Source: Halobacteria archaeon AArc-dxtr1
Lineage (GTDB): Archaea; Halobacteriota; Halobacteria; Halobacteriales; Natrialbaceae
Length of the DNA: 64,000 bases
Direction: 5' to 3'
NCBI GenBank assembly: GCA_025517425.1
Contig: JAOPJY010000002.1
Span: 62,001 to 126,000 of the forward strand
Below the pieces are notes generated by a model. The model was not told the origin of the DNA. It did not search any database and worked only from the letters and a program-made list of their open reading frames with translations. Every line of letters begins with the position of its first letter. Position 1 is the stretch's first letter. Both the position numbers and the translations under genes were made by a program. Positions 1 through 64,000 of the stretch are shown piece by piece.

Positions 1-537
1 GACAACATCACGACCGACCACATCATCCCCGCGACCCAGGACATCCTGATGTACCGGTCGAACATCGACAAGCTCTCCGAGTTCACCCTCTCGCGGGTCG
101 ACGAGGAGTTCGCCTCCCGAGCGGCCGACGCCGACGGCGGCGTCCTGCTGGCCGGCGAGAACTACGGCCAGGGCTCCTCGCGCGAGCACGCCGCGATGTG
201 TCCGATGTATCTGGGCGTCGAAGCCGTCCTCGCCCAGAGCTTCGCCCGGATCCACCGCGCGAACCTGTTTAACTTCGGTATCGTTCCGCTCGTGATCGAC
301 GAGGACGCCTACGAGGGCATCGATCAGGGCGACGAGGTCGAGATCGTCGAGGACGTCTCCGCCGCCGTTGCCGACGGCACCGAGGCGTTCACCGTCCGCG
401 TCAACGGCGACGAGGAGTACACCGCGACGCTCGACGCCTCCGAGCGCGAGCGCGACATTCTCGCAGCCGGTGGCAAACTCTCCTGGACGAAAGCCCAGGC
501 CGAAGGCGGCGCCGGCGCCGCACCCGCCGACGACTGA
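1..537 (+). CDS. acn: Aconitate hydratase, C-terminal part (5' end outside window)
   Basis: This is the C-terminal swivel domain of an aconitase, which interconverts citrate and isocitrate in the TCA cycle. The reading frame is open from base 1, so the N-terminal Fe-S domain lies upstream. The visible part opens with [11 protein letters not shown], the start of the swivel domain, and contains [10 protein letters not shown], the conserved substrate-binding loop with its catalytic Ser-Arg. The [17 protein letters not shown] segment is also typical. About 178 residues are visible of an expected 650 or so. The short DNITTDHI form resembles the Aquifex/archaeal-type aconitases rather than the mitochondrial type. 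A homoaconitase or isopropylmalate isomerase is less likely because those have a separate, differently built small subunit. Confidence 0.9.
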
Positions 538-559
538 CGACAGTCGTCGCATCCGGCCA

Positions 560-577
560 CCGTTCCGATTCGAACGG
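560..577. terminator. Small hairpin between convergent genes
   Basis: CCGTTC and GAACGG form a six-base stem around a six-base loop in the 54-base gap between the aconitase stop and the stop of the oppositely oriented Xre gene. No clear T-run follows on either strand, so a terminator role is only a guess from position. Confidence 0.25.
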
Positions 578-591
578 ATCGTTCGTTCTGC

Positions 592-792
592 CTACGGTTC
601 GGGATCGTACTCGAAAATCTCCTCGATCGAACACTCGAAGTACGTGGCGAGTTGAAACGCCAGTTCGAGGCTGGGGTCGTACCGTCCGCCCTCGATGGCG
701 TTGATCGTCTGTCTGGAGACGCCGATCTCGTCGGCGAGTTCGCCCTGCGTGACGTCGGCTTTCGCCCGCCAGACGTTGAGATTGTTTTCCAT
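592..792 (-). CDS. Xre/Cro-type HTH transcriptional regulator
   Basis: A 66-residue protein that is nearly all helix-turn-helix. The segment QGELADEIGVSRQTINAIEG is the classic Xre HTH, followed by the YDPSLELAFQLATYF and CSIEEIFEY blocks found in small stand-alone regulators of this family. I chose the ATG at 792 because it gives the family's usual N-terminus; an upstream in-frame ATG would add unrelated residues overlapping the neighbouring gene. It sits two bases after the stop of the membrane protein and is surely co-transcribed with it. It may control its own operon through the palindromes upstream of the membrane-protein start (inference). Confidence 0.88.
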   Translation of the reverse strand: MENNLNVWRAKADVTQGELADEIGVSRQTINAIEGGRYDPSLELAFQLATYFECSIEEIFEYDPEP

Positions 793-794
793 GA

Positions 795-1175
795 TTACAT
801 GCGCCGTCGGTACAGTTCGAGCAGTGCCTCGTCGACGATAATCCCCCCGAAGACGAGCCCCCAGAGGAGCCACTCGACCGGGAGCGCCATCTCGGTAAAC
901 GAGAGGGTGGCGGCGATCAGAGCGACGCCGACGAGCAAGACGGTGGCGGTTCCCATCGATGCACGACCCTGAATGCGGACGTACCGTTCGTCGACGGCGC
1001 CGGTCCGCTGTTGGGTTCTGTAGTAGTAGTACATCGCGATTCCGGCGATCGCCCCGAACCCGAGGACGACGCCGAGAATCGGCACGTCGAGGTCGAGGTA
1101 GCCGACGGTGAATCCGAGAGCCAGTCCGACAACGGCGATCGCGACGATGGCGATTCGTGATCTATCGATCCACAT
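795..1175 (-). CDS. Small four-helix membrane protein paired with Xre regulator
   Basis: A 126-residue integral membrane protein with four hydrophobic segments: roughly residues 7-25, 31-50, 75-92 and 100-115. A positively charged loop follows the second helix (YYYYRTQQR). Pairs of a membrane protein like this (DUF2178-like by pattern, not certain) and a 66-residue Xre regulator are common in archaea and Gram-positive bacteria. It is the first gene of the two-gene operon. The start codon lies just downstream of a TATA-like element overlapped by two palindromes, as expected for a leaderless transcript. Function unknown. Confidence 0.75.
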   Translation of the reverse strand: MWIDRSRIAIVAIAVVGLALGFTVGYLDLDVPILGVVLGFGAIAGIAMYYYYRTQQRTGAVDERYVRIQGRASMGTATVLLVGVALIAATLSFTEMALPVEWLLWGLVFGGIIVDEALLELYRRRM

Positions 1176-1179
1176 TATA

Positions 1180-1205
1180 TGTAAAGCGTATTTTACACAG
1201 TGTAA
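1180..1205 (-). promoter_or_regulatory. Promoter with two overlapping palindromes (probable operator)
   Basis: Two inverted repeats overlap here: TGTAAA-N6-TTTACA at 1180-1197 and TTACAC-A-GTGTAA at 1193-1205. On the minus strand a TTATTA element at about 1204-1209 lies roughly 30 bases before the membrane-protein ATG at 1175, the right spacing for a TATA box of a leaderless mRNA. The repeats therefore span the region from TATA box to start site, where a repressor would block transcription. Autoregulation by the Xre protein is the obvious inference. Confidence 0.6.
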
Positions 1206-1367
1206 TAAGTATTTTCCATATTGTCTGTAGAATACGCCAATATAGTCAGGATAGCAGCATCCAATGAGAGTGATCTCCAGAGAACAGACGAAACACCCCC
1301 AGGTTTGGCCCGTCAGGTCAAAGTCCGACTCTCGACAGCCCCCGGCCGCCCCTCGCCTGCGAGACTC

Positions 1368-2507
1368 TCAATTCGTTCGTTCGTCGGTAGCGTCTGCGTC
1401 AGTGTCGGTTGAACCGACAGAATTTGTCCCGTTCGGACGCGAACCTGAGTGAGTAGCGGGCGGTTCGTGGTGGTATATCACGTCACCGTCGATGACGTAG
1501 TACCCGCCCCTGTCTTCGATCACGCGCCGGTCGCAGTCGATAGCGACGTCGACCAGTTCCTCAAGGGACGCGACCCCGATCTGTGGCCGGTTACAAACCG
1601 TCTCAGGTAGCGTCCCACGCGAGATCCAGTCGGCGAATCGTTCTCGCTCGTGATCAGTCGCGATTAGTTCGAGTTGCTGTTGGTCGGGAGCCAAAACGCC
1701 CCGATACTTGGCGACACAGATCGCGCCGAGGGCGACAAGAGCGCCAAGAAGAACAGCTAGCGGACCAAACGCCGCTGTCGAAGGGTCCGAATCAGTGCTC
1801 GAAACGAGTTCCGTTCGCTGCTCGACGTACTCGCTGTCTTCCGGTCCGGTTAGGGCGTAGGTGTCGCCGTCGGCATCGACGACCAGTTCGTACTCGTCAG
1901 TGTGCTCGACGGACTCGCCGTCGATACTCCCCTCGAGAGAGACGTGTGCGAAGACGACCGTCTCGAGCGTCCCCTCGGAGCTACCGAGGCCCTCCTCGAT
2001 ATCCGTTGCCTCATTGTCCATTGCCGATACGTTAGCGTCGAACGTCGCCGTCTGCTCCTCCCCGGGACCGACACCGTCCTCGCTCTCGGATGCGAGTGGT
2101 TCCTCGACCGACCAGTGCTCGCCGTCTTCGCCGTCGACGGAACGGACGACGCGGACGAGGTCGACGTCGACCGCGACGTCGCCACTGGGGGCATCGTAGG
2201 CGTAGGTGAACTCACCCTCGAGGATCGGCATGACCTCCGTATAGTACAGCGATCGATCCTCAAGGTGTTCGCCGACCGCAAAGACGTCGTTCTCTTCTCG
2301 GACCTCCGCCCCGTGCTCGAAGTCGCCAGTCGTCGACCAGGCGTCGACGGTTCGCTGTTGCTCGTCCGTGGAATCGTCGCCGACGGCGCCGTACGCTGCC
2401 CAGCCGCCGAACAGGCTGAGCGCGAGCAACGCGACGACGACGAGGACGAACCACTCGTCCAGCGCCGTCCGTGCGCGGACGATCAGTCGGCCACTATTGA
2501 TGTTCAT
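1368..2507 (-). CDS. DUF5305-like membrane protein of the signal-peptidase module
   Basis: A 379-residue protein with an N-terminal membrane segment (about residues 18-42), a long acidic extracellular domain (about 43-240) and a second membrane segment (about 243-265), then a cytoplasmic tail of about 110 residues. This layout matches the haloarchaeal DUF5305 family, whose genes usually accompany signal peptidase I genes. It starts 45 bases after the signal peptidase stop on the same strand, so the two probably form an operon. Its biochemical role is unknown; it may present or anchor substrates at the membrane (inference). Confidence 0.75.
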   Translation of the reverse strand: MNINSGRLIVRARTALDEWFVLVVVALLALSLFGGWAAYGAVGDDSTDEQQRTVDAWSTTGDFEHGAEVREENDVFAVGEHLEDRSLYYTEVMPILEGEFTYAYDAPSGDVAVDVDLVRVVRSVDGEDGEHWSVEEPLASESEDGVGPGEEQTATFDANVSAMDNEATDIEEGLGSSEGTLETVVFAHVSLEGSIDGESVEHTDEYELVVDADGDTYALTGPEDSEYVEQRTELVSSTDSDPSTAAFGPLAVLLGALVALGAICVAKYRGVLAPDQQQLELIATDHERERFADWISRGTLPETVCNRPQIGVASLEELVDVAIDCDRRVIEDRGGYYVIDGDVIYHHEPPATHSGSRPNGTNSVGSTDTDADATDERTN

Positions 2508-2552
2508 CGTCGATACCCCCCGCGTTCGTGTTCGCTGTCGTATGCATCGTTC

Positions 2553-3719
2553 TCACCAGTTGAAACCGCTCGCTCGTTCCGTGCGCCTGCGCGTCCGCGT
2601 TCGAATCCGGCCGACTCCGAGCAACAGGGCGAACGGAAGGGCGACCAGACCGACGATGGTCCCGGTTACCGCCGCCATCGCGACCCACGGGTGGATCGCG
2701 TGCAGCGAGAGGACGACCGACGTCGGCAACACCGCGAAGTAACGGTACTCCGAGAGCGACCGCAGATAGTACCCCGTCTCGTCGGGGGCGGTGACCGAGA
2801 TCGTCGCATTTACCGACTCGCCCCGATCGAGCGTCGCTTCACCACCGTCGTCGACGGCGATCTTCTCGCTCGTGGGCTCGAGTACTGTCACGACCGGCAA
2901 CACACCCCCGTTCTGAAGTTCCCGTGTTTGCGTCTCGGTCTCGCCGGCCGGGATCACGTCCGGTCGATCGGAGTCGAAGTCCGCGCTCACGATTCCGACC
3001 TCGGTCGGTCCGGACATCGCGAACATCGTCGCGAACGTCACGATACAGAGGAGTACGGCCATGCCAATGACGAGCGTTCGGGCGTCGAAAACGTCGCGAC
3101 GCGAGCGGCTCCGGTCGCGAACGCGCTTCGTCGCGTTCCCGCGGTCGAGGACGGCTGAGAGCGCGACGACACCCAGCCCGAACGCGAGCAAGAGATACGC
3201 AAGGCCCTGCGTGCCGAGCAACGCACTCGTACCGAACAGCGACGCCAACCAGGACTGACCCGACTCCAGCCCGCTCTCGATCCCCATCACAGCGGTTCCG
3301 AGATGCGGGATCGTGACCGGCTCGCCGTTGACCTGCCAGGCGGTCGCGACGATCTGCCCGTCGGTGACGTGTGGTTCGCCGACTTCCTGGTCCGTAGACG
3401 GATTCGCGTCGCCTTGTGTCACGTACCCGTGTTCGGTCTCCTCGACGACGCGGTGTGTCGTCAGCCCGCCACCCTCGATCTCCTGGGCCTCGAAGACGAC
3501 GACGTCGCCCGCCTCGACATCTCCGGAGACCTCCGACGGAATCGCAACGAAGCCGTCGCCGGTTTCGATTGGCGGCTCCATGCTGCCGGTCTCAACGTAG
3601 CTGAACAGGACAGGGACTCCGAGAACGTGTCCGGCCAGCAGTGAGAGGAGAGCGACTATGCAGGCGAGGATGCCCGCCCAGTGAAGAATCGTCCGTGCCG
3701 TCGTGTTCGGTTCGGTCAT
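2553..3719 (-). CDS. Signal peptidase I, archaeal SipW-like, with long C-terminal extension
   Basis: Membrane serine protease of family S26B that removes signal peptides outside the cell. YVETGSMEPPIETGD carries the catalytic serine. LTTHRVV supplies the histidine that replaces the bacterial lysine in archaeal and ER-type enzymes, and TQGDANPSTD the conserved aspartates. An N-terminal membrane segment precedes the serine. Beyond the catalytic core of about 170 residues, this 388-residue protein adds two membrane segments, an acidic beta-rich domain of about 110 residues and a final membrane helix. ATG 3719 was chosen over an upstream in-frame ATG because GAGGGAG lies five bases before it. Next to it lie two proteins with SipW-type signals, its likely substrates. 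Confidence 0.88.
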   Translation of the reverse strand: MTEPNTTARTILHWAGILACIVALLSLLAGHVLGVPVLFSYVETGSMEPPIETGDGFVAIPSEVSGDVEAGDVVVFEAQEIEGGGLTTHRVVEETEHGYVTQGDANPSTDQEVGEPHVTDGQIVATAWQVNGEPVTIPHLGTAVMGIESGLESGQSWLASLFGTSALLGTQGLAYLLLAFGLGVVALSAVLDRGNATKRVRDRSRSRRDVFDARTLVIGMAVLLCIVTFATMFAMSGPTEVGIVSADFDSDRPDVIPAGETETQTRELQNGGVLPVVTVLEPTSEKIAVDDGGEATLDRGESVNATISVTAPDETGYYLRSLSEYRYFAVLPTSVVLSLHAIHPWVAMAAVTGTIVGLVALPFALLLGVGRIRTRTRRRTERASGFNW

Positions 3720-3984
3720 GGTAACTCCCTCGCGGATCGCATCGTCGAAGATTCTGCACTCACACACCAGTCTACGTCGCGTTCGATGCAGATGCCGACA
3801 AACGGTTTTAGTATCAACTCGCTACCAACACATCATCTTCAGTTAATTTCATATTAGACATACATTCACTGGTGCTGGTAGATACTCACGGTCACTCCAT
3901 TCGGGGAGCACATAGATGCCGTCTCGCGAGCGCGATCTCAAACCCCAGTGGCGAGCCACGCACGGCTTCTCCGCTGAAGAGTAA

Positions 3985-4020
3985 TGCAAAAGAGTCCAAA
4001 AAAGCGATAGACAGCGCTCT
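3985..4020 (-). terminator. T-rich transcription terminator after the SipW-type substrate gene
   Basis: On the minus strand, directly after the stop at 4022, a short AGCG/CGCT hairpin is followed by six T and then a second T-run (CTCTTTTGC). T-runs are the usual archaeal termination signal. It lies in the 302-base gap 3720-4021, which otherwise holds only the signal peptidase leader, with a TATA-like ATACTAAAA on the minus strand near 3806-3815. The substrate gene and the peptidase gene are thus probably separate transcripts. Confidence 0.55.
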
Positions 4021-4021
4021 A

Positions 4022-4660
4022 TTACCGGATTGCGCCGCTCGTGATTGTAATCTCGAGTTCAATCTGTCCTGGGTCCGAGCCAGATTCGACGACGATCACG
4101 ACGTCGAACTCGTGGCCGGGGCTCAGATTGACCTGACCGCCGCTGTCCGTATCACCTGGGTTCTCGACAGACAGGACACTCGCCTGTTCAATACCGCTGT
4201 ACTGCCACGCGAACGCGCTGATAGAAGCACCGTCCGGAGCGCTTTTCAGCTCGATATCGAACTGGACGTGTCGGTCCTCACCGGACTGGTTGCGCACCGA
4301 GAACAGTGGCCGCTCGAAGACCTCTTCGTCGAGGTCTTCCGGGTCGACCCCGACCTCGTAGTAATCGAGGGTCTCGTCCATTTTCCCGCCGAGATAGTAC
4401 GTCGAGTTCGGGTTCATCCCGGTACCACCGTTGCTGAGACCCTTCTGGAGATCGATCTCCAACTCGCCGGCCTCGTTCATGTACGCGATGTCGGTGTTTC
4501 CAGGGATCAGACCGATTCCGCCTTTCTTGTCGTTGTTTGCGACATTGATCGTTGCCTCTCGATCAGGGACTCGAGCAGCACTGAATGCGCCCGTTCCAAC
4601 GAGCGCGGCACTTCCTGCAGCTGCACTTCCGAGTCCGATCATGAATTTTCGTCGTTCCAT
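4022..4660 (-). CDS. Exported protein with SipW-type signal peptide (DUF1102/TasA-like)
   Basis: A 212-residue exported protein. The N-terminus has paired arginines (ERRKFMIGLG), a hydrophobic stretch and the GTGAFSAAR motif typical of precursors cut by SipW-type signal peptidases, such as TasA and camelysin. The mature part (about 180 residues) is predicted all-beta and acidic, with VRNQSGEDRHVQFDIEL resembling the jelly-roll strands of DUF1102 proteins. It has no membrane anchor at the C-terminus. GAGGT lies nine bases before the ATG, so a leadered transcript is likely. The neighbouring signal peptidase is the probable processing enzyme. A structural role in cell-surface fibres is inferred only from the family. 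Confidence 0.75.
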   Translation of the reverse strand: MERRKFMIGLGSAAAGSAALVGTGAFSAARVPDREATINVANNDKKGGIGLIPGNTDIAYMNEAGELEIDLQKGLSNGGTGMNPNSTYYLGGKMDETLDYYEVGVDPEDLDEEVFERPLFSVRNQSGEDRHVQFDIELKSAPDGASISAFAWQYSGIEQASVLSVENPGDTDSGGQVNLSPGHEFDVVIVVESGSDPGQIELEITITSGAIR

Positions 4661-5145
4661 TGATTTTCAACCTCGTTGTCGTGCGTCGACCCATCCGACG
4701 ACTCACTTCCGCCCACTCGTCTTCGTCGACGCGTATTCGACTGATCAGTAGTCGTGTACTTTGGTATGTACAGACAATAATATCGGAAAGAAAGCCAGTA
4801 GTCGCCGAAGAGATTGTTTTGACCGACGACAGACACTCTCCTTAGATCGGGAAAGACCCTATGTCAACTGGCCAAACAGTGATTGGCGATCACCGAGTCC
4901 GACATCGTCAGATTGACCAGTCGGTTAATAGCTTATTTCTGGACAATCATTGCTATCGAACTATCTTATTTTCGAGATAAGTACACCAATCCTCAAGCCA
5001 TTACATTCCGTGTTGTAGCCGTATTCTAGGTGGTCGTAGATAGAGAGCAGATTTCCTGACACAAATATGTTAGATTGATGTGAAGGTCACGATTGTTTTT
5101 GTATTCATACTTAACTGTGTTCTCGATTGTTACGCCCGTAGGGAG
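4661..5145. other. AT-rich divergent intergenic region of the export module
   Basis: A 485-base gap between two divergent genes, visibly richer in A and T than its surroundings. On the minus strand it holds GATATTATTG (4775-4784), a TATA candidate for a transcript with a leader of about 100 bases, and the ribosome binding site at 4670-4674. On the plus strand CATACTTAAC (5106-5115) suits the gene starting at 5146. An inverted repeat CTTAT-N7-ATAAG lies at 4964-4980. No convincing gene is present; a 65-codon minus-strand ORF at 4639-4836 was rejected. Confidence 0.5.
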
Positions 5146-5751
5146 ATGGGGGAAGTTAGCAAAACCACGGGGCAGTCAGTCGAACGAGAGCGGTTCACCC
5201 GAGATACGGTTCTCGAAATTCTGAGTAACCAGCGCCGACGGTTCGTCATTCACTACCTGAAACGACGGCGTACGCGGGCAGGTAGAGATCACGGCGGCGT
5301 GTCGGTTGGGGAGCTCACAGATCAGGTCGCGAGCTGGGAAAACGGAAAGTCCGTCAAGCAGCTCACCCCGCAGGAGCGAAAGCGGGTGCAAAACGCGCTC
5401 CGACAGTTCCACCTACCCAAGATGAACGACTGCGGGTTCGTCGAATACCATCCGAAACGGGGGGAAATCCGCCTGACAGACGTCGCCGCACAGAGCCGAT
5501 TCTACGTCGACGTCCTCCCGAATCGGGGGATTCCGTGGGGGTTGTACTACGTCGTAGTCGTCGGACTCAGCGCGGTCAGCCTGGTCGGAATCGTCGCCGA
5601 CGTCTATCCGTTTACGTTCCTGACGACTCTGATGTGGAGCGTCTTTTTCGTCACCATGTTCGGCGTCTCAGCGCTCTGGCACTACTACGACAACCGATAC
5701 CGGATGCGACTCGGCGCGCACGAGAAACCGCTGGAGGTCGACAACCGATGA
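5146..5751 (+). CDS. DUF7344-type HTH protein with two C-terminal membrane helices
   Basis: A 201-residue protein with a winged-helix-like N-terminal half (about residues 15-115; DTVLEILSNQRRRFVIHYLK, VSVGELTDQVA and RKRVQNALRQFHLPKMNDCG are typical of haloarchaeal DUF7344 domains). Two membrane helices follow (about 130-150 and 157-178) and a short charged tail. This suggests a membrane-tethered DNA-binding regulator. ATG 5146 is preferred to an in-frame ATG at 5080 because the extra 22 residues look unrelated and a TATA-like element lies between the two. It is divergent from the substrate gene at 4660 and translationally coupled to the ORF after it. Confidence 0.72.
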   Translation: MGEVSKTTGQSVERERFTRDTVLEILSNQRRRFVIHYLKRRRTRAGRDHGGVSVGELTDQVASWENGKSVKQLTPQERKRVQNALRQFHLPKMNDCGFVEYHPKRGEIRLTDVAAQSRFYVDVLPNRGIPWGLYYVVVVGLSAVSLVGIVADVYPFTFLTTLMWSVFFVTMFGVSALWHYYDNRYRMRLGAHEKPLEVDNR

Positions 5752-5834
5752 GCACAATACAGACGATCCTGATTCGGAGAGGTGACGTACGAACTACCGA
5801 CGGCCCGACGGGACTGGCCGGTGGTCCGATATGA
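5748..5834 (+). CDS. 28-codon ORF coupled at both ends by ATGA overlaps
   Basis: The stop codon of the upstream HTH gene overlaps this ORF's start as ATGA (5748-5751), and its own stop overlaps the start of the next gene as ATGA (5831-5834). The 28 residues begin MSTIQTILIRRGDVRT and are not hydrophobic. With no ORF here there would be an untranslated gap of 79 bases inside an operon. It may be a real small protein or a translational relay passing ribosomes to the next gene; I recognise no family. Confidence 0.4.
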   Translation: MSTIQTILIRRGDVRTTDGPTGLAGGPI

Positions 5835-6679
5835 ATCGCCGTCGGTTCGTGCTCGGGACACTCGCGGTCACGGGCGGCAGTTCGCTCCTGATTGGTTCGA
5901 GCGCGTTCTCGACGGGGAGAGCCGAACGTGATCTGACGATCGACGTCGTCGGAGACGACGAGGCTGTCTTGCAGTTACGGTACGGCGACGTCGACCTCAC
6001 CGACGTCGGCGCCAGTCCGCCACACGAAGAGACGACGATCGTCGAACTCGGCAACCTGTTCGAATCCGACATCGAGATCGCGGAGTTCGAGGTCAACGTA
6101 GACGGCCCCCTCTCCGCCAGCGACCTTGAGTATCCCGACTCGCTGGATATCGGCGAGACGGCTCCGGTCACAGTCGCCGTCAACTGCGCGGCCCCGGAGG
6201 GGGCGTCGGCGACCGTGCTCTTCGACGTGGCAGTCACAGGGGAGGGCGTCGCCGCCAGGACGACTAAGAGCCGGGCAATCGAGGTGACCTGCGGGGCTGC
6301 CGAGCCAGTGACGTTCGCCGGGAGCGGAAACATCCACATCCCCGAATGGGTTGATGGATCGGGCGGGGTCGACTACTGGACGGCCGCCGAGATCGAGGAG
6401 GGAAACGACGCCCCGGGTGCGGGAACAGGCAACGGCAACGGACGTCCACCGGGCGAAATCACCGCGTTCGATCGCGGGACGGTCGATGATTTCGATCCAG
6501 GCGTGCCACTTCAGGCGCAGACGGATGGGGGGACGAGCGGATTCGTCGCGGTATACATTCCCGCTATCGACGCCAGTTACCACCACCCCGGATTCGATCC
6601 GTCGACCGGAGAGATCGACTCGTGGGATGGCGGTGACGGACTCTACGTTCCTGGAGATATCGAACTCGAGGAACCGTAA
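5831..6679 (+). CDS. Exported protein with SipW-type signal peptide, second copy
   Basis: A 282-residue exported protein with an N-terminus like that of the gene at 4022-4660: paired arginines (NRRRFVLGTLA), a hydrophobic stretch, then GSSAFSTGR, the SipW-type cleavage motif. The mature protein has a beta-rich half up to about residue 160 (EFEVNVDGPLS, VAVNCAAPEGASATVLFDV) that resembles a surface-protein sandwich. A Gly/Asn-rich linker follows, then an acidic C-terminal region rich in Gly and Pro. Two cysteines (CAAPE and VTCGAAE) could form a disulfide outside the cell. It ends the operon begun at 5146 and is probably processed by the nearby signal peptidase. Confidence 0.7.
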   Translation: MNRRRFVLGTLAVTGGSSLLIGSSAFSTGRAERDLTIDVVGDDEAVLQLRYGDVDLTDVGASPPHEETTIVELGNLFESDIEIAEFEVNVDGPLSASDLEYPDSLDIGETAPVTVAVNCAAPEGASATVLFDVAVTGEGVAARTTKSRAIEVTCGAAEPVTFAGSGNIHIPEWVDGSGGVDYWTAAEIEEGNDAPGAGTGNGNGRPPGEITAFDRGTVDDFDPGVPLQAQTDGGTSGFVAVYIPAIDASYHHPGFDPSTGEIDSWDGGDGLYVPGDIELEEP

Positions 6680-6686
6680 AACGGAC

Positions 6687-7193
6687 TCAGTTCTGCCCTG
6701 GAGGGGGTGATCCGCCGTCGTCGACGGATTCGGCGGCCCGCTCTCGAACGCGACGCTGCTGGCGGCGCTCGGTCACGTGGCCGATGCCGTCGGCCAGTTC
6801 GTCACGAACGTCGTCCTCGAAGGCCGTCAGCGGATCGAGAAACGAGTCCGAAAACTCCTCGACGAGTTCGTACGTCCAGCGCTCGTCGAGTGCGCCCGCC
6901 GGGAGATGGCTGTCGCGGAGGGCGTTTGCTGCATCGTCGTGGCCCGCCTCCCGAAGGGCGTCTTCGGCGTCGGCCATTCGATCCATCGCGTGGCCGAGGT
7001 TGTGGTGGAAGGTGAGGAGTTCGCCGTAGGCGCGGTGGGCGTACTCGACGCCGAGTTGGAGGTCGTGAAGCGCCTCGCGCTCACTGTCGTCTAGGTCGAG
7101 ATGCTCGTCGGCGGGAGCCGAATCGGCGTTGGAATCGTCACTGGGGTTGTGGTCGGCGGGGTCACGGGGTGGTGTCACGCGGGGATCGACCAC
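6687..7193 (-). CDS. Conserved haloarchaeal helical protein, unknown function
   Basis: A 168-residue soluble acidic protein with a GTG start. The first 40 residues are disordered. The rest is predicted helical with regularly spaced His and Asp residues (HDLQLGVEYAHRAYGELLTF, HHNLGHAMDRMADAEDAL) and a basic, glutamine-rich end (TERRQQRRVRERAAE). The pattern of helices with histidines suggests a four-helix bundle, but I recognise no family. It is convergent with the exported protein before it, seven bases apart, and divergent from the beta-CASP nuclease. Confidence 0.7.
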   Translation of the reverse strand: MVDPRVTPPRDPADHNPSDDSNADSAPADEHLDLDDSEREALHDLQLGVEYAHRAYGELLTFHHNLGHAMDRMADAEDALREAGHDDAANALRDSHLPAGALDERWTYELVEEFSDSFLDPLTAFEDDVRDELADGIGHVTERRQQRRVRERAAESVDDGGSPPPGQN

Positions 7194-7271
7194 GTCCGTC
7201 GGTAAAACGCTTTCACGGCATCAGGCTCGCAGATCGACGGAGGGAAAGCCCTGGGGTGGGTAGCGCCGACG

Positions 7272-8504
7272 ATGAAGATCCGGTTTCTGGGCGGCGCTCG
7301 CGAGGTCGGCCGGAGTGCCATCCTGGTAAACGACTCCCTGCTCCTCGATTACGGGATGAAGACCGGAACCCCGCCGCAGTTTCCGGTCGGCGACGTCGAG
7401 CCGGAAGCGGTGGTCGTCAGCCACGGCCACTTAGACCACGTTGGGGCGATTCCTGCGCTGCTTTCGGGAGACCGGCGGCCACCGATCCACTGGACGCCGC
7501 CGACGCGAGAGCTGGCGCTCACCCTCGCACGGGATACGCTCAAACTCCATGGCGGGACCTACGACTGTCCGTTCACCGAGGCCGAGCTAAAACGCGTGAC
7601 GCAGGTGTCCGAAACGCACGGCTACCGAGAATCGTTCGAGGCGGCCGGCCACACGGTGACGCTCTACAACGCCGGCCACATCCCGGGGAGTGCCCACGTC
7701 CTCGTTGACGACGGCGAGACGCGGCTGCTCTATACGGGCGATTTTCACACCACGGACCAGCGTCTGGTGTCGGCCTCGACCGCGCGGCCCGAGGCTGACG
7801 TCGTGCTCTGTGAGAGTACGTACGCCGACGTCACCCACGAGCCCCGCGAGACGGTCGAAGAGCGGTTCGTCGAGAGCCTCCGAACGACCGTCTGGGAGGG
7901 GGGCACCGTCGTCGTCCCGGCGTTCGCGATCGGCCGGACACAGGAGATGCTGATGGTCTGTGCGGCCCACAACGTGGAGTGTTACGTCGACGGGATGGGG
8001 AAAGACGTGACCCGGATGCTTCGGCGCCATCCCGAGTTCGTCCGTGACGAGGCTGCGCTCCGACGGGCGACGTCGAACGCCCGCTTCGTCACCGGTCGGG
8101 ACGGCCAACGGAAGCGGATCGCCGCACAGAACACGGTGATTGTGACGACGAGCGGGATGCTCTCGGGCGGGCCGGCGATGACGTACGTACCGGCGATCAG
8201 GACGAATCCGACGAACAAACTAGCGCTGACGGGCTATCAGGTCGAGGGGACGCCCGGCCGGGAACTCCTCGAGACGGGCCGGGCCGAGTTCGACGGCAGA
8301 GTGCTGCCTGTCGCCGCCCGAGTGGAGCAATACGACTTCTCTGCACACGCCGACGCGGACGGACTCGCCGCGTTTCTCGAGCCATACCGGGAGCGTCGAG
8401 TCCTGATAAATCACGGCGACCGGTGTGAGGCGTTCGCGACCACGCTCTGCGAGGACGGCGTCGACGCTTCTGCCCCCGAACTCGGCGAGACGATGCGCGT
8501 CTAG
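7272..8504 (+). CDS. Beta-CASP metallo-beta-lactamase ribonuclease (aCPSF2-like)
   Basis: A 410-residue RNA-processing nuclease of the metallo-beta-lactamase/beta-CASP class, related to CPSF-73 and RNase J. SHGHLDHVG (about residues 54-62) is the HxHxDH zinc site. GHIPGSAHVLV, YTGDFH and CESTYAD are the later metal motifs. PAFAIGRTQEML marks the start of the beta-CASP cap, and the RNA-specificity end has QYDFSAHAD and LINHGD. It lacks the N-terminal KH domains of aCPSF1, so it belongs to the shorter archaeal type that acts in mRNA decay or 3' end trimming. Its stop TAG shares a CTAG with the stop of the opposite gene. Confidence 0.88.
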   Translation: MKIRFLGGAREVGRSAILVNDSLLLDYGMKTGTPPQFPVGDVEPEAVVVSHGHLDHVGAIPALLSGDRRPPIHWTPPTRELALTLARDTLKLHGGTYDCPFTEAELKRVTQVSETHGYRESFEAAGHTVTLYNAGHIPGSAHVLVDDGETRLLYTGDFHTTDQRLVSASTARPEADVVLCESTYADVTHEPRETVEERFVESLRTTVWEGGTVVVPAFAIGRTQEMLMVCAAHNVECYVDGMGKDVTRMLRRHPEFVRDEAALRRATSNARFVTGRDGQRKRIAAQNTVIVTTSGMLSGGPAMTYVPAIRTNPTNKLALTGYQVEGTPGRELLETGRAEFDGRVLPVAARVEQYDFSAHADADGLAAFLEPYRERRVLINHGDRCEAFATTLCEDGVDASAPELGETMRV

Positions 8505-8860
8505 CCGTTCGAGCCGTTTCCGTCAACCGGCCCCGGTCGACGACCCGGCGTGCGGGTCAATCCGATCAGGTAGACGTCAAGCAGCGCCACCACTAGCACC
8601 GCCAGGGGGACGGCGACGTCGGTGTAGGCGACGTCCTGTATCTGTAGTGCCGTGAGGACGAACGGGTCGCCGGGTTCGAACGCGCCGGAGATTGTTCGAG
8701 CACTGAGAAATGCTAGCGAGAGCAGGTAGAGAGCGAGCCAGGCGAGCCCTCGTCGCCACTGGCTGAGATACCAGTGGCCAAGTCCCGCGACGAGCACCGT
8801 CAGGAGATAGGCGGGCCAAATAGGTCGGCCGGTCGGCAACATCTCGGATTGGTCACTCAT
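8501..8860 (-). CDS. Small membrane protein, unknown function
   Basis: A 119-residue protein with three or four hydrophobic segments (about residues 16-33, 37-55 and 79-101). GLGHWYLSQWRRGLAWLALY resembles the small TM2-like proteins of haloarchaea in which a Gly-rich helix is followed by a short basic loop. The start at 8860 gives an N-terminus that reads naturally into the first helix. Function unknown. It ends tail-to-tail with the beta-CASP gene, overlapping by four bases. Confidence 0.72.
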   Translation of the reverse strand: MSDQSEMLPTGRPIWPAYLLTVLVAGLGHWYLSQWRRGLAWLALYLLSLAFLSARTISGAFEPGDPFVLTALQIQDVAYTDVAVPLAVLVVALLDVYLIGLTRTPGRRPGPVDGNGSNG

Positions 8861-9036
8861 CGCCACTCCGTTTGGCTTCCAGTACAATCCGTGTTTCCCT
8901 CGAACGAGTGAGGCACGAACGCGCGTGCCGATAGCGGAGCGGCCGTCGCGGCCGGTTCCGGGCGAGTCAATCGAGAGCGGTCGCTGCTCGCGTAATCCAG
9001 CGGAACATTCATGTCCGGCGTGGAAGTAGCCGTACC

Positions 9037-9948
9037 GTGAAACGGCGGCACTACCTTTCGGTGATGGGTGTGGCGGGTGTCTCGGCCCTCGCCGGCTGTT
9101 CGACGCTTGACGAGGCGGGTGACGACAGCGACAGCGGAGACGACGAGGACGGTGTCCAGAACGAATCGGAAGACGACGAAAGCGATGAGGGGACCGGCGA
9201 CGAAGGTGGTGACGAACACGGTGAGGAAGAGAAAAGTGAAAACGGCGAGGATGAGGAAAGCGAGAACGGCGACGGTGAAGAAGATGAAAGCGAGAACGGC
9301 GACGGAAATGGTGACGAAAACGGAGGGGAAGCGGAACCGACCGAACTCGTGTCGATCCAATCAGTAGCGGATCGATACGATCCGAACGCAACGACGCTCG
9401 GAACCTACGGACGGAGCACAACGATCGACGGAGTCGAGTTCGACGATGGACTCGCGGTCATGATCTTCGACCACGGAGTCGGCAACGAGTTCGCGTTCAG
9501 CGTACTCGATGCGGACGGCAGAGAGGTAGGCGAAGCCGGCCCGTTCTTCGGCGATGTCGAGGGGGCGTCGGCGGTTCTGGCGACAGCGGGGATCCATTCG
9601 GTAACCGTCGAAACGGACATTTCAGGCAACAGCTACTGGACGCTCGCCACCGCCCAGCCCAACGCGCCCGCTGAGGCGATCCACGAGATTCCAGTCGAGG
9701 CAAGTGGAACCGAACCGGACGTAATGGGACCCGTCGAAATCGACGGCACGGTGACGGTCGCCGCGAGCTACGAGGGCAACGGCCCCTTCGAGCTGGTCTG
9801 TTACGACGAGGCGGGCACGGAACCCGACGACGCGACTGTTGTCTTCGAGGAGGAAGGGCCGTTCGAGGGAGAGACTGAAGTGGAGTTCGACGCGACCGCC
9901 TGGATCGGCGTCGAGGCGGTCGGCGACTGGTCGTTCGAGATCCAGTAA
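9037..9948 (+). CDS. Tat lipoprotein with acidic linker and beta-rich domain
   Basis: A 303-residue cell-surface lipoprotein. The GTG start gives MKRRHYLSVMG with the twin arginine, and ALAGCS is the lipobox (Cys21). Residues 25-105 are an extreme low-complexity linker of Asp, Glu, Gly, Asn and Ser that holds the domain away from the membrane. The C-terminal 190 residues alternate hydrophobic and charged residues in a way that suggests two beta-sandwich repeats (SYWTLATAQPN, GDWSFEIQ), as in pre-peptidase C-terminal-type domains. No catalytic motif is visible; a ligand-binding or structural role is likely. Confidence 0.72.
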   Translation: MKRRHYLSVMGVAGVSALAGCSTLDEAGDDSDSGDDEDGVQNESEDDESDEGTGDEGGDEHGEEEKSENGEDEESENGDGEEDESENGDGNGDENGGEAEPTELVSIQSVADRYDPNATTLGTYGRSTTIDGVEFDDGLAVMIFDHGVGNEFAFSVLDADGREVGEAGPFFGDVEGASAVLATAGIHSVTVETDISGNSYWTLATAQPNAPAEAIHEIPVEASGTEPDVMGPVEIDGTVTVAASYEGNGPFELVCYDEAGTEPDDATVVFEEEGPFEGETEVEFDATAWIGVEAVGDWSFEIQ

Positions 9949-9962
9949 CGAAGAGCGCGCCG

Positions 9963-11432
9963 TCAGTCGTCGGCGGGAACGGCGGGCGTCTCGTCGACGA
10001 CGCTCTCGGTCCAGGTCCCACGGAGGAACCAGGCCGCCGTGACGATCGCCGAGAGGACGTAGGAGATCGCCACCGCGTACCAGACACCGATGAGCCCGGC
10101 GTCTATGACGATGATCGCGACCGCGGCGAGTGGGATGCGATAGAGCCACAGCTCCTGGGTCGCCAGCAACATGGCGGCACGAGTGGAACCGCTTCCTCGA
10201 ATCCCGCCCAGTAAGACCTGGAACACCCCGAGGAAGACGTAGGAGGGGCCAGCGATGAGGATGTAGGCCGCACCGTACTCGACGACCTGTGCAGACTCCT
10301 CGCCTTCGATGAAGACGGCCGTAATCGGCTCTGCAAACGGGTAGACAAGCGCGACGATGGCCACGAAGACGCCGACGACGACGATCGAACTCAGTTTGAT
10401 GGCGCGTCTGGCGCGGTCGAGCTGGTCGGCGCCCAAATTCTGGCCGACGACGGTCTCCGTCCCGCGGGCGAGCCCGAGCGCCGGCAAGAACATAAGCGAG
10501 GAGAGGCGGTTGACGATGCCGTAAGCGGCGACCGCCTCCGTGCCGGCGAGGGCAATCAGTGCGGTCATGACGGTGATCCCGAACGACCGCAGGCCCTGTT
10601 CGGTTGCGATCGGGGCGCCGATATCGATGATCTTCCGGAGGGTTTCGCCTTTGAGCCACAGATCCGAGAGCGACGGTTCGAGCCCGACGCGTCCGGTAAA
10701 CAGCAGGTACATGCCGGCGACGGCGGCGAGCCCACGCGAGATGACAGTCGCGATCGCCGCCCCCTCGACGCCGAAGCCCTCGAAGCCGGTCGCGGCGTAC
10801 AGCGTCGACTCGAAACCGGTCGCGCCGATCCAGGCGAACACCGGGTTGTCAGTAAAGCCCAGAATCAGAAAGGGGTCGAGAACGACGTTGAGCGTCGCGC
10901 TCCCCGCCATCAGATAGAGGGGTGTTCGGGTGTCACCCCAGCCTCGCGAGAGCGCGTCGAAGATGAAAAACCAGAACATGAAGCCGACGCTGACGAAGAT
11001 GATCCGCGTGTAGGAGACGGCGTAGGCGTAGGCGTCGGTTCCGGGCTCCGCACCGACGAGTTGCATCAGCCACGGCGAGAGGACGAACCCGAGGGCGCCA
11101 AAGACCGCGCCGACGATTGTGACGAACGAGACGGTCTGGCCGGCAACGTGGTGCGATCGTCGGAAGTCCCCCGCACCCTTGTGCTGGGAGACGAGCACCG
11201 TGCCGGCGACCGTGAGACCCCCGCCGACGCTGACCATCAGGAAGACGATCGCCCACGAGTACGACAGTGCGGCGACCGCGTCACTTCCCAGCCGGCCGAC
11301 CCAGTAGGTGTCAGCGAGGTTGTACGCCACCTGCAGCAGCTGTGAGAAGACGATCGGCGCAGAGAGGACGACGAGTGGCTTGAACAAAGCGCCGTCGGTG
11401 ACGTTGACTGATCGGTCCGTTCCCTCGGTCAT
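9963..11432 (-). CDS. MATE family efflux transporter
   Basis: A 489-residue antiporter with about twelve membrane helices that exports drugs or organic cations in exchange for Na+ or H+. The pattern is clear: PIVFSQLLQVAYNLADTYWV in helix 1-2, GGLTVAGTVLVSQHKGAG and the matching second half ARGTETVVGQNLGA, which show the internal duplication of the family. The ATG at 11432 was chosen because upstream in-frame sequence is basic and non-membrane. A 16-base perfect palindrome 132 bases upstream may bind a regulator. No regulator gene is adjacent, so the controlling protein must be encoded elsewhere. Confidence 0.9.
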   Translation of the reverse strand: MTEGTDRSVNVTDGALFKPLVVLSAPIVFSQLLQVAYNLADTYWVGRLGSDAVAALSYSWAIVFLMVSVGGGLTVAGTVLVSQHKGAGDFRRSHHVAGQTVSFVTIVGAVFGALGFVLSPWLMQLVGAEPGTDAYAYAVSYTRIIFVSVGFMFWFFIFDALSRGWGDTRTPLYLMAGSATLNVVLDPFLILGFTDNPVFAWIGATGFESTLYAATGFEGFGVEGAAIATVISRGLAAVAGMYLLFTGRVGLEPSLSDLWLKGETLRKIIDIGAPIATEQGLRSFGITVMTALIALAGTEAVAAYGIVNRLSSLMFLPALGLARGTETVVGQNLGADQLDRARRAIKLSSIVVVGVFVAIVALVYPFAEPITAVFIEGEESAQVVEYGAAYILIAGPSYVFLGVFQVLLGGIRGSGSTRAAMLLATQELWLYRIPLAAVAIIVIDAGLIGVWYAVAISYVLSAIVTAAWFLRGTWTESVVDETPAVPADD

Positions 11433-11563
11433 TCGACCCCTCTCGTCGCGGTCGAGGCCGCCGGCTCGGCGTGATCGTGTGGACGGCAACCGCGGGCGAT
11501 CGAGCGACGAGCGGCGTCGATCGTCCCAGCAATCGAGAGGCGAACGCGGAGGACGGTCACTAG

Positions 11564-11579
11564 CTGACCAGTTGGTCAG
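11564..11579. promoter_or_regulatory. Palindromic operator candidate upstream of the MATE gene
   Basis: CTGACCAGTTGGTCAG is a perfect palindrome with arms of seven bases around GT. It is in the 193-base gap before the MATE gene. Palindromes of this size and symmetry are typical of TetR/AcrR-type operators of efflux genes, though I see no TetR gene nearby. Its distance to the ATG implies a leader of roughly 100 bases or binding upstream of the promoter. Confidence 0.5.
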
Positions 11580-11625
11580 GAGGCGTGAAATGGGTTCTGA
11601 TTCAGACCAACGGTGGAGATGATCG

Positions 11626-11904
11626 CTACCGTCGGTAGCGTCTGACGCTAAACTCCTCGTAGCCGCCGTAGGCAATTTCGAGGGCGCCGAGCCACCAGTT
11701 CCATCGCTCCGGTGGCGCCCCGTCCGGCGCGTCAGCCAACTCCTCGATGACGATCGCTGACGTCAACTCGACGCCGGTGTCGCGCTCGTATCGCCCCGCG
11801 TCAGCGAGCGTCCGCGCCTGCCGGGCGACGACTCGAGAGGCGCCACGAGAGCCACCGAACTCGGCACGCAAGCGTTCTTCGAGCTGATCGGGATCGAGCG
11901 ACAC
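11626..11904 (-). CDS. Conserved haloarchaeal small protein, unknown function
   Basis: A 92-residue soluble protein beginning MSLDPDQLEERLRAEFGGS, mostly helical, with a tryptophan-rich C-terminal part (ERWNWWLGALEIAYGGYEEF). No signal peptide, membrane segment or metal motif. It is intact, with codon use like its neighbours. No function can be assigned. Confidence 0.65.
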   Translation of the reverse strand: MSLDPDQLEERLRAEFGGSRGASRVVARQARTLADAGRYERDTGVELTSAIVIEELADAPDGAPPERWNWWLGALEIAYGGYEEFSVRRYRR

Positions 11905-11969
11905 GGCGTCTGCTACGGGCTGGTGGCACTTCCGTCTGTGCCCGCTCGAACCGAGCGGACAGCGAGCGG

Positions 11970-12353
11970 TTAGAAGTCGTGGTCGGGGTCGTCTTCGACG
12001 GTCCGTTTCAGCGAGTCACGTCGGGACTTTGCGTCGCGACCCGTCGCTTCGAGGAGGAACTCGTTTTTCGCCGAGACGGCCTCGCCGGCGGCCTCGAGTT
12101 CGTCGGGTCCGAGCTCGGTCGGATCGCGTTCGTGGAACTCGACGGCGAGCTTGTCTTTCTTCCCGGAGTACTCGACGGCGCCGACGACGATACGCTCGAA
12201 GACGGGGTTGTCGGGCTCGGCGATGACGAACAGATCGCTTCCCTTGAACTCTTCCGTTTCCGAAATCGGCCCGAAGTACTCCTCGACGGTGGCTTCTAGG
12301 TCGGGGATTCGCTCCTCGAGGTACTCGCCACGTCGCATCTTGTACTCCTTCAT
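11970..12353 (-). CDS. DUF5611-like haloarchaeal protein
   Basis: A 127-residue soluble protein starting MKEYKMRRGEYLEERIPDLE, the usual opening of a conserved haloarchaeal family I know as DUF5611. The middle (SDLFVIAEPDNPVFERIVVG) and VEFHERDPTELGPDELE are well formed, and the C-terminus is basic then acidic. I prefer the ATG at 12353 to one 13 codons upstream because a TATA-like ATGAAAAGAG lies about 30 bases before it. Function unknown; the compact alpha/beta form and ubiquity suggest a core role. Confidence 0.75.
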   Translation of the reverse strand: MKEYKMRRGEYLEERIPDLEATVEEYFGPISETEEFKGSDLFVIAEPDNPVFERIVVGAVEYSGKKDKLAVEFHERDPTELGPDELEAAGEAVSAKNEFLLEATGRDAKSRRDSLKRTVEDDPDHDF

Positions 12354-12422
12354 GAATTGGTGAAACACGGGGGACCGTTTACCTCTTTTCATACCACGCA
12401 GCCCGTGTGGCGTCCGGACGGG

Positions 12423-13346
12423 TCAGCGTCCGGGCTCGTATTCGCGCTCGCTCAGGTAGCCCTTCCGACAGTCCGGGCAGATGTCTCCAGTGCGAAGTGA
12501 ACCGCGGTCGCCGTCGGCTCGAAACTCACAGCGCGGACAGAAGAACTCGGTAGCGACGCCGTCGGCCGGACCGCCCTGGCCAGGTGCAGGTGCGGCGCCA
12601 GCGCTCTCGATTCCCGTGATAGAGGCGTCCTCGTCCGCATTCGAGAGCGGTGCGTCTCGGTCGGCCGCGGGCGGCGTTTCGGACGCATCGACGATGTCGT
12701 CGGGCGTCGCGTCAGCGTCGTCGGAAGCCGCGGCGTCGATTCCGGAGCCGGCGGGGGCACCGGACGATCCGGACGAGTCTTCGAGAATAATCCCGTCGTC
12801 CTCCTCGGGGCCGTCCGCGTCAGCCGCGGACACCTCGGCCGGTTCGGAGAAGGATAGCTCCTCACCCGCCGGATCGGCCTCGGTACCATCATCACCATCA
12901 TCGTCGGGCCAGGCGGCGGGATCTGCGTCGGCACCGACGGGCGGTCCGACGTCGGAGGAGTCGGGCCACTCGCCGTGCTCTCGAGCGGGGGGATCGTCCG
13001 CCGACGCGAGCGTCTCGTCGTCGACTGCGTCGCTCGGATCGGGCGTCGAAGGAGGACGTTCGGTTTCGGTGACCGCGTCTGAGCCATCGGCGACAGCGTC
13101 CGGCGCGCCGTCTTCGACACCAGCTGTATCAGCGCCGCCGTCGGCGGTATCGGCGTCCGATTCGGCGTCTGCCGTGGCCAACCGCGTCACTTCGGTGTTC
13201 TCGCTTATGACGTGTCTGTCGCCACAGCGAGAGCACTCCTCGTACTCCTGGACGGTGACGACGACCTCGCTGCCCCGTTCCTCGCGATCGCGATCGACGT
13301 GGGGTTCGCCGTACTCGTGGCCGAGCAGCGAACATCGCAGGACCAT
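12423..13346 (-). CDS. Protein with terminal zinc ribbons and long acidic linker (DUF7093-like)
   Basis: A 307-residue protein with zinc-binding cysteine pairs at both ends. The N-terminal domain (MVLRCSLLGHEYGEP, then YEECSRCGDRHVI) and C-terminal ribbon (FFCPRCEFRADGD, ICPDCRKGYLSE) flank about 200 residues of Asp/Ala/Ser-rich, probably disordered sequence. The N-terminal domain matches a haloarchaeal family I recall as DUF7093. A TATA box lies about 30 bases before the ATG. A role as an adaptor for nucleic acid or protein binding is possible but not shown. Confidence 0.72.
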   Translation of the reverse strand: MVLRCSLLGHEYGEPHVDRDREERGSEVVVTVQEYEECSRCGDRHVISENTEVTRLATADAESDADTADGGADTAGVEDGAPDAVADGSDAVTETERPPSTPDPSDAVDDETLASADDPPAREHGEWPDSSDVGPPVGADADPAAWPDDDGDDGTEADPAGEELSFSEPAEVSAADADGPEEDDGIILEDSSGSSGAPAGSGIDAAASDDADATPDDIVDASETPPAADRDAPLSNADEDASITGIESAGAAPAPGQGGPADGVATEFFCPRCEFRADGDRGSLRTGDICPDCRKGYLSEREYEPGR

Positions 13347-13372
13347 TGTATCGTCCGACCGTACCGAGTCCC

Positions 13373-13382
13373 ACCATAAAAA
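13373..13382 (-). promoter_or_regulatory. TATA box for the zinc-ribbon gene
   Basis: On the minus strand GTTTTTATGG lies 27-36 bases before the ATG at 13346, which suits a leaderless archaeal transcript. It is in the 109-base gap between two divergent genes. Confidence 0.6.
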
Positions 13383-13455
13383 CGTACTGTCCGTCGGGCG
13401 ACACCCCTGCTGGAACGGCAAGTGTCAAATCCCAGGCTCACGAAGAGAGGGACGG

Positions 13456-13752
13456 ATGAGAGCGAAGCCGGAGTACCGGGACCGGGAAAAACCGCAGGTC
13501 GCGGTTCTGGACGAGCTCGTCAATCGCGTCGAAGAGGGGATGACCGTCCTCGAACTCCGTGCAGCCGTCGAAGTCGAGATCGACGAGCTAGAGGACGCTC
13601 TGGCGGCGCTCAAAGACGATGGGCTGATCGTCGTCGATACCGCGACCAACGAGACCCTTATCAAACCGGCCGACCGGGTCATCCCCGACGAGCCCGAGCC
13701 GGAGACAGACGAAACGCTAAGTGAGTGGCTGCGTCGTCGAATGCCGTTTTGA
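13456..13752 (+). CDS. DUF6432-like small winged-helix protein
   Basis: A 98-residue soluble protein that looks like a winged helix: QVAVLDELVNRVEEGMTVLE, then DELEDALAALKDDGLIVV and a beta wing DTATNETLIKPADRV. Its tail ends in SEWLRRRMPF. I associate this with the haloarchaeal DUF6432 family. The ATG at 13456 is chosen because the long upstream frame is antisense to the zinc-ribbon gene. It may be a DNA-binding regulator, but no target is evident. Confidence 0.7.
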   Translation: MRAKPEYRDREKPQVAVLDELVNRVEEGMTVLELRAAVEVEIDELEDALAALKDDGLIVVDTATNETLIKPADRVIPDEPEPETDETLSEWLRRRMPF

Positions 13753-13795
13753 GGCGATCGAAACGCCTGTGGGGGTGAGGCGCCTCCGTTCGAGC

Positions 13796-14917
13796 ATGAG
13801 CGTCATCGAGTCGGTACACGCAGATCACGGCGCGTCGTTCGAGGAATGCGGCGGGCGGCGAGTCGTCGCACACTACGGTCGGCCGGAACGGGCCCACCGA
13901 GCGGTGCGCAACGGCGTCGGCCTGCTCGAAATGACCTACGGCGTCGTGGTCGTCGAGGGCGACGACCGCGTCGAGTACGTCGACAACGTCGTCTCGAACC
14001 GCGTTCCCGACGCGGACGGCGCGGGCTGTTACGCGCTCCTCTGTGACCCCCAGGGCGGTATCGAACTCGATCTGTTCGTCTACAACGCCGGCGAGCGCCT
14101 GCTCCTGTTCACGCCACCCGGACGTGCCGACGAGCTGGCCGCCGACTGGGCCGAGAAGGTGTTCATCCAGGACGTCGAGATCCAGGCCGCGACCGACGAG
14201 TACGCCGTTTTCGGCGTCCACGGGCCTAACGCGACCGAGAAGGTCGCGAGCGTCCTCACCGGACCGGGAACTCCCGACGAGCGGTACGGCTTCGTCCGTG
14301 GAGGACTCGACGACGCAGGCGTGACCGTGATCCGAACCGACGCGCCGACCGGCGAGGAGGGGTACGAGATCGTCTGTGGCGCCGACGACGCCGAGGCGGT
14401 CTACGGCGTCCTCCTGAATCAGGGAATGAACGCCGCGCCCCTCGGCTACCGGACCTGGGAGGATCTCTGTCTCGAGGCCGGCACACCGCTGTTCGAGTCC
14501 GAACTCGAGGGGCGCATCCCGAACGTCCTCGGGCTGCGCGCCGCCGTCGACTTCGAGAAGGGCTGTTTCGTGGGCCAGGAGGTCGTCTCCCGCGTGGAAA
14601 ATCGCGGGCAGCCGAGTTCGCGGCTGGTCGGGCTCGCGCTCGAAACCAGTACTGAAACGGATGCGGACGACGGAGACGCCGTCCCCGACGCCGGCGCGGC
14701 CGTCTTCGACGGCGACAGCGTCGTCGGCGAGGTGACGCGGGCGATTCACAGTCCGATGCTCGGCCAGTCGATCGCGCTCGCACTCGTCGAGTACGGCCTC
14801 GAGAGCGAGGCACTCTCGGTTCGCGTCGGTGGTAAAGAGCTGCCCGCGACCCGGACCGAACTGCCGTTCGTCGAGGGATCCGAGCGATCCGGTCGGCTGC
14901 CGGAGTACGCGGACTGA
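13796..14917 (+). CDS. YgfZ/GcvT-like folate-binding protein
   Basis: A 373-residue aminomethyltransferase-fold protein. The decisive motif is KGCFVGQE (residues 255-262), the K-G-C-x-G-Q-E signature of YgfZ/IBA57 proteins, which use tetrahydrofolate in iron-sulfur cluster assembly and repair. The N-terminal half has the GcvT features GLLEMTYGVV and VHGPNATEKV, and the C-terminal barrel is well formed apart from an acidic insertion near residue 290. True glycine-cleavage T protein lacks the cysteine motif, so the YgfZ assignment is favoured. Fe-S maintenance fits the aconitase and other Fe-S enzymes of this organism. Confidence 0.85.
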   Translation: MSVIESVHADHGASFEECGGRRVVAHYGRPERAHRAVRNGVGLLEMTYGVVVVEGDDRVEYVDNVVSNRVPDADGAGCYALLCDPQGGIELDLFVYNAGERLLLFTPPGRADELAADWAEKVFIQDVEIQAATDEYAVFGVHGPNATEKVASVLTGPGTPDERYGFVRGGLDDAGVTVIRTDAPTGEEGYEIVCGADDAEAVYGVLLNQGMNAAPLGYRTWEDLCLEAGTPLFESELEGRIPNVLGLRAAVDFEKGCFVGQEVVSRVENRGQPSSRLVGLALETSTETDADDGDAVPDAGAAVFDGDSVVGEVTRAIHSPMLGQSIALALVEYGLESEALSVRVGGKELPATRTELPFVEGSERSGRLPEYAD

Positions 14918-14953
14918 GGTCATCGCGCTACAGAACAGACCGTACAGAAAGCA

Positions 14954-14960
14954 TTTATAC
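14954..14960 (+). promoter_or_regulatory. TATA box of lipoprotein gene
   Basis: TTTATAC starts 27 bases before the ATG at 14981, followed by a run of eight A. This is the expected spacing for a leaderless archaeal mRNA. Confidence 0.65.
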
Positions 14961-14980
14961 AAAAAAAATAACTGGCTGTC

Positions 14981-15622
14981 ATGAATCGACGAAAGGCAAT
15001 CATCGCAGTCGGGGCGGCCACGACAACACTCGCCGGCTGCCTCGGAACGTGGGATTCGGAGACCTCGGGCACCGGCGGTAACGATGCCGCAAGCCCCGAG
15101 GAAGCACGTGCGGATGAGGGAGGTGACACTGATAGCGACGACGGGCAGACGGCCGAAACGGACGCGGAGCCGGCTGACACGGAGCCAACTGACGCGGACG
15201 ACGGTGAGAGCGACGAGTCGGCGGAGTCGGCGACAGCCGCCGAGGATGTCCAAGCCTGGCGAAAGCCCTCCGGGATCGTGCAGGTCGGGTCCTCAGAGGG
15301 GAGCCACCGGGTGGTGCTGGGAGCGGAGTCGGACGTCTCACTCGAGACGACGATGGAGATACGGATTCAGGGTGGCAAAGCCATCTACGAGGACGAAATA
15401 AGCGTCTCCGCGGAGGACTCACAGACGATCTTGTTCAGGGCGAAAAATGAGTATCTGATCGACTTCCCAGAGACGGCGTATCCGTCGACGGAGGTGAGTG
15501 AGTCAAACGTCGACTGCAACGGCTCCGTCCAGGACGTCATATTTGGTGAGGACGGCGCGGTAGAGAGGACGGTATGGACGACATTAGCCATCTGTGACGC
15601 CGACCCCTCGTGGTTCAAGTGA
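14981..15622 (+). CDS. Tat lipoprotein, unknown function
   Basis: A 213-residue surface lipoprotein. MNRRKAIIAVG gives a weak twin-arginine signal and LAGCLG the lipobox (Cys19). Residues 25-90 form a disordered linker of Asp, Glu, Ser and Thr. The C-terminal 120 residues are beta-rich (GIVQVGSSEGSHRVVLG, ISVSAEDSQTILFRA) and contain two more cysteines (NVDCNGS, AICDADPSWFK) that could pair. No enzyme motif seen. It is transcribed alone from its own TATA box. Confidence 0.75.
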   Translation: MNRRKAIIAVGAATTTLAGCLGTWDSETSGTGGNDAASPEEARADEGGDTDSDDGQTAETDAEPADTEPTDADDGESDESAESATAAEDVQAWRKPSGIVQVGSSEGSHRVVLGAESDVSLETTMEIRIQGGKAIYEDEISVSAEDSQTILFRAKNEYLIDFPETAYPSTEVSESNVDCNGSVQDVIFGEDGAVERTVWTTLAICDADPSWFK

Positions 15623-15741
15623 GGGGCTCTACCAATTGGTATCCATCAGATCTTCACGGCACGAGGCTCGAAACAAGAACGGAGACACCGGCCGGAAGCG
15701 TCCGGCCACAGCGTTACGGAGCCCGCGACCGACGGCCCGGT

Positions 15742-16155
15742 ATGGGAATTGACTCGCAGACGGATCTCGGAGAGCTGTCGGCCCGCGTTCGCGCGCAGGT
15801 CGAAGAGCAAACGGAAGAAGACGCTGACGCCGTCACGTGCCGATCGTTCAAGGCGATCGATCCGGACGCACTCCGGCGACTGAGCGAGACGTTTGAGGCG
15901 AAAGTCGACGACGACGAGCGCTCGGTGCTCGTCATCTCGCGAGCGAACGCCGAACTGCTGTTCGAGACCGAGGACGTCGACGGGGTCGACGACGTCGAGG
16001 CAGAGTTGGGCCACGAGACGCGGGTCGCAGACCGAATGCCAGACGACGCGCTGTTGCTGTTGAATTCGACGGCCGTCGACGGCGAGCGGGTGGTCGATCC
16101 GGCGGGAGTCGTCTACGGGCAGGTCGGACTGGCGGCCCAAGGCGGCGACGGGTGA
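15742..16155 (+). CDS. Conserved haloarchaeal protein, unknown function
   Basis: A 137-residue soluble acidic protein. It begins MGIDSQTDLGELSARVRA; the centre (LVISRANAELLFETEDVDGV) and the end (PDDALLLLNSTAVDGERVV, then AGVVYGQVGLA) look like alternating strands and helices of a small alpha/beta domain. The upstream extension of the frame is rejected because it reads through non-conserved sequence. I do not recognise the family. Confidence 0.65.
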   Translation: MGIDSQTDLGELSARVRAQVEEQTEEDADAVTCRSFKAIDPDALRRLSETFEAKVDDDERSVLVISRANAELLFETEDVDGVDDVEAELGHETRVADRMPDDALLLLNSTAVDGERVVDPAGVVYGQVGLAAQGGDG

Positions 16156-16240
16156 ACGCGTTCTCCCACCAGCACGGATTCGGGTTCGGCCCGGAGGCGA
16201 TTCCGACAGGGTAATGCCGGCCGAGAGATCGATCTGGGGT

Positions 16241-16858
16241 ATGAGTCGACCACGGGACCGAGCCGTGCTTCCGGCCGTCGCTCCGCTCGCGCTCGTCCCG
16301 GGGCTCGGGCTGGCCTCTCAGTACGTCCCGGTTGAGGCGTCGTGGCCGGTCGGAGGGGGACTCAAGAGTGCGGTTGCCGCCGCCGCACTGACCGTGTTTC
16401 TCGGCGCTCTGTTGCTCTGGAAGCGACAGGCGTACACGAAGCGAGTTACCGACCGAATTGCCGCGGAGCCGGGGCGATCGGTCAGCGTCGGGGCGGTCGT
16501 CGTGGTGTTTGCGGCCGGAACCGTCTGGGTATCGCTCTCCATACAGTTGCTTCTGATCGTCGCGATTCCGGTTCTCTTGCCGGTGTTTCTCGCGTTCGTC
16601 GTCGCGACCGCGTTCGGGACGGTGCTGGCCGGGCTCGCAGTCGGTCGCGCGCTGGTCCGTGGATGGACGGGGGCGCTCGTCGTCGCGGCGCTGCTGTCGG
16701 TCGTCACCGTTGCAGCCCCCTACGTCGGGTACGGGATCGGGTTCGCTCTCGGCTCGCTGGGAATCGGGGCGATGCTCGCCGAGGGACAGGCAGTCTGGCA
16801 CGAGGTTGGGCCCGATACCTCACCGCCGCAGTCCTCGACGATAGACGACTGGGAGTAA
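16241..16858 (+). CDS. Polytopic membrane protein, unknown function
   Basis: A 205-residue membrane protein with about five or six hydrophobic helices (near residues 8-25, 40-57, 80-96, 100-122, 130-150 and 155-172) and a short acidic tail ending in IDDWE. ATG 16241 was chosen because GGGG lies just before it; an in-frame ATG nine codons upstream (16214) is possible. No transport or enzyme motif was recognised. Confidence 0.65.
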   Translation: MSRPRDRAVLPAVAPLALVPGLGLASQYVPVEASWPVGGGLKSAVAAAALTVFLGALLLWKRQAYTKRVTDRIAAEPGRSVSVGAVVVVFAAGTVWVSLSIQLLLIVAIPVLLPVFLAFVVATAFGTVLAGLAVGRALVRGWTGALVVAALLSVVTVAAPYVGYGIGFALGSLGIGAMLAEGQAVWHEVGPDTSPPQSSTIDDWE

Positions 16859-16898
16859 GCGGTAGACTGTGGAGCGAGACTCGGATTGGCGAAGAAGC

Positions 16899-17984
16899 TC
16901 AAGACGGCGAGAGCACCGCCCGAAGGTGCTCACGGGAGAGCAGCGACGTCGGCCGATCCATATGGACGCCGATCTCGCCCGAGAGCACCCGAAGACCGAG
17001 GTGCTGGACCGGCGCCGGAAGGGAGTACGCCCGGCGGATCAGGTGTCCCAACCGCTGGTCGCGTGCTAAGTCCTCGCGCCAGGCGTGTTCGTAGGCTGCG
17101 AGCGTCGCCGGTCGATCCGGATCGATCTGGGCGACGGCGTGGTCGGCACAGGTCATCGCGTAGAGGATCCCGCCGCCCGTAAACGGTTTCGTCTGGGCTG
17201 CGGCGTCGCCAAGCAGGAAGCCCCGACGCGTCGTGACGCGGTCTGGCGGCCCGATCGGAATCGCTCCCGAACACCGGTGAGAGACGTCGACCTCGTAGCC
17301 GTCGACGAGTTCCCGGAAGTGTTTGGTGACCTGGACCCCGGGCGGCGCCGCGAGCCCGTACTCGACGCCCGCCTCGCCGCGGGGGATTCGCCAGGCGAAA
17401 AAGCGGGGTGCGGTGAGGTGGACGTCGACGAAGTCCGCGTGGTCGTCTTCCTCGGAAAAGGCGAGGACGCCGTGGAGGAGTTCGTCGGGTTCGGGAAGCG
17501 AGAGGGCCTCACGGACCCGAGAGCGCGGACCATCGCAGCCGGCGACCATCTTCGCCCGGAACTGATGGGAGGCGTCGGGTCCTTTCGCCTCGATCTCGAC
17601 TGCGTCTCGCGTCTCCGTGACATCGGTGACGGTGTGGCGTTCGCGGACGTCGGCACCAGCCTCGCGGGCGAGATCGGCGAGGTGCCGATCGAGCCCCACG
17701 CGGTCGACGACGTTCGAGACGGGCTCGCGACGGTAGAAGGGATAGCCCGGGCTGTCGGGTCCGCCGACGTGAAATCGCGCCCCATAGACCTCGTTCTGGA
17801 GCAACTCGTCACGAGCGCCTTCGCCGGTAAACTCCCAGAGGTCGGTACTGACGTGGCCCGAGCAGGCCAGCGGATCGCCGATCCGCCCCTTCTCGAGAGC
17901 GAGCACGTCGTATCCGGCTTCGGCCGCCCGTCGGGCGAATCTCGCCCCCGGCGGACCGACGCCGACGACGACGAAATCGTACAT
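16899..17984 (-). CDS. Geranylgeranyl reductase family flavoprotein
   Basis: A 361-residue FAD-dependent reductase of the geranylgeranyl reductase family, which saturates the isoprenoid chains of archaeal membrane lipids or quinones. DFVVVGVGPPGARFARRAA is the FAD-binding Rossmann motif. LACSGHVS carries the conserved cysteine that replaces CxGG in the family. GCDGPRSRVREAL and GFLLGDAAAQTKPFTGGGI are the second and third FAD motifs. A start at 17984 places the GxGxxG motif at residue 8, as is usual. It has no operon partner, and its substrate cannot be read from sequence. Confidence 0.87.
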   Translation of the reverse strand: MYDFVVVGVGPPGARFARRAAEAGYDVLALEKGRIGDPLACSGHVSTDLWEFTGEGARDELLQNEVYGARFHVGGPDSPGYPFYRREPVSNVVDRVGLDRHLADLAREAGADVRERHTVTDVTETRDAVEIEAKGPDASHQFRAKMVAGCDGPRSRVREALSLPEPDELLHGVLAFSEEDDHADFVDVHLTAPRFFAWRIPRGEAGVEYGLAAPPGVQVTKHFRELVDGYEVDVSHRCSGAIPIGPPDRVTTRRGFLLGDAAAQTKPFTGGGILYAMTCADHAVAQIDPDRPATLAAYEHAWREDLARDQRLGHLIRRAYSLPAPVQHLGLRVLSGEIGVHMDRPTSLLSREHLRAVLSPS

Positions 17985-18120
17985 ACTCGGCTCATCCACA
18001 CGAGAGAATAAAGGGCTTCCCGACTGTCCGTTCGCCTGAAACACGGGGGTTGCGATAGCCGGCCAAGATTCGCCGAAGGGATGGGAGCCGACGGATAGCA
18101 AGGCAGATACAGCAAACGAA

Positions 18121-18330
18121 TCAGGCTGGTTCCCGATCGATGCCGGCGAACACGTACCAGAAGCCAAGCAGGATTGCGAAGAAGACGGCGCCGATACCCA
18201 CGCGAAAGAGTAACTCTTCGGTTCCCGTCGCTTCGGCGTGGACGAGACTGGCGGCCCAGCCCCCGCCGACGACGGCGAAGCCGGTCGCGACGATCAGCAT
18301 CAAGAGCACGCGGTCCGTCGGAACGTTCAT
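18121..18330 (-). CDS. Two-helix membrane protein, unknown function
   Basis: A 69-residue protein with two hydrophobic helices (about residues 9-28 and 42-62) and a short acidic loop between (VHAEATGTEELL). Small two-helix proteins like this are common in haloarchaea. It follows the dephospho-CoA kinase gene on the same strand with a gap of about 75 bases and could be its last operon member. Confidence 0.6.
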   Translation of the reverse strand: MNVPTDRVLLMLIVATGFAVVGGGWAASLVHAEATGTEELLFRVGIGAVFFAILLGFWYVFAGIDREPA

Positions 18331-18405
18331 GGACGTATTCAGCCGTAGCTTCGGGTAAACGGTCTGCTTGCACGAAGCAGGCAGTTCACGTCGGGTACAG
18401 CGCGA

Positions 18406-19014
18406 TCAGCGGTCAAGGAGCGAAGCGATCACGGCTCCCGGTTCGTCGGCTCGTTCGAACCGGCCGAGCAGGGTTCGAACCGAGTCACGGGCGGCGTCGT
18501 CGACGCGAACGTGGACCATCCCCTCGCCGGGTTGGCCGTAGACGACGGTCGCGCCCTCGGACGCGAGGACGATCGCCGGGAGCGCGGCGAGATCCTCCTC
18601 GCCGTCGACGAAGATCGTGGTAGGCTCGTCGGCCGCGAGCGCGTCGCGGATCGCGCGGACGAGCGAGGCGGTGATGACGCCAGGGGGATTGTCCACCTCG
18701 CGAGAGACGCCGTCGGTGACGACGCGCTCGACGGCGTCGTCGACCGCGCTGCGCTCGGTTCGGCCGTCGACAAGTGCGACGTCGGGAGTGACGCCAGCCT
18801 GCAAGAAGTGGTAGGTGACGACGTCGCCGACGGCGATCAGTGGCCCCTCGACGCGGGCCAGTACGGCTTCGGCATCGGTTTCGACCGGTCCCATCGGCTC
18901 TTTGAGATCGGCTCTGAGATCGACCGGAAGGCGAAGCGTCGGCTCGGCAGACTCGAACCGACTGTCAGAAGGTGTGTCGTCGTCGTCGGGCACACTCGGG
19001 TCGTCTCGGGTCAC
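18406..19014 (-). CDS. GTP-dependent dephospho-CoA kinase (DUF359 family)
   Basis: A 202-residue archaeal enzyme for the last step of coenzyme A synthesis, phosphorylating dephospho-CoA with GTP. It is unrelated to bacterial CoaE. The family motifs are all present: VGDVVTYHFL, PDVALVDGRTER, VDNPPGVIT, TTIFVDGEEDLAALPAIVLA and VVYGQPGEGMVHV. I chose the GTG at 19014, eight bases after the spt4 stop; another GTG at 19047 would add 11 residues and overlap spt4. It is the last clear member of the eif2g operon, a placement seen in other archaea. Confidence 0.85.
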   Translation of the reverse strand: MTRDDPSVPDDDDTPSDSRFESAEPTLRLPVDLRADLKEPMGPVETDAEAVLARVEGPLIAVGDVVTYHFLQAGVTPDVALVDGRTERSAVDDAVERVVTDGVSREVDNPPGVITASLVRAIRDALAADEPTTIFVDGEEDLAALPAIVLASEGATVVYGQPGEGMVHVRVDDAARDSVRTLLGRFERADEPGAVIASLLDR

Positions 19015-19021
19015 GGAGCCG

Positions 19022-19219
19022 TTATCGGACTTTGAGTGCGTACGCACCGGGCTCTTCGACCTGCATCTCGGTCGCGATCTCGCTCTCTTCGGGGTGGGCG
19101 ATGATGACGTAGCCCGCCCAGTCCTCGGTCAGCGACGAAGAGGCACAGCTCTCGCAGGTCTCGGCGTCGGCGTCGTTGACTCGGTGGCACTCTCGACAGA
19201 CGATGCGGTTCGACGCCAC
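19022..19219 (-). CDS. spt4: Transcription elongation factor Spt4
   Basis: A 65-residue zinc-binding protein that pairs with Spt5 to keep RNA polymerase processive. CRECHRVN and CESCASSSLTEDWAG supply the four zinc cysteines and the typical TEDW following them, and VIIAHPEESEIA is the Spt4 hallmark. Its length matches the family. It lies two bases from rpoE1 in the eif2g operon. Older annotations call it RNA polymerase subunit E''. Confidence 0.95.
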   Translation of the reverse strand: MASNRIVCRECHRVNDADAETCESCASSSLTEDWAGYVIIAHPEESEIATEMQVEEPGAYALKVR

Positions 19220-19221
19220 GA

Positions 19222-19794
19222 TTACTCACCCGCAGCCGCTTCTTCGGGCTCTCCGCGCTCCTCGCGCAGCCAGCCGTGCTTGCCGAGGCCGGGCTGTTTG
19301 GCCGTGAGGCCGATCTTCGAGTCGCGTGGGTTGCGTTCGTCGATGCTCTTCGTGACGATACGGGCGCGAACGGCGTCGTCGACGCCGAGGGCCTTGTCGG
19401 ACTCGTTCGAGGCCAGACGCTGATTTTCGCGGTCGAACGAGAGGTACTCGTCGGAGATCTGCGAGACGTGCAACAGTCCGTCAACGGGGCCGATTCCGAC
19501 GAAGGCGCCGAACTCGACGACCTCGACGATCGTTCCGTCGACGACCTCCTGCATCTGGGGATCGAACGTGAGCGCGTCGAACTCCGCCTCGTAGTAGACC
19601 CCCGGTCGGTTGGGGAGTACCGTCCCCTGACCGATGTCGTGGACCTCCGTCACGGAGACCACACTGCCGATATCCTCGTCCATTCGTCCCTCGAGTTTGT
19701 CCTGGAGAAGCCGCTTGACTAACGCCGGCGAGACGTCGCCGAGCTCCTCCGGCGGTACTTCCACCGTGTCTTTCAATCTGACCCGTTTGTACAT
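19222..19794 (-). CDS. rpoE1: DNA-directed RNA polymerase subunit Rpo7 (E')
   Basis: The 190-residue stalk subunit of archaeal RNA polymerase, homologous to eukaryotic Rpb7. The N-terminal tip domain starts MYKRVRLKDTVEVPPEEL. The S1-like OB fold at about residues 82-170 shows GTIVEVVEFGAFVGIGPVDG and LLHVSQISDEY. It binds nascent RNA and works with Rpo4. It lies directly between the PIN gene and spt4, all within a few bases. Confidence 0.95.
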   Translation of the reverse strand: MYKRVRLKDTVEVPPEELGDVSPALVKRLLQDKLEGRMDEDIGSVVSVTEVHDIGQGTVLPNRPGVYYEAEFDALTFDPQMQEVVDGTIVEVVEFGAFVGIGPVDGLLHVSQISDEYLSFDRENQRLASNESDKALGVDDAVRARIVTKSIDERNPRDSKIGLTAKQPGLGKHGWLREERGEPEEAAAGE

Positions 19795-20181
19795 CTATGG
19801 TTGAGTGATCGCTAGCTTGTTTCTCCCGCGTAATGCAATTACCGGTCTGCCCGTTTCGAGCACCCGGTCACACAGCGGGCGATCGTTCGTGACGACGTAG
19901 TCGACCAGGCCCTCACGGGCGAGTTCGACCAGCGCGTCGTCGGCGTACGATTCCTCCGTATCGACCACGAGACAGCGATCGGTCGCCAGATCGTGGCCGA
20001 CGGTGGCCGCAGTTCCCTCCGTGCCGCCCTTCTCAGAGAGCCGCCGGAGTTCTTCGACGACGGACTGGGGCGTCACCGACTCGAACGCGCCACAGAGCCG
20101 ATCGAGTTCGTCGAACAGTCGCACGTCGAGTTCGACCGGCATCATCAGCGCGCTCGTGTCGAGGGCGACCCGCGTCGTCAT
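19795..20181 (-). CDS. PIN domain nuclease, FCF1/Nob-type
   Basis: A 128-residue PIN protein. VALDTSALMMP has the first catalytic aspartate, VEELRRL the conserved glutamate region and VTNDRPLCDRVLETGRPVI the last acidic pair. Archaeal versions in the eif2g-rpoE1 operon are thought to act in rRNA processing, so this is unlikely to be a toxin; there is no antitoxin gene beside it. ATG 20181 starts 11 bases after the eif2g stop and avoids overlap. Confidence 0.88.
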   Translation of the reverse strand: MTTRVALDTSALMMPVELDVRLFDELDRLCGAFESVTPQSVVEELRRLSEKGGTEGTAATVGHDLATDRCLVVDTEESYADDALVELAREGLVDYVVTNDRPLCDRVLETGRPVIALRGRNKLAITQP

Positions 20182-20192
20182 TCGTCGACCCG

Positions 20193-21425
20193 TTACTCCT
20201 GAAGCGTGCCGAGACCGATCAGCCGCCATCGAGCGCCGATCCGGCGGTTGATCGCGATCTTTGCACCGGGTTCGGCACAGACGGGGCGTTTGAGTGTTAC
20301 CTCACACTCCCCGCTTCGGGCGCTGGTGACCGCGCCGACGGTCGTCGACGTGCCGACGGTCATCATCAGCGGTTCGCCGGTGCTGATCTCGTCGATCGTC
20401 TCGCCGCCGTCCATCCCAACGACACGCTCTAGGAGGTCGACGCTCATCGTAAAGGACTCCCAGGTCTGCGGGAGCGATCCCGGCGGACCGGCGATCCGGC
20501 CGGCCAAGGCGTCGCCTTTGGTCAGCGCCGGATCCAGTCCGGTGCCGACGCCGAGCAGGCCACCCGGCGTGACGGTGTCTGCGGACTGGCCGCCGGCCTG
20601 CAGCGAGCGGATCGTCGTCTCGATCGGGACGAACTCGGTCTGGCCGCCCTCCTCTATCTGTCTGCCGGGTTTGACCTCGATCTCGTCGTCGACGTCAAGT
20701 TGGCCCTGGACGAGACTGCCGCCTAACACGCCGCCGGCCAGATCTGCAGCCGAGGTGCCGGGCTTGTTGATGTCGAAGCTCCGGGCGACGTGCATCCGCG
20801 GTTCGGCGTCGGGGTCGCGCTCGGGCGTTGGAATCTCCTCCTCGATGGCGTTGATCAGCAGGTCCAAGTTGACCTCCTGGCCGGCCGAGACGGGGACGAC
20901 AGGGGCGTCCTCGGCGACGGTGCCCTCGACGAACTCCTGGATCTGCTCGTAGTTGTTGCGAGCGGTTTCGGGATCGACGAGGTCGACTTTGTTCTGGGCG
21001 ATGACGATGTTCTCGATCCCGATGATATCGAGTGCCATCAGGTGCTCTTCGGTCTGGGGCTGGGGGACGGGCTCGTTGGCGCTCACGACGAGCACGGCGC
21101 CGTCCATCAGCGAGGCTCCAGAGAGCATCGTCGCCATCAGGGTCTCGTGACCCGGGGCGTCGACGAACGAGACGGTCCGCAGCGGCTCGCTTTCCGAGCC
21201 GTCCGGACACTCCTCCTCGACGGTGTAACATTCGGGTTCGTCCACGCCGGGACAGCGACGGAACGTCGCGTCGGCGTAGCCCAGCCTGATGGAGATCCCG
21301 CGTTTCATCTCCTCGGAGTGCTGGTCGGTCCACGAGCCGCTGAGTGCTTGCACCAGCGTCGTCTTGCCGTGGTCGACGTGACCGACGAGTCCGATGTTCA
21401 CCTCCGGTTGTTGATTTCCTGCCAT
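20193..21425 (-). CDS. eif2g: Translation initiation factor aIF2 subunit gamma
   Basis: A 410-residue GTPase core of aIF2 that carries initiator Met-tRNA to the ribosome. [13 protein letters not shown] is the P-loop, FVDAPGHE the G3 motif and IAQNKVD the G4 motif. [14 protein letters not shown] is the switch region and the following cysteine cluster ([12 protein letters not shown]) the zinc-knuckle region. Domains II and III follow, with [13 protein letters not shown] and [14 protein letters not shown]. It leads the operon with PIN, rpoE1, spt4 and the dephospho-CoA kinase. Confidence 0.97.
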
Positions 21426-21463
21426 AAGACGGTACGTAATCTTGCGTATGGCTTCCGCCGTGC

Positions 21464-21475
21464 GATTGATAAACC
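21464..21475 (-). promoter_or_regulatory. TATA box of the eif2g operon
   Basis: On the minus strand GGTTTATCAATC lies 39-50 bases before the ATG, implying a leader of roughly 15-20 bases for the five-gene operon. It is the only AT-rich element in this 236-base divergent gap. Confidence 0.5.
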
Positions 21476-21661
21476 TACTGTTCTGGGGGCGGTTTCGGTC
21501 CGCGAAACCGCCCCGTGTCGGTGGTTCTCAGGGATTCCGAACGGTCGGCTCGTCGCTGACCGACTCGGCTTCGGCCCGCAGACGGACACCGACGCGATCG
21601 AGAGTCAGACTCGACCACCGCGATCGGACCGCTTTTGGCGCCACCGACCCTGTCGTCGTCC

Positions 21662-22669
21662 GTGTCGGAGTTCGCGTTCGAACTGGAGCTGTGTGCCCAC
21701 CTCGAGAGTCAGCGGGAGGGCATCCTCGCGCGCCAGCTCGGCGCGAGCGTCGCCCAGCCGGGCGGGCGGATTCTCGACGTGGTCTCCGTCGAGCCCGGCC
21801 CGGAGTTCGAAGACCGACTGGCGCTGACGAGCGAGACGATCCCCGACGCGGCGATCGAGTCGGCCGTCGGTCCGGGAACCGCCCGCTACTGGAAAGCGGC
21901 CTTCGACTGCCACCCCGAACGCGCCCGGGGTGCGGTCGAGCGCGCCGTCGAAATCGGCTTCTTCGAGCGCGAGCGTCGAAACGGACGCGACTACGTGAGG
22001 CAGGTCGCGCGCTACCCCGACTGGTACGGGCGTATCGTCGGCATCGAGAACAAGCCCGATCTGGGGCGACCAGGTGATCTGGAGGCCCAGCTCCGTACGG
22101 ACGCGAGTCTCGGACTGGTCGACGAAATCGTTCTTGCGACCGAGAGCTACGTCACCCGCGCCCACCTGAACCGGATCCCGGACGCGGTCGGCGTCTGGCG
22201 CGTCCACCGAGAGGAGACACCAGCTGCCGGCGTCGAGATCGACGTGATCCGCGAGCCGACCCTGCTCTCGCCAGAGAACCCGGGTATCGAGCCCATCGCC
22301 TCCCACCCGGGCCGGACCGAGATCGACGTCATCTCGCCCGCCCGAAAGGCCCGCGCCCGACGGCGGCTCGCCGAGCGGGCCTACGGGAAAGGGTGGCGGA
22401 CGTACGCATTCCCGGACTGTGGGGCCTGCGAACCGACCGGTGACGCCGGGAACGGTAGCTCGGGTGGCGATCGCGCGACGCTACCCCACTGCCGGTGGAA
22501 CGGACGGATCGTCGACGCGAGTTCCGAGTGTGGTCCGTCGTGTCCGGGATACGAGCCCGAGCCAGCACCCGAGATCGATCTCGAGGCAGAGCGCGACCGG
22601 CGGACGCCGTGGCGACAGAATCCTGCCGGGAAACAGCGAGAGCAGTCGGGGCTGGATCGGTTCGGGTAG
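21662..22669 (+). CDS. DUF5787-like haloarchaeal protein
   Basis: A 335-residue soluble protein with a GTG start giving VSEFAFELELCAHLESQREG, the expected opening of the family I recall as DUF5787. Motifs such as GRILDVVSVEPGPEF, WYGRIVGIENKPDLGRPGDL and DEIVLATESYV suggest a restriction-endonuclease-like fold (an acidic pair followed by E-x-K in GIENKPD). The C-terminal part has cysteines (PDCGACEPT, PHCRWNG, SECGPSCPGY) that may bind zinc. A nuclease role is inferred from the ENK motif only. Confidence 0.72.
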   Translation: MSEFAFELELCAHLESQREGILARQLGASVAQPGGRILDVVSVEPGPEFEDRLALTSETIPDAAIESAVGPGTARYWKAAFDCHPERARGAVERAVEIGFFERERRNGRDYVRQVARYPDWYGRIVGIENKPDLGRPGDLEAQLRTDASLGLVDEIVLATESYVTRAHLNRIPDAVGVWRVHREETPAAGVEIDVIREPTLLSPENPGIEPIASHPGRTEIDVISPARKARARRRLAERAYGKGWRTYAFPDCGACEPTGDAGNGSSGGDRATLPHCRWNGRIVDASSECGPSCPGYEPEPAPEIDLEAERDRRTPWRQNPAGKQREQSGLDRFG

Positions 22670-22705
22670 CGCATGGGGTCGACCGGGGAATCAGTCGGTA
22701 CGGAA

Positions 22706-23530
22706 TCACAGGAGATACTGCTCGCCGTCGACGGCCAGCGGCTCCTCGAACGCCTCGTCAGCCGGATAGTAGTGGGCGACGTGGACGAGTCGCGTCCGGT
22801 CGGCGTCTACCTCCTCGGCGAGCGCGAGCGCGCCCTCGCGAGTCATGTGTTTTGTGCCGAAGGTCCGCGGAACGCCCGTTTCGTCCTCGTGGCGACCGCC
22901 CAAAAAGTGGCGATCACAGAGGTGAGCCGGAACGATGGCGTCTGCCAGCAGCAGGTCGGGGTCGGCCAGTGCCGTCCGAGACGCCGCCGGGACGTTGTAG
23001 CTCGTATCGCCGGTGAGCGAGAGCTTCGCACCTGTCTCGGGATCGGAAACGGCGAGCCCATAACAGCAAAGTGGCGGGTGATCGACCGGAACCAGCGTCA
23101 CGTCGAATCCGCAGATCCGGGTCGGTTCGAGGGGCGTCGTGGGGTGGACGGTTAGTGCATCGAGATAGTCGTAGTCAGTCGCCACCGTCTCGGCGACGCT
23201 CTGTCCGGTGATGGGATCGGTCTCGTCGGCCGCGTAGACGTCGAGGGCGTCACAGATCCGAAAGACGTTGCCGAGCCCGTCTAGATGATCGAAGTGGACG
23301 TGAGTCACAATTCCGGCGTCAGGGGTCGGGACGTTCTCCCGGAGGAACTGCGTGCGAAAGTCGGGGCTGAAGTCGATCAGGAGCGACTCGTCAGTTCGGT
23401 CGTTCTCGACGTGAACCGAGAAGCGAGTTCGCTCGACGCCGCGCTCGCGGGCGCCCTCGCAGGTCTCACAGTCACAGCCGACGGTCGGCGTTCCGGTCGT
23501 GTCGCCCGTCCCGAGCAGGGTGACGCGCAT
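22706..23530 (-). CDS. PhnP-like metallo-beta-lactamase phosphodiesterase
   Basis: A 274-residue hydrolase of the metallo-beta-lactamase fold. THVHFDHLDGL is the zinc motif. The N-terminal MRVTLLGTGDTTGTP and the cysteine cluster VGCDCETCEGARERG match PhnP-type phosphodiesterases, where the extra cysteines bind a structural zinc. KLSLTGDTSYN, AHLCDRHF and HVAHYYPADEAF supply the later metal residues. PhnP itself cleaves cyclic phosphoribosyl compounds; the true substrate here is unknown. RNase Z is ruled out by the cysteine cluster. Confidence 0.8.
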   Translation of the reverse strand: MRVTLLGTGDTTGTPTVGCDCETCEGARERGVERTRFSVHVENDRTDESLLIDFSPDFRTQFLRENVPTPDAGIVTHVHFDHLDGLGNVFRICDALDVYAADETDPITGQSVAETVATDYDYLDALTVHPTTPLEPTRICGFDVTLVPVDHPPLCCYGLAVSDPETGAKLSLTGDTSYNVPAASRTALADPDLLLADAIVPAHLCDRHFLGGRHEDETGVPRTFGTKHMTREGALALAEEVDADRTRLVHVAHYYPADEAFEEPLAVDGEQYLL

Positions 23531-23718
23531 CGTCAGGGATCGGCGTCGGGGGCCCGTCTCGACGGACGGACGCGGCGGTGTTCGTCTACGACGTCGAACG
23601 CGGTCTGGTCCACGGCCATGCGTTCGGTATCGGGCGGGGGATCGAAAAGGGTGCTGTTCGCGCGGCTCCGAGACGGCGATCGGAAGCGGCTTAGTAGCCG
23701 GTCGGCAAACCGCCGGCC

Positions 23719-24504
23719 ATGAACGGACGATATCCGGCCCGCGGGGCGAGAGGCAACTGCGGAGTCGACCGCGCGCTGGCCGCCGACCCCGAGGCCGACC
23801 CCGTCTCCGTGCTCGACCCGAGTTCGGGCGAGCGCGTGCTCGATCTGGGCTGTGGCGCCGGGCGGAACTCGCGCAAGATCGTCGACGCCGGCGCGACCGT
23901 CCTGGGCTTTGACGTCTCCAAAGAACTCATCGAGGAGGCCAGGCGGACCTGCCCCGAGGGGCGGTTCATTAGGGTCGACGAACTCTCGTTTCGCTACGAG
24001 CAGACCGTCGACGCCGTGTTCTCGGAGGGGGCACTACACTGGGTGCCAGAGAGTGAACACGACGCGGTCCTCGCCTCCATGCGGGAGTTGCTGGCCCCGA
24101 CAGGGCGATTCGTCGCGGAGTTTCTCGACGCCGGCAGTGCTGCGAACGTGGTCGATGCCGTCGGCGAGGCGTGTCGCGAGCGCGGGTACGACGTCGACGC
24201 GCCGTGGTATCTCCCGACAGTCGGGGCGTACAGCACCCGGCTCGAGGCTGCGGGGTTCGAGGTTCGCCACGCGTCATTGTTCGACCGGATCATCGAGCTA
24301 GAGGGAGGAGAGGACGGATTGCGAAACTGGCTCGAACTGTTCGAGGATCGGTTACTGGCGACCGTTCCAGCGGCCGAGCGGGAAGCAGTCATCGCCGACG
24401 TCGAGGATCGGTTGCGCGAGGAGTGGTACCGGAACGGCGCGTGGATGACCCCGAACCGTCGGATTCGCGTCATCGCGGTTCCGACGCGGGAGAGAACGCA
24501 GTGA
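23719..24504 (+). CDS. SAM-dependent methyltransferase, class I
   Basis: A 261-residue small-molecule methyltransferase with the Rossmann motif VLDLGCGAGRNSRKI (about residues 40-54), then VLGFDVSKELIEEARR, AVFSEGALHWVPESEHDAV and the GRFVAEFLDAGSAANV strand. The pattern resembles trans-aconitate methyltransferase-like enzymes, but substrate cannot be told. A TATA-like GCTTAGTAG lies about 28 bases before the start. No pathway partner is adjacent. Confidence 0.82.
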   Translation: MNGRYPARGARGNCGVDRALAADPEADPVSVLDPSSGERVLDLGCGAGRNSRKIVDAGATVLGFDVSKELIEEARRTCPEGRFIRVDELSFRYEQTVDAVFSEGALHWVPESEHDAVLASMRELLAPTGRFVAEFLDAGSAANVVDAVGEACRERGYDVDAPWYLPTVGAYSTRLEAAGFEVRHASLFDRIIELEGGEDGLRNWLELFEDRLLATVPAAEREAVIADVEDRLREEWYRNGAWMTPNRRIRVIAVPTRERTQ

Positions 24505-24569
24505 CGGATCGGGAGACAGGAAACGTGACGAAGCTGACCATTAAGGGACTGGGATCGTGAGAGTCGCCA

Positions 24570-24845
24570 ATGCAACGACGAACGTTCGTCGCAACGCTGA
24601 GCGCCCTGGCAGCGGGTACAGCTGGAATCGCGTCGGGCGACGCGGAGAACGAAGAGACGATCGCCCCACTCACCTCCCAGGCGGACGGCTCACACCATCC
24701 TGGCCCACCTCGCTTCCTGCACGCCGGCGAGGAGATCGCCGATCCGCTTGGCACGGTGGCCAACAGTCCGACGGAGAGTAGGGCCGGTAGACAGACGAGA
24801 GAGTCGAGTCGGCTATCCGCTCAGTGGTCGTGGTCGTGCGAGTGA
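24570..24845 (+). CDS. Small Tat-signal secreted peptide, uncertain
   Basis: A 91-codon ORF starting MQRRTFVATLSALAAGTAG, a good twin-arginine signal with AxA-like cleavage after TAGIASG. The mature part of about 68 residues is short, polar and without motifs. A TATA-like CATTAAGG precedes it by about 28 bases. Its last 25 bases overlap the end of the AAA ATPase gene on the other strand, which could be real tail-to-tail overlap or a sign that this is a decayed, extended gene end. I recognise no family. Confidence 0.45.
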   Translation: MQRRTFVATLSALAAGTAGIASGDAENEETIAPLTSQADGSHHPGPPRFLHAGEEIADPLGTVANSPTESRAGRQTRESSRLSAQWSWSCE

Positions 24846-26197
24846 TCGTGTGAGTCACCGCTGCTCGCGCCACTGATGTCGCCGCCAGCGACGAGGGCGT
24901 CGTGGTCGCCTTCGATCATATCCATGTTCTTTAAGTTGTCTCGCTCCTCGAACTCGGCGACGGCGTCGAGGAGGTCCTGCTGAGTGAGCGTCCGACGGTT
25001 CTCTGTCAGGGCCTCGAGCACTGCCTCTCGAAGAACCATCCGAAGATCGCTGCCGGTGAGCCCGCTTGTCGCCTCTGCGACGACGTCGGGGTCGAACTCG
25101 TCGATGTCCATCGTCCGAGTGATGACCCGCAGGATGTCAGAGCGCATCCCGTAGTCGGGCTTGGGAAAGTTGATGATCTCGTCGAAGCGCCGCCAGGCGG
25201 CGGCATCCAGCTGATCGGGGTGGTTTGTCGCGCCGATCAGCAGAACGTCGTCCTGGATGAGCGAGATGTTGTCGACGGCCTTGAGGAGGGTGTTGACGGC
25301 TCGTTTCAGGGCAGCGTGTTCGTCGCTCCGGCGAGTCTTCGCGACGAAGTCGAACTCGTCGATAAAGAGGATACACGGCGAGAGACGCTTTGCAACCTCG
25401 AAGGTCTTGTCGACGTTCTTCGCGGTTTCGCCCAGATACTGGGAAGTGATCATCGAGAGCTTGACCTCGACGAACGGGAGGTCCATGTCGCGAGCCAGCG
25501 CCTGGGCCGTCGAGGTCTTCCCGGTTCCGGGTGGGCCGACGAACAGCAGCTTCCCGATCTCGCGCAGCCCGATGTCCGCGAGGTAGTCGCGGTGTTCGAT
25601 CGCTTTCGCGATCTTGTCGATCTCGGCTTCTTGATCCTCGGTGAGGACGAGATCGTCGAGGGTGATGTCGACTTCCTCTGGCGCCCTGACATCGACCAGA
25701 TCGAGCATCTCTTCGTCCTCCTCGTCGTCGAAGTACTCCGCGAGCAGCCCGTCGATCCAGATTCGGTCGGCCTGAATCGGTCGATTCTGCTCTCGTGCCG
25801 CCTCGTAGTCGACGTCGAAGGCGCCGTCGTCGGCAAAGTGCTTTGCCAGCGTGGGGTTCGCGAGCAGGCGCTCGTCGTCGGCACGGTCGGCAAACCACTG
25901 TTCGGCCAACTCCCGCTGGGTGAGCGAGATCGCCCCGGAGAAGTCGTCTCGGTCGGTAAACATCAGATCCGAGACGGCACTCCAGGGGTCGTCGACGCCG
26001 GTAGCTTGGCGGGTCGTGGTGGTAGTCGCCGAGAGGGGGCGTGAAATGCCTGCCCGCCGGCTACCGTCCCCGCCGTCGCCGGCCCAGAACACCTTTCTGA
26101 TCTCGGGTGGCAAGTCGTTCTCGTCTAAGGACCGATCGTCGGAATACACGCTCGTCGTGAGGAGAAATTCGACGACGTCGAGCGCCGCAGTACTCAT
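24821..26197 (-). CDS. AAA family ATPase with histidine-rich tail
   Basis: A 458-residue ATPase with one AAA module. Walker A is GPPGTGKT (residues 221-228), Walker B LFIDE (277-281), sensor-1 GATNHP (322-327), and the AAA lid follows with TGSDLRMVLREAVLEAL. The N-terminal 180 residues are a poorly conserved, partly disordered region that may hold a substrate-binding domain. The protein ends in a histidine/aspartate tail, SHDHSHDHDH, a likely metal-binding or low-complexity end. It resembles the proteasome/CDC48-like stand-alone AAA proteins of haloarchaea. It is not part of a clear operon. Confidence 0.85.
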   Translation of the reverse strand: MSTAALDVVEFLLTTSVYSDDRSLDENDLPPEIRKVFWAGDGGDGSRRAGISRPLSATTTTTRQATGVDDPWSAVSDLMFTDRDDFSGAISLTQRELAEQWFADRADDERLLANPTLAKHFADDGAFDVDYEAAREQNRPIQADRIWIDGLLAEYFDDEEDEEMLDLVDVRAPEEVDITLDDLVLTEDQEAEIDKIAKAIEHRDYLADIGLREIGKLLFVGPPGTGKTSTAQALARDMDLPFVEVKLSMITSQYLGETAKNVDKTFEVAKRLSPCILFIDEFDFVAKTRRSDEHAALKRAVNTLLKAVDNISLIQDDVLLIGATNHPDQLDAAAWRRFDEIINFPKPDYGMRSDILRVITRTMDIDEFDPDVVAEATSGLTGSDLRMVLREAVLEALTENRRTLTQQDLLDAVAEFEERDNLKNMDMIEGDHDALVAGGDISGASSGDSHDHSHDHDH

Positions 26198-26343
26198 TCA
26201 CCTCCCCTTTTCGCCACACGCTCTTAACGCCGTCGTCATGATCTGCATGGCGTTGTGGACGGGAGTGGGGTGCCAGTGCGGCCACCGTGGGAAAGCGGTA
26301 CCGATGGCGTTTCTCGACGGAAGGAGAGGGCATATATAGGTAG

Positions 26344-26351
26344 TTATATAC
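26344..26351 (+). promoter_or_regulatory. TATA box of the first sugar-isomerase lipoprotein gene
   Basis: TTATATAC starts 30 bases before the ATG at 26374. An identical box lies 32 bases before the ATG at 27883, so both genes share the same type of leaderless promoter. Confidence 0.7.
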
Positions 26352-26373
26352 ACAGTACATCTGAATAACATGT

Positions 26374-27570
26374 ATGTCTTCGGAACACACGGATGAGAAT
26401 CGCGTTCGTAACTATCGACGACGGTTCCTGCAAGGAATCGGCGCGGCCGGACTCACCGGACTTACTGCCGGTTGTCTCGGCGACGACAACGGTGACGACG
26501 ACGGCGATGATACCGGTGACGACAGTGAAAACGGAAACGGTGCCCCAGCCAACTTCGAGGTAGATTCCCTCGAACCGGGGGACGAGACGGTGACCATCGG
26601 CGAGTCCGTCGACGTGAGTGCGACGATCGAGAACACCGGTGACGAGGAAGACGTCCAGACCGTGTCCCTCCTGGTCGACGGTGACGAGGTCGACGACGAC
26701 GAGGTGGAACTCGGGGGCGGCGACGACGACGAGGTCGCGTTCACGGTCGGAACGATCGACTTCGACGAGGGCGAGTACGAGTACGAAATCACGACCGACG
26801 ACGACAGCCAGAGCGCGATGCTGACCGTCGAACAGACGGATATTTCGACGCAGTTCTTCTCGTACAACGGTGCCGGGTTAGACACCGTCGAACTGATCTA
26901 CGAATCGGGCGACCACGAGTACGACGCGATCGAACCCTTCGGCGGTCCAGGAAATCTCGGCGACGTCGACGACGTTCAGGAGGCACTCGACGAAACCGGA
27001 CTTCGACTCGGGAGTTCGCACATCAACATCGATGAGGTCGAAGACGATCCAGGCGGGATGGCAGATATTTACGGCGACTTCGGCGAAATCGCGCTCATCG
27101 AGCCCTACTATCAGGGCGTCTGGGATTCGCGAGACGACGTGATCGAGTTCGCCGAGCGAGTCAACGACGTTGCCGACGAGATGGAAGAGCGTGGCCTCCA
27201 GTTTGGGTATCACAACCACGACTTCGAGTTCGTTGAGCTCGACGACGGGGAGATCGCCTACGACGTTTTCGCCGAACACGTCAACGAGAACGTCCACCTG
27301 CAACTAGACGTGGGCTGGGTGGTCGTCGGCGGCGCCGATCCGGTTGCGGTAATCGAGCGCTACCCCGAGAAGATCAAGTCGATTCACATGAAAGACATGA
27401 CCGAGGACGGTGACTTCGTCGAGATCGGCGAGGGTGCCGTCGACATGCAGGGTGTCGCCGACGCTGCCAGAGAAGTTGCCGGCGTCGACTACCTCGTCTA
27501 CGAGTACGACAACGCTCCTGAACCTCTCGAGTCTCTCGAGTTCGGAGCCGAGTACCTCCAGAGTCTCTGA
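26374..27570 (+). CDS. Tat lipoprotein: CARDB domain plus sugar isomerase/epimerase barrel
   Basis: A 398-residue surface lipoprotein. YRRRFLQGIGAAG is the Tat signal and LTAGCLG the lipobox (Cys34). Residues about 52-153 are a CARDB-like beta sandwich (VDVSATIENTGDEEDVQTVS). Residues 155-398 are a xylose-isomerase-like TIM barrel with an intact site: SHIN, LIEPYYQGVW, FGYHNHDFEF, KSIHMKDM and VYEYDNA supply the usual His and acidic metal ligands. Such barrels act on sugars or inositols; outside the membrane it probably modifies free sugars or glycosides (inference). It shares its first 16 bases and domain order with the gene at 27883. Confidence 0.8.
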   Translation: MSSEHTDENRVRNYRRRFLQGIGAAGLTGLTAGCLGDDNGDDDGDDTGDDSENGNGAPANFEVDSLEPGDETVTIGESVDVSATIENTGDEEDVQTVSLLVDGDEVDDDEVELGGGDDDEVAFTVGTIDFDEGEYEYEITTDDDSQSAMLTVEQTDISTQFFSYNGAGLDTVELIYESGDHEYDAIEPFGGPGNLGDVDDVQEALDETGLRLGSSHINIDEVEDDPGGMADIYGDFGEIALIEPYYQGVWDSRDDVIEFAERVNDVADEMEERGLQFGYHNHDFEFVELDDGEIAYDVFAEHVNENVHLQLDVGWVVVGGADPVAVIERYPEKIKSIHMKDMTEDGDFVEIGEGAVDMQGVADAAREVAGVDYLVYEYDNAPEPLESLEFGAEYLQSL

Positions 27571-27882
27571 GCGCGCCCGACGGAATTGTCGACAGAACAC
27601 GCACTCTTCTCGAGGAATGCGATCGCTGGCTGGAAATCACACGGAGGAATCACAGCGTAACAGGCGATGGAAACAGTACGCGAGAGTCAGTGATGGGTGT
27701 GACTGGTAGAATACACATTATAAAGTATAATTCCCAGAAATAGTACTATCAAGAGAGACCCGCCGATAGTAAACATGTATTGACGCGGTCACTCCGGCCT
27801 GTAATGCCATCATACCGGGAATTATACACTGCAGTAAATGCCACCGTTAATTATATACGTGCTGTGTCGCTGATTCACACGT
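27571..27882. other. Gap with long inverted repeat upstream of the malectin gene
   Basis: No gene is visible in these 312 bases. GTATAATTCCC at 27725-27735 and GGGAATTATAC at 27817-27827 form an exact 11-base inverted repeat about 81 bases apart, and ATAGTACTAT at 27740-27749 is a ten-base palindrome. These lie in the region upstream of the TATA box at 27851, so a regulator could bridge them. Confidence 0.5.
27851..27858 (+). promoter_or_regulatory. TATA box of the malectin/LamG gene
   Basis: TTATATAC starts 32 bases before the ATG at 27883, a leaderless arrangement. Identical in sequence to the box at 26344. Confidence 0.7.
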
Positions 27883-30800
27883 ATGTCTTCGGAACACAAG
27901 GGCCGTGGTAAGATAAATGATACTTTAAACGAACATCGTCGGCGATTTCTTCAGGGCGTTGGGGCAACAGGAGTCGCTGGAATTACTGCCGGCTGTATCG
28001 GTGACGGGGACGACGATCCCAACGGCGAGGATGACGATACGGAACCAACACCGACCGAAGACGCCGAGTTTCAGATCAGCGATCTGGCTCCTGGTGAAAC
28101 GAGCGTCACCGTCGGCGAGACGGTCGAGGTAAGCGCCACGATAACGAACGCGGGCGAGGAAGAAGACACGCAGGCGATCGCGCTGACGGTCGACGGTGAC
28201 GAACACGATTCCGTCGAAGTAACGCTCGGCGAGGGCGAAGACGAGAGCGTCACCTTCGACGAGATCGAGACGGCCGATCTCTCTCCGGACGACTACGAGT
28301 ACGAGGTTAGCAGCGACGACGACAGCGCCTCCGCGACGCTGACCGTCGAGGGCGTCGATCTCGTCTCTCTGTTCTCGTTCGACGCGGACGAGATTACCGT
28401 TCTGCCAGGGGCGAACACAGTATCGGGAACGGTCGAAAACACGCTCGACGTCGGTGTCGAATCCGGAGAATTATCCGGGTCTCTTCCTGATGGGTGGGAA
28501 CTCGAATCTGAAAGCGGCACGAGCTTCGATCTCGCATCGGGCGACTCTCAGGAGGTCGAGTGGGAGATTTCGATTCCTGGCGACGCCGAGGGCGAATACG
28601 AACTCTCCGTCGAGGAATCGTATAGTGCGGCAGGCAGCGACGACAGCTTCACCACGAGTATCGACGTCGTCGTCGTCGAACCGCTCGGCGCACCGTGGGG
28701 ACTCAACAGCGGTAACGAAGACGGGGACTTCGATCCCGTCGAAGTCGACGACCTCGTCTTCGACGACGAGATTCCGGACTCGGTCACCGTTCTTGGAGGC
28801 CTGAACTCTGCCGCACGCGACCCGGCCGACGTCGAAAACACCGACCACGACGACATCTATCTGACCGAGCACTGGGGTGGAGACCTCGGCTACGATGTTC
28901 CGGTCGGCGAGGGCGTCTACGACGTCACGCTTCATTTCGCAGAAACCTGGTTCGGTGAGGACGGTGGAAGTGGAGAGGGCGGCGACGGCTCACGCGTCTT
29001 CGACGTCTCGATCAACGGGGAGGAGGTCCTCTCGGAGTTCGATCCCCACGCGGAAGCCGGCGGCGCGTATATCGCCGCGCCCCAGACGTTCACTGTCGCA
29101 GCGACAGACGGCTGGATCACCATCGAATCCGAAACCCACGAAGACAACACGCTGTTCAACGGAGTCGAGATTCGACCAGCTGAAGATCTCGCCGCGGCAC
29201 CGTTCGGCATCGACTCCGGTGGTGAAGACGTCGACGAGAGCGTCGAAATCGACGGGCTCGAGTTCACGAACGTCGAGGAGTCAGATGTCGTCACCGCCTA
29301 CGGCAACCCGGACGCAAGCGCGACCGGAACCGCCGTCGGCACGTTCACCTCGGACGAGCCGGTCGAGGGTACCGACCACGATCTTCTCTACCAGACCGAG
29401 CACCACGGCGGGGACCTGAGCTACGACGTCTTCATCGAGAACGGCGTCTACGAAGTGACGCTTCACTTCGCCGAGACGAACGACGCGCTCACTGGAGACG
29501 CCCGACTGTTCAACGTCTCCGTACAAGACGACGAGGTGCTCTCGGAGTACGCGATCGCCGCCGAGGTCGGCATCAACGTCGCGACGACCGAAGTCGCGGT
29601 GCCGGTCGAAGTGACCAATAACGTCCTCACGGTCGCCTCCGAGACCTTAGACGACAACTCGAAGTTCAGTGGCATCGAGATTCGAGAGTTCGACGGTGAG
29701 GTTCCGGACGACGCTGTCGGCCACTGGTCGTTCGACACTGATGGCGTTGACGACGACACCGTCATCGACCAGACCGGAAACGGCCACGACGGCACGATCC
29801 AGGGCGGCGTAAGCCCCGGCGTGACCTCCCCGACCGGCGCCGGCGCCACGTTCGACGGCGAGGAAGGGTCGACGGTCATGATCCCCGACGACGACGAGAT
29901 CGACCCGAGTGAGTTCACCGTCTCCGTGTGGGCTCGGACCGATGAGTCCGGCTTCTGGTCGGCGCTCGTCGGGAAGGACGGCTCGTACTGGTGTGGTACT
30001 CTGGACGACACGGCGATCCCACGCCTCGACGCCCACGACGATACAGGCGTAGACGGAGACATCACCGCCGAGACCGCCATCGACGATGGCGAGTGGCACC
30101 ACGTCGTCTACCGACACGGTCCGTCAGAAGACGAGTCGACGGTCCACGTCGACGGCGAACTCGAAGGCCGAATCGAGGATGTCACCGAATCCGAGCCGTC
30201 CGACATGGACCTCGCAATCGGGTCGAAGTCCGACGTCGCCGACTGGTTCGAAGGCGACCTCTCCGAGATTCGCCTCTACGACCGGCCACTCGGCGATGGC
30301 GAGATCGCCAGCCTCTACATGGAAGGCGAAGGGCCAGACGCGATCACCGCGCCGTACGGATTCAGCGCCGGCGGCTACCCCGACGATCACGACGTAGATG
30401 CAAACTCCGATGTGCCGGTCGTCATCGACGGCCTCGAGTTCCCCGGAGAAGCGGACGCGTCGGACATCGAGCACGTGCACGTAACCCACGACGAGGACCA
30501 CTGGTTCAACGACGAAGACTGGTTCAGTCCGCCCGCCGGCTCCGCCGGAACCGACGCGGAGATTGGCGAGACGGAGTACGACGCGCTCTACCAGACCGAG
30601 TTCTGGGGGCCCGACGTCAGCTTCGACTTCACCATCGAAGACGGCGTCTACGACGTGACGCTGCACTTCTCCGAGCAGACCCAGGACGCCGAAGGCGACC
30701 GCGTCTTCGACGTCGCCGTGCAGGGCGAGGAAGTCCTTTCGGAGTTCGACATCTACGCCGAAGCTGGTGGGATGAACACCGCCGTCACCCACACCGTCGA

Positions 30801-31746
30801 AGAGGTCGAAGTGACAGACGGCTCGCTACAGATCGACACGACGACTCACGAGGACGCGACGTCGATCTCGGGAATCGAGATTCGCGAGGCTGACGACGTC
30901 GATCCGGATCCATCGATCCACTTCCCGACCTACGACTTCCTCGACCTCGATGAGCTGTTCGAGGACGACGACGAGATCGACGATATCGAGGAACTGCTCG
31001 AACTCCTCGACCGACTCGACATCGATCTGGTGGAGCTGCTCGAGGAACTCGACGTCGAAGACGAGTTCATCGAGATGCTCCTCGACATGGACTTCGAGGA
31101 ACTGCTCAGCGACTTCGCCGACGGCGACGTCGACTCTGTCGAGCCGTACCTCGTCGCCATCGAGGAGCTGTTAGTCGAGTTCGACACCGAACTCGAGCCG
31201 GTGATCGCCGATCTCGCGGCGGCAATCGAGGAACTCGGTCTCGACATGCGCGCCGTCTACGTGAGCATGGATGCGCTCGACGCGGACCTCGACGCGATCG
31301 TCGAGTTGCTGGTCGAGTTCGGTCAGCCGATGATCGTCGAGGCCTTCGAGAGCCCCGAGGTCTGGTCCGACCCCGACTCGATCGCACAGTTCGCCGAGGA
31401 CTTATCCGAACTGGAAGCCGAGCTGGCGGAGCTCGGCCTCGAGTTCGGCTACTACCTCTCGGACGACTCGTTCGAAGAAATCGACGGTACGGCAGGCTAC
31501 GAACTGCTCGTCGACCACCTCGAGGGCGACGTCAAACTACAACTCGACGTCGCAGCAGCCCTCGAAGGGGATCTCGACGTGATCGCGCTCATAGAAGAGC
31601 TCGACGAACTGGGCGGTCAGCTCGACGCACTCGACATGTCCGGGCTCTCGGCCGACACCGACGACGCGGAGATCGTCGCGGCCGCCAAAGACGCAGGTGC
31701 CGAGCACATCGTCTACGGCTACGACGACGTCGAAAAGCTCGAGTAA
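27883..31746 (+). CDS. Giant Tat lipoprotein: CARDB, three malectin-like domains, LamG, degenerate isomerase barrel
   Basis: A 1287-residue surface lipoprotein. RRRFLQGVGATG is the Tat signal and ITAGCIG the lipobox (Cys38). Domains in order: CARDB-like (about 60-157); a NEW3/CARDB-type sandwich (158-266); malectin-like 1 (269-432); malectin-like 2 (438-602); LamG (608-816; HWSFDTDGVDDDTVIDQTG); malectin-like 3 (821-1003); then an acidic C-terminus (about 1015-1287) that aligns with the TIM barrel of the neighbour. Each malectin block repeats GVYDVTLHF and ends GVEIR or GIEIR. In the barrel GYHNHDFEF becomes GYYLSDDSFEE and IHMKDM becomes LDALDMSG, so catalysis is probably lost. Probably a carbohydrate-binding surface scaffold. 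Confidence 0.82.
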   Translation: MSSEHKGRGKINDTLNEHRRRFLQGVGATGVAGITAGCIGDGDDDPNGEDDDTEPTPTEDAEFQISDLAPGETSVTVGETVEVSATITNAGEEEDTQAIALTVDGDEHDSVEVTLGEGEDESVTFDEIETADLSPDDYEYEVSSDDDSASATLTVEGVDLVSLFSFDADEITVLPGANTVSGTVENTLDVGVESGELSGSLPDGWELESESGTSFDLASGDSQEVEWEISIPGDAEGEYELSVEESYSAAGSDDSFTTSIDVVVVEPLGAPWGLNSGNEDGDFDPVEVDDLVFDDEIPDSVTVLGGLNSAARDPADVENTDHDDIYLTEHWGGDLGYDVPVGEGVYDVTLHFAETWFGEDGGSGEGGDGSRVFDVSINGEEVLSEFDPHAEAGGAYIAAPQTFTVAATDGWITIESETHEDNTLFNGVEIRPAEDLAAAPFGIDSGGEDVDESVEIDGLEFTNVEESDVVTAYGNPDASATGTAVGTFTSDEPVEGTDHDLLYQTEHHGGDLSYDVFIENGVYEVTLHFAETNDALTGDARLFNVSVQDDEVLSEYAIAAEVGINVATTEVAVPVEVTNNVLTVASETLDDNSKFSGIEIREFDGEVPDDAVGHWSFDTDGVDDDTVIDQTGNGHDGTIQGGVSPGVTSPTGAGATFDGEEGSTVMIPDDDEIDPSEFTVSVWARTDESGFWSALVGKDGSYWCGTLDDTAIPRLDAHDDTGVDGDITAETAIDDGEWHHVVYRHGPSEDESTVHVDGELEGRIEDVTESEPSDMDLAIGSKSDVADWFEGDLSEIRLYDRPLGDGEIASLYMEGEGPDAITAPYGFSAGGYPDDHDVDANSDVPVVIDGLEFPGEADASDIEHVHVTHDEDHWFNDEDWFSPPAGSAGTDAEIGETEYDALYQTEFWGPDVSFDFTIEDGVYDVTLHFSEQTQDAEGDRVFDVAVQGEEVLSEFDIYAEAGGMNTAVTHTVEEVEVTDGSLQIDTTTHEDATSISGIEIREADDVDPDPSIHFPTYDFLDLDELFEDDDEIDDIEELLELLDRLDIDLVELLEELDVEDEFIEMLLDMDFEELLSDFADGDVDSVEPYLVAIEELLVEFDTELEPVIADLAAAIEELGLDMRAVYVSMDALDADLDAIVELLVEFGQPMIVEAFESPEVWSDPDSIAQFAEDLSELEAELAELGLEFGYYLSDDSFEEIDGTAGYELLVDHLEGDVKLQLDVAAALEGDLDVIALIEELDELGGQLDALDMSGLSADTDDAEIVAAAKDAGAEHIVYGYDDVEKLE

Positions 31747-31777
31747 GCACCGAAGAAACGACGGCGTAAGCGACACT

Positions 31778-31794
31778 CATCTCTTTTCTCTTTG
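31778..31794 (+). terminator. T-rich terminator after the malectin gene
   Basis: CATCTCTTTTCTCTTTG follows the stop at 31746 by about 30 bases. Such pyrimidine runs are the common archaeal terminators. Confidence 0.5.
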
Positions 31795-31898
31795 CTCCCC
31801 GATCGACGAGCGGAGAGTTCGACGCGATCAGACCAGAGCGAACAGCGACGACACCGACCAGCGCAATACCTTTCCACTATGGCTACACAGACTGGGGT

Positions 31899-32267
31899 AT
31901 GAACGTGCTGTTGGGCATCGAGGGCAGCGACGAATCCGAGAAGACGCTCCGGCGGACGATCGACCGGACGCTCGAGGCAGGCGACGACCTCACCGTCGCG
32001 ATAATCGACAAAGAGAGCGACGATCGATCGGTCGAAGAGACACGCGAGCACGCAAAGGCGCTGCTCGCAGACGCCGGTATCGACGCGGCAGTCGAAACGC
32101 TCGACGGAGATCCCGGCAGCGCGCTGGTCGAGTACGCAGAGCGAGGCGAGTTCGACCAGCTAGTACTGGGCGGCGGGACGATCAGCCCGATGGGAAAGAT
32201 CCGCCTGGGACCGATCACCGAGTTTGTCCTGTTGAACACCACGACGACGGTAACGCTGGTTCGATAG
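31899..32267 (+). CDS. Short universal stress protein (UspA family)
   Basis: A 122-residue UspA-fold protein, shorter than the usual 140-150. It has the core strand MNVLLGIEGSDESEKTLRR and the FDQLVLGGGTISPMG segment. The latter normally reads G-x2-G-x9-G-S for ATP binding and is here GGTISPMGKIRLG, so nucleotide binding is doubtful. One base separates it from the GNAT gene (TAG-T-ATG), so the two are co-transcribed. Confidence 0.78.
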   Translation: MNVLLGIEGSDESEKTLRRTIDRTLEAGDDLTVAIIDKESDDRSVEETREHAKALLADAGIDAAVETLDGDPGSALVEYAERGEFDQLVLGGGTISPMGKIRLGPITEFVLLNTTTTVTLVR

Positions 32268-32268
32268 T

Positions 32269-32838
32269 ATGAGTCGAACGCGATACTACCCCGACGATCT
32301 GACCGGGCCGTTTCCCGTGCCGCCGGCAACGGTCGACGACCGGGACGGGCGTGCAATCGAGCTACGGGCAGACACGAGTGGCGATGAGGACGCGTTGCTG
32401 GCATCGCTGGTCGACATGTACGTCCAGTTCGATCCGAGCGACCGGGCTCAGGGGATCCCCCCGACCGGACCCGAGCGCATCGAGACGTGGTTGGAACCGC
32501 TCGTCTACGACGGCGTAAACGTCCTCGCCTGCCACGAGGACGAGGTCGTCGGCCACGCGACGCTCGTCCCCGATACGGACGATCCGGGGGAAGTCGAGGC
32601 CGTCAACGAAATCGAGTGGGAGCTTGCGATTTTCGTCCTGCAAGCCTACCAGCAGGCAGGGATCGGAACAGCGCTACTGAAACACCTGCTGGGACACGCG
32701 AGTGAGTGCGGTATCGATCGGGTCTGGCTCACCGTCGAACGGTGGAACGGACCGGCAATCGCGCTCTACGAGCGGGTTGGATTCGAGACGACCGGCGCCG
32801 AACGGTTCGAACAGGAGATGGCGATCCGACTGGCGTGA
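32269..32838 (+). CDS. GNAT family N-acetyltransferase
   Basis: A 189-residue GNAT enzyme. The acetyl-CoA loop is LQAYQQAGIGTALLKHLLGHA, the diagnostic Q-x2-G-x-G/A pattern. HEDEVVGHATLVPD is strand beta-4 and VWLTVERWNGPAIALYERVG is the motif-B region. The N-terminus before residue 45 is variable. Substrate unknown; small amines or protein amino groups are possible. It is the second gene of a two-gene operon with a Usp-like protein. Confidence 0.82.
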   Translation: MSRTRYYPDDLTGPFPVPPATVDDRDGRAIELRADTSGDEDALLASLVDMYVQFDPSDRAQGIPPTGPERIETWLEPLVYDGVNVLACHEDEVVGHATLVPDTDDPGEVEAVNEIEWELAIFVLQAYQQAGIGTALLKHLLGHASECGIDRVWLTVERWNGPAIALYERVGFETTGAERFEQEMAIRLA

Positions 32839-32872
32839 GGACGTGGCCGACGGGAAGCACCCGCGGCGTCTC

Positions 32873-33331
32873 TCACACCGAGAGGACGGGCTGGCTGGCG
32901 TACGAGAGGACGTACTCTGCGGCCTTCTCGAGGACGTCCGCTTCCGTGTCGGTAATCGGCTCCCGTGGGACGACGATGAAGTCGGCGCCGATCGCGTCTG
33001 CAGCGTCGAGGACGACACTCCCCGGGTGTAACGTCTTCTGAGTTCTGGAAAAGCCGTAGTCGATCGACGTCGAAACGGGCACGTCAGCCGCCTCGGCGAA
33101 CGCCCCGACAGATTCGAGAAACTCGTGCGTCGAATCGGCAACGTCCTCGTCGGCGACCGTTCCGGCGTCCATACCGCGGACGACGCCCTGCCCGAGAACG
33201 TAGAGGGCGTGGACGGTCGCGTCGTAGCGTTCGGCGACGGCGACGGCGTACTCGACGGCGATCTCGGACTCGTCGCTACCGTCGACGGGAACGAGAACTG
33301 TCTCGACCGTGACGGCATCGCTGGCTGCCAT
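32873..33331 (-). CDS. Universal stress protein (UspA family)
   Basis: A 152-residue Usp. VETVLVPVDGSDESEIAVEY is the first strand and helix, and RYDATVHALYVLG the second strand. The region normally holding the ATP motif (ADFIVVPREPITDTEADV) lacks the G-x2-G-x9-G pattern, so ATP binding is doubtful. ATG 33331 is preferred because the frame upstream continues as cysteine- and histidine-rich sequence with no conserved features. Divergent from another Usp. Confidence 0.8.
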   Translation of the reverse strand: MAASDAVTVETVLVPVDGSDESEIAVEYAVAVAERYDATVHALYVLGQGVVRGMDAGTVADEDVADSTHEFLESVGAFAEAADVPVSTSIDYGFSRTQKTLHPGSVVLDAADAIGADFIVVPREPITDTEADVLEKAAEYVLSYASQPVLSV

Positions 33332-33439
33332 GGCAGGCCGTACGAACCCGGAAGGCAAAAAGTCACCTTCCGCGGCGTGTGGGTAGGTCGTGTGGCCGTG
33401 GTATTGTGGGTGGGTCGTGTGCCGCAGCGTGTGTGAGCG

Positions 33440-33445
33440 TTTATT
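33440..33445 (+). promoter_or_regulatory. TATA box of usp gene
   Basis: TTTATT starts 30 bases before the ATG at 33470. The gap to the divergent Usp (138 bases) also has two GGTCGTGTG direct copies at about 33386 and 33413. Confidence 0.5.
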
Positions 33446-33469
33446 GGGACGCGGGCGTAACCGTGGCGT

Positions 33470-33904
33470 ATGTTCGATACGGTCGTCGTCGCAACCGACG
33501 GGTCCGAGAGCGTACAGCGGGCAGTCGACGTCGGCATCGACGTCGCAGCCCGGTTCGACGCAGACGTCCACGCGCTCTCGGTCATCGACGCAAGAGAGGT
33601 CGACGCCTCACCCGAGCAGCTTCGAGACGAACTGCAGACCGCTCTGGAAACCCATGCCGACGCAGCCCTCGCGACCGTCACTGAGCGGACAGAGCGCGAA
33701 CTCACGACTGCCGTCAGGGACGGACAGCCCGCCCGCGAGATCTGTGACTACGCCAGGGACGTCGACGCCGACCTGATCGTCACCGGGACGCGGGGCCGGC
33801 ACGGCGAGAACCGCCTCCTCCTGGGAAGCGTCGCCGAACGCGTTGTTCGGACCTCGCCGGTGCCCGTTCTCACCGTCCGACAGTTGACACAGCCCGTACA
33901 GTAG
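33470..33904 (+). CDS. Universal stress protein (UspA family), ATP-binding type
   Basis: A 144-residue Usp with all family features: FDTVVVATDGSESVQRAVDV, the ADLIVTGTRGRHGENRLLLG nucleotide motif and SVAERVVRTSPVPVLTVR. The G-x2-G-x9-G-S/T spacing is intact, so ATP binding is expected, unlike the two neighbouring Usps. Leaderless promoter as described at 33440. Confidence 0.9.
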   Translation: MFDTVVVATDGSESVQRAVDVGIDVAARFDADVHALSVIDAREVDASPEQLRDELQTALETHADAALATVTERTERELTTAVRDGQPAREICDYARDVDADLIVTGTRGRHGENRLLLGSVAERVVRTSPVPVLTVRQLTQPVQ

Positions 33905-34017
33905 TCTCGGAAAGAGGAGACGAACCCACACTCGGCGTACCGCTATCTTCCGTTCTGGCCGCGATCCCGCGGCTCGGAGACCGGCGCTTTCTTGCGGCCC
34001 CGTCTCGCAGGAGAGCT

Positions 34018-35241
34018 ATGGACGACGATCTCATCGATAGCGGGGAGCTACCGATCGCCCGGAAGTCGGTCCTTCCCGGCACCGGATTCTTCTTGCCCGA
34101 CCGCGTCGAGGACGACCTAGCGGAGGAAGCGGCGATGGCCGCTCTGGAGGGAGCGACGGTCGCCGTCGTAGCCGACACCGACGCTGACGGACTCGGCTGT
34201 GTTGCACTGCTCCGAGAGGCCTACGACGACGTACAGGCGATACCCGAACCTGACGAGACGGTAGCTGGCGACGAGGATGCGCCAGCCGACGAGGAATCGA
34301 CAGGGGACGACACAGCGGTAGCGGGGACGGAGGAACCGCTCGAGATACCGGAGCCGACACCCCATCGCGTTGCGCTGCTCCCAGCCAGTCCCCACGATCT
34401 CGAAGAATCGCTCGAGTACGTCGCCGAGTACGGCGAGGAAGGACTCGACTGCTACGTCTGTGACCTCTGTCCCGACCGATACGAGTACGTCGACGAAGAG
34501 TTGGAGGCGGCCCTCGAGACGGCGTCAGAAGTGAACTGGTACGATCACCACCAGTGGGACGACGACGTCGCCGCAGCCGTCCGCGACGCCGGGGTCGAAC
34601 TCGTCGTCGGCGACTCCGAGGAGGAGTGCAGCACCGACGTGACGCTGCGCTCGCTCGACTACGAGTTCGGCGAGCACCACGAGGAACTCGCCGCCGTCAC
34701 GCGAGATCACGATCTCTGGCTGCGCGAGGATCCACGAAGCGACGATCTGGCGGATTACGCCTACTGGACCGATCCGGCGGAGTACGTCGAGGTCGTCCGG
34801 GAGTACGGTGCCGCTCTCCCCGAATGGGTCCAGGAGTTCATCACCGAACGCCGGGTCGAGAAGGAGGCGCTGATCGATCAGGCCGTCGCCCGCGCGGAAC
34901 TGCGTGAGATCGGCGACTACACCGTCGGCGTCACCTACGGCCGGTGCTCGCAAAACGAGGTCGCCGAAGCGATGCGCGAACAGGGCGCCGACGCCTCGGT
35001 GATCGTCAAGCCCGCCGGCTCCGCGTCGATCCGCGGGACCGACGCGTTCGAGCGCTGTCACGAGGTCGCTGGTCTGGTAAACGGCGGCGGCCACCCCAAG
35101 GCAGCGGGCTGCAAGCCCGACATCTACGACGACATGCTCGACTACGCGACCCACTGGACGACCCGCGGCGCGGTCACGAAGCGGGTGATCATCGAGGCGT
35201 TCCGAACGGTCGTCGCGGAGGAAGAGGACGGCGACGACTGA
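34018..35241 (+). CDS. DHH family phosphoesterase (RecJ/GAN-like) with acidic insert
   Basis: A 407-residue DHH phosphoesterase. VAVVADTDADGLGCVALLRE has the first metal motif, CYVCDLCPD the second and WYDHHQWDDD the DHH motif (about residue 176). The DHHA1 domain ends with GLVNGGGHPKAAGC, the substrate-binding GGGH. It belongs to the RecJ/GAN group that trims single-stranded DNA or RNA at replication forks or in repair. Residues about 79-118 form a Glu/Asp-rich insert between the first two motifs, seemingly a disordered lineage addition. Confidence 0.85.
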   Translation: MDDDLIDSGELPIARKSVLPGTGFFLPDRVEDDLAEEAAMAALEGATVAVVADTDADGLGCVALLREAYDDVQAIPEPDETVAGDEDAPADEESTGDDTAVAGTEEPLEIPEPTPHRVALLPASPHDLEESLEYVAEYGEEGLDCYVCDLCPDRYEYVDEELEAALETASEVNWYDHHQWDDDVAAAVRDAGVELVVGDSEEECSTDVTLRSLDYEFGEHHEELAAVTRDHDLWLREDPRSDDLADYAYWTDPAEYVEVVREYGAALPEWVQEFITERRVEKEALIDQAVARAELREIGDYTVGVTYGRCSQNEVAEAMREQGADASVIVKPAGSASIRGTDAFERCHEVAGLVNGGGHPKAAGCKPDIYDDMLDYATHWTTRGAVTKRVIIEAFRTVVAEEEDGDD

Positions 35242-35326
35242 CCGAAGACCCGAGAGCCATCGTTCCTAGAGACAGTCATCTCTGCCGTAATTATTAATAC
35301 AACAGATAATGTGGCCACTAGCGTTC

Positions 35327-35373
35327 GCCAGGCGCTATAACCAATAATAAGGCGGCCAAGACGTCCGCCTGGC
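35327..35373. promoter_or_regulatory. Inverted repeat in the promoter of the secreted isomerase gene
   Basis: GCCAGGCG at 35327-35334 and CGCCTGGC at 35366-35373 are exact inverted copies, extended with mismatches by GTTC and GAAC outside. Between them lies an AT-rich segment (CTATAACCAATAATAAGG) that may hold the TATA box. Placed 28-74 bases before the ATG at 35401, it could be an operator or a leader hairpin. Confidence 0.5.
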
Positions 35374-35400
35374 AGAACATCAGCTAGCGATACCACGACG

Positions 35401-36360
35401 ATGACCGACGAAAACCGATCAGCGACGACAGAGGTACAGACTCCGACTACCGGCCCGACCGCGAACCGACGGCGAGTGCTGCAGGGCGTCGCCGCGCTCG
35501 GGGTGAGCGGCGGACTGCTCGGCACTGGGGCTGCTCAGCGCGGCGGCGCTGACCAGTCACGGGGGCGAACAGAGACGCCAATCGCGATCCAGCTGTGGAC
35601 GATCCAGGCGCTCGGGCTGTCGACGGCCGAGGAGATCCGGGCGGTCGCCGGCGCGGGGTACGACGCCGTCGAACCCTACACCATCGACGACCCGGACGAA
35701 GTCGAGAAGGCGCTCGACGAAACCGGACTCGACGTCGCCGGCGCGCACGTCGGGCTGGGTGCGCTCGAAGACGACTTCGAGGCGACCGTCGACCGGCACA
35801 CCCAGGTCGGCGTCGAGACGTTTACCGTCCCTTCGGCGCCCGGCGAACTGTTCGACAGCGAGGAGGGCGTCCGCGAGCTCGCGAGCCGGTTCAACGAACT
35901 TGCCGACAAACTCGCAGAACGGGGCCTGGAGTTCGGCTTCCACAATCACCACACCGAGTTCGTCGACCTGGGCGATCGGACGGCGTTCGACCTCTTAGTC
36001 GAGGAGACCACCGACGACGTCCGCTTCCAGATCGAACCCCTCGCCGCAGTGGGCGGCGAGAACCCCGTATCGCTGATCTCGAAGATCGGCGAGCGGGTCG
36101 ACTCAATTCACATGCGGGACCTGCACAAGAACGTGCCCGCAGAGGAGGCGGCCTACGACGTCGACGGCACCACGTGGGACTTCGCCGAAATCGGCGACGG
36201 CGACATGCCGATGAACGGTATCGCCACCACGGCACAGGCCCGCGCCGACGTCGACTGGCTGATCTACGAGCACAACCCGGTCGATCCGGAGTCGTCGATC
36301 GAGGCCGGCGCCGAGGTGCTCTCGACGCTGAACAGCGTCGGCGGCGGCCCGAAGCGGTAA
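35401..36360 (+). CDS. Tat-exported sugar phosphate isomerase/epimerase-type barrel
   Basis: A 319-residue secreted TIM-barrel protein. NRRRVLQGVAALGVSG is the Tat signal and there is no lipobox, so the protein is released. The barrel starts IAIQLWTIQALG. The family's active-site pattern is present: AHVGLG, VPSAP in place of the EPYYQ element, FGFHNHHTEF and DSIHMRDLHK, then IYEHNPVD near the end. It resembles the intact barrel at 26374 but lacks the CARDB domain. Probably an extracellular sugar-modifying enzyme; substrate unknown. Confidence 0.8.
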   Translation: MTDENRSATTEVQTPTTGPTANRRRVLQGVAALGVSGGLLGTGAAQRGGADQSRGRTETPIAIQLWTIQALGLSTAEEIRAVAGAGYDAVEPYTIDDPDEVEKALDETGLDVAGAHVGLGALEDDFEATVDRHTQVGVETFTVPSAPGELFDSEEGVRELASRFNELADKLAERGLEFGFHNHHTEFVDLGDRTAFDLLVEETTDDVRFQIEPLAAVGGENPVSLISKIGERVDSIHMRDLHKNVPAEEAAYDVDGTTWDFAEIGDGDMPMNGIATTAQARADVDWLIYEHNPVDPESSIEAGAEVLSTLNSVGGGPKR

Positions 36361-36436
36361 TTCCGCGTACCAGCGTAGCTAAAGCGTGCGTTTCACCTTG
36401 CGGGATTCTTTTGCCAAACGTCGGTGAGAACCGGCC

Positions 36437-37735
36437 ATGGAGCTCTCCAGACGAACGGCCATGGCGACGACGGGTGCAGCGCTTGCGGGCGGTGCCCTCT
36501 GGTACGCGATGAGCGGAGCGGAGGCGGAGCCCGCAGTAGAGCCGATCCCGGGGATTACGGCGGCGTCAGACGCCGCGGAGGCGGCAGTCGACGCTGTCGT
36601 CGAGGGGAACGTCGAGTTCGGCGTCGAACTGTTGAACCAACTCGTCGACGACGATCCGAACGAGAACCTCGTCGCCTCGCCGGCCAGCGTCGGTCTCGCA
36701 CTCGGGATGACCCACGCCGGTGCTCAGGGCGAAACCGAGGCGCAGATCGCCGACGCGATGCGATTTCCCGACGATCAGGACGACCTGCACCCGGCACACC
36801 AGCACCTCCAGTACGAGCTGAACCAGCGCGCCGAGACCGCAGCCGAGGAAGACGCCACGTTCGAGCTGGCGGTCGCGAACGCGGTCTGGGGGCTCGAAGA
36901 GTACCCCTACAGCGAGGCGTACCTCGACCTGCTCGAGGAGCGCTACGGTGCGGAACTCGACGAACTCGACTTCGCTGGCGATTCGGAGGGCGCACGCGAG
37001 GAGATCAACGACTGGGTTGCCGAGCGCACGAACGACCACATCGACGAGCTGTTTCCGGCGGGCGCGTTCGATCAGTACACGCGGCTCGTCCTGACGAACG
37101 CGGTCTACCTGCTCGCCGACTGGCACCATCAGTTCGACGAGGGAGACACGCGAGACGAGCCGTTCACGACGCTCGACGGGGAGGAACGAGACGTTCCACT
37201 GATGCGCCAGACGCAGACGTTCCCGTACGCCGAGGTCGACGGCCACCAGGCGATTGAGCTTCCCTACATCGGCGAGGAGGTGAGTATGCTCGTACTCTTG
37301 CCCGCGGAAGGCGAGTTCGAATCGTTCGAAGCGGATCTGGACGCCGACCAACTGGGGACGTTCACGGAGTCGCTTTCGGAGGGGGAAGGACAGATCGTCC
37401 TCCCGCGATTCGAGTTCGACGTCGCGTTCAGTCTGAACGGCGTGCTCGCGGATCTGGGAATGCCCGGTGCGTTCGAGCCAGACGAGGCGAACTTCGACGG
37501 GATGACCGACGGGGACAACAACCTGTTCGTCGGCGAAGTCGTCCACGAGGCGTACGTCGCCGTCGACGAGGAGGGGACGGAGGCCGCGGCCGCGACCGGC
37601 GTCGAGATGGTCGAGGACTCGGGGCCCGCACTGGCGTTCGACATGATCGTTGATCGGCCGTTTCTCTTCCTGATTCGTGACCGTGAGACCGGTGCGGTGT
37701 TGTTCTTAGGGCGTGTCGTCGACCCGAAGGAGTGA
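36437..37735 (+). CDS. Secreted serpin (serine/cysteine protease inhibitor)
   Basis: A 432-residue serpin with a Tat-type signal (LSRRTAMATTGAALAGG). Core motifs are clear: NLVASPASVGLALGMTHAGA near the N-terminus, LTNAVYLLADWHHQF, and the C-terminal RPFLFLIRDRETGAVLFLGR. The reactive loop at about residues 378-403 starts with the hinge EEGTEAAAAT, whose small residues are typical of inhibitory serpins. Counted from the hinge, P1-P1' may be Asp395-Ser396-like, but the loop is about three residues longer than in antitrypsin, so P1 is uncertain. It may protect the cell from extracellular proteases. Followed by a convergent small membrane protein. Confidence 0.9.
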   Translation: MELSRRTAMATTGAALAGGALWYAMSGAEAEPAVEPIPGITAASDAAEAAVDAVVEGNVEFGVELLNQLVDDDPNENLVASPASVGLALGMTHAGAQGETEAQIADAMRFPDDQDDLHPAHQHLQYELNQRAETAAEEDATFELAVANAVWGLEEYPYSEAYLDLLEERYGAELDELDFAGDSEGAREEINDWVAERTNDHIDELFPAGAFDQYTRLVLTNAVYLLADWHHQFDEGDTRDEPFTTLDGEERDVPLMRQTQTFPYAEVDGHQAIELPYIGEEVSMLVLLPAEGEFESFEADLDADQLGTFTESLSEGEGQIVLPRFEFDVAFSLNGVLADLGMPGAFEPDEANFDGMTDGDNNLFVGEVVHEAYVAVDEEGTEAAAATGVEMVEDSGPALAFDMIVDRPFLFLIRDRETGAVLFLGRVVDPKE

Positions 37736-37737
37736 CG

Positions 37738-37881
37738 CTACCGTCGAATCACGAAGACTGCGATACCTACGAGAAGCAGACCGATCCCCCACCAGACGGA
37801 GTCCCCCGGAAGAACCGTGAGGACGAGCGTGACGATTCCGGAAGTGATCAGCGACCAGCCGAAGGTAGTGCGAGCGGACAT
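37738..37881 (-). CDS. 47-residue two-helix membrane protein
   Basis: A tiny protein with two hydrophobic helices, SARTTFGWSLITSGIVTLVL and VWWGIGLLLVGIAVFVIRR, and a basic end. Its stop is two bases from the serpin stop on the other strand. The ATG at 37881 is preferred to a longer frame beginning with non-membrane sequence. Unknown function. Confidence 0.55.
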   Translation of the reverse strand: MSARTTFGWSLITSGIVTLVLTVLPGDSVWWGIGLLLVGIAVFVIRR

Positions 37882-37992
37882 AATCGCGTGTACTCTGGGA
37901 AGTCGGTTGTGTGTACTGCATGCGAGGGAAACGAGGCCAAAACGTGCCTCCGGGGGAGCGGACAGAAGTCCTAGAGAGGGCAAAACGAATCG

Positions 37993-39055
37993 TTACGTCG
38001 TCGACGCATCCTCTCGGTCGGTGGTCGGTAAGAAGCGATCGCGCCACGTCCCCGTTGTTCCAGGAGCGTCACCGCCCTCCTCTGCTCGACGTTCGAACGC
38101 GCGGAACTCGTCCGAATTCTCTCGCAGCTTCTGTTCCCACTCGCCGTCGGGCGTCTCACTCTCGGTTTCGTTGAGGAAGATGGTGAGAACGAGCGCGGTC
38201 AGCCACGACTTGACGATTCCGAAGTGAACGACGAACAGGAGCGCAAGGATTCCCGTAACAAGCAGGATTAATCCCACGTCTGAAACGCCCCCTGCGAACG
38301 CTTCGAGCTGCGAGACGACAGCGTCTTGGCCGCCGAGGGCGGCGAGAAGTTCCTCGTGAAAGACGGCTGCGAGAACGAACGGCCCGTAGGCGATCGTCGC
38401 GACGATCGACGCAGAGAGCAAAATCGGCTTCCACGTCTTCGCGTAGAGGACAACGCCATCTTTGGCCGGTTTCCAGTTGTTCTCGTGGTCGCTGCGGAAG
38501 ATGTGGGACATCACCGCCTTATCCACGTAGCCGATCGTGATGTTGAGTGCTAGTTTTACGATCTGGGCGATCCCCTCGATCGCGTTCGACTGCTTGCTCC
38601 CGCTCGAGCCCGGAACGCTTGAGGTGGCCGTGTTCACCATCGCATCGATGAGCCTGTTGAGTTGCTTCAACAGCCGCTTGATCGCCCGGTCGATGACGAA
38701 CAGGACAGAGACGCTAGCGAAATTTGCTCGCACCTGGGATGTTCCGTATCCGAACTGGTTCTCCAGCGTCTCACCGTCTTCGATGACCGCTGTGAGCGCC
38801 GCGACGTGCGTCGCTTCGATCAGGTACAGCAGGTACGGTTGCACGAAGAAAAAAAAAAAGGAGAGCCACGAGGAACAGGCCCAGTACAACAGCGGCGATC
38901 CCCGCCCCGGTTCCGGCCACGCTGGCGATCCAGATGCCGGCGAGAATCAGTACGACGATACCAGCCGAAAACGCCAGCGCGAGCCCCATCCGCAACAGCA
39001 CGAACGGGTACGTCTTCAGCAAGGCGCTGGTCGCCTCGCGGAAGTAGAGAGTCAT
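37993..39055 (-). pseudogene. Polytopic membrane protein split by a frameshift in an 11-T run
   Basis: Two overlapping frames form one membrane protein. The first (39055 to about 38860) starts MTLYFREATSALLKTYPFVL and encodes two helices ending VVLGLFLVALLFFF. The second continues with VQPYLLYLIEATHVAALTA, then a loop (SSVPGSSGSKQSNAIEG), further helices (near WKPILLSASIVATIAYG and GLILLVTGILALLFVVHFG) and an acidic tail. The frames join at a run of 11 T on the minus strand (38849-38859). A run of 10 would read LLFFFFVQPYLL and restore one protein of about 350 residues. It may be a sequencing error, a true mutation or slippage-regulated. I do not recognise the family. Confidence 0.7.
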
Positions 39056-39158
39056 ACGCAGAGCCTTGTCAACAAAGCGTATTGAAACCACGGAGGTCGT
39101 TTCTCGGTCAGAAACGGTCGATCTAAACGAGTGTAGTCCGATCCCACCACGAATCGCC

Positions 39159-39854
39159 TCACTGCCGCGACGCGAAATACCGCATCACGAGCTGGAGGAC
39201 GTGGACGAAGACACCGGCGACGGCGATGTAGACGCCGATCGTCTGAAGCGCGACGGACATGTTTCGCTTATCTCGCAGGCGCCATATCTCCCAGCCGAGC
39301 CGGAGGAGGAATCCGAGGAAGATCAGGACGAACCCGAGGAGGAGCACGGGCGCGACGAACGTGCCGACGGCGATCGCGACCACGCCGCCGATAAAGGAGA
39401 AATTGGCGTACGTCCCCCAGCTCTCGAAGCTCTTCTGACGCGCGTAGACGTAGCCGGAGATGGCTGCGGTCATCAGGGCGACGACGACCGCGGTGATCGC
39501 GAGGATCGCGAGCACGGCGTCCGTCGGCGCGAAGCGAAGCACCCCAGCACCGAAGATGCCAAAGGCGAGCTGGAGGATCACCATCCCTGCCAGTGCAATA
39601 CCCATATCGCCGCCCTCGACACCACGTTCGGCGATCAGTTCGCCCCCCATGATCGCCGCCCCGTAGACGAGCACGCCGAGGATGGGGACCGCGAAGAGGT
39701 AGTCGTTGACGACGGCCAGGGGCGTGTCGACGAAAACGTACATAAGGAGGACGTTGATCGCCATCAGGACGCTTGCGCCGCCGATCACCCGCGCCTCCCG
39801 ACTTGAGATGCCGAAGCCGCGGTCGGTCTCGTGTGGCGTTTCGAAGGAGCTCAT
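39159..39854 (-). CDS. Seven-helix membrane protein, unknown function
   Basis: A 231-residue integral membrane protein with about seven hydrophobic helices from residue 22 to 220 (for example VIGGASVLMAINVLLMYVF, VYGAAIMGGELIAE, GMVILQLAFGIFGAGV). A short acidic N-terminus lies before the first helix. The layout is reminiscent of Bax-inhibitor-like or permease-like haloarchaeal proteins, but no signature motif is visible, so no function is proposed. Confidence 0.72.
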   Translation of the reverse strand: MSSFETPHETDRGFGISSREARVIGGASVLMAINVLLMYVFVDTPLAVVNDYLFAVPILGVLVYGAAIMGGELIAERGVEGGDMGIALAGMVILQLAFGIFGAGVLRFAPTDAVLAILAITAVVVALMTAAISGYVYARQKSFESWGTYANFSFIGGVVAIAVGTFVAPVLLLGFVLIFLGFLLRLGWEIWRLRDKRNMSVALQTIGVYIAVAGVFVHVLQLVMRYFASRQ

Positions 39855-39931
39855 TGGCAGGCACTACCCGGGAGAGGGCCAAAAGGCTTCGCTCGGCGGA
39901 TTGGAATCGACGTAAGCTTCAACGTGGCCCT

Positions 39932-40351
39932 TCAGACGACCCACCGATCCGAGTAGGCCTCGTCGCAGGCACACTTCGCGTATGCGTGGATTACGTCGCC
40001 CTCGGCGTAGATACCGCCGACCTCCTCGTTTTGCTCCTCGGCGAACGCGAAAATGTACTGGACGTCGTGGTCGTCACCGTCCTCGGCGACCGGACACTCG
40101 CCACCCGTGAGATCGGCGTCGATCTCGCCTTCAGTCGCCATCGCTGTCTTCGCAAAGTCCATGGCGTCGGTTCCCGTCGCGGCCCGGAACGCGTTCCGGC
40201 CGCGCTCGCCGTCGACGACGATCAGCGTGCCGCCGTCGACGGCGGTGCCAAACGAGTCGAGACGGTCGTCAGAGACGTACGACGTGGCGAGAAAGAGGGC
40301 AACGTCTTCGGGACGCTCGCCCGCCAGAAACCCATCGCGTGCATCGGTCAT
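39932..40351 (-). CDS. DUF5807-like haloarchaeal protein
   Basis: A 139-residue acidic protein. It contains LFLATSYVSDDRLDSFG, GTLIVVDGERGRNAFRAATG and, at its end, HAYAKCACDEAYSDRWVV with a CxC pair. I associate this pattern with the haloarchaeal DUF5807 family. The alpha/beta order suggests a soluble cytoplasmic protein. I chose the ATG at 40351 over one three codons earlier. Function unknown. Confidence 0.7.
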   Translation of the reverse strand: MTDARDGFLAGERPEDVALFLATSYVSDDRLDSFGTAVDGGTLIVVDGERGRNAFRAATGTDAMDFAKTAMATEGEIDADLTGGECPVAEDGDDHDVQYIFAFAEEQNEEVGGIYAEGDVIHAYAKCACDEAYSDRWVV

Positions 40352-40465
40352 AGGGCTCAATTGTGTCTGCAGACGAAAAAGGACGGCTATCGGCGACGCT
40401 CGACTCGTCCGGTAGTCTGGTCTCGGTAGCAGACAGCAAGACAGCCAGCGTTCGAGACCGAACGG

Positions 40466-40903
40466 TTAGACGTCGTCGAGATTCTTCGCGATCGAGGCGA
40501 GGCTGTCGTCGGGCGCCTCGGCGGCGTCGTAGTAGATCGTCTCGCCGGGTGCGCGGAGCCCGTAGTAGAACTCGGGCTCGACGACGTCGACCAGAACCGA
40601 GCCACCGGTTCGAACGTCGTGCTCGTCGATCCACGAGGGGAGGCGATCGACGCCGTCGCGGGGATCGCGAGCGCCGTCTGGCGTCTCGTAGACGCCCGAA
40701 ATCGAGAGATTATCGCCGGTGAGCGCGCGTTCGACGTGGGCAAACCGCTCGCTACCGTCCACGTCGACTCGAACCACCTCACCGGCCGGAAACGCGTCCC
40801 GGTCGTCGGCTGGAACGTCGATCCGGACGCCGGTCGTCGTCTCCGAGAGCGTCGCTCGAACGGTGTCGATCGACGGGTGGTCGCTCGAGAGCCGGTCTGC
40901 CAT
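40466..40903 (-). CDS. DUF7112-like haloarchaeal protein next to S6e
   Basis: A 145-residue soluble acidic protein with beta-rich pattern (TGVRIDVPADDRDAFPAGEV, DNLSISGVYETPDG, GGSVLVDVVEPEFYYGLRAP). It follows the S6e gene by 11 bases on the same strand, so it is probably co-transcribed with a ribosomal protein. I recall this as DUF7112 but am not certain. A link with translation is suggested only by position. Confidence 0.7.
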   Translation of the reverse strand: MADRLSSDHPSIDTVRATLSETTTGVRIDVPADDRDAFPAGEVVRVDVDGSERFAHVERALTGDNLSISGVYETPDGARDPRDGVDRLPSWIDEHDVRTGGSVLVDVVEPEFYYGLRAPGETIYYDAAEAPDDSLASIAKNLDDV

Positions 40904-40914
40904 AGAAGGGGACG

Positions 40915-41307
40915 TTACTCGTCGTCCTCGGAGAGCAGGTCGGCGACGTCCTCGTCACCGTGCTCGACGATCGTCGCGTTTACCTGCGCGGTGTTGTCTG
41001 CGACCTCGCTGCCCCGAACCGTGATACGCCGTCGCTCACCCTCGCGCTGAGGGTGGTAGCCGGTCTGGCGCTCGTTCATCAGCACTTCCTTCAGATTCGA
41101 GCCGGCGACCGACTCGTTGAACGGACGACCTGCCTCGTCGGAGCCGCCGGTGATCTCGAGGGTGTAGCCGTCGAGTCCGAGCGTGCTACCGTCGACCTCG
41201 TCGCCGATCGACTTGCCGAGGAATCGGTTCGCGTCCTGTCCTTCCGCCTCGAGCTGGTGGGCCAGCCCGGACTCGGGGTCGCCAACGACCACAGTGAAAC
41301 GTGCCAT
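40915..41307 (-). CDS. rps6e: Ribosomal protein S6e
   Basis: A 130-residue small-subunit ribosomal protein. MARFTVVVGDPESGLAHQLE opens the family, followed by NRFLGKSIGDEVDG, YTLEITGGSDEAGRPFN and the basic YHPQREGERRRITVRGSEV. Length matches other haloarchaeal S6e, which lack the long eukaryotic tail. The downstream gene is co-transcribed. Confidence 0.95.
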   Translation of the reverse strand: MARFTVVVGDPESGLAHQLEAEGQDANRFLGKSIGDEVDGSTLGLDGYTLEITGGSDEAGRPFNESVAGSNLKEVLMNERQTGYHPQREGERRRITVRGSEVADNTAQVNATIVEHGDEDVADLLSEDDE

Positions 41308-41403
41308 ACCGGACGGAAAACGGCCTGCAGTCAAAAATACGTCGATCGATCGGCGGACGTGGACGTCGAAATTCCTAAGGCGAACTCGTCGAAATCCTCG
41401 CGT

Positions 41404-41586
41404 ATGGAACTGCAGACGTTCGTGCTCGCGACGGCAGTCGCCCACGTCGGGCTCGCGATTTTCGTCACAGCTCACGCCTTTCTCACTGACCGCGAGCCCG
41501 GAAACTGGCCCTATATCACGCTCGCACTCGGACTGGCCGGGGTAGCTGGCTACTTCTTTTACGACCGCGACGCAGGACCGCTGTGA
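41404..41586 (+). CDS. 60-residue two-helix membrane protein
   Basis: A very small membrane protein with two helices (ELQTFVLATAVAHVGLAIFV and PYITLALGLAGVAGYFFY) and a short acidic end. Start and stop are clean and its hydrophobicity pattern is too regular for a chance ORF. Divergent from rps6e, with about 96 bases between. Function unknown. Confidence 0.6.
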   Translation: MELQTFVLATAVAHVGLAIFVTAHAFLTDREPGNWPYITLALGLAGVAGYFFYDRDAGPL

Positions 41587-41694
41587 GGGAGAGAACATGC
41601 ATTCGGCGTCCTCAAATGCACGAACGAGTCGGCACTACCGCTGACGATTGCATCCGTCGGTCGTGAATTCACGACCGTCTTGCCAGAACCCGGT

Positions 41695-43284
41695 TCAGGC
41701 CAGGAAGACGTGTCGCGGTCGGTCGGCCAAAACGTCCCGGCCCCACTCGACGGTGTCTGAGAAGGCGTCGCTGCGGAAGAACGCCATCGCGTCCTCGCGG
41801 GAGTCCCAGCGACTGGCGATGAACGTATCGTTCTCGTCCTCGCGGTTTTCGAGCAGGTCGGTCTGGCGGTGGCCGTCCATTCCCGAAAGCGCCTCGCCGA
41901 CCTCGGCGAACGTCTCGACGAAGTCCGCCCGGTAGTCGGGCTTGATCGTGTAGAACATCCCCATCGTGCCCCAGGAGTCGTCCTCGTCGTCACCTGCCTG
42001 GCGGACCACGTCGGGCAGATCCGCGAGGAATCCGGCGGCCGTATTGGCGGCTCGGTCGGTCTCCCAGAGGCTGACGACGGCGGTTTCGGCGTCGTCTCGG
42101 CTCACCTCGCTCGGTTCGTACACGGCGGTCTTGACGTGCGTGTCGTAGTGATCGAAGTTCGCGCGCAGGCCGTCGACCTCCTCGAAGAGTTCGTCGGGGT
42201 CGGCCGCCGAGTAGAGGACGACAGCGTGGACGTCCTCGCCGTGGGGCTGGCCCGCGTAGACGCCCAGTTCGTCGAGTTCACTGCGGACGCGCTCGTCGTC
42301 CGAGTCCGCGTGCGAACCCCCGGAGCCGTGGTGGCCGTCCGAGTCGCCGTGGCCGTGATCGTTTCCGTGGCCGTCGGCACCACCGTGGTGGTGGTCCGAG
42401 CCGTGTGGGTCTCCCCCAGTATCGTGCGGGTGCCCGCTGGCACTGTCTGAGTGTCCACCGGAACTGTGTGGATGGCCGGTATGCGGGTCGTCACCCTCCT
42501 GTGGAACCGGCTCGCCCGCGAGGAACGCCCCAAGATCAGACGGAGCGATTCGACGGGCCGAAAGGAAGCGGCCGAACTCGGCAAAGCGCGAGCTCGAGGG
42601 GTCGAAACGCATCTCGGTGAGCAGCTCCTTCACGTCGGTCGGATCGTCGGCAAAGAGGGTGACGCCCCACTCGAAGTCGTCGAGGCCGGTGCTGCCGGAG
42701 ATAATCTGCGTGACGCGACCGGCGTAGTTCCGGCCGATGTCGCCGTGTGAGGAGAGGTGCTCGGCGCGCTCGTCGAATGGGAGTTCGTACCAGTTGTGGT
42801 CGGGGCCGCGGCGTTTGTCCATCGGGTAGAAGCTGGCGAACTCGGCGTCGGGAATTTCGGGAGTGAGTCGGGACTCGATGTATCGCTTCGTCCCCGTATC
42901 TTCGATCTCGCCGTCTTCCTCGAAGTATTCCTGGGACATGTAGCCCGAGACTTCGGTGACGGAGAGATACGAGTCCGCACGCTCGGTGAACTCGGCGAGG
43001 GCAGTGCTCTCGAACCGGCGCTCCAAGGTGTCGAGGTCGGCGAGCGTCGGTCGCAGATGCAAGACGAGGAGATCCGCCTTGTGTCCGAGCACCGAAAAAA
43101 CCGCGGAGTCGCCCTCCTCGGCGTCGGTGACGGCAGCCACGTCCGCGAGGTAGTCACGGCCCTCGGCGACCGCCCGCGAGCGTCGGCGCTCGGGGGCGTC
43201 GCGCCAGGCGTCCCAGTCGATCGAGCGGAAATCGTGAAGGACGTACCAGCCCTCCTCAGTCTGTGGCGGTCGGCGTCGTTCCAT
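41695..43284 (-). CDS. pitA: PitA: chlorite dismutase-like domain fused to monooxygenase domain by His-rich linker
   Basis: A 529-residue haloarchaeal fusion. Residues about 1-260 are a chlorite-dismutase/HemQ-type heme domain: DHNWYELPFDERAEHLSSHG, GRNYAGRVTQIISGSTGLDD and EWGVTLFADD. His180 in SSHGDIGR is the likely proximal heme ligand. Residues 266-327 hold 16 histidines in an acidic, glycine-rich linker. Residues about 335-529 form an antibiotic-biosynthesis-monooxygenase (ABM)-type ferredoxin-like domain (GMFYTIKPDYRADFVETFAE, FIASRWDSREDAMAFF). Such fusions are known as PitA in Haloferax. Coproheme decarboxylation in heme synthesis is plausible for the first domain, the second being of uncertain role. 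Confidence 0.87.
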   Translation of the reverse strand: MERRRPPQTEEGWYVLHDFRSIDWDAWRDAPERRRSRAVAEGRDYLADVAAVTDAEEGDSAVFSVLGHKADLLVLHLRPTLADLDTLERRFESTALAEFTERADSYLSVTEVSGYMSQEYFEEDGEIEDTGTKRYIESRLTPEIPDAEFASFYPMDKRRGPDHNWYELPFDERAEHLSSHGDIGRNYAGRVTQIISGSTGLDDFEWGVTLFADDPTDVKELLTEMRFDPSSSRFAEFGRFLSARRIAPSDLGAFLAGEPVPQEGDDPHTGHPHSSGGHSDSASGHPHDTGGDPHGSDHHHGGADGHGNDHGHGDSDGHHGSGGSHADSDDERVRSELDELGVYAGQPHGEDVHAVVLYSAADPDELFEEVDGLRANFDHYDTHVKTAVYEPSEVSRDDAETAVVSLWETDRAANTAAGFLADLPDVVRQAGDDEDDSWGTMGMFYTIKPDYRADFVETFAEVGEALSGMDGHRQTDLLENREDENDTFIASRWDSREDAMAFFRSDAFSDTVEWGRDVLADRPRHVFLA

Positions 43285-43375
43285 ACCGGCGAGTTGGGGG
43301 GCGAAGCGCTAAGAAGGACCGGGTTTCGATCGCCGTCAGCACCGACGGTTCAGACGGCGTCCGCCCATCCACAGC

Positions 43376-45208
43376 TCAGGCGAGCAGTCCGGGACCGAAC
43401 AGCATCGCGAGGAAGCTCACGAGCATCGTGATTCCGACCGTCGTCGTGATCGTCCGCACCATCCCGCGGGTGGCCCCACCGGGGAGCCGGGAGAGCACCG
43501 CCTCGGTGCTGGTCCGGAGGATGTGCCCCCCATCCAGGGGGAACGCCGGGATGCAGTTGAAAAAGCCCAGTTGGACGTTGATCCAGCCGGTCCAGAACAG
43601 CAGGTTCGCGATGAGAAAGACCGGTCCATCGCCGAGTGCGGCGAGCGAGCCCTGCACCTCGTAGAAGTTCTCGACGCCACCGGTGAAGCCGGCGAAGTTG
43701 AACGGGAGGAGGCCGATGAAGCCGATAAGCGGCAAGAACAGTACGAGGACGATCTGCCCGAAGAACGAGTCAGTCATCCCGCCGAACCCACCGTCGTCAC
43801 CCCCGCCGAGGATGGCCAGATACTCCTCGGCCGGGTAGAGCTGGACGCCGAGATCAGAGAGCGCCAGCCCGGAGACCTCTTCGACAGTCTCGATGCCCAG
43901 GAAGCCGATGTCTTCGGAGGGGTGCTCGCCGAGGGTGACCTCGTACTCCTCGCGTTCGTCGTCGACGTACGCGGCGACCGTAACCGTCTGGCCGGGCTCG
44001 GTTCCGTCGAGCGCCTCAGAGAGGTCGGCACCCGACTGGATGCGCTGGTCGTCTATCGCAGTGATCACGACGACGTCACCGGCCGGCGCGCCGGCCGCCG
44101 CCAGCGGCTCGTCGGGGGCGACGCCGACGGAGGCGCCGATCGGAATCTCGCGAGTGATCTCTTCGCCGTCCTCGCGTTCGACAGTAAGGGTCGCCACCTC
44201 GTCGTCGCCGACGGCGTCGAAGAAGGCGGCCTCCGTCGAGACCGGCTCGTCGTCGACGGCGACGATCCTGTCACCGACGTGCAGATCCGTCGGTCCGTTC
44301 TCGATCGCGACGGTGACCAGCAGCGACCGCTCGACGGTGACGGTCCGGTCGCCGTCGAGTTCGACCTCGATCGTCTCGGCGTCGATTTCGGCGAGGCGCT
44401 CGTCTAACTCGTCGTTCGACTCGATCGCCTGCCCGTCGATCGCGGTGATCCGTTCGTTGGCGCCGATATCGGCGTCTTCGGCAGGCGAGCCGGGTGCAAC
44501 GCCGGCGACGCCTGCACCCGGGGCGACGGCGATCGCACCCGCAATCGGACCGAACAGCAGCGCGAAGGCGATGATCGTAATCGCGAAGTTGTTCATCACA
44601 CCGGCGGCGAACATCCGCGTCTGACCGCCGCGGCTCGCCTCTCGGCTGTCATCGGGGTCTGGCTGGACGAACGCGCCGATCGGAAGCACTGCGAGCATCG
44701 CGACGCCCATCGACTCGATATCGATGTCCTCAACTCGGCAGAGCAGGCCGTGACCGCCCTCGTGGACCACGAGTCCGACCAACAGTCCAAAGACGATTCC
44801 GGGCGCGGCCGACAGCGGGAGGAAGTCGTTGACGCCGGGGATGACCAGCACGTTCCGAGGCTGTTGGACCGGCGAGGTCGGCTGAGGCGAGGTGAGCGCC
44901 CCGATCGCCGCGAACAGCAGGAAAACGAACATGCTGATCATGACAACGATGGCGATTCCGACGCCGAGGTTGGCCCAGGCACGCCAGAAGCGCGTCGGGC
45001 CGGAGAGCCAATCTAAAAACGCTCGACCACGGGTCGTATGGATCGTCAGAATCGGGCCTTGCGTACCGACGTACGACGGGAGCAGACCGCGATTTCGAAG
45101 GACGATGATTCCGAGCCAGTAGACGGCGAGGCCAAAGAGAACCCAGCCGAGAACGCCGGACGTCAGCGTCTCGAGGAAGGCAGGTGCGACGAGGAAGCCG
45201 GAGTCCAT
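43376..45208 (-). CDS. Site-2 protease family metalloprotease with PDZ domains
   Basis: A 610-residue intramembrane zinc protease. HEGGH (His149, Glu150, His153 in VVHEGGHGLL) is the zinc-binding motif inside a membrane helix, and LDGG (Asp559 in AFPLDGGHILR) supplies the third ligand. Between these lie about three PDZ-like domains (VAGVAPGSPAEDADIGANER, TDLHVGDRIVAVDDEPV, DVVVITAIDDQRIQSGADL), and several membrane helices flank them. Such proteases cut membrane-bound regulators after a first cut elsewhere. It follows lysS on the same strand after 93 bases; the substrate is unknown. Confidence 0.9.
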   Translation of the reverse strand: MDSGFLVAPAFLETLTSGVLGWVLFGLAVYWLGIIVLRNRGLLPSYVGTQGPILTIHTTRGRAFLDWLSGPTRFWRAWANLGVGIAIVVMISMFVFLLFAAIGALTSPQPTSPVQQPRNVLVIPGVNDFLPLSAAPGIVFGLLVGLVVHEGGHGLLCRVEDIDIESMGVAMLAVLPIGAFVQPDPDDSREASRGGQTRMFAAGVMNNFAITIIAFALLFGPIAGAIAVAPGAGVAGVAPGSPAEDADIGANERITAIDGQAIESNDELDERLAEIDAETIEVELDGDRTVTVERSLLVTVAIENGPTDLHVGDRIVAVDDEPVSTEAAFFDAVGDDEVATLTVEREDGEEITREIPIGASVGVAPDEPLAAAGAPAGDVVVITAIDDQRIQSGADLSEALDGTEPGQTVTVAAYVDDEREEYEVTLGEHPSEDIGFLGIETVEEVSGLALSDLGVQLYPAEEYLAILGGGDDGGFGGMTDSFFGQIVLVLFLPLIGFIGLLPFNFAGFTGGVENFYEVQGSLAALGDGPVFLIANLLFWTGWINVQLGFFNCIPAFPLDGGHILRTSTEAVLSRLPGGATRGMVRTITTTVGITMLVSFLAMLFGPGLLA

Positions 45209-45301
45209 CAGTACACTCTCGGGGAGGCGTTCTCAAATGGCTTTTGTCCGCAATCGGGTCTCGAAAAACAGAGAGTCGGCGATGGCTAGCTATCCGGACA
45301 G

Positions 45302-47026
45302 CTACCGCTCGCGACGCAGCCGCGCGACGACGAACGCCCGGTCGACCTTCGCGAGGAAAGGGCCGAGCTTCGGCCCCTGGCTCTCGTCGAAGAAGAGGCG
45401 GTAGCCCGCGGCGAAGAAGTCGCCGACGTCGACGTCGTGGCGACGTGCGGCGTCGTAGATCTCGCCCTGAATCTCCTCGGGGCCGGCCCCGGACTCCACG
45501 ACGTCGGCGAGGTCCGCGAGGGCGGCCTCGGTCGACTCGTCGAACTCGTGCTCCGGGATGTCGGACCGCTTGAGTTCGTAGTCGAACTCGTTTTCGGTTC
45601 GGCGGGCCCAGGTTCTGGCTCGCTCGACGCGTTCGAGGGCGGCCTCGACGGCCCACTCGGGGGCGTCCTCGGGAATGTGGCCTTCGCGGCGAGCAATCTC
45701 CTCGCGCAGGTCTGGATCGTCTGTCATCCCGAGCACCGCGGCGAACGTGTAGGGGAGGCGAATCCGTTCCTCGCGGGGCTCTTCGACGAGGAAGGGATAG
45801 ACGCGCTCTGCGAAGGCAGTCTCGTCCTCGTCGGCGTCGATCTCGCCGAAGTAGATCGCCTCGAGCCGGTCGAACTCGTCGACGAGCTGGTCTAGACGCT
45901 CGATGCTGAAGTTCCGTGCTCGCGAGGGGTCCTTCGCGAAGAAGTACCGGAGTACTTCCGGCTCGAGCAGTTCTAAGACGTCCGAGACGAGGATGACGTT
46001 CCCCTCGGAGGACGAAAATGGCTCCCCGTCGAGGGTGAACCACTCGTACACCATCGGGACCGGGGGCTCGATTCCGAGGACGTTGCGCGCGACGTCCTGG
46101 CCGCTTGGCCAGGATCCCTCAGCGTGGTCCTTGCCGAAGGGTTCGAAGTCGACGCCGAGGGTCTGCCACTGGCCGGGCCACTCGAAGCGCCAGGGGAGTT
46201 TCCCCTCGCGGATCGTCGCAGTTCCCTCGTGGCCACAGCCATCGATGGTGCGGTCGCCGGCGTCCATGTCGGTACAGCGGTAGTCGACGGTGGGGAGCGA
46301 AGCGTCGTCAGCTCCGACACTGCCGGCGGTGTCGCCACCCTCCAGATCGACGCCAGTGACGGTCTCGGTAAGCTTGCCACAGTTCTCGCAGATCGGGTTG
46401 AACGGGACGTACTCCTCGTCGACCTTGTCCTGGTACGCCGAGAGGACTTCGCGCGCGAGATCCCGATTCTCGAGGACGTGGCGGGAAACCGCGTCGAACG
46501 TGCCGTCTTCGTAGAGATCCGTGTTGGAGAGCAGATCGATCGGAACGTCGACGGCGTCGGCGCTGTCCTCGATGATCGTCGAGAAGTGCTCCCCGTAGGA
46601 GTCACAGCAGCCAAAGGGGTCCGGAATGTCGGTGTAGGGGGCGCCCAGGTTGCGTCCGAGTGCGCCCGCGTCAACGTCGCCTAAATCGACCAGTTCGCCG
46701 TCGAGATCACAGAGCGTCCGGGGAAGCTTCCGCAGTGGATCGCGGTCGTCCGCGGTGAACACCTGGCGAACCTCGTGACCGCGCTCGCGAAGCACCTCGG
46801 CGACGAAGTACGTCCGGAGGAGTTCGTTGACGTTCCCCAGGTGGGGGACGCCCGACGGCGAGATACCGCCTTTGACGACGATCGGCTCGTCGGAGTCGGC
46901 TTCCGCGTCGGCATCGTCGGACGCACCGACGCGGTCCTCGACGGCGTCTGCGACCTCGTCGGCCCAGAACGCGTGGTGTGCGTCGTCGTCCGCCTGGAGA
47001 GCGTAGGGGCTCGCCTCGTCGGTCAT
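45302..47026 (-). CDS. lysS: Lysyl-tRNA synthetase, class I
   Basis: A 574-residue class I LysRS of the archaeal type, unrelated to bacterial class II LysS. GGISPSGVPHLGNVNELLRT contains the HIGH-like PHLGN and FSSSEGNVI is the KMSKS equivalent. CENCGKLTETVTG and YRCTDMDAGDRTIDGCG are zinc-knuckle segments. The enzyme charges tRNA-Lys. It overlaps pyrH by four bases (ATGA) and forms one operon with it. There is an acidic insert near residues 36-46. Confidence 0.95.
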   Translation of the reverse strand: MTDEASPYALQADDDAHHAFWADEVADAVEDRVGASDDADAEADSDEPIVVKGGISPSGVPHLGNVNELLRTYFVAEVLRERGHEVRQVFTADDRDPLRKLPRTLCDLDGELVDLGDVDAGALGRNLGAPYTDIPDPFGCCDSYGEHFSTIIEDSADAVDVPIDLLSNTDLYEDGTFDAVSRHVLENRDLAREVLSAYQDKVDEEYVPFNPICENCGKLTETVTGVDLEGGDTAGSVGADDASLPTVDYRCTDMDAGDRTIDGCGHEGTATIREGKLPWRFEWPGQWQTLGVDFEPFGKDHAEGSWPSGQDVARNVLGIEPPVPMVYEWFTLDGEPFSSSEGNVILVSDVLELLEPEVLRYFFAKDPSRARNFSIERLDQLVDEFDRLEAIYFGEIDADEDETAFAERVYPFLVEEPREERIRLPYTFAAVLGMTDDPDLREEIARREGHIPEDAPEWAVEAALERVERARTWARRTENEFDYELKRSDIPEHEFDESTEAALADLADVVESGAGPEEIQGEIYDAARRHDVDVGDFFAAGYRLFFDESQGPKLGPFLAKVDRAFVVARLRRER

Positions 47027-47742
47027 TCTGCAGCCCAGTAGGTCGGCTCGTCGCCGGCGCGCTCGGGGATGACGTCGGTGCCCTCATGGTCGCCACGCCG
47101 GACAGCGCGGGCGATTCGGTCGGGGTCGGTTCCGTCCAAGACGATGGTCCGCATCCCCGACCGTTCGATGATCTTCGCTGCGAGCAGGTCGACCGGTGCG
47201 GAGGCACCGGCGTTCATCTCCAGCCCCGCGATGACGTCGACGAGCTCGCTGGCGGTGAGTTCGTCGTACTTCTGGGCGTCCTCGGTCTCGTTGGGGTCGT
47301 CGCTGTAGACGCCGGGGACGCTCGTCGCGTAGACGAGCAAGTCGGCATCGACGTACTCTGCGAGGGCGGCGCTGACGGCGTCGGTCGTCTGGGCCGGCGC
47401 GACGCCACCCATCACGGAGACGTTGCCGTTCTCGATGGAGCGACGGGCCTCCTCGTAGTCGTCCGCGGGTGCGGTGACCGATTGCTCGCCGAGCGCAGCG
47501 ATGAGCAGTCGGGCGTTGAGTCGCGTGACGTCGATACCGAGTTGGTCGAGTTCGATCTCGTTCGCGCCGAGGTCGCGGGCGGCCGAAATGTACTCCCGGG
47601 CGACGCCGCCGCCCCCGACGACGGCGCCGACCTGACAGCCCTCCGCGAGCAGCTCCTCTAAAATGGTCGCGTATGGTGCGATTCGATTGCTCCCCGGATC
47701 AGGGACGAGAACACTCCCACCGATTGAAACGACGACGTTCAT
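47023..47742 (-). CDS. pyrH: UMP kinase
   Basis: A 239-residue kinase that converts UMP to UDP, an amino-acid-kinase-fold enzyme as in bacteria and archaea. MNVVVSIGGSVLVPDPGSN holds the phosphate-binding loop. GAVVGGGGVAREYISAAR, LGIDVTRLNARLL and NVSVMGGVAPAQTTDAVSA complete the nucleotide-binding site. VDADLLVYATSVPGVYSDDP is the strand near the UMP site. First gene of the pyrH-lysS operon, with a TATA box upstream. Confidence 0.95.
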   Translation of the reverse strand: MNVVVSIGGSVLVPDPGSNRIAPYATILEELLAEGCQVGAVVGGGGVAREYISAARDLGANEIELDQLGIDVTRLNARLLIAALGEQSVTAPADDYEEARRSIENGNVSVMGGVAPAQTTDAVSAALAEYVDADLLVYATSVPGVYSDDPNETEDAQKYDELTASELVDVIAGLEMNAGASAPVDLLAAKIIERSGMRTIVLDGTDPDRIARAVRRGDHEGTDVIPERAGDEPTYWAAE

Positions 47743-47770
47743 ACTATCGCGGAGTAGCCGGGATGTCGCC

Positions 47771-47784
47771 TTAAGAATTATTAA
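47771..47784 (-). promoter_or_regulatory. TATA region of the pyrH-lysS operon
   Basis: On the minus strand TTAATAATTCTTAA lies 29-42 bases before the pyrH ATG and is the only AT-rich element in the divergent gap with moaE. Confidence 0.55.
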
Positions 47785-47885
47785 CCCCGGATCCGGCGCA
47801 GTGACCAGCTACTAGGCCGCGATAGCAACGCCTCCAGAAGCGGACGGGCGACAGCTACAAACCGGAACACGCCCATATCTGCGGT

Positions 47886-48704
47886 ATGTACGTCCTCGGT
47901 ATCCACGGAGCGGGGAACGCTCCAGTACACGCCGCCGTCGTCGATCGAGTCGTCGAGACGCTGTCTCAGGCGGGCCGGGTCGGTGTCATCCGGTACGACG
48001 CGACGATCGCCGATGGAACCGCCAGTACGGTGACGACAGGCGGCGACGTAAGCTACGAACTCGGCGCCGACGGCGACTGGGTCGCCAACGGAACCGGTAT
48101 GGACGTCGACGACGCGCTGGAGGCGCTGGCGCCCGACTACGACTACGCGGTCGTCGTCGGCGTTGACGGGTTAGAGTATCCGTCGCTGGTCGTCGGGAGA
48201 GACGAACGAGACCGGGAGGGTCCCGTCCTCGCAGCCGTCGACAGGCCGAGCGGGTTAGCGGAGGTGGATCTCGTCTCGAAACTCGAATCGACGGAGCCAT
48301 ACGAGACGCTCGAATCGCTGATCGCGGCCATCGAAGACGAGCCAGGCGCAGCGCAATCGGGTGCGATCGCGACGTTCACCGGGCGCGTTCGCGCAAAAGA
48401 CGGTCCGAACGACGAACGAACCGAGTTTCTGGAGTTCGAGACCTACGAGGGCGTCGCCGAGGCTCGCATGGACGCGATCCGGTCGGATCTAGAGGCGCGC
48501 GAGGGCGTTCACGCGGTGGCGCTTCACCACCGAACCGGCGTCGTCGCCGCGGGAGAGGACATCGTCTTCGTCGTCGTGCTCGCGGGACACCGCGAAGAGG
48601 CGTTTCGAACGGTCGAAGACGGCATCAACCGGCTGAAAGACGAGGTGCCACTGTTCAAAAAGGAGGTCACGGTCGACGAAGAGTTCTGGGTCCACCAGCG
48701 GTGA
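47886..48704 (+). CDS. moaE: Molybdopterin synthase large subunit MoaE with MobB-like N-terminal domain
   Basis: A 272-residue fusion. Residues about 140-272 are MoaE, the catalytic subunit that makes molybdopterin with the sulfur carrier: GAIATFTGRVRAKDG, EFLEFETYEGVAEARMDAIR, ALHHRTGVVAAGEDIVFVVV and RLKDEVPLFKKEVTVD, which includes the catalytic lysines. The N-terminal 135 residues resemble MobB (MYVLGIHGAGNAPVHAAVVD), but the Walker A GKS/T is missing, so GTP binding is unlikely there. The MobB-MoaE fusion is known in haloarchaea. Confidence 0.88.
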   Translation: MYVLGIHGAGNAPVHAAVVDRVVETLSQAGRVGVIRYDATIADGTASTVTTGGDVSYELGADGDWVANGTGMDVDDALEALAPDYDYAVVVGVDGLEYPSLVVGRDERDREGPVLAAVDRPSGLAEVDLVSKLESTEPYETLESLIAAIEDEPGAAQSGAIATFTGRVRAKDGPNDERTEFLEFETYEGVAEARMDAIRSDLEAREGVHAVALHHRTGVVAAGEDIVFVVVLAGHREEAFRTVEDGINRLKDEVPLFKKEVTVDEEFWVHQR

Positions 48705-48816
48705 TGACGCGCCAGCGAGTCGACAGCCAACTGGGTGTGTCACCGATGGATTTGACCGCCCAGAGACTGTTTCTGTCGAGGCCCTGACTGTTCCAGAGAG
48801 GAGTGTAGAGAAGCGG

Positions 48817-48824
48817 TTATAAAA
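48817..48824 (+). promoter_or_regulatory. Strong TATA box with no annotated gene after it
   Basis: TTATAAAA is an excellent archaeal TATA box in the 258-base gap between moaE and the next gene. A GTG start codon begins 32 bases downstream (48849), the standard leaderless spacing, so a small protein or RNA is probably made here. Confidence 0.65.
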
Positions 48825-48848
48825 CCTCTAACTACATCTAAGACAGTT

Positions 48849-48941
48849 GTGAACGATTCGGTGGCACTCAGCAAACGGTCGAATTACTGGAAATACCGTG
48901 AAGGGACACGAAACACCACGAAGCGTCATCCTATTATATAG
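48849..48941 (+). CDS. 30-codon leaderless small ORF
   Basis: GTG 48849 opens a 30-codon ORF ending TAG at 48939-48941. It encodes a basic, polar peptide (NDSVALSKRSNYWKYRE, then GTRNTTKRHPII) without membrane segment. Its basic charge is unusual in this acidic proteome, which weighs against a normal protein and suggests a short RNA or a regulatory peptide. The TATA box 32 bases before the GTG is the main support. Its stop overlaps the next gene's TATA box. Confidence 0.35.
   Translation: MNDSVALSKRSNYWKYREGTRNTTKRHPII
48932..48940 (+). promoter_or_regulatory. TATA box of the DUF7123-like gene
   Basis: TATTATATA starts 31 bases before ATG 48963 and 37 before ATG 48969. It suits a leaderless mRNA from either start. 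Confidence 0.7.
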
Positions 48942-48962
48942 TCAGCTGTCGGAAAGGGGTGG

Positions 48963-49208
48963 ATGTCGATGAGCACGACAGCCCAACCCTCCACGGAAAG
49001 CAAAGAACACCGTCTGAAGAGCTACCTCCGTACTCGCGCCGAAGAGGGCGAGTTATACTTCAAAGGGAAGTTCATCGCGGACGATGTCGGTTTGTCGCCG
49101 AAGGAAATCGGCGCGCTGATGAACAAACTCTCACAGTCCATGTCCGATCTCGAGATCGAGAAGTGGTCGTACACGAGCGCGACGACCTGGCGCGTCGCCC
49201 CCGCCTGA
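48963..49208 (+). CDS. Small winged-helix protein (DUF7123-like)
   Basis: An 81-residue protein. KEHRLKSYLRTRAEEGELYF, KGKFIADDVGLSPKEIGALM and KLSQSMSDLEIEKWSYT match a haloarchaeal winged-helix family I recall as DUF7123. ATG 48963 and 48969 are both possible. The compact fold, with a YFKGKFIADD segment preceding the recognition helix, suggests DNA binding. Target unknown. Confidence 0.78.
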   Translation: MSMSTTAQPSTESKEHRLKSYLRTRAEEGELYFKGKFIADDVGLSPKEIGALMNKLSQSMSDLEIEKWSYTSATTWRVAPA

Positions 49209-49334
49209 GCGCTCATCGACGCGGAACCGACCTGCGTGCCATACGTGTCGGAGCGTTCCAAATCGCTATCCGACACACCCCGTTTTTCCGCGTTGTTGTC
49301 CGAAAGCGACAGCGCCGGTCGCGATAGTGTCCGA

Positions 49335-50225
49335 TCAGCCGTGTGTGTAGCCCCGATCTGGGAGTTTCTCACCATCCATCCTGATTCCGGTTTCGACGAC
49401 TGTTCCAATCGGCGTCAGCGAGGTCGGACACGCGTCACGGGCTGCTGACAGGGATTGCGCTGGAACGGTACAGACCAGTTCGAAGTCCTCCCCGAAGGTG
49501 ATCGCACGGTCGAGTACCTGCTCGTCAGCCTCGGAGAGTGCGTCGGCGACCGGGACGGCGGCCGAGTCGATCTCGACGCCACACCCCGACGCTTCCGAAA
49601 GCTGGTGGAGCGAGCGCACCAGCCCGTCGCTCGAGTCCATCATCGCGCTGGCGTGGGGAGCGAGGGCTCGGCCGGCCGCGACACGCGGCTCGAACCGAAA
49701 GAGTTCGTTCGCACGCTCTGCCAACGCCGTATCGTCGGTTTCACGAGCACGAGAGAAGAGATCGAGTGCAGCGGCGCTTCGCCCGAGCGTTCCCGTCACA
49801 CAGATACGGTGGCCGGGAGCGGCACCATCTCGGAAGACCGGCCGATCGGTTCGACCGATTGCCGTCGTGACCACGGTGAACTCGTCGTGGGTGTCGAGAT
49901 CGCCGCCGACGTAGGCGGCGTCGACCAGTTCGCAGACGTCTCGGGCACCTCGAACGAACGCGAGTACCTCCTCGCGGTCGAACTCGGGCGCGGCGTAGGC
50001 CGCGACCGCCGCGGTAGCCTCGGCACCCATCGCGGCGACATCCGAGAGGGAGGCACCGACCGCGCGCCAGCCGGCGGTGTAGCGGGTCGTTCCCGGCGGG
50101 AAATCCGTCGTCTCGTGGAGCATGTCGGTCGTCACCACGAGATCGTCGACGATCGCAGCGTCGTCGCCCACCGGGTCGAGTTCGGCTGCGAGCACCCCCA
50201 GGGCGTCGCGCTCGTCGAAGTCCAT
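49335..50225 (-). CDS. thiL: Thiamine-monophosphate kinase
   Basis: A 296-residue ThiL, which phosphorylates thiamine monophosphate to the active diphosphate. VGDDAAIVDDLVVTTDMLHE is the N-terminal metal-binding GDDAA motif. GWRAVGASLSDVAAMGAEAT is the central ATP-binding helix. YVGGDLDTHDEFTVVTTAIG and MMDSSDGLVRSLHQL, then FGEDFELV, complete the site. It is a slightly short member of the AIR-synthase-like superfamily. Divergent from rps19e. Confidence 0.92.
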   Translation of the reverse strand: MDFDERDALGVLAAELDPVGDDAAIVDDLVVTTDMLHETTDFPPGTTRYTAGWRAVGASLSDVAAMGAEATAAVAAYAAPEFDREEVLAFVRGARDVCELVDAAYVGGDLDTHDEFTVVTTAIGRTDRPVFRDGAAPGHRICVTGTLGRSAAALDLFSRARETDDTALAERANELFRFEPRVAAGRALAPHASAMMDSSDGLVRSLHQLSEASGCGVEIDSAAVPVADALSEADEQVLDRAITFGEDFELVCTVPAQSLSAARDACPTSLTPIGTVVETGIRMDGEKLPDRGYTHG

Positions 50226-50362
50226 GCGCCCTCGTTACGACTGCAAGGCGAAAAACCGCCCGACCGGCGCCGGCGCCCGATCCGGCGGTGAGCGCAAGCG
50301 GCTTCTCGCGGGCGCTCTCGACAACGATGGCCTTAAATGCCGCCGCAGGGAACGATTCCCCA

Positions 50363-50818
50363 ATGGCTACGATGTACGACGTCCCGGCGGACGCGCTGAT
50401 CGACGCGCTCGCCGCCGACCTCGAGGACCGGCTCGACGAACCAGACTGGGCGCAGTTCGCAAAGAGCGGTGTCGACCGCGAGCTCCCGCCGACCCAGGAA
50501 GACTTCTGGGCGACCCGCGCGGCGAGTCTGCTGCGGAAGGTTGCCGACAACGGCCCCATCGGTGTCGAGCGCCTCGCCACCGAGTACGGCGGCGGCAAGA
50601 GTGGCTCGACCCGCTACCGAGTCGCTCCGGACAAGCGAGCCGACGGCTCCCGGAACCTGATCCGAACGATCCTCCAGCAGCTAGAGGACGAAGACTTAGT
50701 CGAGACGGCCGACGGCGAGGGGCGGCGTATCACCGCCGAGGGCCGCAGCCTTCTCGACGAGACCGCAGGCGAGGTCTTAGAAGAGCTCGACCGACCGGAA
50801 CTCGAGCGCTACGCGTAA
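50363..50818 (+). CDS. rps19e: Ribosomal protein S19e
   Basis: A 151-residue small-subunit protein of the archaeal/eukaryotic type. MATMYDVPADALIDALAADL begins the family, DFWATRAASLLRKVADNGPI is the conserved core, and YGGGKSGSTRYRVAPDKRAD the basic loop. It lies in the S19e-PDCD5 block shared by many archaea, and begins a likely operon with the two genes after it. Confidence 0.95.
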   Translation: MATMYDVPADALIDALAADLEDRLDEPDWAQFAKSGVDRELPPTQEDFWATRAASLLRKVADNGPIGVERLATEYGGGKSGSTRYRVAPDKRADGSRNLIRTILQQLEDEDLVETADGEGRRITAEGRSLLDETAGEVLEELDRPELERYA

Positions 50819-50873
50819 TTCAGCCCCGTCCGTAATCATTTTCCGCTCCCCTGCGTAACGGTCAGGTATAGCT

Positions 50874-51224
50874 ATGAGTGGCTCACCAGACGACGAGAAA
50901 CTCGAGGAGCTCCGACAGAAGAAACTGGAGCAACTCCAGGAGCGCGCCGAGTCACCACAGGACGAGGGCGCTCAGGAGGCCGCCCAGCAGCAAGCTGAGG
51001 CCCAGAAGCAGGCCCTGCTCCGCCAGCACCTGACCGACGACGCCCGCAAGCGACTCAACACGGTCAAGATGAGCAAGCCGGAGTTCGGCGAGCAGGTCGA
51101 ACAGCAGGTCGTCGCGCTGGCCCGCAGCGGTCGGATCCAGGGAACGATCGACGATGCGAAGATGAAGCAGCTGCTCCAGGAACTCAAACCCGAGTCCAAG
51201 AGCTTCGACATCAAGCGGCGCTGA
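50874..51224 (+). CDS. PDCD5-family DNA-binding protein
   Basis: A 116-residue PDCD5/TFAR19 homologue. A long helical coil ([34 protein letters not shown]) precedes the three-helix core: [19 protein letters not shown] and [20 protein letters not shown], then [17 protein letters not shown]. Archaeal members bind nucleic acid and usually follow S19e. Its stop TGA overlaps the next ATG as TGATG, so the next gene is translationally coupled. Confidence 0.93.
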
Positions 51225-51820
51225 TGCGGCTCGGACTGCTCTACAGCGGCGGAAAGGACTCGACGCTCGCGGCGCTGCTGCTCGAGCGCTTCTACGACGT
51301 CACCCTCGTGACGGCGCACTTCGGCGTCACCGACGACTGGAAACACGCCAGAGAGACCGCCATATCTGCCGGTTTCGCGTTCGACCGCCTCGAACTCGAC
51401 CCGGCAGTCGCTCGCGAGGCAGCCGAGCAGATTCGGACGGACGGCTACCCCCGAAATGGTGTCCAGCAGGTTCACCTCCACGCCCTAGAGCGGGTCGCCG
51501 AGGCGGGGTACGACGCGGTCGCCGACGGCACCCGTCGCGACGACCGCGTTCCGTCGGTCTCGCGAGCCCAGGCCCAGAGCTTAGAGGACCGCCACGGCAT
51601 CGAGTACATCGCCCCGCTGTCGGGATTCGGCCGGGGAGCGGTCGACCGGCTCGTCGAGCGCACCCTCGACGTGACTGTCGGCCCAAGCGAGGAGATCACG
51701 CGGGCCGACTACGAGGCCGAGATTCGGTCGATCATCGCCGCCGAGGACGGCCCGGAGGCGATCGGGGATCTGTTCCCCGACCACGAACAGACGCACGTGA
51801 CCGGCGTCAGACGGAGCTGA
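51224..51820 (+). CDS. PP-loop ATP pyrophosphatase-like protein
   Basis: A 198-residue nucleotide-binding protein. LLYSGGKDSTLAALLL is the SGGxDS PP-loop of ATP pyrophosphatases. GTRRDDRVPSVSRAQAQSLE, with GIEYIAPLSGFG, is a family-specific segment. Such proteins adenylate a substrate, for example in tRNA or diphthamide modification; this short haloarchaeal form has not been assigned. Its coupling to S19e and PDCD5 hints at translation. It is shorter than QueC, TtcA or diphthine-ammonia ligase. Confidence 0.8.
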   Translation: MRLGLLYSGGKDSTLAALLLERFYDVTLVTAHFGVTDDWKHARETAISAGFAFDRLELDPAVAREAAEQIRTDGYPRNGVQQVHLHALERVAEAGYDAVADGTRRDDRVPSVSRAQAQSLEDRHGIEYIAPLSGFGRGAVDRLVERTLDVTVGPSEEITRADYEAEIRSIIAAEDGPEAIGDLFPDHEQTHVTGVRRS

Positions 51821-51897
51821 ATCGGGAAACGACCGCCGCCACAGCGTCCCGTCCGCGAACGAAAGGTTAGAAGGTCGCCCTCGCCGAATCACCGGTC

Positions 51898-53196
51898 ATG
51901 TACGACGGCATCAAGGGCTTTCCCGACTTCTACCCCGGCGAGATGGCTGCCAGACGGCAGACCATCGATAGCTTGGAAGACACCGCCCGCAGCTACGGCT
52001 TCCGCGAGATCGGCACGCCCGCGCTCGAACGCGCCGAGATGTGGACGGACAAGAGCGGCGACGATATCGTCGACGAACTGTACGCCTTCGAGGACCAGGG
52101 CGGGCGCCACGTGACGCTGACCCCGGAGCTGACGCCGACGGTCGCCCGGATGGTCGTCGCGAAACAGCAGGCGCTCTCGAAGCCGATCAAGTGGTTCTCG
52201 ACGCGGTCGTTCTGGCGCTACGAGCAGGTCCAGCAGGGCCGCCAGCGCGAGTTCTACCAGACCAACGTCGACATCTTCGGCTCGAGCGAACCCGAGGCCG
52301 ACGCCGAGATCCTCGCCTGGGCCGCCGACGCCCTCACCGGGCTGGGACTCACCGGCGAGCACTTCGAGTTCCGGATCTCCCATCGGGACATCTTGGGGGG
52401 CGTGCTCGAAACCTACGACGAAGATATCGAGATCGACGAGGCCATCCGCGCGGTCGACAAATCGGACAAACTCGAGACTGCGGAGTACCACGACGACCTC
52501 GTCGCGGCCGGGCTCACCTACGAGCAGGCCGCCGAGTTCGACGAGCTGATCGCCGGCGGCGAGTTAGACGACGTGGTCGCGTTCGCCGAGAACGAGCGCG
52601 TCACCGACGCCGTCGAGAACCTCCAGGCCGTCTTAGACGCCGCCGCGGACTTCGGTGCCCGCGAGTACTGTACGATCTCCCTCGAGACGGCCCGTGGACT
52701 GGACTACTACACCGGCGTCGTCTTCGAGTGCTTCGATTCGGCGGGCGAAGTCTCGCGGTCGATCTTCGGCGGCGGACGCTACGACGACTTGATCGAGAGC
52801 TTCGGCGGCCAGCCGACGCCCGCCGTCGGCGTCGCGCCCGGCCACGCGACTCTCCCCCTGCTGTGCCAGCGCGCCGGCGTCTGGCCCGCCGAGGAGGTCA
52901 CCACGGACTACTACGTCCTCCAGGTCGGCGACACCCGCCCCGAGGCCGCCCGGATCGCCCGCGATCTGCGCGAGCGAGGTCACGTCGTCGAATCCGACGT
53001 CGCGGGCCGGTCGTTCGGCGCGCAGCTGAACTACGCCGACTCGATCAACGCCGAGACGGTCGTCATCGCCGGCGAACAAGACTTAGCGAACGACGAGGTG
53101 ACCATAAAGGACATGGAAAGCGGTGACCAGACGCAGGTGCCAGTTGGGGAGTTCCCCGGAGACATAGAGCAGCCGACGATCGCGGACTTCGAGTAG
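51898..53196 (+). CDS. hisS: Histidyl-tRNA synthetase
   Basis: A 432-residue class II synthetase. KGFPDFYPGEMAARRQTIDS begins the catalytic core. TLTPELTPTVARMV is motif 2-like, WRYEQVQQGRQREFYQTNVD carries motif 2, and GLDYYTGVVFECFD and IFGGGRYDDLIESFGG give the HisRS-specific signature and motif 3. The C-terminal anticodon domain follows with VESDVAGRSFGAQLNYAD. It charges tRNA-His. Leaderless or short leader; gap to the PP-loop gene is 77 bases. Confidence 0.96.
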   Translation: MYDGIKGFPDFYPGEMAARRQTIDSLEDTARSYGFREIGTPALERAEMWTDKSGDDIVDELYAFEDQGGRHVTLTPELTPTVARMVVAKQQALSKPIKWFSTRSFWRYEQVQQGRQREFYQTNVDIFGSSEPEADAEILAWAADALTGLGLTGEHFEFRISHRDILGGVLETYDEDIEIDEAIRAVDKSDKLETAEYHDDLVAAGLTYEQAAEFDELIAGGELDDVVAFAENERVTDAVENLQAVLDAAADFGAREYCTISLETARGLDYYTGVVFECFDSAGEVSRSIFGGGRYDDLIESFGGQPTPAVGVAPGHATLPLLCQRAGVWPAEEVTTDYYVLQVGDTRPEAARIARDLRERGHVVESDVAGRSFGAQLNYADSINAETVVIAGEQDLANDEVTIKDMESGDQTQVPVGEFPGDIEQPTIADFE

Positions 53197-53225
53197 CAAG
53201 AGAGCGAGTCAGCGCTGTCGGTCGG

Positions 53226-53660
53226 TCAGTCGTCGAACTCCTCAACGTACGCGAGGCGGAGATACAGGTCGTCGTACGCGACGAACGCCGGACCGTCAGC
53301 GTCGGTCTGGATCGCCTCCCACTGCGTCTCCAGTTCCTCTCGCTCCTCGCTTCCGTACAACACGGGGTCGCTGACGACGGTGTCGCCGTCCGAAACGTCG
53401 TCGCGGTCATCGATTCGGTGTAGCAACGCGTCGAGCGGTTCGAACCCGTCGAGGACGTCGTGGTCGGGCGGGTAAGTCTCCCCCTCCGGAGACGCCGTGA
53501 ACACCTCTGCGCGAACGTACACTCGGTCCGGTGTTCGACCTCCGTCGTCGGAATCGCTGTCTTCAGTATCGTCCGAGTTGGACTGGTCGGCATCGAGACA
53601 GCCGGTCACGGCTGCAGGGAGGGCGAGTCCGGCCGTGCCGATGAGCGTCCGTCGATCCAT
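53226..53660 (-). CDS. Tat lipoprotein, unknown function
   Basis: A 144-residue surface lipoprotein starting MDRRTLIGTAGLALPAAVTG and followed by CLDA (lipobox VTGCLD). An acidic linker (about 20 residues) precedes an alpha/beta domain of about 100 residues with EVFTASPEGETYPPDHDVLD and DADGPAFVAYDDLYLRLAYV. No disulfides. I chose the start at 53660, the second ATG, because the first adds five residues before the twin arginine. Function unknown. Confidence 0.7.
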   Translation of the reverse strand: MDRRTLIGTAGLALPAAVTGCLDADQSNSDDTEDSDSDDGGRTPDRVYVRAEVFTASPEGETYPPDHDVLDGFEPLDALLHRIDDRDDVSDGDTVVSDPVLYGSEEREELETQWEAIQTDADGPAFVAYDDLYLRLAYVEEFDD

Positions 53661-53779
53661 ACGATTTGTATCCACACCATCAGGTAAGTGCCTTCTCCAG
53701 ACGCAGTCCTCGGCGGCGCTCTCCGGATAAATTCTCGGCGGGAGGCGGTATTAACTGTCCCAACGGTGTAGGGCGCTCG

Positions 53780-55306
53780 ATGGCCGACACCTCCTCGAAA
53801 GACGACGCCCGTCCAAACGTGCTGTTCGTCCTCACCGATCAGGAGCGCTACGACTGCACCGCCCCCGACGGGCCGCCGGTCGAGACGCCCACGATGGATC
53901 GGCTCTCCGCCGAGGGGATGCGCTTTTCGCGGGCGGTGACGCCGATCAGTATCTGTACGAGCGCGCGGGCCTCGCTGCTGACGGGCCTGTTTCCTCATGC
54001 CCACGGGATGCTCAACAACAGCCACGAGGCGGACGCGATCCGGCCGAACCTGTCTCCGGAGCTGCCGACGTTCTCCAAGGTGCTTTCGGAGGCGGGCTAC
54101 GAGCTGACCTACACCGGCAAGTGGCACGTCGGCCGCGACCAGACGCCCGAAGAGTTCGGCTTCTCGTATCTCGGCGGCAGCGACACACACCACGACGACA
54201 TCGACGAGGCGTTCCGGGAGTATCGCGAGGAGCTCGGCGTTCATCCCGACGAGATCGATCTCGCAGACGAGATCTACACCGACGGCGACCCCGAGACGGG
54301 GACGCTGGTAGCCGCCGAGACGCCCGTCGACGTCGAGGAGACCAGAGCGTACTTCCTCGCCGAACGGACGGTCGACGCGATCGAAGCCCATGCAGAAGGG
54401 GGCGACGGTTCGGGAACCGGCGGCGAGGTGGCCGCGGGCGACGGCGGCGGCGCGGCCGCTGGCGGCGGCCAGCCCTTCTTCCACCGGGCAGACTTCTACG
54501 GTCCTCACCACCCCTACGTCGTCCCCGAACCCTACGCCTCGATGTACGACCCCGACGAGATCGGTCCCTGGGAGAGCTACGCCGAGACGTTCGACGGAAA
54601 GCCCCGCGTCCACGAGGCGTTTCTCTCCTACCGCAGCGTCGAGGGCTTCGACTGGGACACCTGGTCCGAGGCGGTCGCGAAGTACTGGGGATTCGTCTCC
54701 CTGATCGACGACCAGCTCGGGCGCATTCTGGATGCGTTGGAGCGGACCGGGCTCGCTGAGGAGACCGTCGTTGTCCACGCTGCCGATCACGGCGACTTCG
54801 CGGGGGCCCACCGCCAGTTCAACAAAGGGCCGCTGATGTACGACGACACCTATCGGATCCCGCTGCAGGTCCGCTGGCCCGGCGTCGTCGAACCCGGAAC
54901 CGTTTGCGAAGCGCCGGTGCACCTCCACGACCTGGCGCCGACCTTCCTCGAGATCGGCGGGTCGGAGGTGCCGGCGTCGTTCCAGACGCGGAGCCTTCGC
55001 CCACTATTGGAGAACAGCGGCGAAGCGCCCGCAGACTGGCCGGAAAGCACGTTCTCGCAGTACCACGGCGAGGAGTTCGGGCTCTACACCCAACGGATGG
55101 TCCGCACCGAACGGTACAAGTTCGTCTACAACGGCCCCGACGTGAACGAGCTGTACGATCTCGAGCGCGATCCCGCGGAGCTACAGAACCTGGTCGACCA
55201 CCCCGAGTACGAGGGCGTCCGCCGGGAGCTACAGGACCAACTCGTCGAGTGGATGGAGACCACGGACGATCCGAACCGGAAGTGGGTGCCGGGAACGTTC
55301 GACTGA
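53780..55306 (+). CDS. Sulfatase-family hydrolase with variant active-site motif
   Basis: A 508-residue sulfatase/alkaline phosphatase-superfamily enzyme without signal peptide. RPNVLFVLTDQERYD holds the first metal aspartates, and ISICTSARASLLTG (Cys59) is the place of the formylglycine. Canonical sulfatases have C-x-P/A-S-R; here it reads C-T-S-A-R, so normal maturation is uncertain. TGKWHVGRD and HAADHGDFAGAHRQFNKG give further metal and His residues. A Gly/Ala-rich insert at about residues 207-232 is unusual. It probably cleaves a sulfate or phosphate ester; substrate unknown. Confidence 0.8.
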   Translation: MADTSSKDDARPNVLFVLTDQERYDCTAPDGPPVETPTMDRLSAEGMRFSRAVTPISICTSARASLLTGLFPHAHGMLNNSHEADAIRPNLSPELPTFSKVLSEAGYELTYTGKWHVGRDQTPEEFGFSYLGGSDTHHDDIDEAFREYREELGVHPDEIDLADEIYTDGDPETGTLVAAETPVDVEETRAYFLAERTVDAIEAHAEGGDGSGTGGEVAAGDGGGAAAGGGQPFFHRADFYGPHHPYVVPEPYASMYDPDEIGPWESYAETFDGKPRVHEAFLSYRSVEGFDWDTWSEAVAKYWGFVSLIDDQLGRILDALERTGLAEETVVVHAADHGDFAGAHRQFNKGPLMYDDTYRIPLQVRWPGVVEPGTVCEAPVHLHDLAPTFLEIGGSEVPASFQTRSLRPLLENSGEAPADWPESTFSQYHGEEFGLYTQRMVRTERYKFVYNGPDVNELYDLERDPAELQNLVDHPEYEGVRRELQDQLVEWMETTDDPNRKWVPGTFD

Positions 55307-55382
55307 GCCGACGCCGAGCGTGTTCCAAAGCGACGGCAAACTCGCCGTCAGAAAACTGGCGACGCCGCAGTCGGGCGACGAG

Positions 55383-55434
55383 CGATTCCGGCTGGTCGGT
55401 CAGGCGGCGATCGATTCCGGCCGGTCAATCAGGC
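55383..55434. repeat. Imperfect tandem 23-base repeat
   Basis: Two copies beginning CGATTCCGGC and ending CAGGC lie at 55383-55405 and 55412-55434, with a few mismatches. The second copy covers the stop codon of the cobalamin-binding-type gene, so it may be a local duplication extending the gene end or a terminator element. Confidence 0.5.
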
Positions 55435-56391
55435 TGCAATCGACTCGAGCCGATCGAACGGAACTGCGACCGACTCGCCCGGCCGATCCCGGTCGTCGAA
55501 CGCTTCGGGTCGAACAATGGGAGCGAGAGCTTCGAGCGTCTCGACGAGACGCGGGCCAGGCCGGTTCAGGTACTGATCGCCGTCCATCGCCCAAACGCGA
55601 CCGTTCCGAACCGCAGCGAGGTCGTCCCACCCCTCGCGATCCGTCAGGTCGGACCGATTGTCGGCCGTCTGCTCGAGGTCGAACCCACAGGGAGCGACGA
55701 CAATTATCTCAGGATCGTAGGCGCGAATCTCGTCCCACTCGCGCGGACGGGAGCGCTCGCCGACGCCCACAGGGTACTCTCCGCCGGCCGCCTCGACCAA
55801 CTCTGCAGTCCAGTGGCCAGCGAGCATGACGGGGTCGGTCCAGTCGAAGATCGCGACACGGGGACGAGATCCATCGAGATCCCCCGTCTGCTCACGGATC
55901 GCGTCGATTCGACCACTCAGTTCGTTCCGAAGCGTGGCCGCCCGCTCCTCACGGCCGATCGCCGCGCCAATCTGTGAGACGTCGTCGAGGACGTCCGTAA
56001 CGGTGTGGGGATCGGTTGTGAGAAGTTCGGGATCGGCAGTGATCTCGGAGAGAGCGTCGGCGACGACGACCTCGTCGACTGCACAGACGTCACACAGTCC
56101 CTGGGTAACGACGATGTCGGGATCGATCGCGTCGAGCGTTTCGACATCAACGTCGTAGACGCCCGAGTTGTCGTCGGCTTCCGCATCGGTCGATCCGCCT
56201 CCCGACACGACCTCGAGAACCTGCCCGTCGATCTCCGCGCTCGAGGCGTCGGCGTCGATCCGAGATCGAGTAATTGCGGGAGCCAACACCGCTTTCGGCG
56301 GGTGATCGCACTCGTGGGAGACGCCGACTGGGTCGACTCCCAGCGCGGCGACGATTTCCGTCGCGGAAGGCAGCGTCGTGACGACTCGCAT
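55429..56391 (-). CDS. Cobalamin/corrinoid-binding-type protein (TroA-like), no signal peptide
   Basis: A 320-residue bi-lobed protein similar to the substrate-binding parts of vitamin B12 ABC transporters (BtuF/FhuD). MRVVTTLPSATEIVAALGVD and DPDIVVTQGLCDVCAVDE are typical, and the long helix connecting the lobes (AAIGREERAATLRNELSGRI) is present. The C-terminal ADNRSDLTDREGWDDLAAVR and GRVWAMDGDQYLNRPGPRLV complete it. There is no signal or lipobox, so it acts in the cytoplasm or is exported by another route. No permease or ATPase gene is adjacent. Confidence 0.82.
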   Translation of the reverse strand: MRVVTTLPSATEIVAALGVDPVGVSHECDHPPKAVLAPAITRSRIDADASSAEIDGQVLEVVSGGGSTDAEADDNSGVYDVDVETLDAIDPDIVVTQGLCDVCAVDEVVVADALSEITADPELLTTDPHTVTDVLDDVSQIGAAIGREERAATLRNELSGRIDAIREQTGDLDGSRPRVAIFDWTDPVMLAGHWTAELVEAAGGEYPVGVGERSRPREWDEIRAYDPEIIVVAPCGFDLEQTADNRSDLTDREGWDDLAAVRNGRVWAMDGDQYLNRPGPRLVETLEALAPIVRPEAFDDRDRPGESVAVPFDRLESIAA

Positions 56392-56477
56392 AGATGGGGA
56401 TAGGGGCGGGCGGGACAAAAGTGGCTCCGTCGACAGCGGTGGTCAGTTGGGTTCGATCAGTGCACTCCGCTCTCGGA

Positions 56478-56957
56478 TCACTCGTCGTCCGGGTCGAACT
56501 CGTCGGTGTCGAGCTCCGAGCCGCCGACCGCGACGCTCCCATCGTCGATCTCGATAACGGTTCCCTCCGCAGTTCCACCGCCGCGCTCTGGGGCGTCGAC
56601 CGGACCGAACGGTCCGCCCTCAATCATCCGATCGGCGGCCGCGCCGGCCTCGCGATTGACCTCCCAGGCGAAGCGCACGACGGCCTCGAGATCGGTTCCG
56701 ACGGCTTGCGCGTCGGGATTCGTCGTCAGGGTAGCGAGACTCCGTGCGCCCTCGGGATGAAGGTACTGGAGGGGATGATCGGCGGGAACCTCGCGGAGAT
56801 CGACCTCGAACGACCAGAGTGTCGGGAGGACGTGGAGGGCGTACCCCTGTGGTTTCGGTGCGCGCCTCGCAGCGGCGCTCAACGCGACGGTCGCGGCGGT
56901 GTTTTTCGCGTCGGTTTCGTAGTAGACGCCGGGGAAGCCGGGAATCGAGAGGCGCAT
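56478..56957 (-). CDS. Conserved haloarchaeal protein, unknown function
   Basis: A 159-residue soluble protein. It begins MRLSIPGFPGVYYETDAKNT and includes GYALHVLPTLWSFEVDLREV and EGARSLATLTTNPDAQAVGT. The C-terminal 40 residues are acidic and probably disordered. The order of strands and helices resembles no family I can name. Same strand as the cobalamin-binding-type protein, which lies downstream after 86 bases. Confidence 0.65.
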   Translation of the reverse strand: MRLSIPGFPGVYYETDAKNTAATVALSAAARRAPKPQGYALHVLPTLWSFEVDLREVPADHPLQYLHPEGARSLATLTTNPDAQAVGTDLEAVVRFAWEVNREAGAAADRMIEGGPFGPVDAPERGGGTAEGTVIEIDDGSVAVGGSELDTDEFDPDDE

Positions 56958-57050
56958 ACCACACCCAGTCAGCCACAGCCCGAGAGTGCTGACCCGGCAT
57001 ATCCAAGGACGGCTGCTCGAAGAGACCGACAGCTGCCTGGAGTGTGGGGA

Positions 57051-57060
57051 AATACATATA
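57051..57060 (+). promoter_or_regulatory. TATA box of the HTTM gene
   Basis: AATACATATA ends 26 bases before the ATG at 57086, the usual leaderless spacing. Confidence 0.6.
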
Positions 57061-57085
57061 GTACTGGGCTGACCTTTCTGGACCG

Positions 57086-58684
57086 ATGGTCCACTCCGCC
57101 CTCCCCTCCATCTCGACAGAGCGCATTCACGCGTATCTGCGCAACTGCGTGCGGATCGATACGCGGACGCTGGCAGTCTTTCGGGTGTTTTTGGGGCTGC
57201 TCATCGTCGCGGACATGCTGCTTCGGTCGCGAAACTTCTCGTTTTACTACACCGACGACGGGCTCGTGCCACAGGAGCTGGCGACGTCGGTCACCTCCGA
57301 GGGCGCCTTCTCGTTTTACTTTATGACCTCGAATCCGGACCTGCTGGCGGCGTTGTTCGTGATTCAGGCGCTGATCGCGGTCCAGTTGATCGTCGGCTAC
57401 CGGACCCGGCTCGCGACGATCCTCTCCTTTCTGTTCGTCATTTCGCTCGACCACCACAACCCGCTGGTGACGAGCTACGCCGACATCATCTTCCGACTGC
57501 TGTTGTTCTGGGCGATGTTCCTCCCCCTCGGCGAGCGCTGGTCGATAGACGCGGTCCACCGCGACCGGGCGCCGCGGGCATCCGTCGCGAGCATCGCGTC
57601 GTTCCTGATTCTCGGGCAGATGGTCTTCATGTACGTCGTCAACGCCTTGCACAAGGTCCAGTCGTCGCTGTGGAGAGAGGGCGACGCCGCCCCCCTGGTG
57701 CTCGGCTTGGACGAGATGACCTACCTCATCGGAGACATCGTCAGAGAGTTCTCCGTGCTGTTGCAAATCGGCGGGCTAACCTGGCTCTACTTACTCTCGT
57801 TGTCGTGGCTCATGTTCTTCCTCCGCGGACGCCCGCGGATGCTGTTCGCGGGGATGTTAATGGCCGGCCACGCCTCGTTCGCGCTCACGGTCCGGATCGG
57901 GGCGTTCTCCTACGTCTGTATCACCGGCCTGACGCTGTTCCTCCAGGCGCAGTTCTGGGACGACCTCTCGACGGTGGCCAACCGGGTGGGGCTGCTGGGC
58001 TCGCGACTCGCGGCGCTCCCGGATCGGCTGGCCCGGGTTGCTGGATACGTCCCCGACATCCGTATCGACTCACCGCGGATCAGGAAGGGGCGCGAGGAGT
58101 TACACACCGTCGCGATCATCCTCGTCGTCGCCTCGATGGTCCTCTTTTCGACGATTACGTTCCTCCAGTTCGCGGGTGCGATTCAGGGCGAGTTGGGCCC
58201 CGAACAGGAGATCGAAAACGTCGCCCAGAGCTTCTCGGCCGACCAGCCCGAGTGGGGCGTCTTCGCGCCGACGCCGCGAACGACGGACCGGTACTACGTC
58301 TTCGCCGCCGTCGACGAGGACGGCGAGTACTACGATGTCTACAACGACCGAGAGTTGCGCTATGACAGACCACACGAGGAGTTACAGAAGCAACACGGGA
58401 CCTACCGGGAGCGCTTTTTTATGAACAGCGTCCGGCGCGGCTCGGGGTCGGATCCACACATTCGTGAACTCGTCGCAGACGACATCTGCACGACGTGGGA
58501 CGACGAGCGCGACATTACCCTCACCCACATCAACATGTACGAGATCACCGAGGACGTGACCCACGACACGGTGCAGGCCCACGAGGACCGCGACCAGGAG
58601 TGGAACCGCTTCTACCACCACGGCTGTGACGACCGGAATCCGACGATCATCCAGCCGCCCGAGGACTTCCCGCGAGCAGACTAA
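57086..58684 (+). CDS. HTTM domain membrane protein (vitamin K carboxylase-like)
   Basis: A 532-residue polytopic protein. RIDTRTLAVFRVFLGLLIVA is the first helix and FYYTDDGLVPQELATS, ISLDHHNPLVTSYADIIFRL and PLGERWSIDAVHRDR are typical of HTTM domains, a family shared with vitamin K-dependent gamma-carboxylase. About eight membrane helices are predicted up to residue 370; a C-terminal domain of about 160 residues follows (QPEWGVFAPTPRTTDRYYVF). The DCC1 oxidoreductase gene follows 85 bases later on the same strand, a pairing seen in many bacteria and archaea. Substrate unknown. Confidence 0.85.
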   Translation: MVHSALPSISTERIHAYLRNCVRIDTRTLAVFRVFLGLLIVADMLLRSRNFSFYYTDDGLVPQELATSVTSEGAFSFYFMTSNPDLLAALFVIQALIAVQLIVGYRTRLATILSFLFVISLDHHNPLVTSYADIIFRLLLFWAMFLPLGERWSIDAVHRDRAPRASVASIASFLILGQMVFMYVVNALHKVQSSLWREGDAAPLVLGLDEMTYLIGDIVREFSVLLQIGGLTWLYLLSLSWLMFFLRGRPRMLFAGMLMAGHASFALTVRIGAFSYVCITGLTLFLQAQFWDDLSTVANRVGLLGSRLAALPDRLARVAGYVPDIRIDSPRIRKGREELHTVAIILVVASMVLFSTITFLQFAGAIQGELGPEQEIENVAQSFSADQPEWGVFAPTPRTTDRYYVFAAVDEDGEYYDVYNDRELRYDRPHEELQKQHGTYRERFFMNSVRRGSGSDPHIRELVADDICTTWDDERDITLTHINMYEITEDVTHDTVQAHEDRDQEWNRFYHHGCDDRNPTIIQPPEDFPRAD

Positions 58685-58769
58685 CCGAACCGCCGTCGCT
58701 GGACCGTTTCTTCGTCGCGAGACTGCCAGAAGCACAACACTGATTGGGCCAAGTGTCGTTGATTCGGCA

Positions 58770-59225
58770 ATGGCCGAAGACGTCTCGGCGGAGCATCCGG
58801 TCGTCCTGTTCGACGGGGTCTGTAACCTCTGTACCGGCTCCGTCCAGTTTCTTATCGAGCGCGATCCCGAGGGCGTCTTCCGATTCGCGCCACTGCAGTC
58901 GTCGGTCGCCGAGGAGCTCCTCGAAGACACCGACGTCGACCCCGACGATCTCGACTCCGTCGTCGTGATCGACGACGGGCGGGTGTACGAGAAGTCAGAC
59001 GCCGTCCTCCGCGTCGCGGCCTATCTCGGCGGGATCTACCGGCTGTTGCCGCCGTTTCGGTTCCTCCCCACGCGCCTTCGTAATCTCGTCTACGACTTCG
59101 TCGCCGCTCGACGGTACGGCTGGTTCGGGAAAAAAGACCAGTGTATGATGCCGACACCGGAGCTCCAGTCGCGGTTTCTGGCAGGCGGCCCCGGGCCGGA
59201 TTCCTCGGAAGTACAGGAGACCTGA
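58770..59225 (+). CDS. DCC1-type thiol-disulfide oxidoreductase
   Basis: A 151-residue thioredoxin-like protein. VVLFDGVCNLCTGSVQFLIE is the D-x-D/G-x-C-x-x-C motif of the DCC family. PEGVFRFAPLQSS, YEKSDAVLRVAAYLGG and VAARRYGWFGKKDQCMMP are conserved downstream. Located after the HTTM gene, it may reduce a quinone or HTTM-bound cofactor (inference). The ATG at 58770 is preferred over the long upstream frame. Confidence 0.88.
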   Translation: MAEDVSAEHPVVLFDGVCNLCTGSVQFLIERDPEGVFRFAPLQSSVAEELLEDTDVDPDDLDSVVVIDDGRVYEKSDAVLRVAAYLGGIYRLLPPFRFLPTRLRNLVYDFVAARRYGWFGKKDQCMMPTPELQSRFLAGGPGPDSSEVQET

Positions 59226-59301
59226 GGGGCGAGTCCGAACCGGGCCCGCGGAACCTGTCAACGAAGTTTTTTGTCAGTAGAGAGTGTGGTATCCGTATCC
59301 C

Positions 59302-60009
59302 ATGAACAGACGGTCCCTGCTTGCGGCGAGTGGCACGAGCGTCCTCCTCGGTGTGAGCGGCTGTCTCGACGAACTCGACAGCGGAGACGAAAACGAAACC
59401 GACGACGATGGATCCGAGGGCGAGGTCCCAGGCTGCCTCCAGAAGGAGTCGTGGCCCGATGGGGGCGGAGAGATCGAGGATCCGCCATCGGAATCGATCG
59501 CCGGGCGCCGCGACTGTACGAACGCGGACCGACCGGAGCCGACGGGAGATGTGTGCACCGAACACGAGATCACGTTCGGCGACGGGACCGAAACGTTCCG
59601 AAGCGAGGGTGTCGAACCGTACCCCGACCCACCGGAAGAGTTCACCGAGGAAGCGGTGCGATCGTTCGTCTCCGACTACGAGCAGGCGTACAGACAGAAC
59701 GGGGCAGTCGAGAGGCTCGAGGATCGATTGCTCGGATTTAGCGTCTCGGTCGAAGACGATGCCACGCAGACGCTCGAGGCGGACGATGACATCGACCGAA
59801 TTCGTATCGAGTACACCGTGGGTTCGAGCATCGTCGATCGCGACGGAGCGGGCACTGTAGAATCCGACCCGTACGGAGACGCCGCCGTGTACGGAGTCGA
59901 CGAAACGGGTGTCGTTCGCGCAGAGGCCGAGTACTACCAGACCGACGATGACGACGAGGAAGAGACGCCGGACCCTGTCGAAGAGGGCGACTTGCTCGAG
60001 TGCTTCTGA
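59302..60009 (+). CDS. Tat lipoprotein with cysteine pairs
   Basis: A 235-residue surface lipoprotein. MNRRSLLAASGTSVLLGVSG precedes the lipobox cysteine (SGCLD). An acidic linker is followed by VPGCLQKESW, RRDCTNADRP and GDVCTEHE, then a C-terminal CF, which could form disulfides. The middle (EEAVRSFVSDYEQAYRQNGA, RIRIEYTVGSSIV) resembles an alpha/beta domain. I start at 59302, the ATG beside the twin arginine. No function assigned. Confidence 0.7.
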   Translation: MNRRSLLAASGTSVLLGVSGCLDELDSGDENETDDDGSEGEVPGCLQKESWPDGGGEIEDPPSESIAGRRDCTNADRPEPTGDVCTEHEITFGDGTETFRSEGVEPYPDPPEEFTEEAVRSFVSDYEQAYRQNGAVERLEDRLLGFSVSVEDDATQTLEADDDIDRIRIEYTVGSSIVDRDGAGTVESDPYGDAAVYGVDETGVVRAEAEYYQTDDDDEEETPDPVEEGDLLECF

Positions 60010-60046
60010 ACGGCAGCTTCGCGCTGCTCACTGTCGATGTTGCGCC

Positions 60047-61564
60047 TTACGCGAGGTCGTAGAGATCGCCGTACTTCTCGTCGACGTACTCGAGGAACGC
60101 GTCGGCGGCGAACGACTCGCCAGTGGCGCGTTCGACCAAATCGGGCGTCGTGTACCGTTTGCCGTGGCGGTGGACGTTCTCGCGGAGCCACTCGTTGAGG
60201 TCGTCGAACTGGCCGGCACGGATGCGCTGGTCGAGCGAGCCGAGGTCGTCCTCGGCGGCGGCGTAGAGCTGGGCGGCGAGGACGGAGCCAAGCGAGTACG
60301 TCGGGAAGTAGCCAAAGGAGCCGTGGCTCCAGTGGATGTCCTGCAGGCAGCCCTCGGCGTCGGTTTCGGGGCGGACACCGAGGTACTCTTCGTACTTATC
60401 GTTCCACGTCTCGGGAACTTCAGAGACGTCGAGGTCACCCCGAATCAGGTCGCGCTCGATCTCGAAGCGGATCACGATGTGGAGGTGGTAGGTGAGTTCG
60501 TCCGCCTCGACGCGGATGAGGTTGTCGTCGTGGACCTGGTTTGTGGCCTCGTAGGCGTCCCACGGGGTGACGGTCGCGAGCCCGGGGAAGCGATCGCGGG
60601 CGGTCGGCAGGAAGTGCTCCCAGAACGCCCGCGACCGGCCGACGTGGTTCTCCCAGAGCCGCGACTGGGACTCGTGAACCGAGAGGTCCCGCGCCTCGCC
60701 CAGCGGGGTCCCGTAGGCGTCGTCGGGCAGCCCGATCGTGTAGTTCGCGTGGCCGAACTCGTGGATCGTCGAGGTGAGCGACCCCAGCAAGTCCGACTCG
60801 TCGAACCGGGTCGTCACGCGAGCGTCGAACTGCGTTCCCGAGGAGAAGGGGTGAGGGGCCGTATCGAGCCGGCCGCGATCCCAGTCATAGCCCAGCGAAT
60901 CGAGAACGTCCCGGGCGAGGGCCTCCTGGTCGGCGTCGGCGAACGTGCCGGCGAAGGCGTCGGTCGCGAGGTCGGCGTCCGAGTCGCCGATCGCATCGAT
61001 CAGCGGGACGAGTTCCTCGCGTAGGCGCTCTAAGACGCGTTCTGCCGTCTCCAGGTCGAGGTAGGGCTCGTACTCGGCGTAGAGCACGGCGTAGGGATCC
61101 GCGTCGGGATCGATGTGATTCGCGTACTCGCGCTTGAGCGAGACCAGCTCCTCGAGGGTGGGCGCGAACGCCTCGAAGTCGTCGTCCGCTTTTGCCTGCT
61201 TCCAGGCGGGGTGGGCGTTGGTCGTCGCCTCCGAGATTTCGGCGACGAGCGCCTCGGGGACGCTCGTGGCGCGGTCGTACTGGCGGCGCACCTCCCGGAC
61301 GACCGCGGCCTGATCGGCTTCGAGGTCGATCGACTCGAGAGCATCGAGCAAGTCGCCGGTCTCCTCGGCGGTCAGCAGTTCGTGGGAGAGCGTCGAGAGC
61401 GTCGAGAGCTGCTTCGCTCGGGCCGGCGTCCCCGCCTCCGGCATGACGACCTCCTGGTCCCAGCGCAGAACGCCGGCGGCGTTGCCGACGTTCGCGATGC
61501 GTTCGACCCGTTCTTCGAGCTGCTCGTAGCTCTCCTCGACCGACGCCGATTGCTCGGTTGCCAT
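60047..61564 (-). CDS. M32 family carboxypeptidase (thermostable carboxypeptidase type)
   Basis: A 505-residue zinc carboxypeptidase. HEFGH (His268-Glu269, His272) in STIHEFGHANYTIGLP is the metal site, and GVLRWDQEVVMPEAGTPARA and ESQSRLWENHVGRSRAFWEH are M32 hallmarks. HPFSSGTQFDARVTTRFDES precedes the HExxH. Length is normal. It removes C-terminal residues from peptides, probably inside the cell as there is no signal peptide. Confidence 0.93.
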   Translation of the reverse strand: MATEQSASVEESYEQLEERVERIANVGNAAGVLRWDQEVVMPEAGTPARAKQLSTLSTLSHELLTAEETGDLLDALESIDLEADQAAVVREVRRQYDRATSVPEALVAEISEATTNAHPAWKQAKADDDFEAFAPTLEELVSLKREYANHIDPDADPYAVLYAEYEPYLDLETAERVLERLREELVPLIDAIGDSDADLATDAFAGTFADADQEALARDVLDSLGYDWDRGRLDTAPHPFSSGTQFDARVTTRFDESDLLGSLTSTIHEFGHANYTIGLPDDAYGTPLGEARDLSVHESQSRLWENHVGRSRAFWEHFLPTARDRFPGLATVTPWDAYEATNQVHDDNLIRVEADELTYHLHIVIRFEIERDLIRGDLDVSEVPETWNDKYEEYLGVRPETDAEGCLQDIHWSHGSFGYFPTYSLGSVLAAQLYAAAEDDLGSLDQRIRAGQFDDLNEWLRENVHRHGKRYTTPDLVERATGESFAADAFLEYVDEKYGDLYDLA

Positions 61565-61642
61565 TGGCTCGCGGTACGGCGAGAACGCCCATCAACGTCG
61601 TGGTTCCGGCGAGTGAGAACACGGCCCGCTGCCACCGCACTT

Positions 61643-62005
61643 TCACGCCTCGGCGCCGTCGTGCTGGTAGATCGCGAGGTAGATCGAGGCGATCGCACAG
61701 ACGATTCCACCACCGAAGACGAGCGCGTACGGTGACTCCGTCGGCGAGAGCCAGCCGTCGGCGACCGTCAGCCCGATGAAGCCGACCACGAGGAGGGCGA
61801 ACGCGACGGTTCGAAGGTACATGGAGAGCTGAAAGAGGCGACCGCGGTTCGGGCCGCCGTCGCCCGATCCGTTCTCAGCAACCTGTGGCGACTGGGTGCT
61901 AGAGCGAGCTCGTGCCGCTCGAGCGGCCCGCTTGCGCCGCTCCTCGGCGCGCTCGAGGCGGTCCTGTCGGGCGGTGTCGCCGTCCGGATCGCGATCGGCG
62001 GGCAT
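61643..62005 (-). CDS. Two-helix membrane protein with basic N-terminus
   Basis: A 120-residue protein. The first 55 residues are hydrophilic and basic (RLERAEERRKRAARAARARS), then two membrane helices (RTVAFALLVVGFIGLTVADG, and SPYALVFGGGIVCAIASIYL). A TATA-like CATTTAGGG lies on the minus strand about 28 bases upstream. Function unknown. Confidence 0.62.
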   Translation of the reverse strand: MPADRDPDGDTARQDRLERAEERRKRAARAARARSSTQSPQVAENGSGDGGPNRGRLFQLSMYLRTVAFALLVVGFIGLTVADGWLSPTESPYALVFGGGIVCAIASIYLAIYQHDGAEA

Positions 62006-62074
62006 CGGTCCGAGGGACGCACGGATCGGCCCTAAATGCAGCGCTCGATGGGCGAAGACCGGCGACCGTCGCGC

Positions 62075-63160
62075 TCACTCGATCGGGCCTTGCCAGCCCT
62101 CGGCCAGCGAGCGGTACGTCTCGAAACAGCGCTCGAGAACGGCGATCGAGACGCTCTCGTCGTCGGTGTGAGCCTCGCCGGGTTCGGCGGCGCCGTAGAT
62201 GACGCACTCGGTTCCGGACGCGGCGAGCCAGCCGGCGTCGGTCGCGTGGGGTTTCGTCACGAATTCGGGCACGGCGGGCTGGGCGGCGTTGGCCGCCGCG
62301 AGCACCAGCTCGGCGAAGGCGTCGTCGGTACACCGCATCGGCGGCAAGTCCTGGTCGACGCGCCACTCGACGTCCGCCACGTCGGCAACGCGCTCTACGG
62401 GCGCGCGTTCGCTCGGCACCGTTCGCTCGTCGACGGTGACCGTACACTGATCCGGAACGACGTTCCAGGCCGAGCCGCCCTCGATCTCGGTAACGACGAG
62501 CGAGCCGGCGAGGCGCTCGCCGGCGACCGACACGGTCGGTGGCTCGATCTCCCGGAGCAGATCGACGGCGTCAGTGGCCCGGTAAATTGCGTTCTCGCCG
62601 GCACCCGGGTTGCTGGCGTGGGCGGCCGAACCGCGAGCGAGGATCGTACTCCCGCGGCGACCCTTGTGGGCGACGGCGACGTCGGTCACGTCGTCTCCCG
62701 AATAGTTCGTCGAGCCCTCGCCGACGACGGCGTAGTCGGGGGCGAAGCCGTCCTCGATCGCGGCCTGGACGCCGACACCGCCCTGTTCCTCGCCCGCGAA
62801 GCTGGCGAAGACGAGTTCGGCGTCGGGGTCGGCGTCCCGAAAGGCGAGCAGCATGGCCGCCAGCGCGCCCTTCATGTCGGCGGTGCCGCGGCCGTAGAGG
62901 CGGCCATCGCGCTCCTCGAGGTGGTAGGCGTCGCCGTCGAGCTGCGAATCGGCCGGCGGAACGACGTCGTGGTGGCCGACGAGCGCGAGCGTCGGAGCGC
63001 CCTCGCCCGTGCGAGCGATGACGTTTCCAGCGTCGTCACGGACGACTGCCGCGTCGGTTTCGCGTTCGAGCCACGAGACCAGGAATCGGCCGGCTGCAGC
63101 CTCGTCTTCGTGACTCGGGATCGAGACGAGTTCGCGGGTCAGTTCGGTGACCGTCGTCAT
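62075..63160 (-). CDS. M20 family metallopeptidase (ArgE/DapE-like)
   Basis: A 361-residue zinc amidohydrolase. TLALVGHHDVVPP holds the first metal His-Asp; GRGTADMKGALAAMLLAF the bridging Asp; SFAGEEQGGVG the catalytic Glu pair; and EAHTDDESVSIAVLE the final His. The lid domain (GSAAHASNPGAGENAIYRAT) is present. Related enzymes are acetylornithine deacetylase or succinyl-diaminopimelate desuccinylase; the exact substrate cannot be fixed because the gene is not in a biosynthetic cluster. Confidence 0.88.
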   Translation of the reverse strand: MTTVTELTRELVSIPSHEDEAAAGRFLVSWLERETDAAVVRDDAGNVIARTGEGAPTLALVGHHDVVPPADSQLDGDAYHLEERDGRLYGRGTADMKGALAAMLLAFRDADPDAELVFASFAGEEQGGVGVQAAIEDGFAPDYAVVGEGSTNYSGDDVTDVAVAHKGRRGSTILARGSAAHASNPGAGENAIYRATDAVDLLREIEPPTVSVAGERLAGSLVVTEIEGGSAWNVVPDQCTVTVDERTVPSERAPVERVADVADVEWRVDQDLPPMRCTDDAFAELVLAAANAAQPAVPEFVTKPHATDAGWLAASGTECVIYGAAEPGEAHTDDESVSIAVLERCFETYRSLAEGWQGPIE

Positions 63161-63581
63161 GGGCGAGTGTTGGGTCCCAGCGTCGTGAGTGCACCGGTGG
63201 CGGTCACGGACCCGGCGTTGGAGGGTCAGCTGACGAGTGTCTATGCTACGCAGGTGCTAAACAGCGCAGAAAGCGGGCGGCTCTGTGAGTACCGCCCACC
63301 GAAGTGTCAGAGGCACACGACAGCGACCGAGGACCACGGGCGTGAGACGCTGTGGAGCGGTGGCTGCCGCAATGCAACAGCCAGTTCGCCGGTTTCGGTC
63401 CTTACCTTACCGTCTGTATCCGCGTACAGTCACTGAACAGTAGCAGCGATCAGAACAGGGTGTGAAACAGCGCTAAATCGGATATATTCGGGATAGAGAT
63501 CCGCTTGTAGCCGATATCGACGAATAGCCACGTCATTCTCGACGGAAGTACTAAGAGGGGTCGGGAGACAAGTCGTCGATA
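63161..63581. other. Intergenic region before the FilR1-type regulator
   Basis: A 421-base gap between divergent genes. I see no convincing gene. It contains an AT-rich element GGATATATTC near 63480-63489 and a weaker TACTAAG at about 63549-63555, about 30 bases before the ATG at 63582. A 63-codon minus-strand ORF (63430-63621) was judged a shadow. Confidence 0.4.
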
Positions 63582-64000
63582 ATGGGGTACGAGTGGGGAA
63601 CACAGCTGTTTCGGTCGCCACATCGACGCACGCTTCTGCGAGAACTTCGCTCAGAGCCGGGAGACACGCAGGCGCTCGTCGAACGAGTCTCGGTCTCGCG
63701 AGTAACCGTCCAGCGACACCTCCACCAGTGCTCAGAGCTCGGCTGGGTCCAGAAGGTCGACGGTCGCTACGAGCTCACGCCGGTTGGCGAGTTCGTTTGT
63801 GAGGCCACAACGGCCTTTGTAGACCGACTGTCGGTGCTCGAAGCGCACGGGGACATCATCGACGAACTCGCTGCCATCGACGACGAGTTCGACCCGCTCT
63901 TACTCGAGGACGTAACCGTCTCCGTAGCCAATGAGACGAATCCCCACGAGCCGCTCAGCCACTACCGAAACAGCATACTCGAGGAGTCGACGGAGACGGT
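63582..64000 (+). CDS. FilR1-type winged-helix transcriptional regulator (3' end outside window)
   Basis: Open from ATG 63582 to the window end, about 139 residues visible. An N-terminal winged helix (RSPHRRTLLRELRSEPGDTQ, then VERVSVSRVTVQRHLHQCSE and GWVQKVDGRYELTPVGEFV) is followed by the start of the FilR1-type domain (FVDRLSVLEAHGDIIDELA, FDPLLLEDVTVSVANETNPH). Such haloarchaeal regulators are about 260 residues. Target genes unknown; it is divergent from the M20 peptidase. Confidence 0.82.
   Translation, partial: MGYEWGTQLFRSPHRRTLLRELRSEPGDTQALVERVSVSRVTVQRHLHQCSELGWVQKVDGRYELTPVGEFVCEATTAFVDRLSVLEAHGDIIDELAAIDDEFDPLLLEDVTVSVANETNPHEPLSHYRNSILEESTET

Follow-up and report, generated by a model that had tools for sequence, protein, structure and literature searches.

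Cleavage of glycans by oxidation and elimination has so far been described from bacteria. The structures of the 3-keto-β-glucopyranoside-1,2-lyases AL1 and BT1 (PDB 8TCD, 8TCR and 8TCT) are presumably connected with a 2024 study of an alternative glycan breakdown pathway. The O-glycoside β-eliminase of Agrobacterium tumefaciens (AtOGE, PDB 8BVK) is a TIM-barrel enzyme that uses Mn2+ and cleaves 3-keto-O-glucosides through β-elimination; its metal is held by His132, Asp163, His189 and Glu233, His134 acts as the base, and the H134A mutant is inactive and the H189A mutant has less than 0.1% activity (PMC10628242). The 3-keto-disaccharide hydrolase family (DUF1080, PF06439) is exemplified by the 3-ketotrehalose hydrolase BT2157 and the putative 3′-ketolactose hydrolase CCNA_01705 (PMC9007349).

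In this work we have analyzed a window of 64,000 nucleotides from Halobacteria archaeon AArc-dxtr1 (contig JAOPJY010000002.1, positions 62,001 to 126,000), which encodes a lipoprotein of 1287 residues combining lectin-type modules with a degenerate TIM barrel. Acidic proteins and archaeal genes, such as eIF2-gamma and ribosomal S6e, mark the organism as haloarchaeal. On balance, this protein is probably a lipid-anchored, non-catalytic glycan-binding scaffold at the cell surface, a part of an exported system for C3 oxidation, β-elimination and hydration of glycosides. A limited literature search returned no reports on haloarchaeal malectin or 3-keto pathways, in agreement with the original prediction, which knew of no characterised archaeal system of such kind.

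Results

Domain organization of the 1287-residue protein

The open reading frame 27883-31746 (+ strand) starts with ATG and encodes 1287 amino acids. Its features, with the element found upstream of it, are as follows.

27851-27858, + strand: TTATATAC box, 25-32 nt upstream of the ATG (sequence inspection)
27883-31746, + strand: Tat lipoprotein of 1287 residues, in the order CARDB, NEW3, two malectins, LamG, malectin, acidic linker, degenerate TIM barrel (open reading frame, Pfam and own HMM)
27883-27996, + strand: Tat signal RRRFLQ and lipobox TAGC with Cys38 (read from the sequence)
28093-28323, + strand: CARDB, residues 71-147 (Pfam PF07705, E 2e-5)
28414-28614, + strand: NPCBM_assoc/NEW3, residues 178-244 (Pfam PF10633, E 5e-10)
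28690-29178, + strand: malectin 1, residues 270-432 (PF11721; position by own HMM)
29194-29688, + strand: malectin 2, residues 438-602 (PF11721; position by own HMM)
29866-30309, + strand: Laminin_G_3 between malectins 2 and 3, residues 662-809 (PF13385, E 2.4e-20)
30346-30888, + strand: malectin 3, residues 822-1002 (PF11721; position by own HMM)
30898-31062, + strand: acidic linker, residues 1006-1060, 45% D+E (composition)
30997-31743, + strand: degenerate TIM barrel of 3-keto-glycoside lyase type, residues 1039-1287 (alignment, AlphaFold2, Foldseek)

The Tat signal and the lipobox point to export and membrane anchoring of the protein, in line with the original prediction of a Tat lipoprotein. 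The expected three malectin domains and the LamG domain were recovered as well: PF11721 matched in three stretches (E 1.3e-63, 214 bits versus a cut-off of 23) and PF13385 scored 73.7 bits versus 27.6, so that these domains, like CARDB and NEW3, exceed the curated Pfam cut-offs. The "CARDB-type sandwiches" of the original prediction comprise one CARDB domain, the other sandwich being NEW3. The boundaries of the malectins were set by a small profile built from the protein's own three copies, which share 46-49% pairwise identity. In a sequence search of the PDB malectin 1 matched animal malectin (2jwp/2k46, E 1e-5) and the LamG domain had no match. Aromatic residues that align with animal malectin are conserved in part, malectin 1 retaining them best; where the animal protein has EVYF, malectins 2 and 3 have no aromatics, and glucan binding may therefore fail. 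The domain families suggest sugar binding by the malectin and LamG modules.

Fold, ancestry and active site of the C-terminal barrel

The C-terminal barrel has no Pfam match; the TIM-barrel-like end that had been proposed emerged from structure prediction. The AlphaFold2 model (pLDDT 82, or about 90-98 in the second half; pTM 0.78) has eight strands in alternation with helices, the last helix being absent. Foldseek against the PDB placed AtOGE 8BVK first (E 5e-12), followed by the lyases AL1 and BT1, and phmmer aligned residues 1108-1232 to the same AtOGE entry (E 5e-5). In a maximum-likelihood tree the fused barrel is nested within the exported clade (support 97/91) on a branch of 2.34 versus a median of 0.37, its exact position being unsure because long branches are hard to place. 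Judged by sequence and model, the fused barrel belongs to the 3-keto-glycoside β-eliminase (1,2-lyase) group and not to the isomerases.

For the analysis of conservation the barrel was aligned with 36 others, of which two distant cytoplasmic rows were set aside, leaving 34 homologues. At every one of the six columns that are invariant in these 34 barrels the fused barrel has another residue (Y1126 and Y1191 for H, S1196 for E, D1251 for H, A1257 for G and G1279 for E). The near-invariant histidine acting as the catalytic base (HNH motif) is Ser1193, and three of the four metal ligands are lost, the aspartate (D1222) alone being kept. The replaced ligands and base lie at these positions.

31453-31461, + strand: YLS, residues 1191-1193, in place of the HNH of the homologues (metal ligand and catalytic base; alignment)
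31633-31635, + strand: Asp1251 in place of an invariant metal-ligand His (alignment)
31717-31719, + strand: Gly1279 in place of an invariant metal-ligand Glu (alignment)

In a wider set all Tat-exported barrels read HNHDHE, except for one HNHEHE (window 35401-36360) and one HNYDHE; at the same positions the fused barrel reads YLSDDG. Since the invariant active-site residues are gone, it cannot work like AtOGE or the 1,2-lyases, and it is most simply read as a pseudoenzyme that descends from an exported lyase. A frameshift as the source of the lost motifs was ruled out by the open frame and the intact codon composition.

The barrel could also be a decaying passenger, left by a recombination that fused a lectin-type lipoprotein to a part of an exported lyase gene, in which case the function would lie in the malectin and LamG modules alone. 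The very long branch, the missing last helix, the change of 14 out of 23 conserved columns and the occurrence in a single genome would fit such an origin, but we regard it as unlikely: the frame is open without a stop and has a GC content of 0.85 at codon position 3, for which reason the region reads as coding sequence, and the second half is modelled with the high confidence given above. Moreover, beyond the six invariant columns 9 of 17 highly conserved ones are kept, and the chance of all six falling among the 14 changed columns is low (P 0.03), which argues for a changed rather than an absent constraint.

Pathway families in the genome and its relatives

The genome (2.8 Mb) contains 15 malectin domain matches, 11 AP_endonuc_2 matches, 8 matches to the 3-keto-disaccharide hydrolase family in four reading frames and 15 GSDH matches, with a ThuA-GSDH fusion; at the level of family presence, candidate oxidases or dehydrogenases, lyase-type barrels and 3-keto hydrolases co-occur in it. 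One cluster (C4, 113-131 kb) groups GSDH lipoproteins, a malectin lipoprotein, Gfo/Idh/MocA, barrels and cupredoxins, and another (C1) GSDH, ThuA-GSDH and malectin proteins. Of the nine malectin proteins, four are encoded no more than 10 kb from pathway genes, versus a coverage of 9.5% (binomial P 0.007; P 0.03 without the window locus). The test is a rough one, as the positions were entered by hand and the distance was our own choice. The same genome encodes a protein of 1745 amino acids (L073:3069-8306) with CARDB, GSDH, two 3-keto-disaccharide hydrolase domains and, by our own profile, two malectin-like stretches.

In five related genomes (G065, G002, G297, G263 and G382) an exported barrel is fused to a 3-keto-disaccharide hydrolase, and in G002, of the same genus, this fusion adjoins a CARDB-GSDH-malectin-cupredoxin protein. 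A BMP-type ABC transporter (substrate protein, ATPase and permease by Pfam) adjoins the exported barrel of G297, and comparable reading frames were recognised by eye in G065, G244 and G398. Large fusions around the 3-keto-disaccharide hydrolase and GSDH were found at L149:8572-11982 and L143:6571-11319, the types being ThuA with 3-keto-disaccharide hydrolase and GSDH, and 3-keto-disaccharide hydrolase with GSDH, NEW3, LamG and copper-binding domains. The exported barrel at L009:13283-14548 retains the catalytic set in full and ends in a long C-terminal tail rich in glutamate.

LamG and malectin domains are found in adhesins and receptors, and the remaining five of the nine malectin proteins lie away from pathway genes; the 1287-residue protein might accordingly act as an adhesin or envelope lectin of a general kind, with no link to 3-keto-glycoside chemistry and only by chance encoded close to a lyase gene. 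The fusion to a lyase-type barrel next to an intact lyase-type lipoprotein speaks against such a role, as does the finding of malectin next to these enzymes again at C4 and in G002, and we consider it quite unlikely.

Neighbouring barrel proteins

Two further barrel genes are encoded in the window.

26374-27570, + strand: Tat lipoprotein of 398 residues, CARDB and an intact barrel with the H/N/H/D/H/E set; predicted 3-keto-glycoside lyase (Pfam, phmmer, alignment, model)
35401-36360, + strand: Tat-exported barrel of 319 residues without a lipobox, with the set HNH-E-H-E (one ligand changed from Asp to Glu; Pfam, alignment)

The product of 26374-27570 gave 8TCT, 8TCS and 8TCD as the top phmmer matches in the PDB (E 4e-18 to 7e-18). 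Its structure was modelled with a pLDDT of 93, and Foldseek ranked BT1 (E 4e-16), AL1 (E 3e-15) and AtOGE (E 8e-13) above the entries of IolE and xylose isomerase type; two Parabacteroides structures that are uncharacterised also rank among these matches. The NCBIfam equivalog IolE scored 54.9 bits versus a cut-off of 290 and the hydroxypyruvate isomerase model 12.5 bits versus 353; given these scores and the fold ranking, the assignment as a cytoplasmic isomerase was rejected. As the same superfamily holds other enzymes of 3-keto sugars, the epimerase YcjR and the probable hydratase AtHYD, lyase is the leading but not the sole assignment, and the intact lyase of the proposed system is most likely this protein.

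The original prediction had described this neighbour as an intact extracellular isomerase lipoprotein modifying the captured glycans. An adjacent, intact enzyme lipoprotein of exported type is indeed encoded there, but "isomerase" is probably wrong. The name comes close to the Pfam label of the barrel domain, "Xylose isomerase-like TIM barrel"; this label spans many activities, however, and the best matches by sequence and fold are to 3-keto-glycoside lyases, the full catalytic set is present, and exported barrels have 3-keto-disaccharide hydrolases as fusion partners, which makes glycan modification by an isomerase very unlikely. Least credible of all is some remaining catalysis by the fused barrel through a rearranged, metal-free site, for although Asp1222 and Glu1087 persist, the base and three metal ligands are lost, and in AtOGE a change of His134 or His189 alone fully or nearly abolishes activity.

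The product of 35401-36360 is a probable paralogous 3-keto-sugar enzyme. Between the genes 26374-27570 and 27883-31746 lie 312 bp, and a separate TTATATAC box precedes each of them, that of the former at 26344-26351, about 25-30 nt before the ATG; they were therefore not taken as co-transcribed. The box at 27851-27858 is a possible TATA element of a leaderless transcript. The scan of the window neighbours revealed no 3-keto hydrolase, GSDH or transporter; the three barrel genes were the only pathway-related ones, so that the gene of the 1287-residue protein is not in one cluster with the other pathway genes. Immediately 3′ of the 35401-36360 gene a Serpin family protein is encoded (36437-37735, + strand; PF00079, E 8e-109). 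On the opposite strand lie a fusion of a chlorite dismutase-family domain with an antibiotic biosynthesis monooxygenase domain (41698-43284) and an M50 peptidase with several PDZ domains (43379-45208).

Distribution of the architecture

Malectin was present in 11 of the 119 genomes searched, the own genome counted. No second reading frame combining malectin with a barrel was seen among the fetched loci, nor was such a protein found in 394 genomes, where few candidates per genome were scored, so that the uniqueness of the architecture is not proven. A contig search with the full protein returned only weak matches to the LamG region, nearly all of them bacterial. A separate full-length search of 119 relatives scored few candidates per genome, and it is chiefly from the searches with barrel and malectin that orthologues are taken to be absent.

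Discussion

The original prediction saw in this locus a surface machine that captures glycans and modifies them. The predicted anchoring and, at the level of domain families, the glycan-binding architecture agree with this picture; the modifying activity cannot be placed in the fused barrel, which has no active site. The 1287-residue protein carries a lyase-derived barrel stripped of its active-site residues, the neighbouring lipoprotein keeps all of them, and the other pathway families are present in the genome and, in relatives, are joined to exported barrels or encoded next to them.

In the scaffold that we propose, CARDB and NEW3 would act as spacers and the malectin and LamG modules would hold polymers or glycosides at the membrane. 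An exported oxidase, perhaps GSDH with cupredoxins as electron acceptors, would produce the 3-keto-glycoside; an intact lyase such as the product of 26374-27570, with which the scaffold may cooperate, would eliminate the aglycone, and the 3-keto hydrolase family would complete the release. Each of these chemical steps is deduced from family membership. The dead barrel may now serve binding, structure or docking. That it has been repurposed for docking or sugar binding in order to bring an active 3-keto-glycoside lyase to the glycan held by malectin and LamG, in an archaeal surface complex for non-hydrolytic cleavage, strikes us as improbable.

We infer that haloarchaea have an exported oxidation-elimination-hydration pathway for glycans. 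Through such a version, comprising lyase-hydrolase fusions, copper proteins and lectin scaffolds, the route would reach archaeal surfaces and concrete genes would be available for testing, and a lyase-derived pseudoenzyme on lectin modules would be an unusual build for a surface system of this type.

The locus resembles AtOGE (PMC10628242) in the TIM barrel, with fold matches of E 5e-12 for the fused barrel and E 8e-13 for the neighbour, which has all catalytic residues of AtOGE. AtOGE is bacterial and single-domain, whereas the barrel of the 1287-residue protein has lost metal ligands and the base and forms the end of a Tat lipoprotein that also carries lectin modules. AL1 and BT1 are the best matches of the neighbour by sequence and fold, but come from gut bacteria, and the matched entries have no malectin or LamG fusion. 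The 3-keto-disaccharide hydrolase family is absent from the 1287-residue protein itself, but occurs in the same genome and is fused to exported lyase-type barrels in relatives. Animal malectin (PDB 2JWP, 2K46) belongs to the same domain family as malectin 1; it is a single domain, in contrast to the three found here, in which the animal-aligned aromatics are partly kept.
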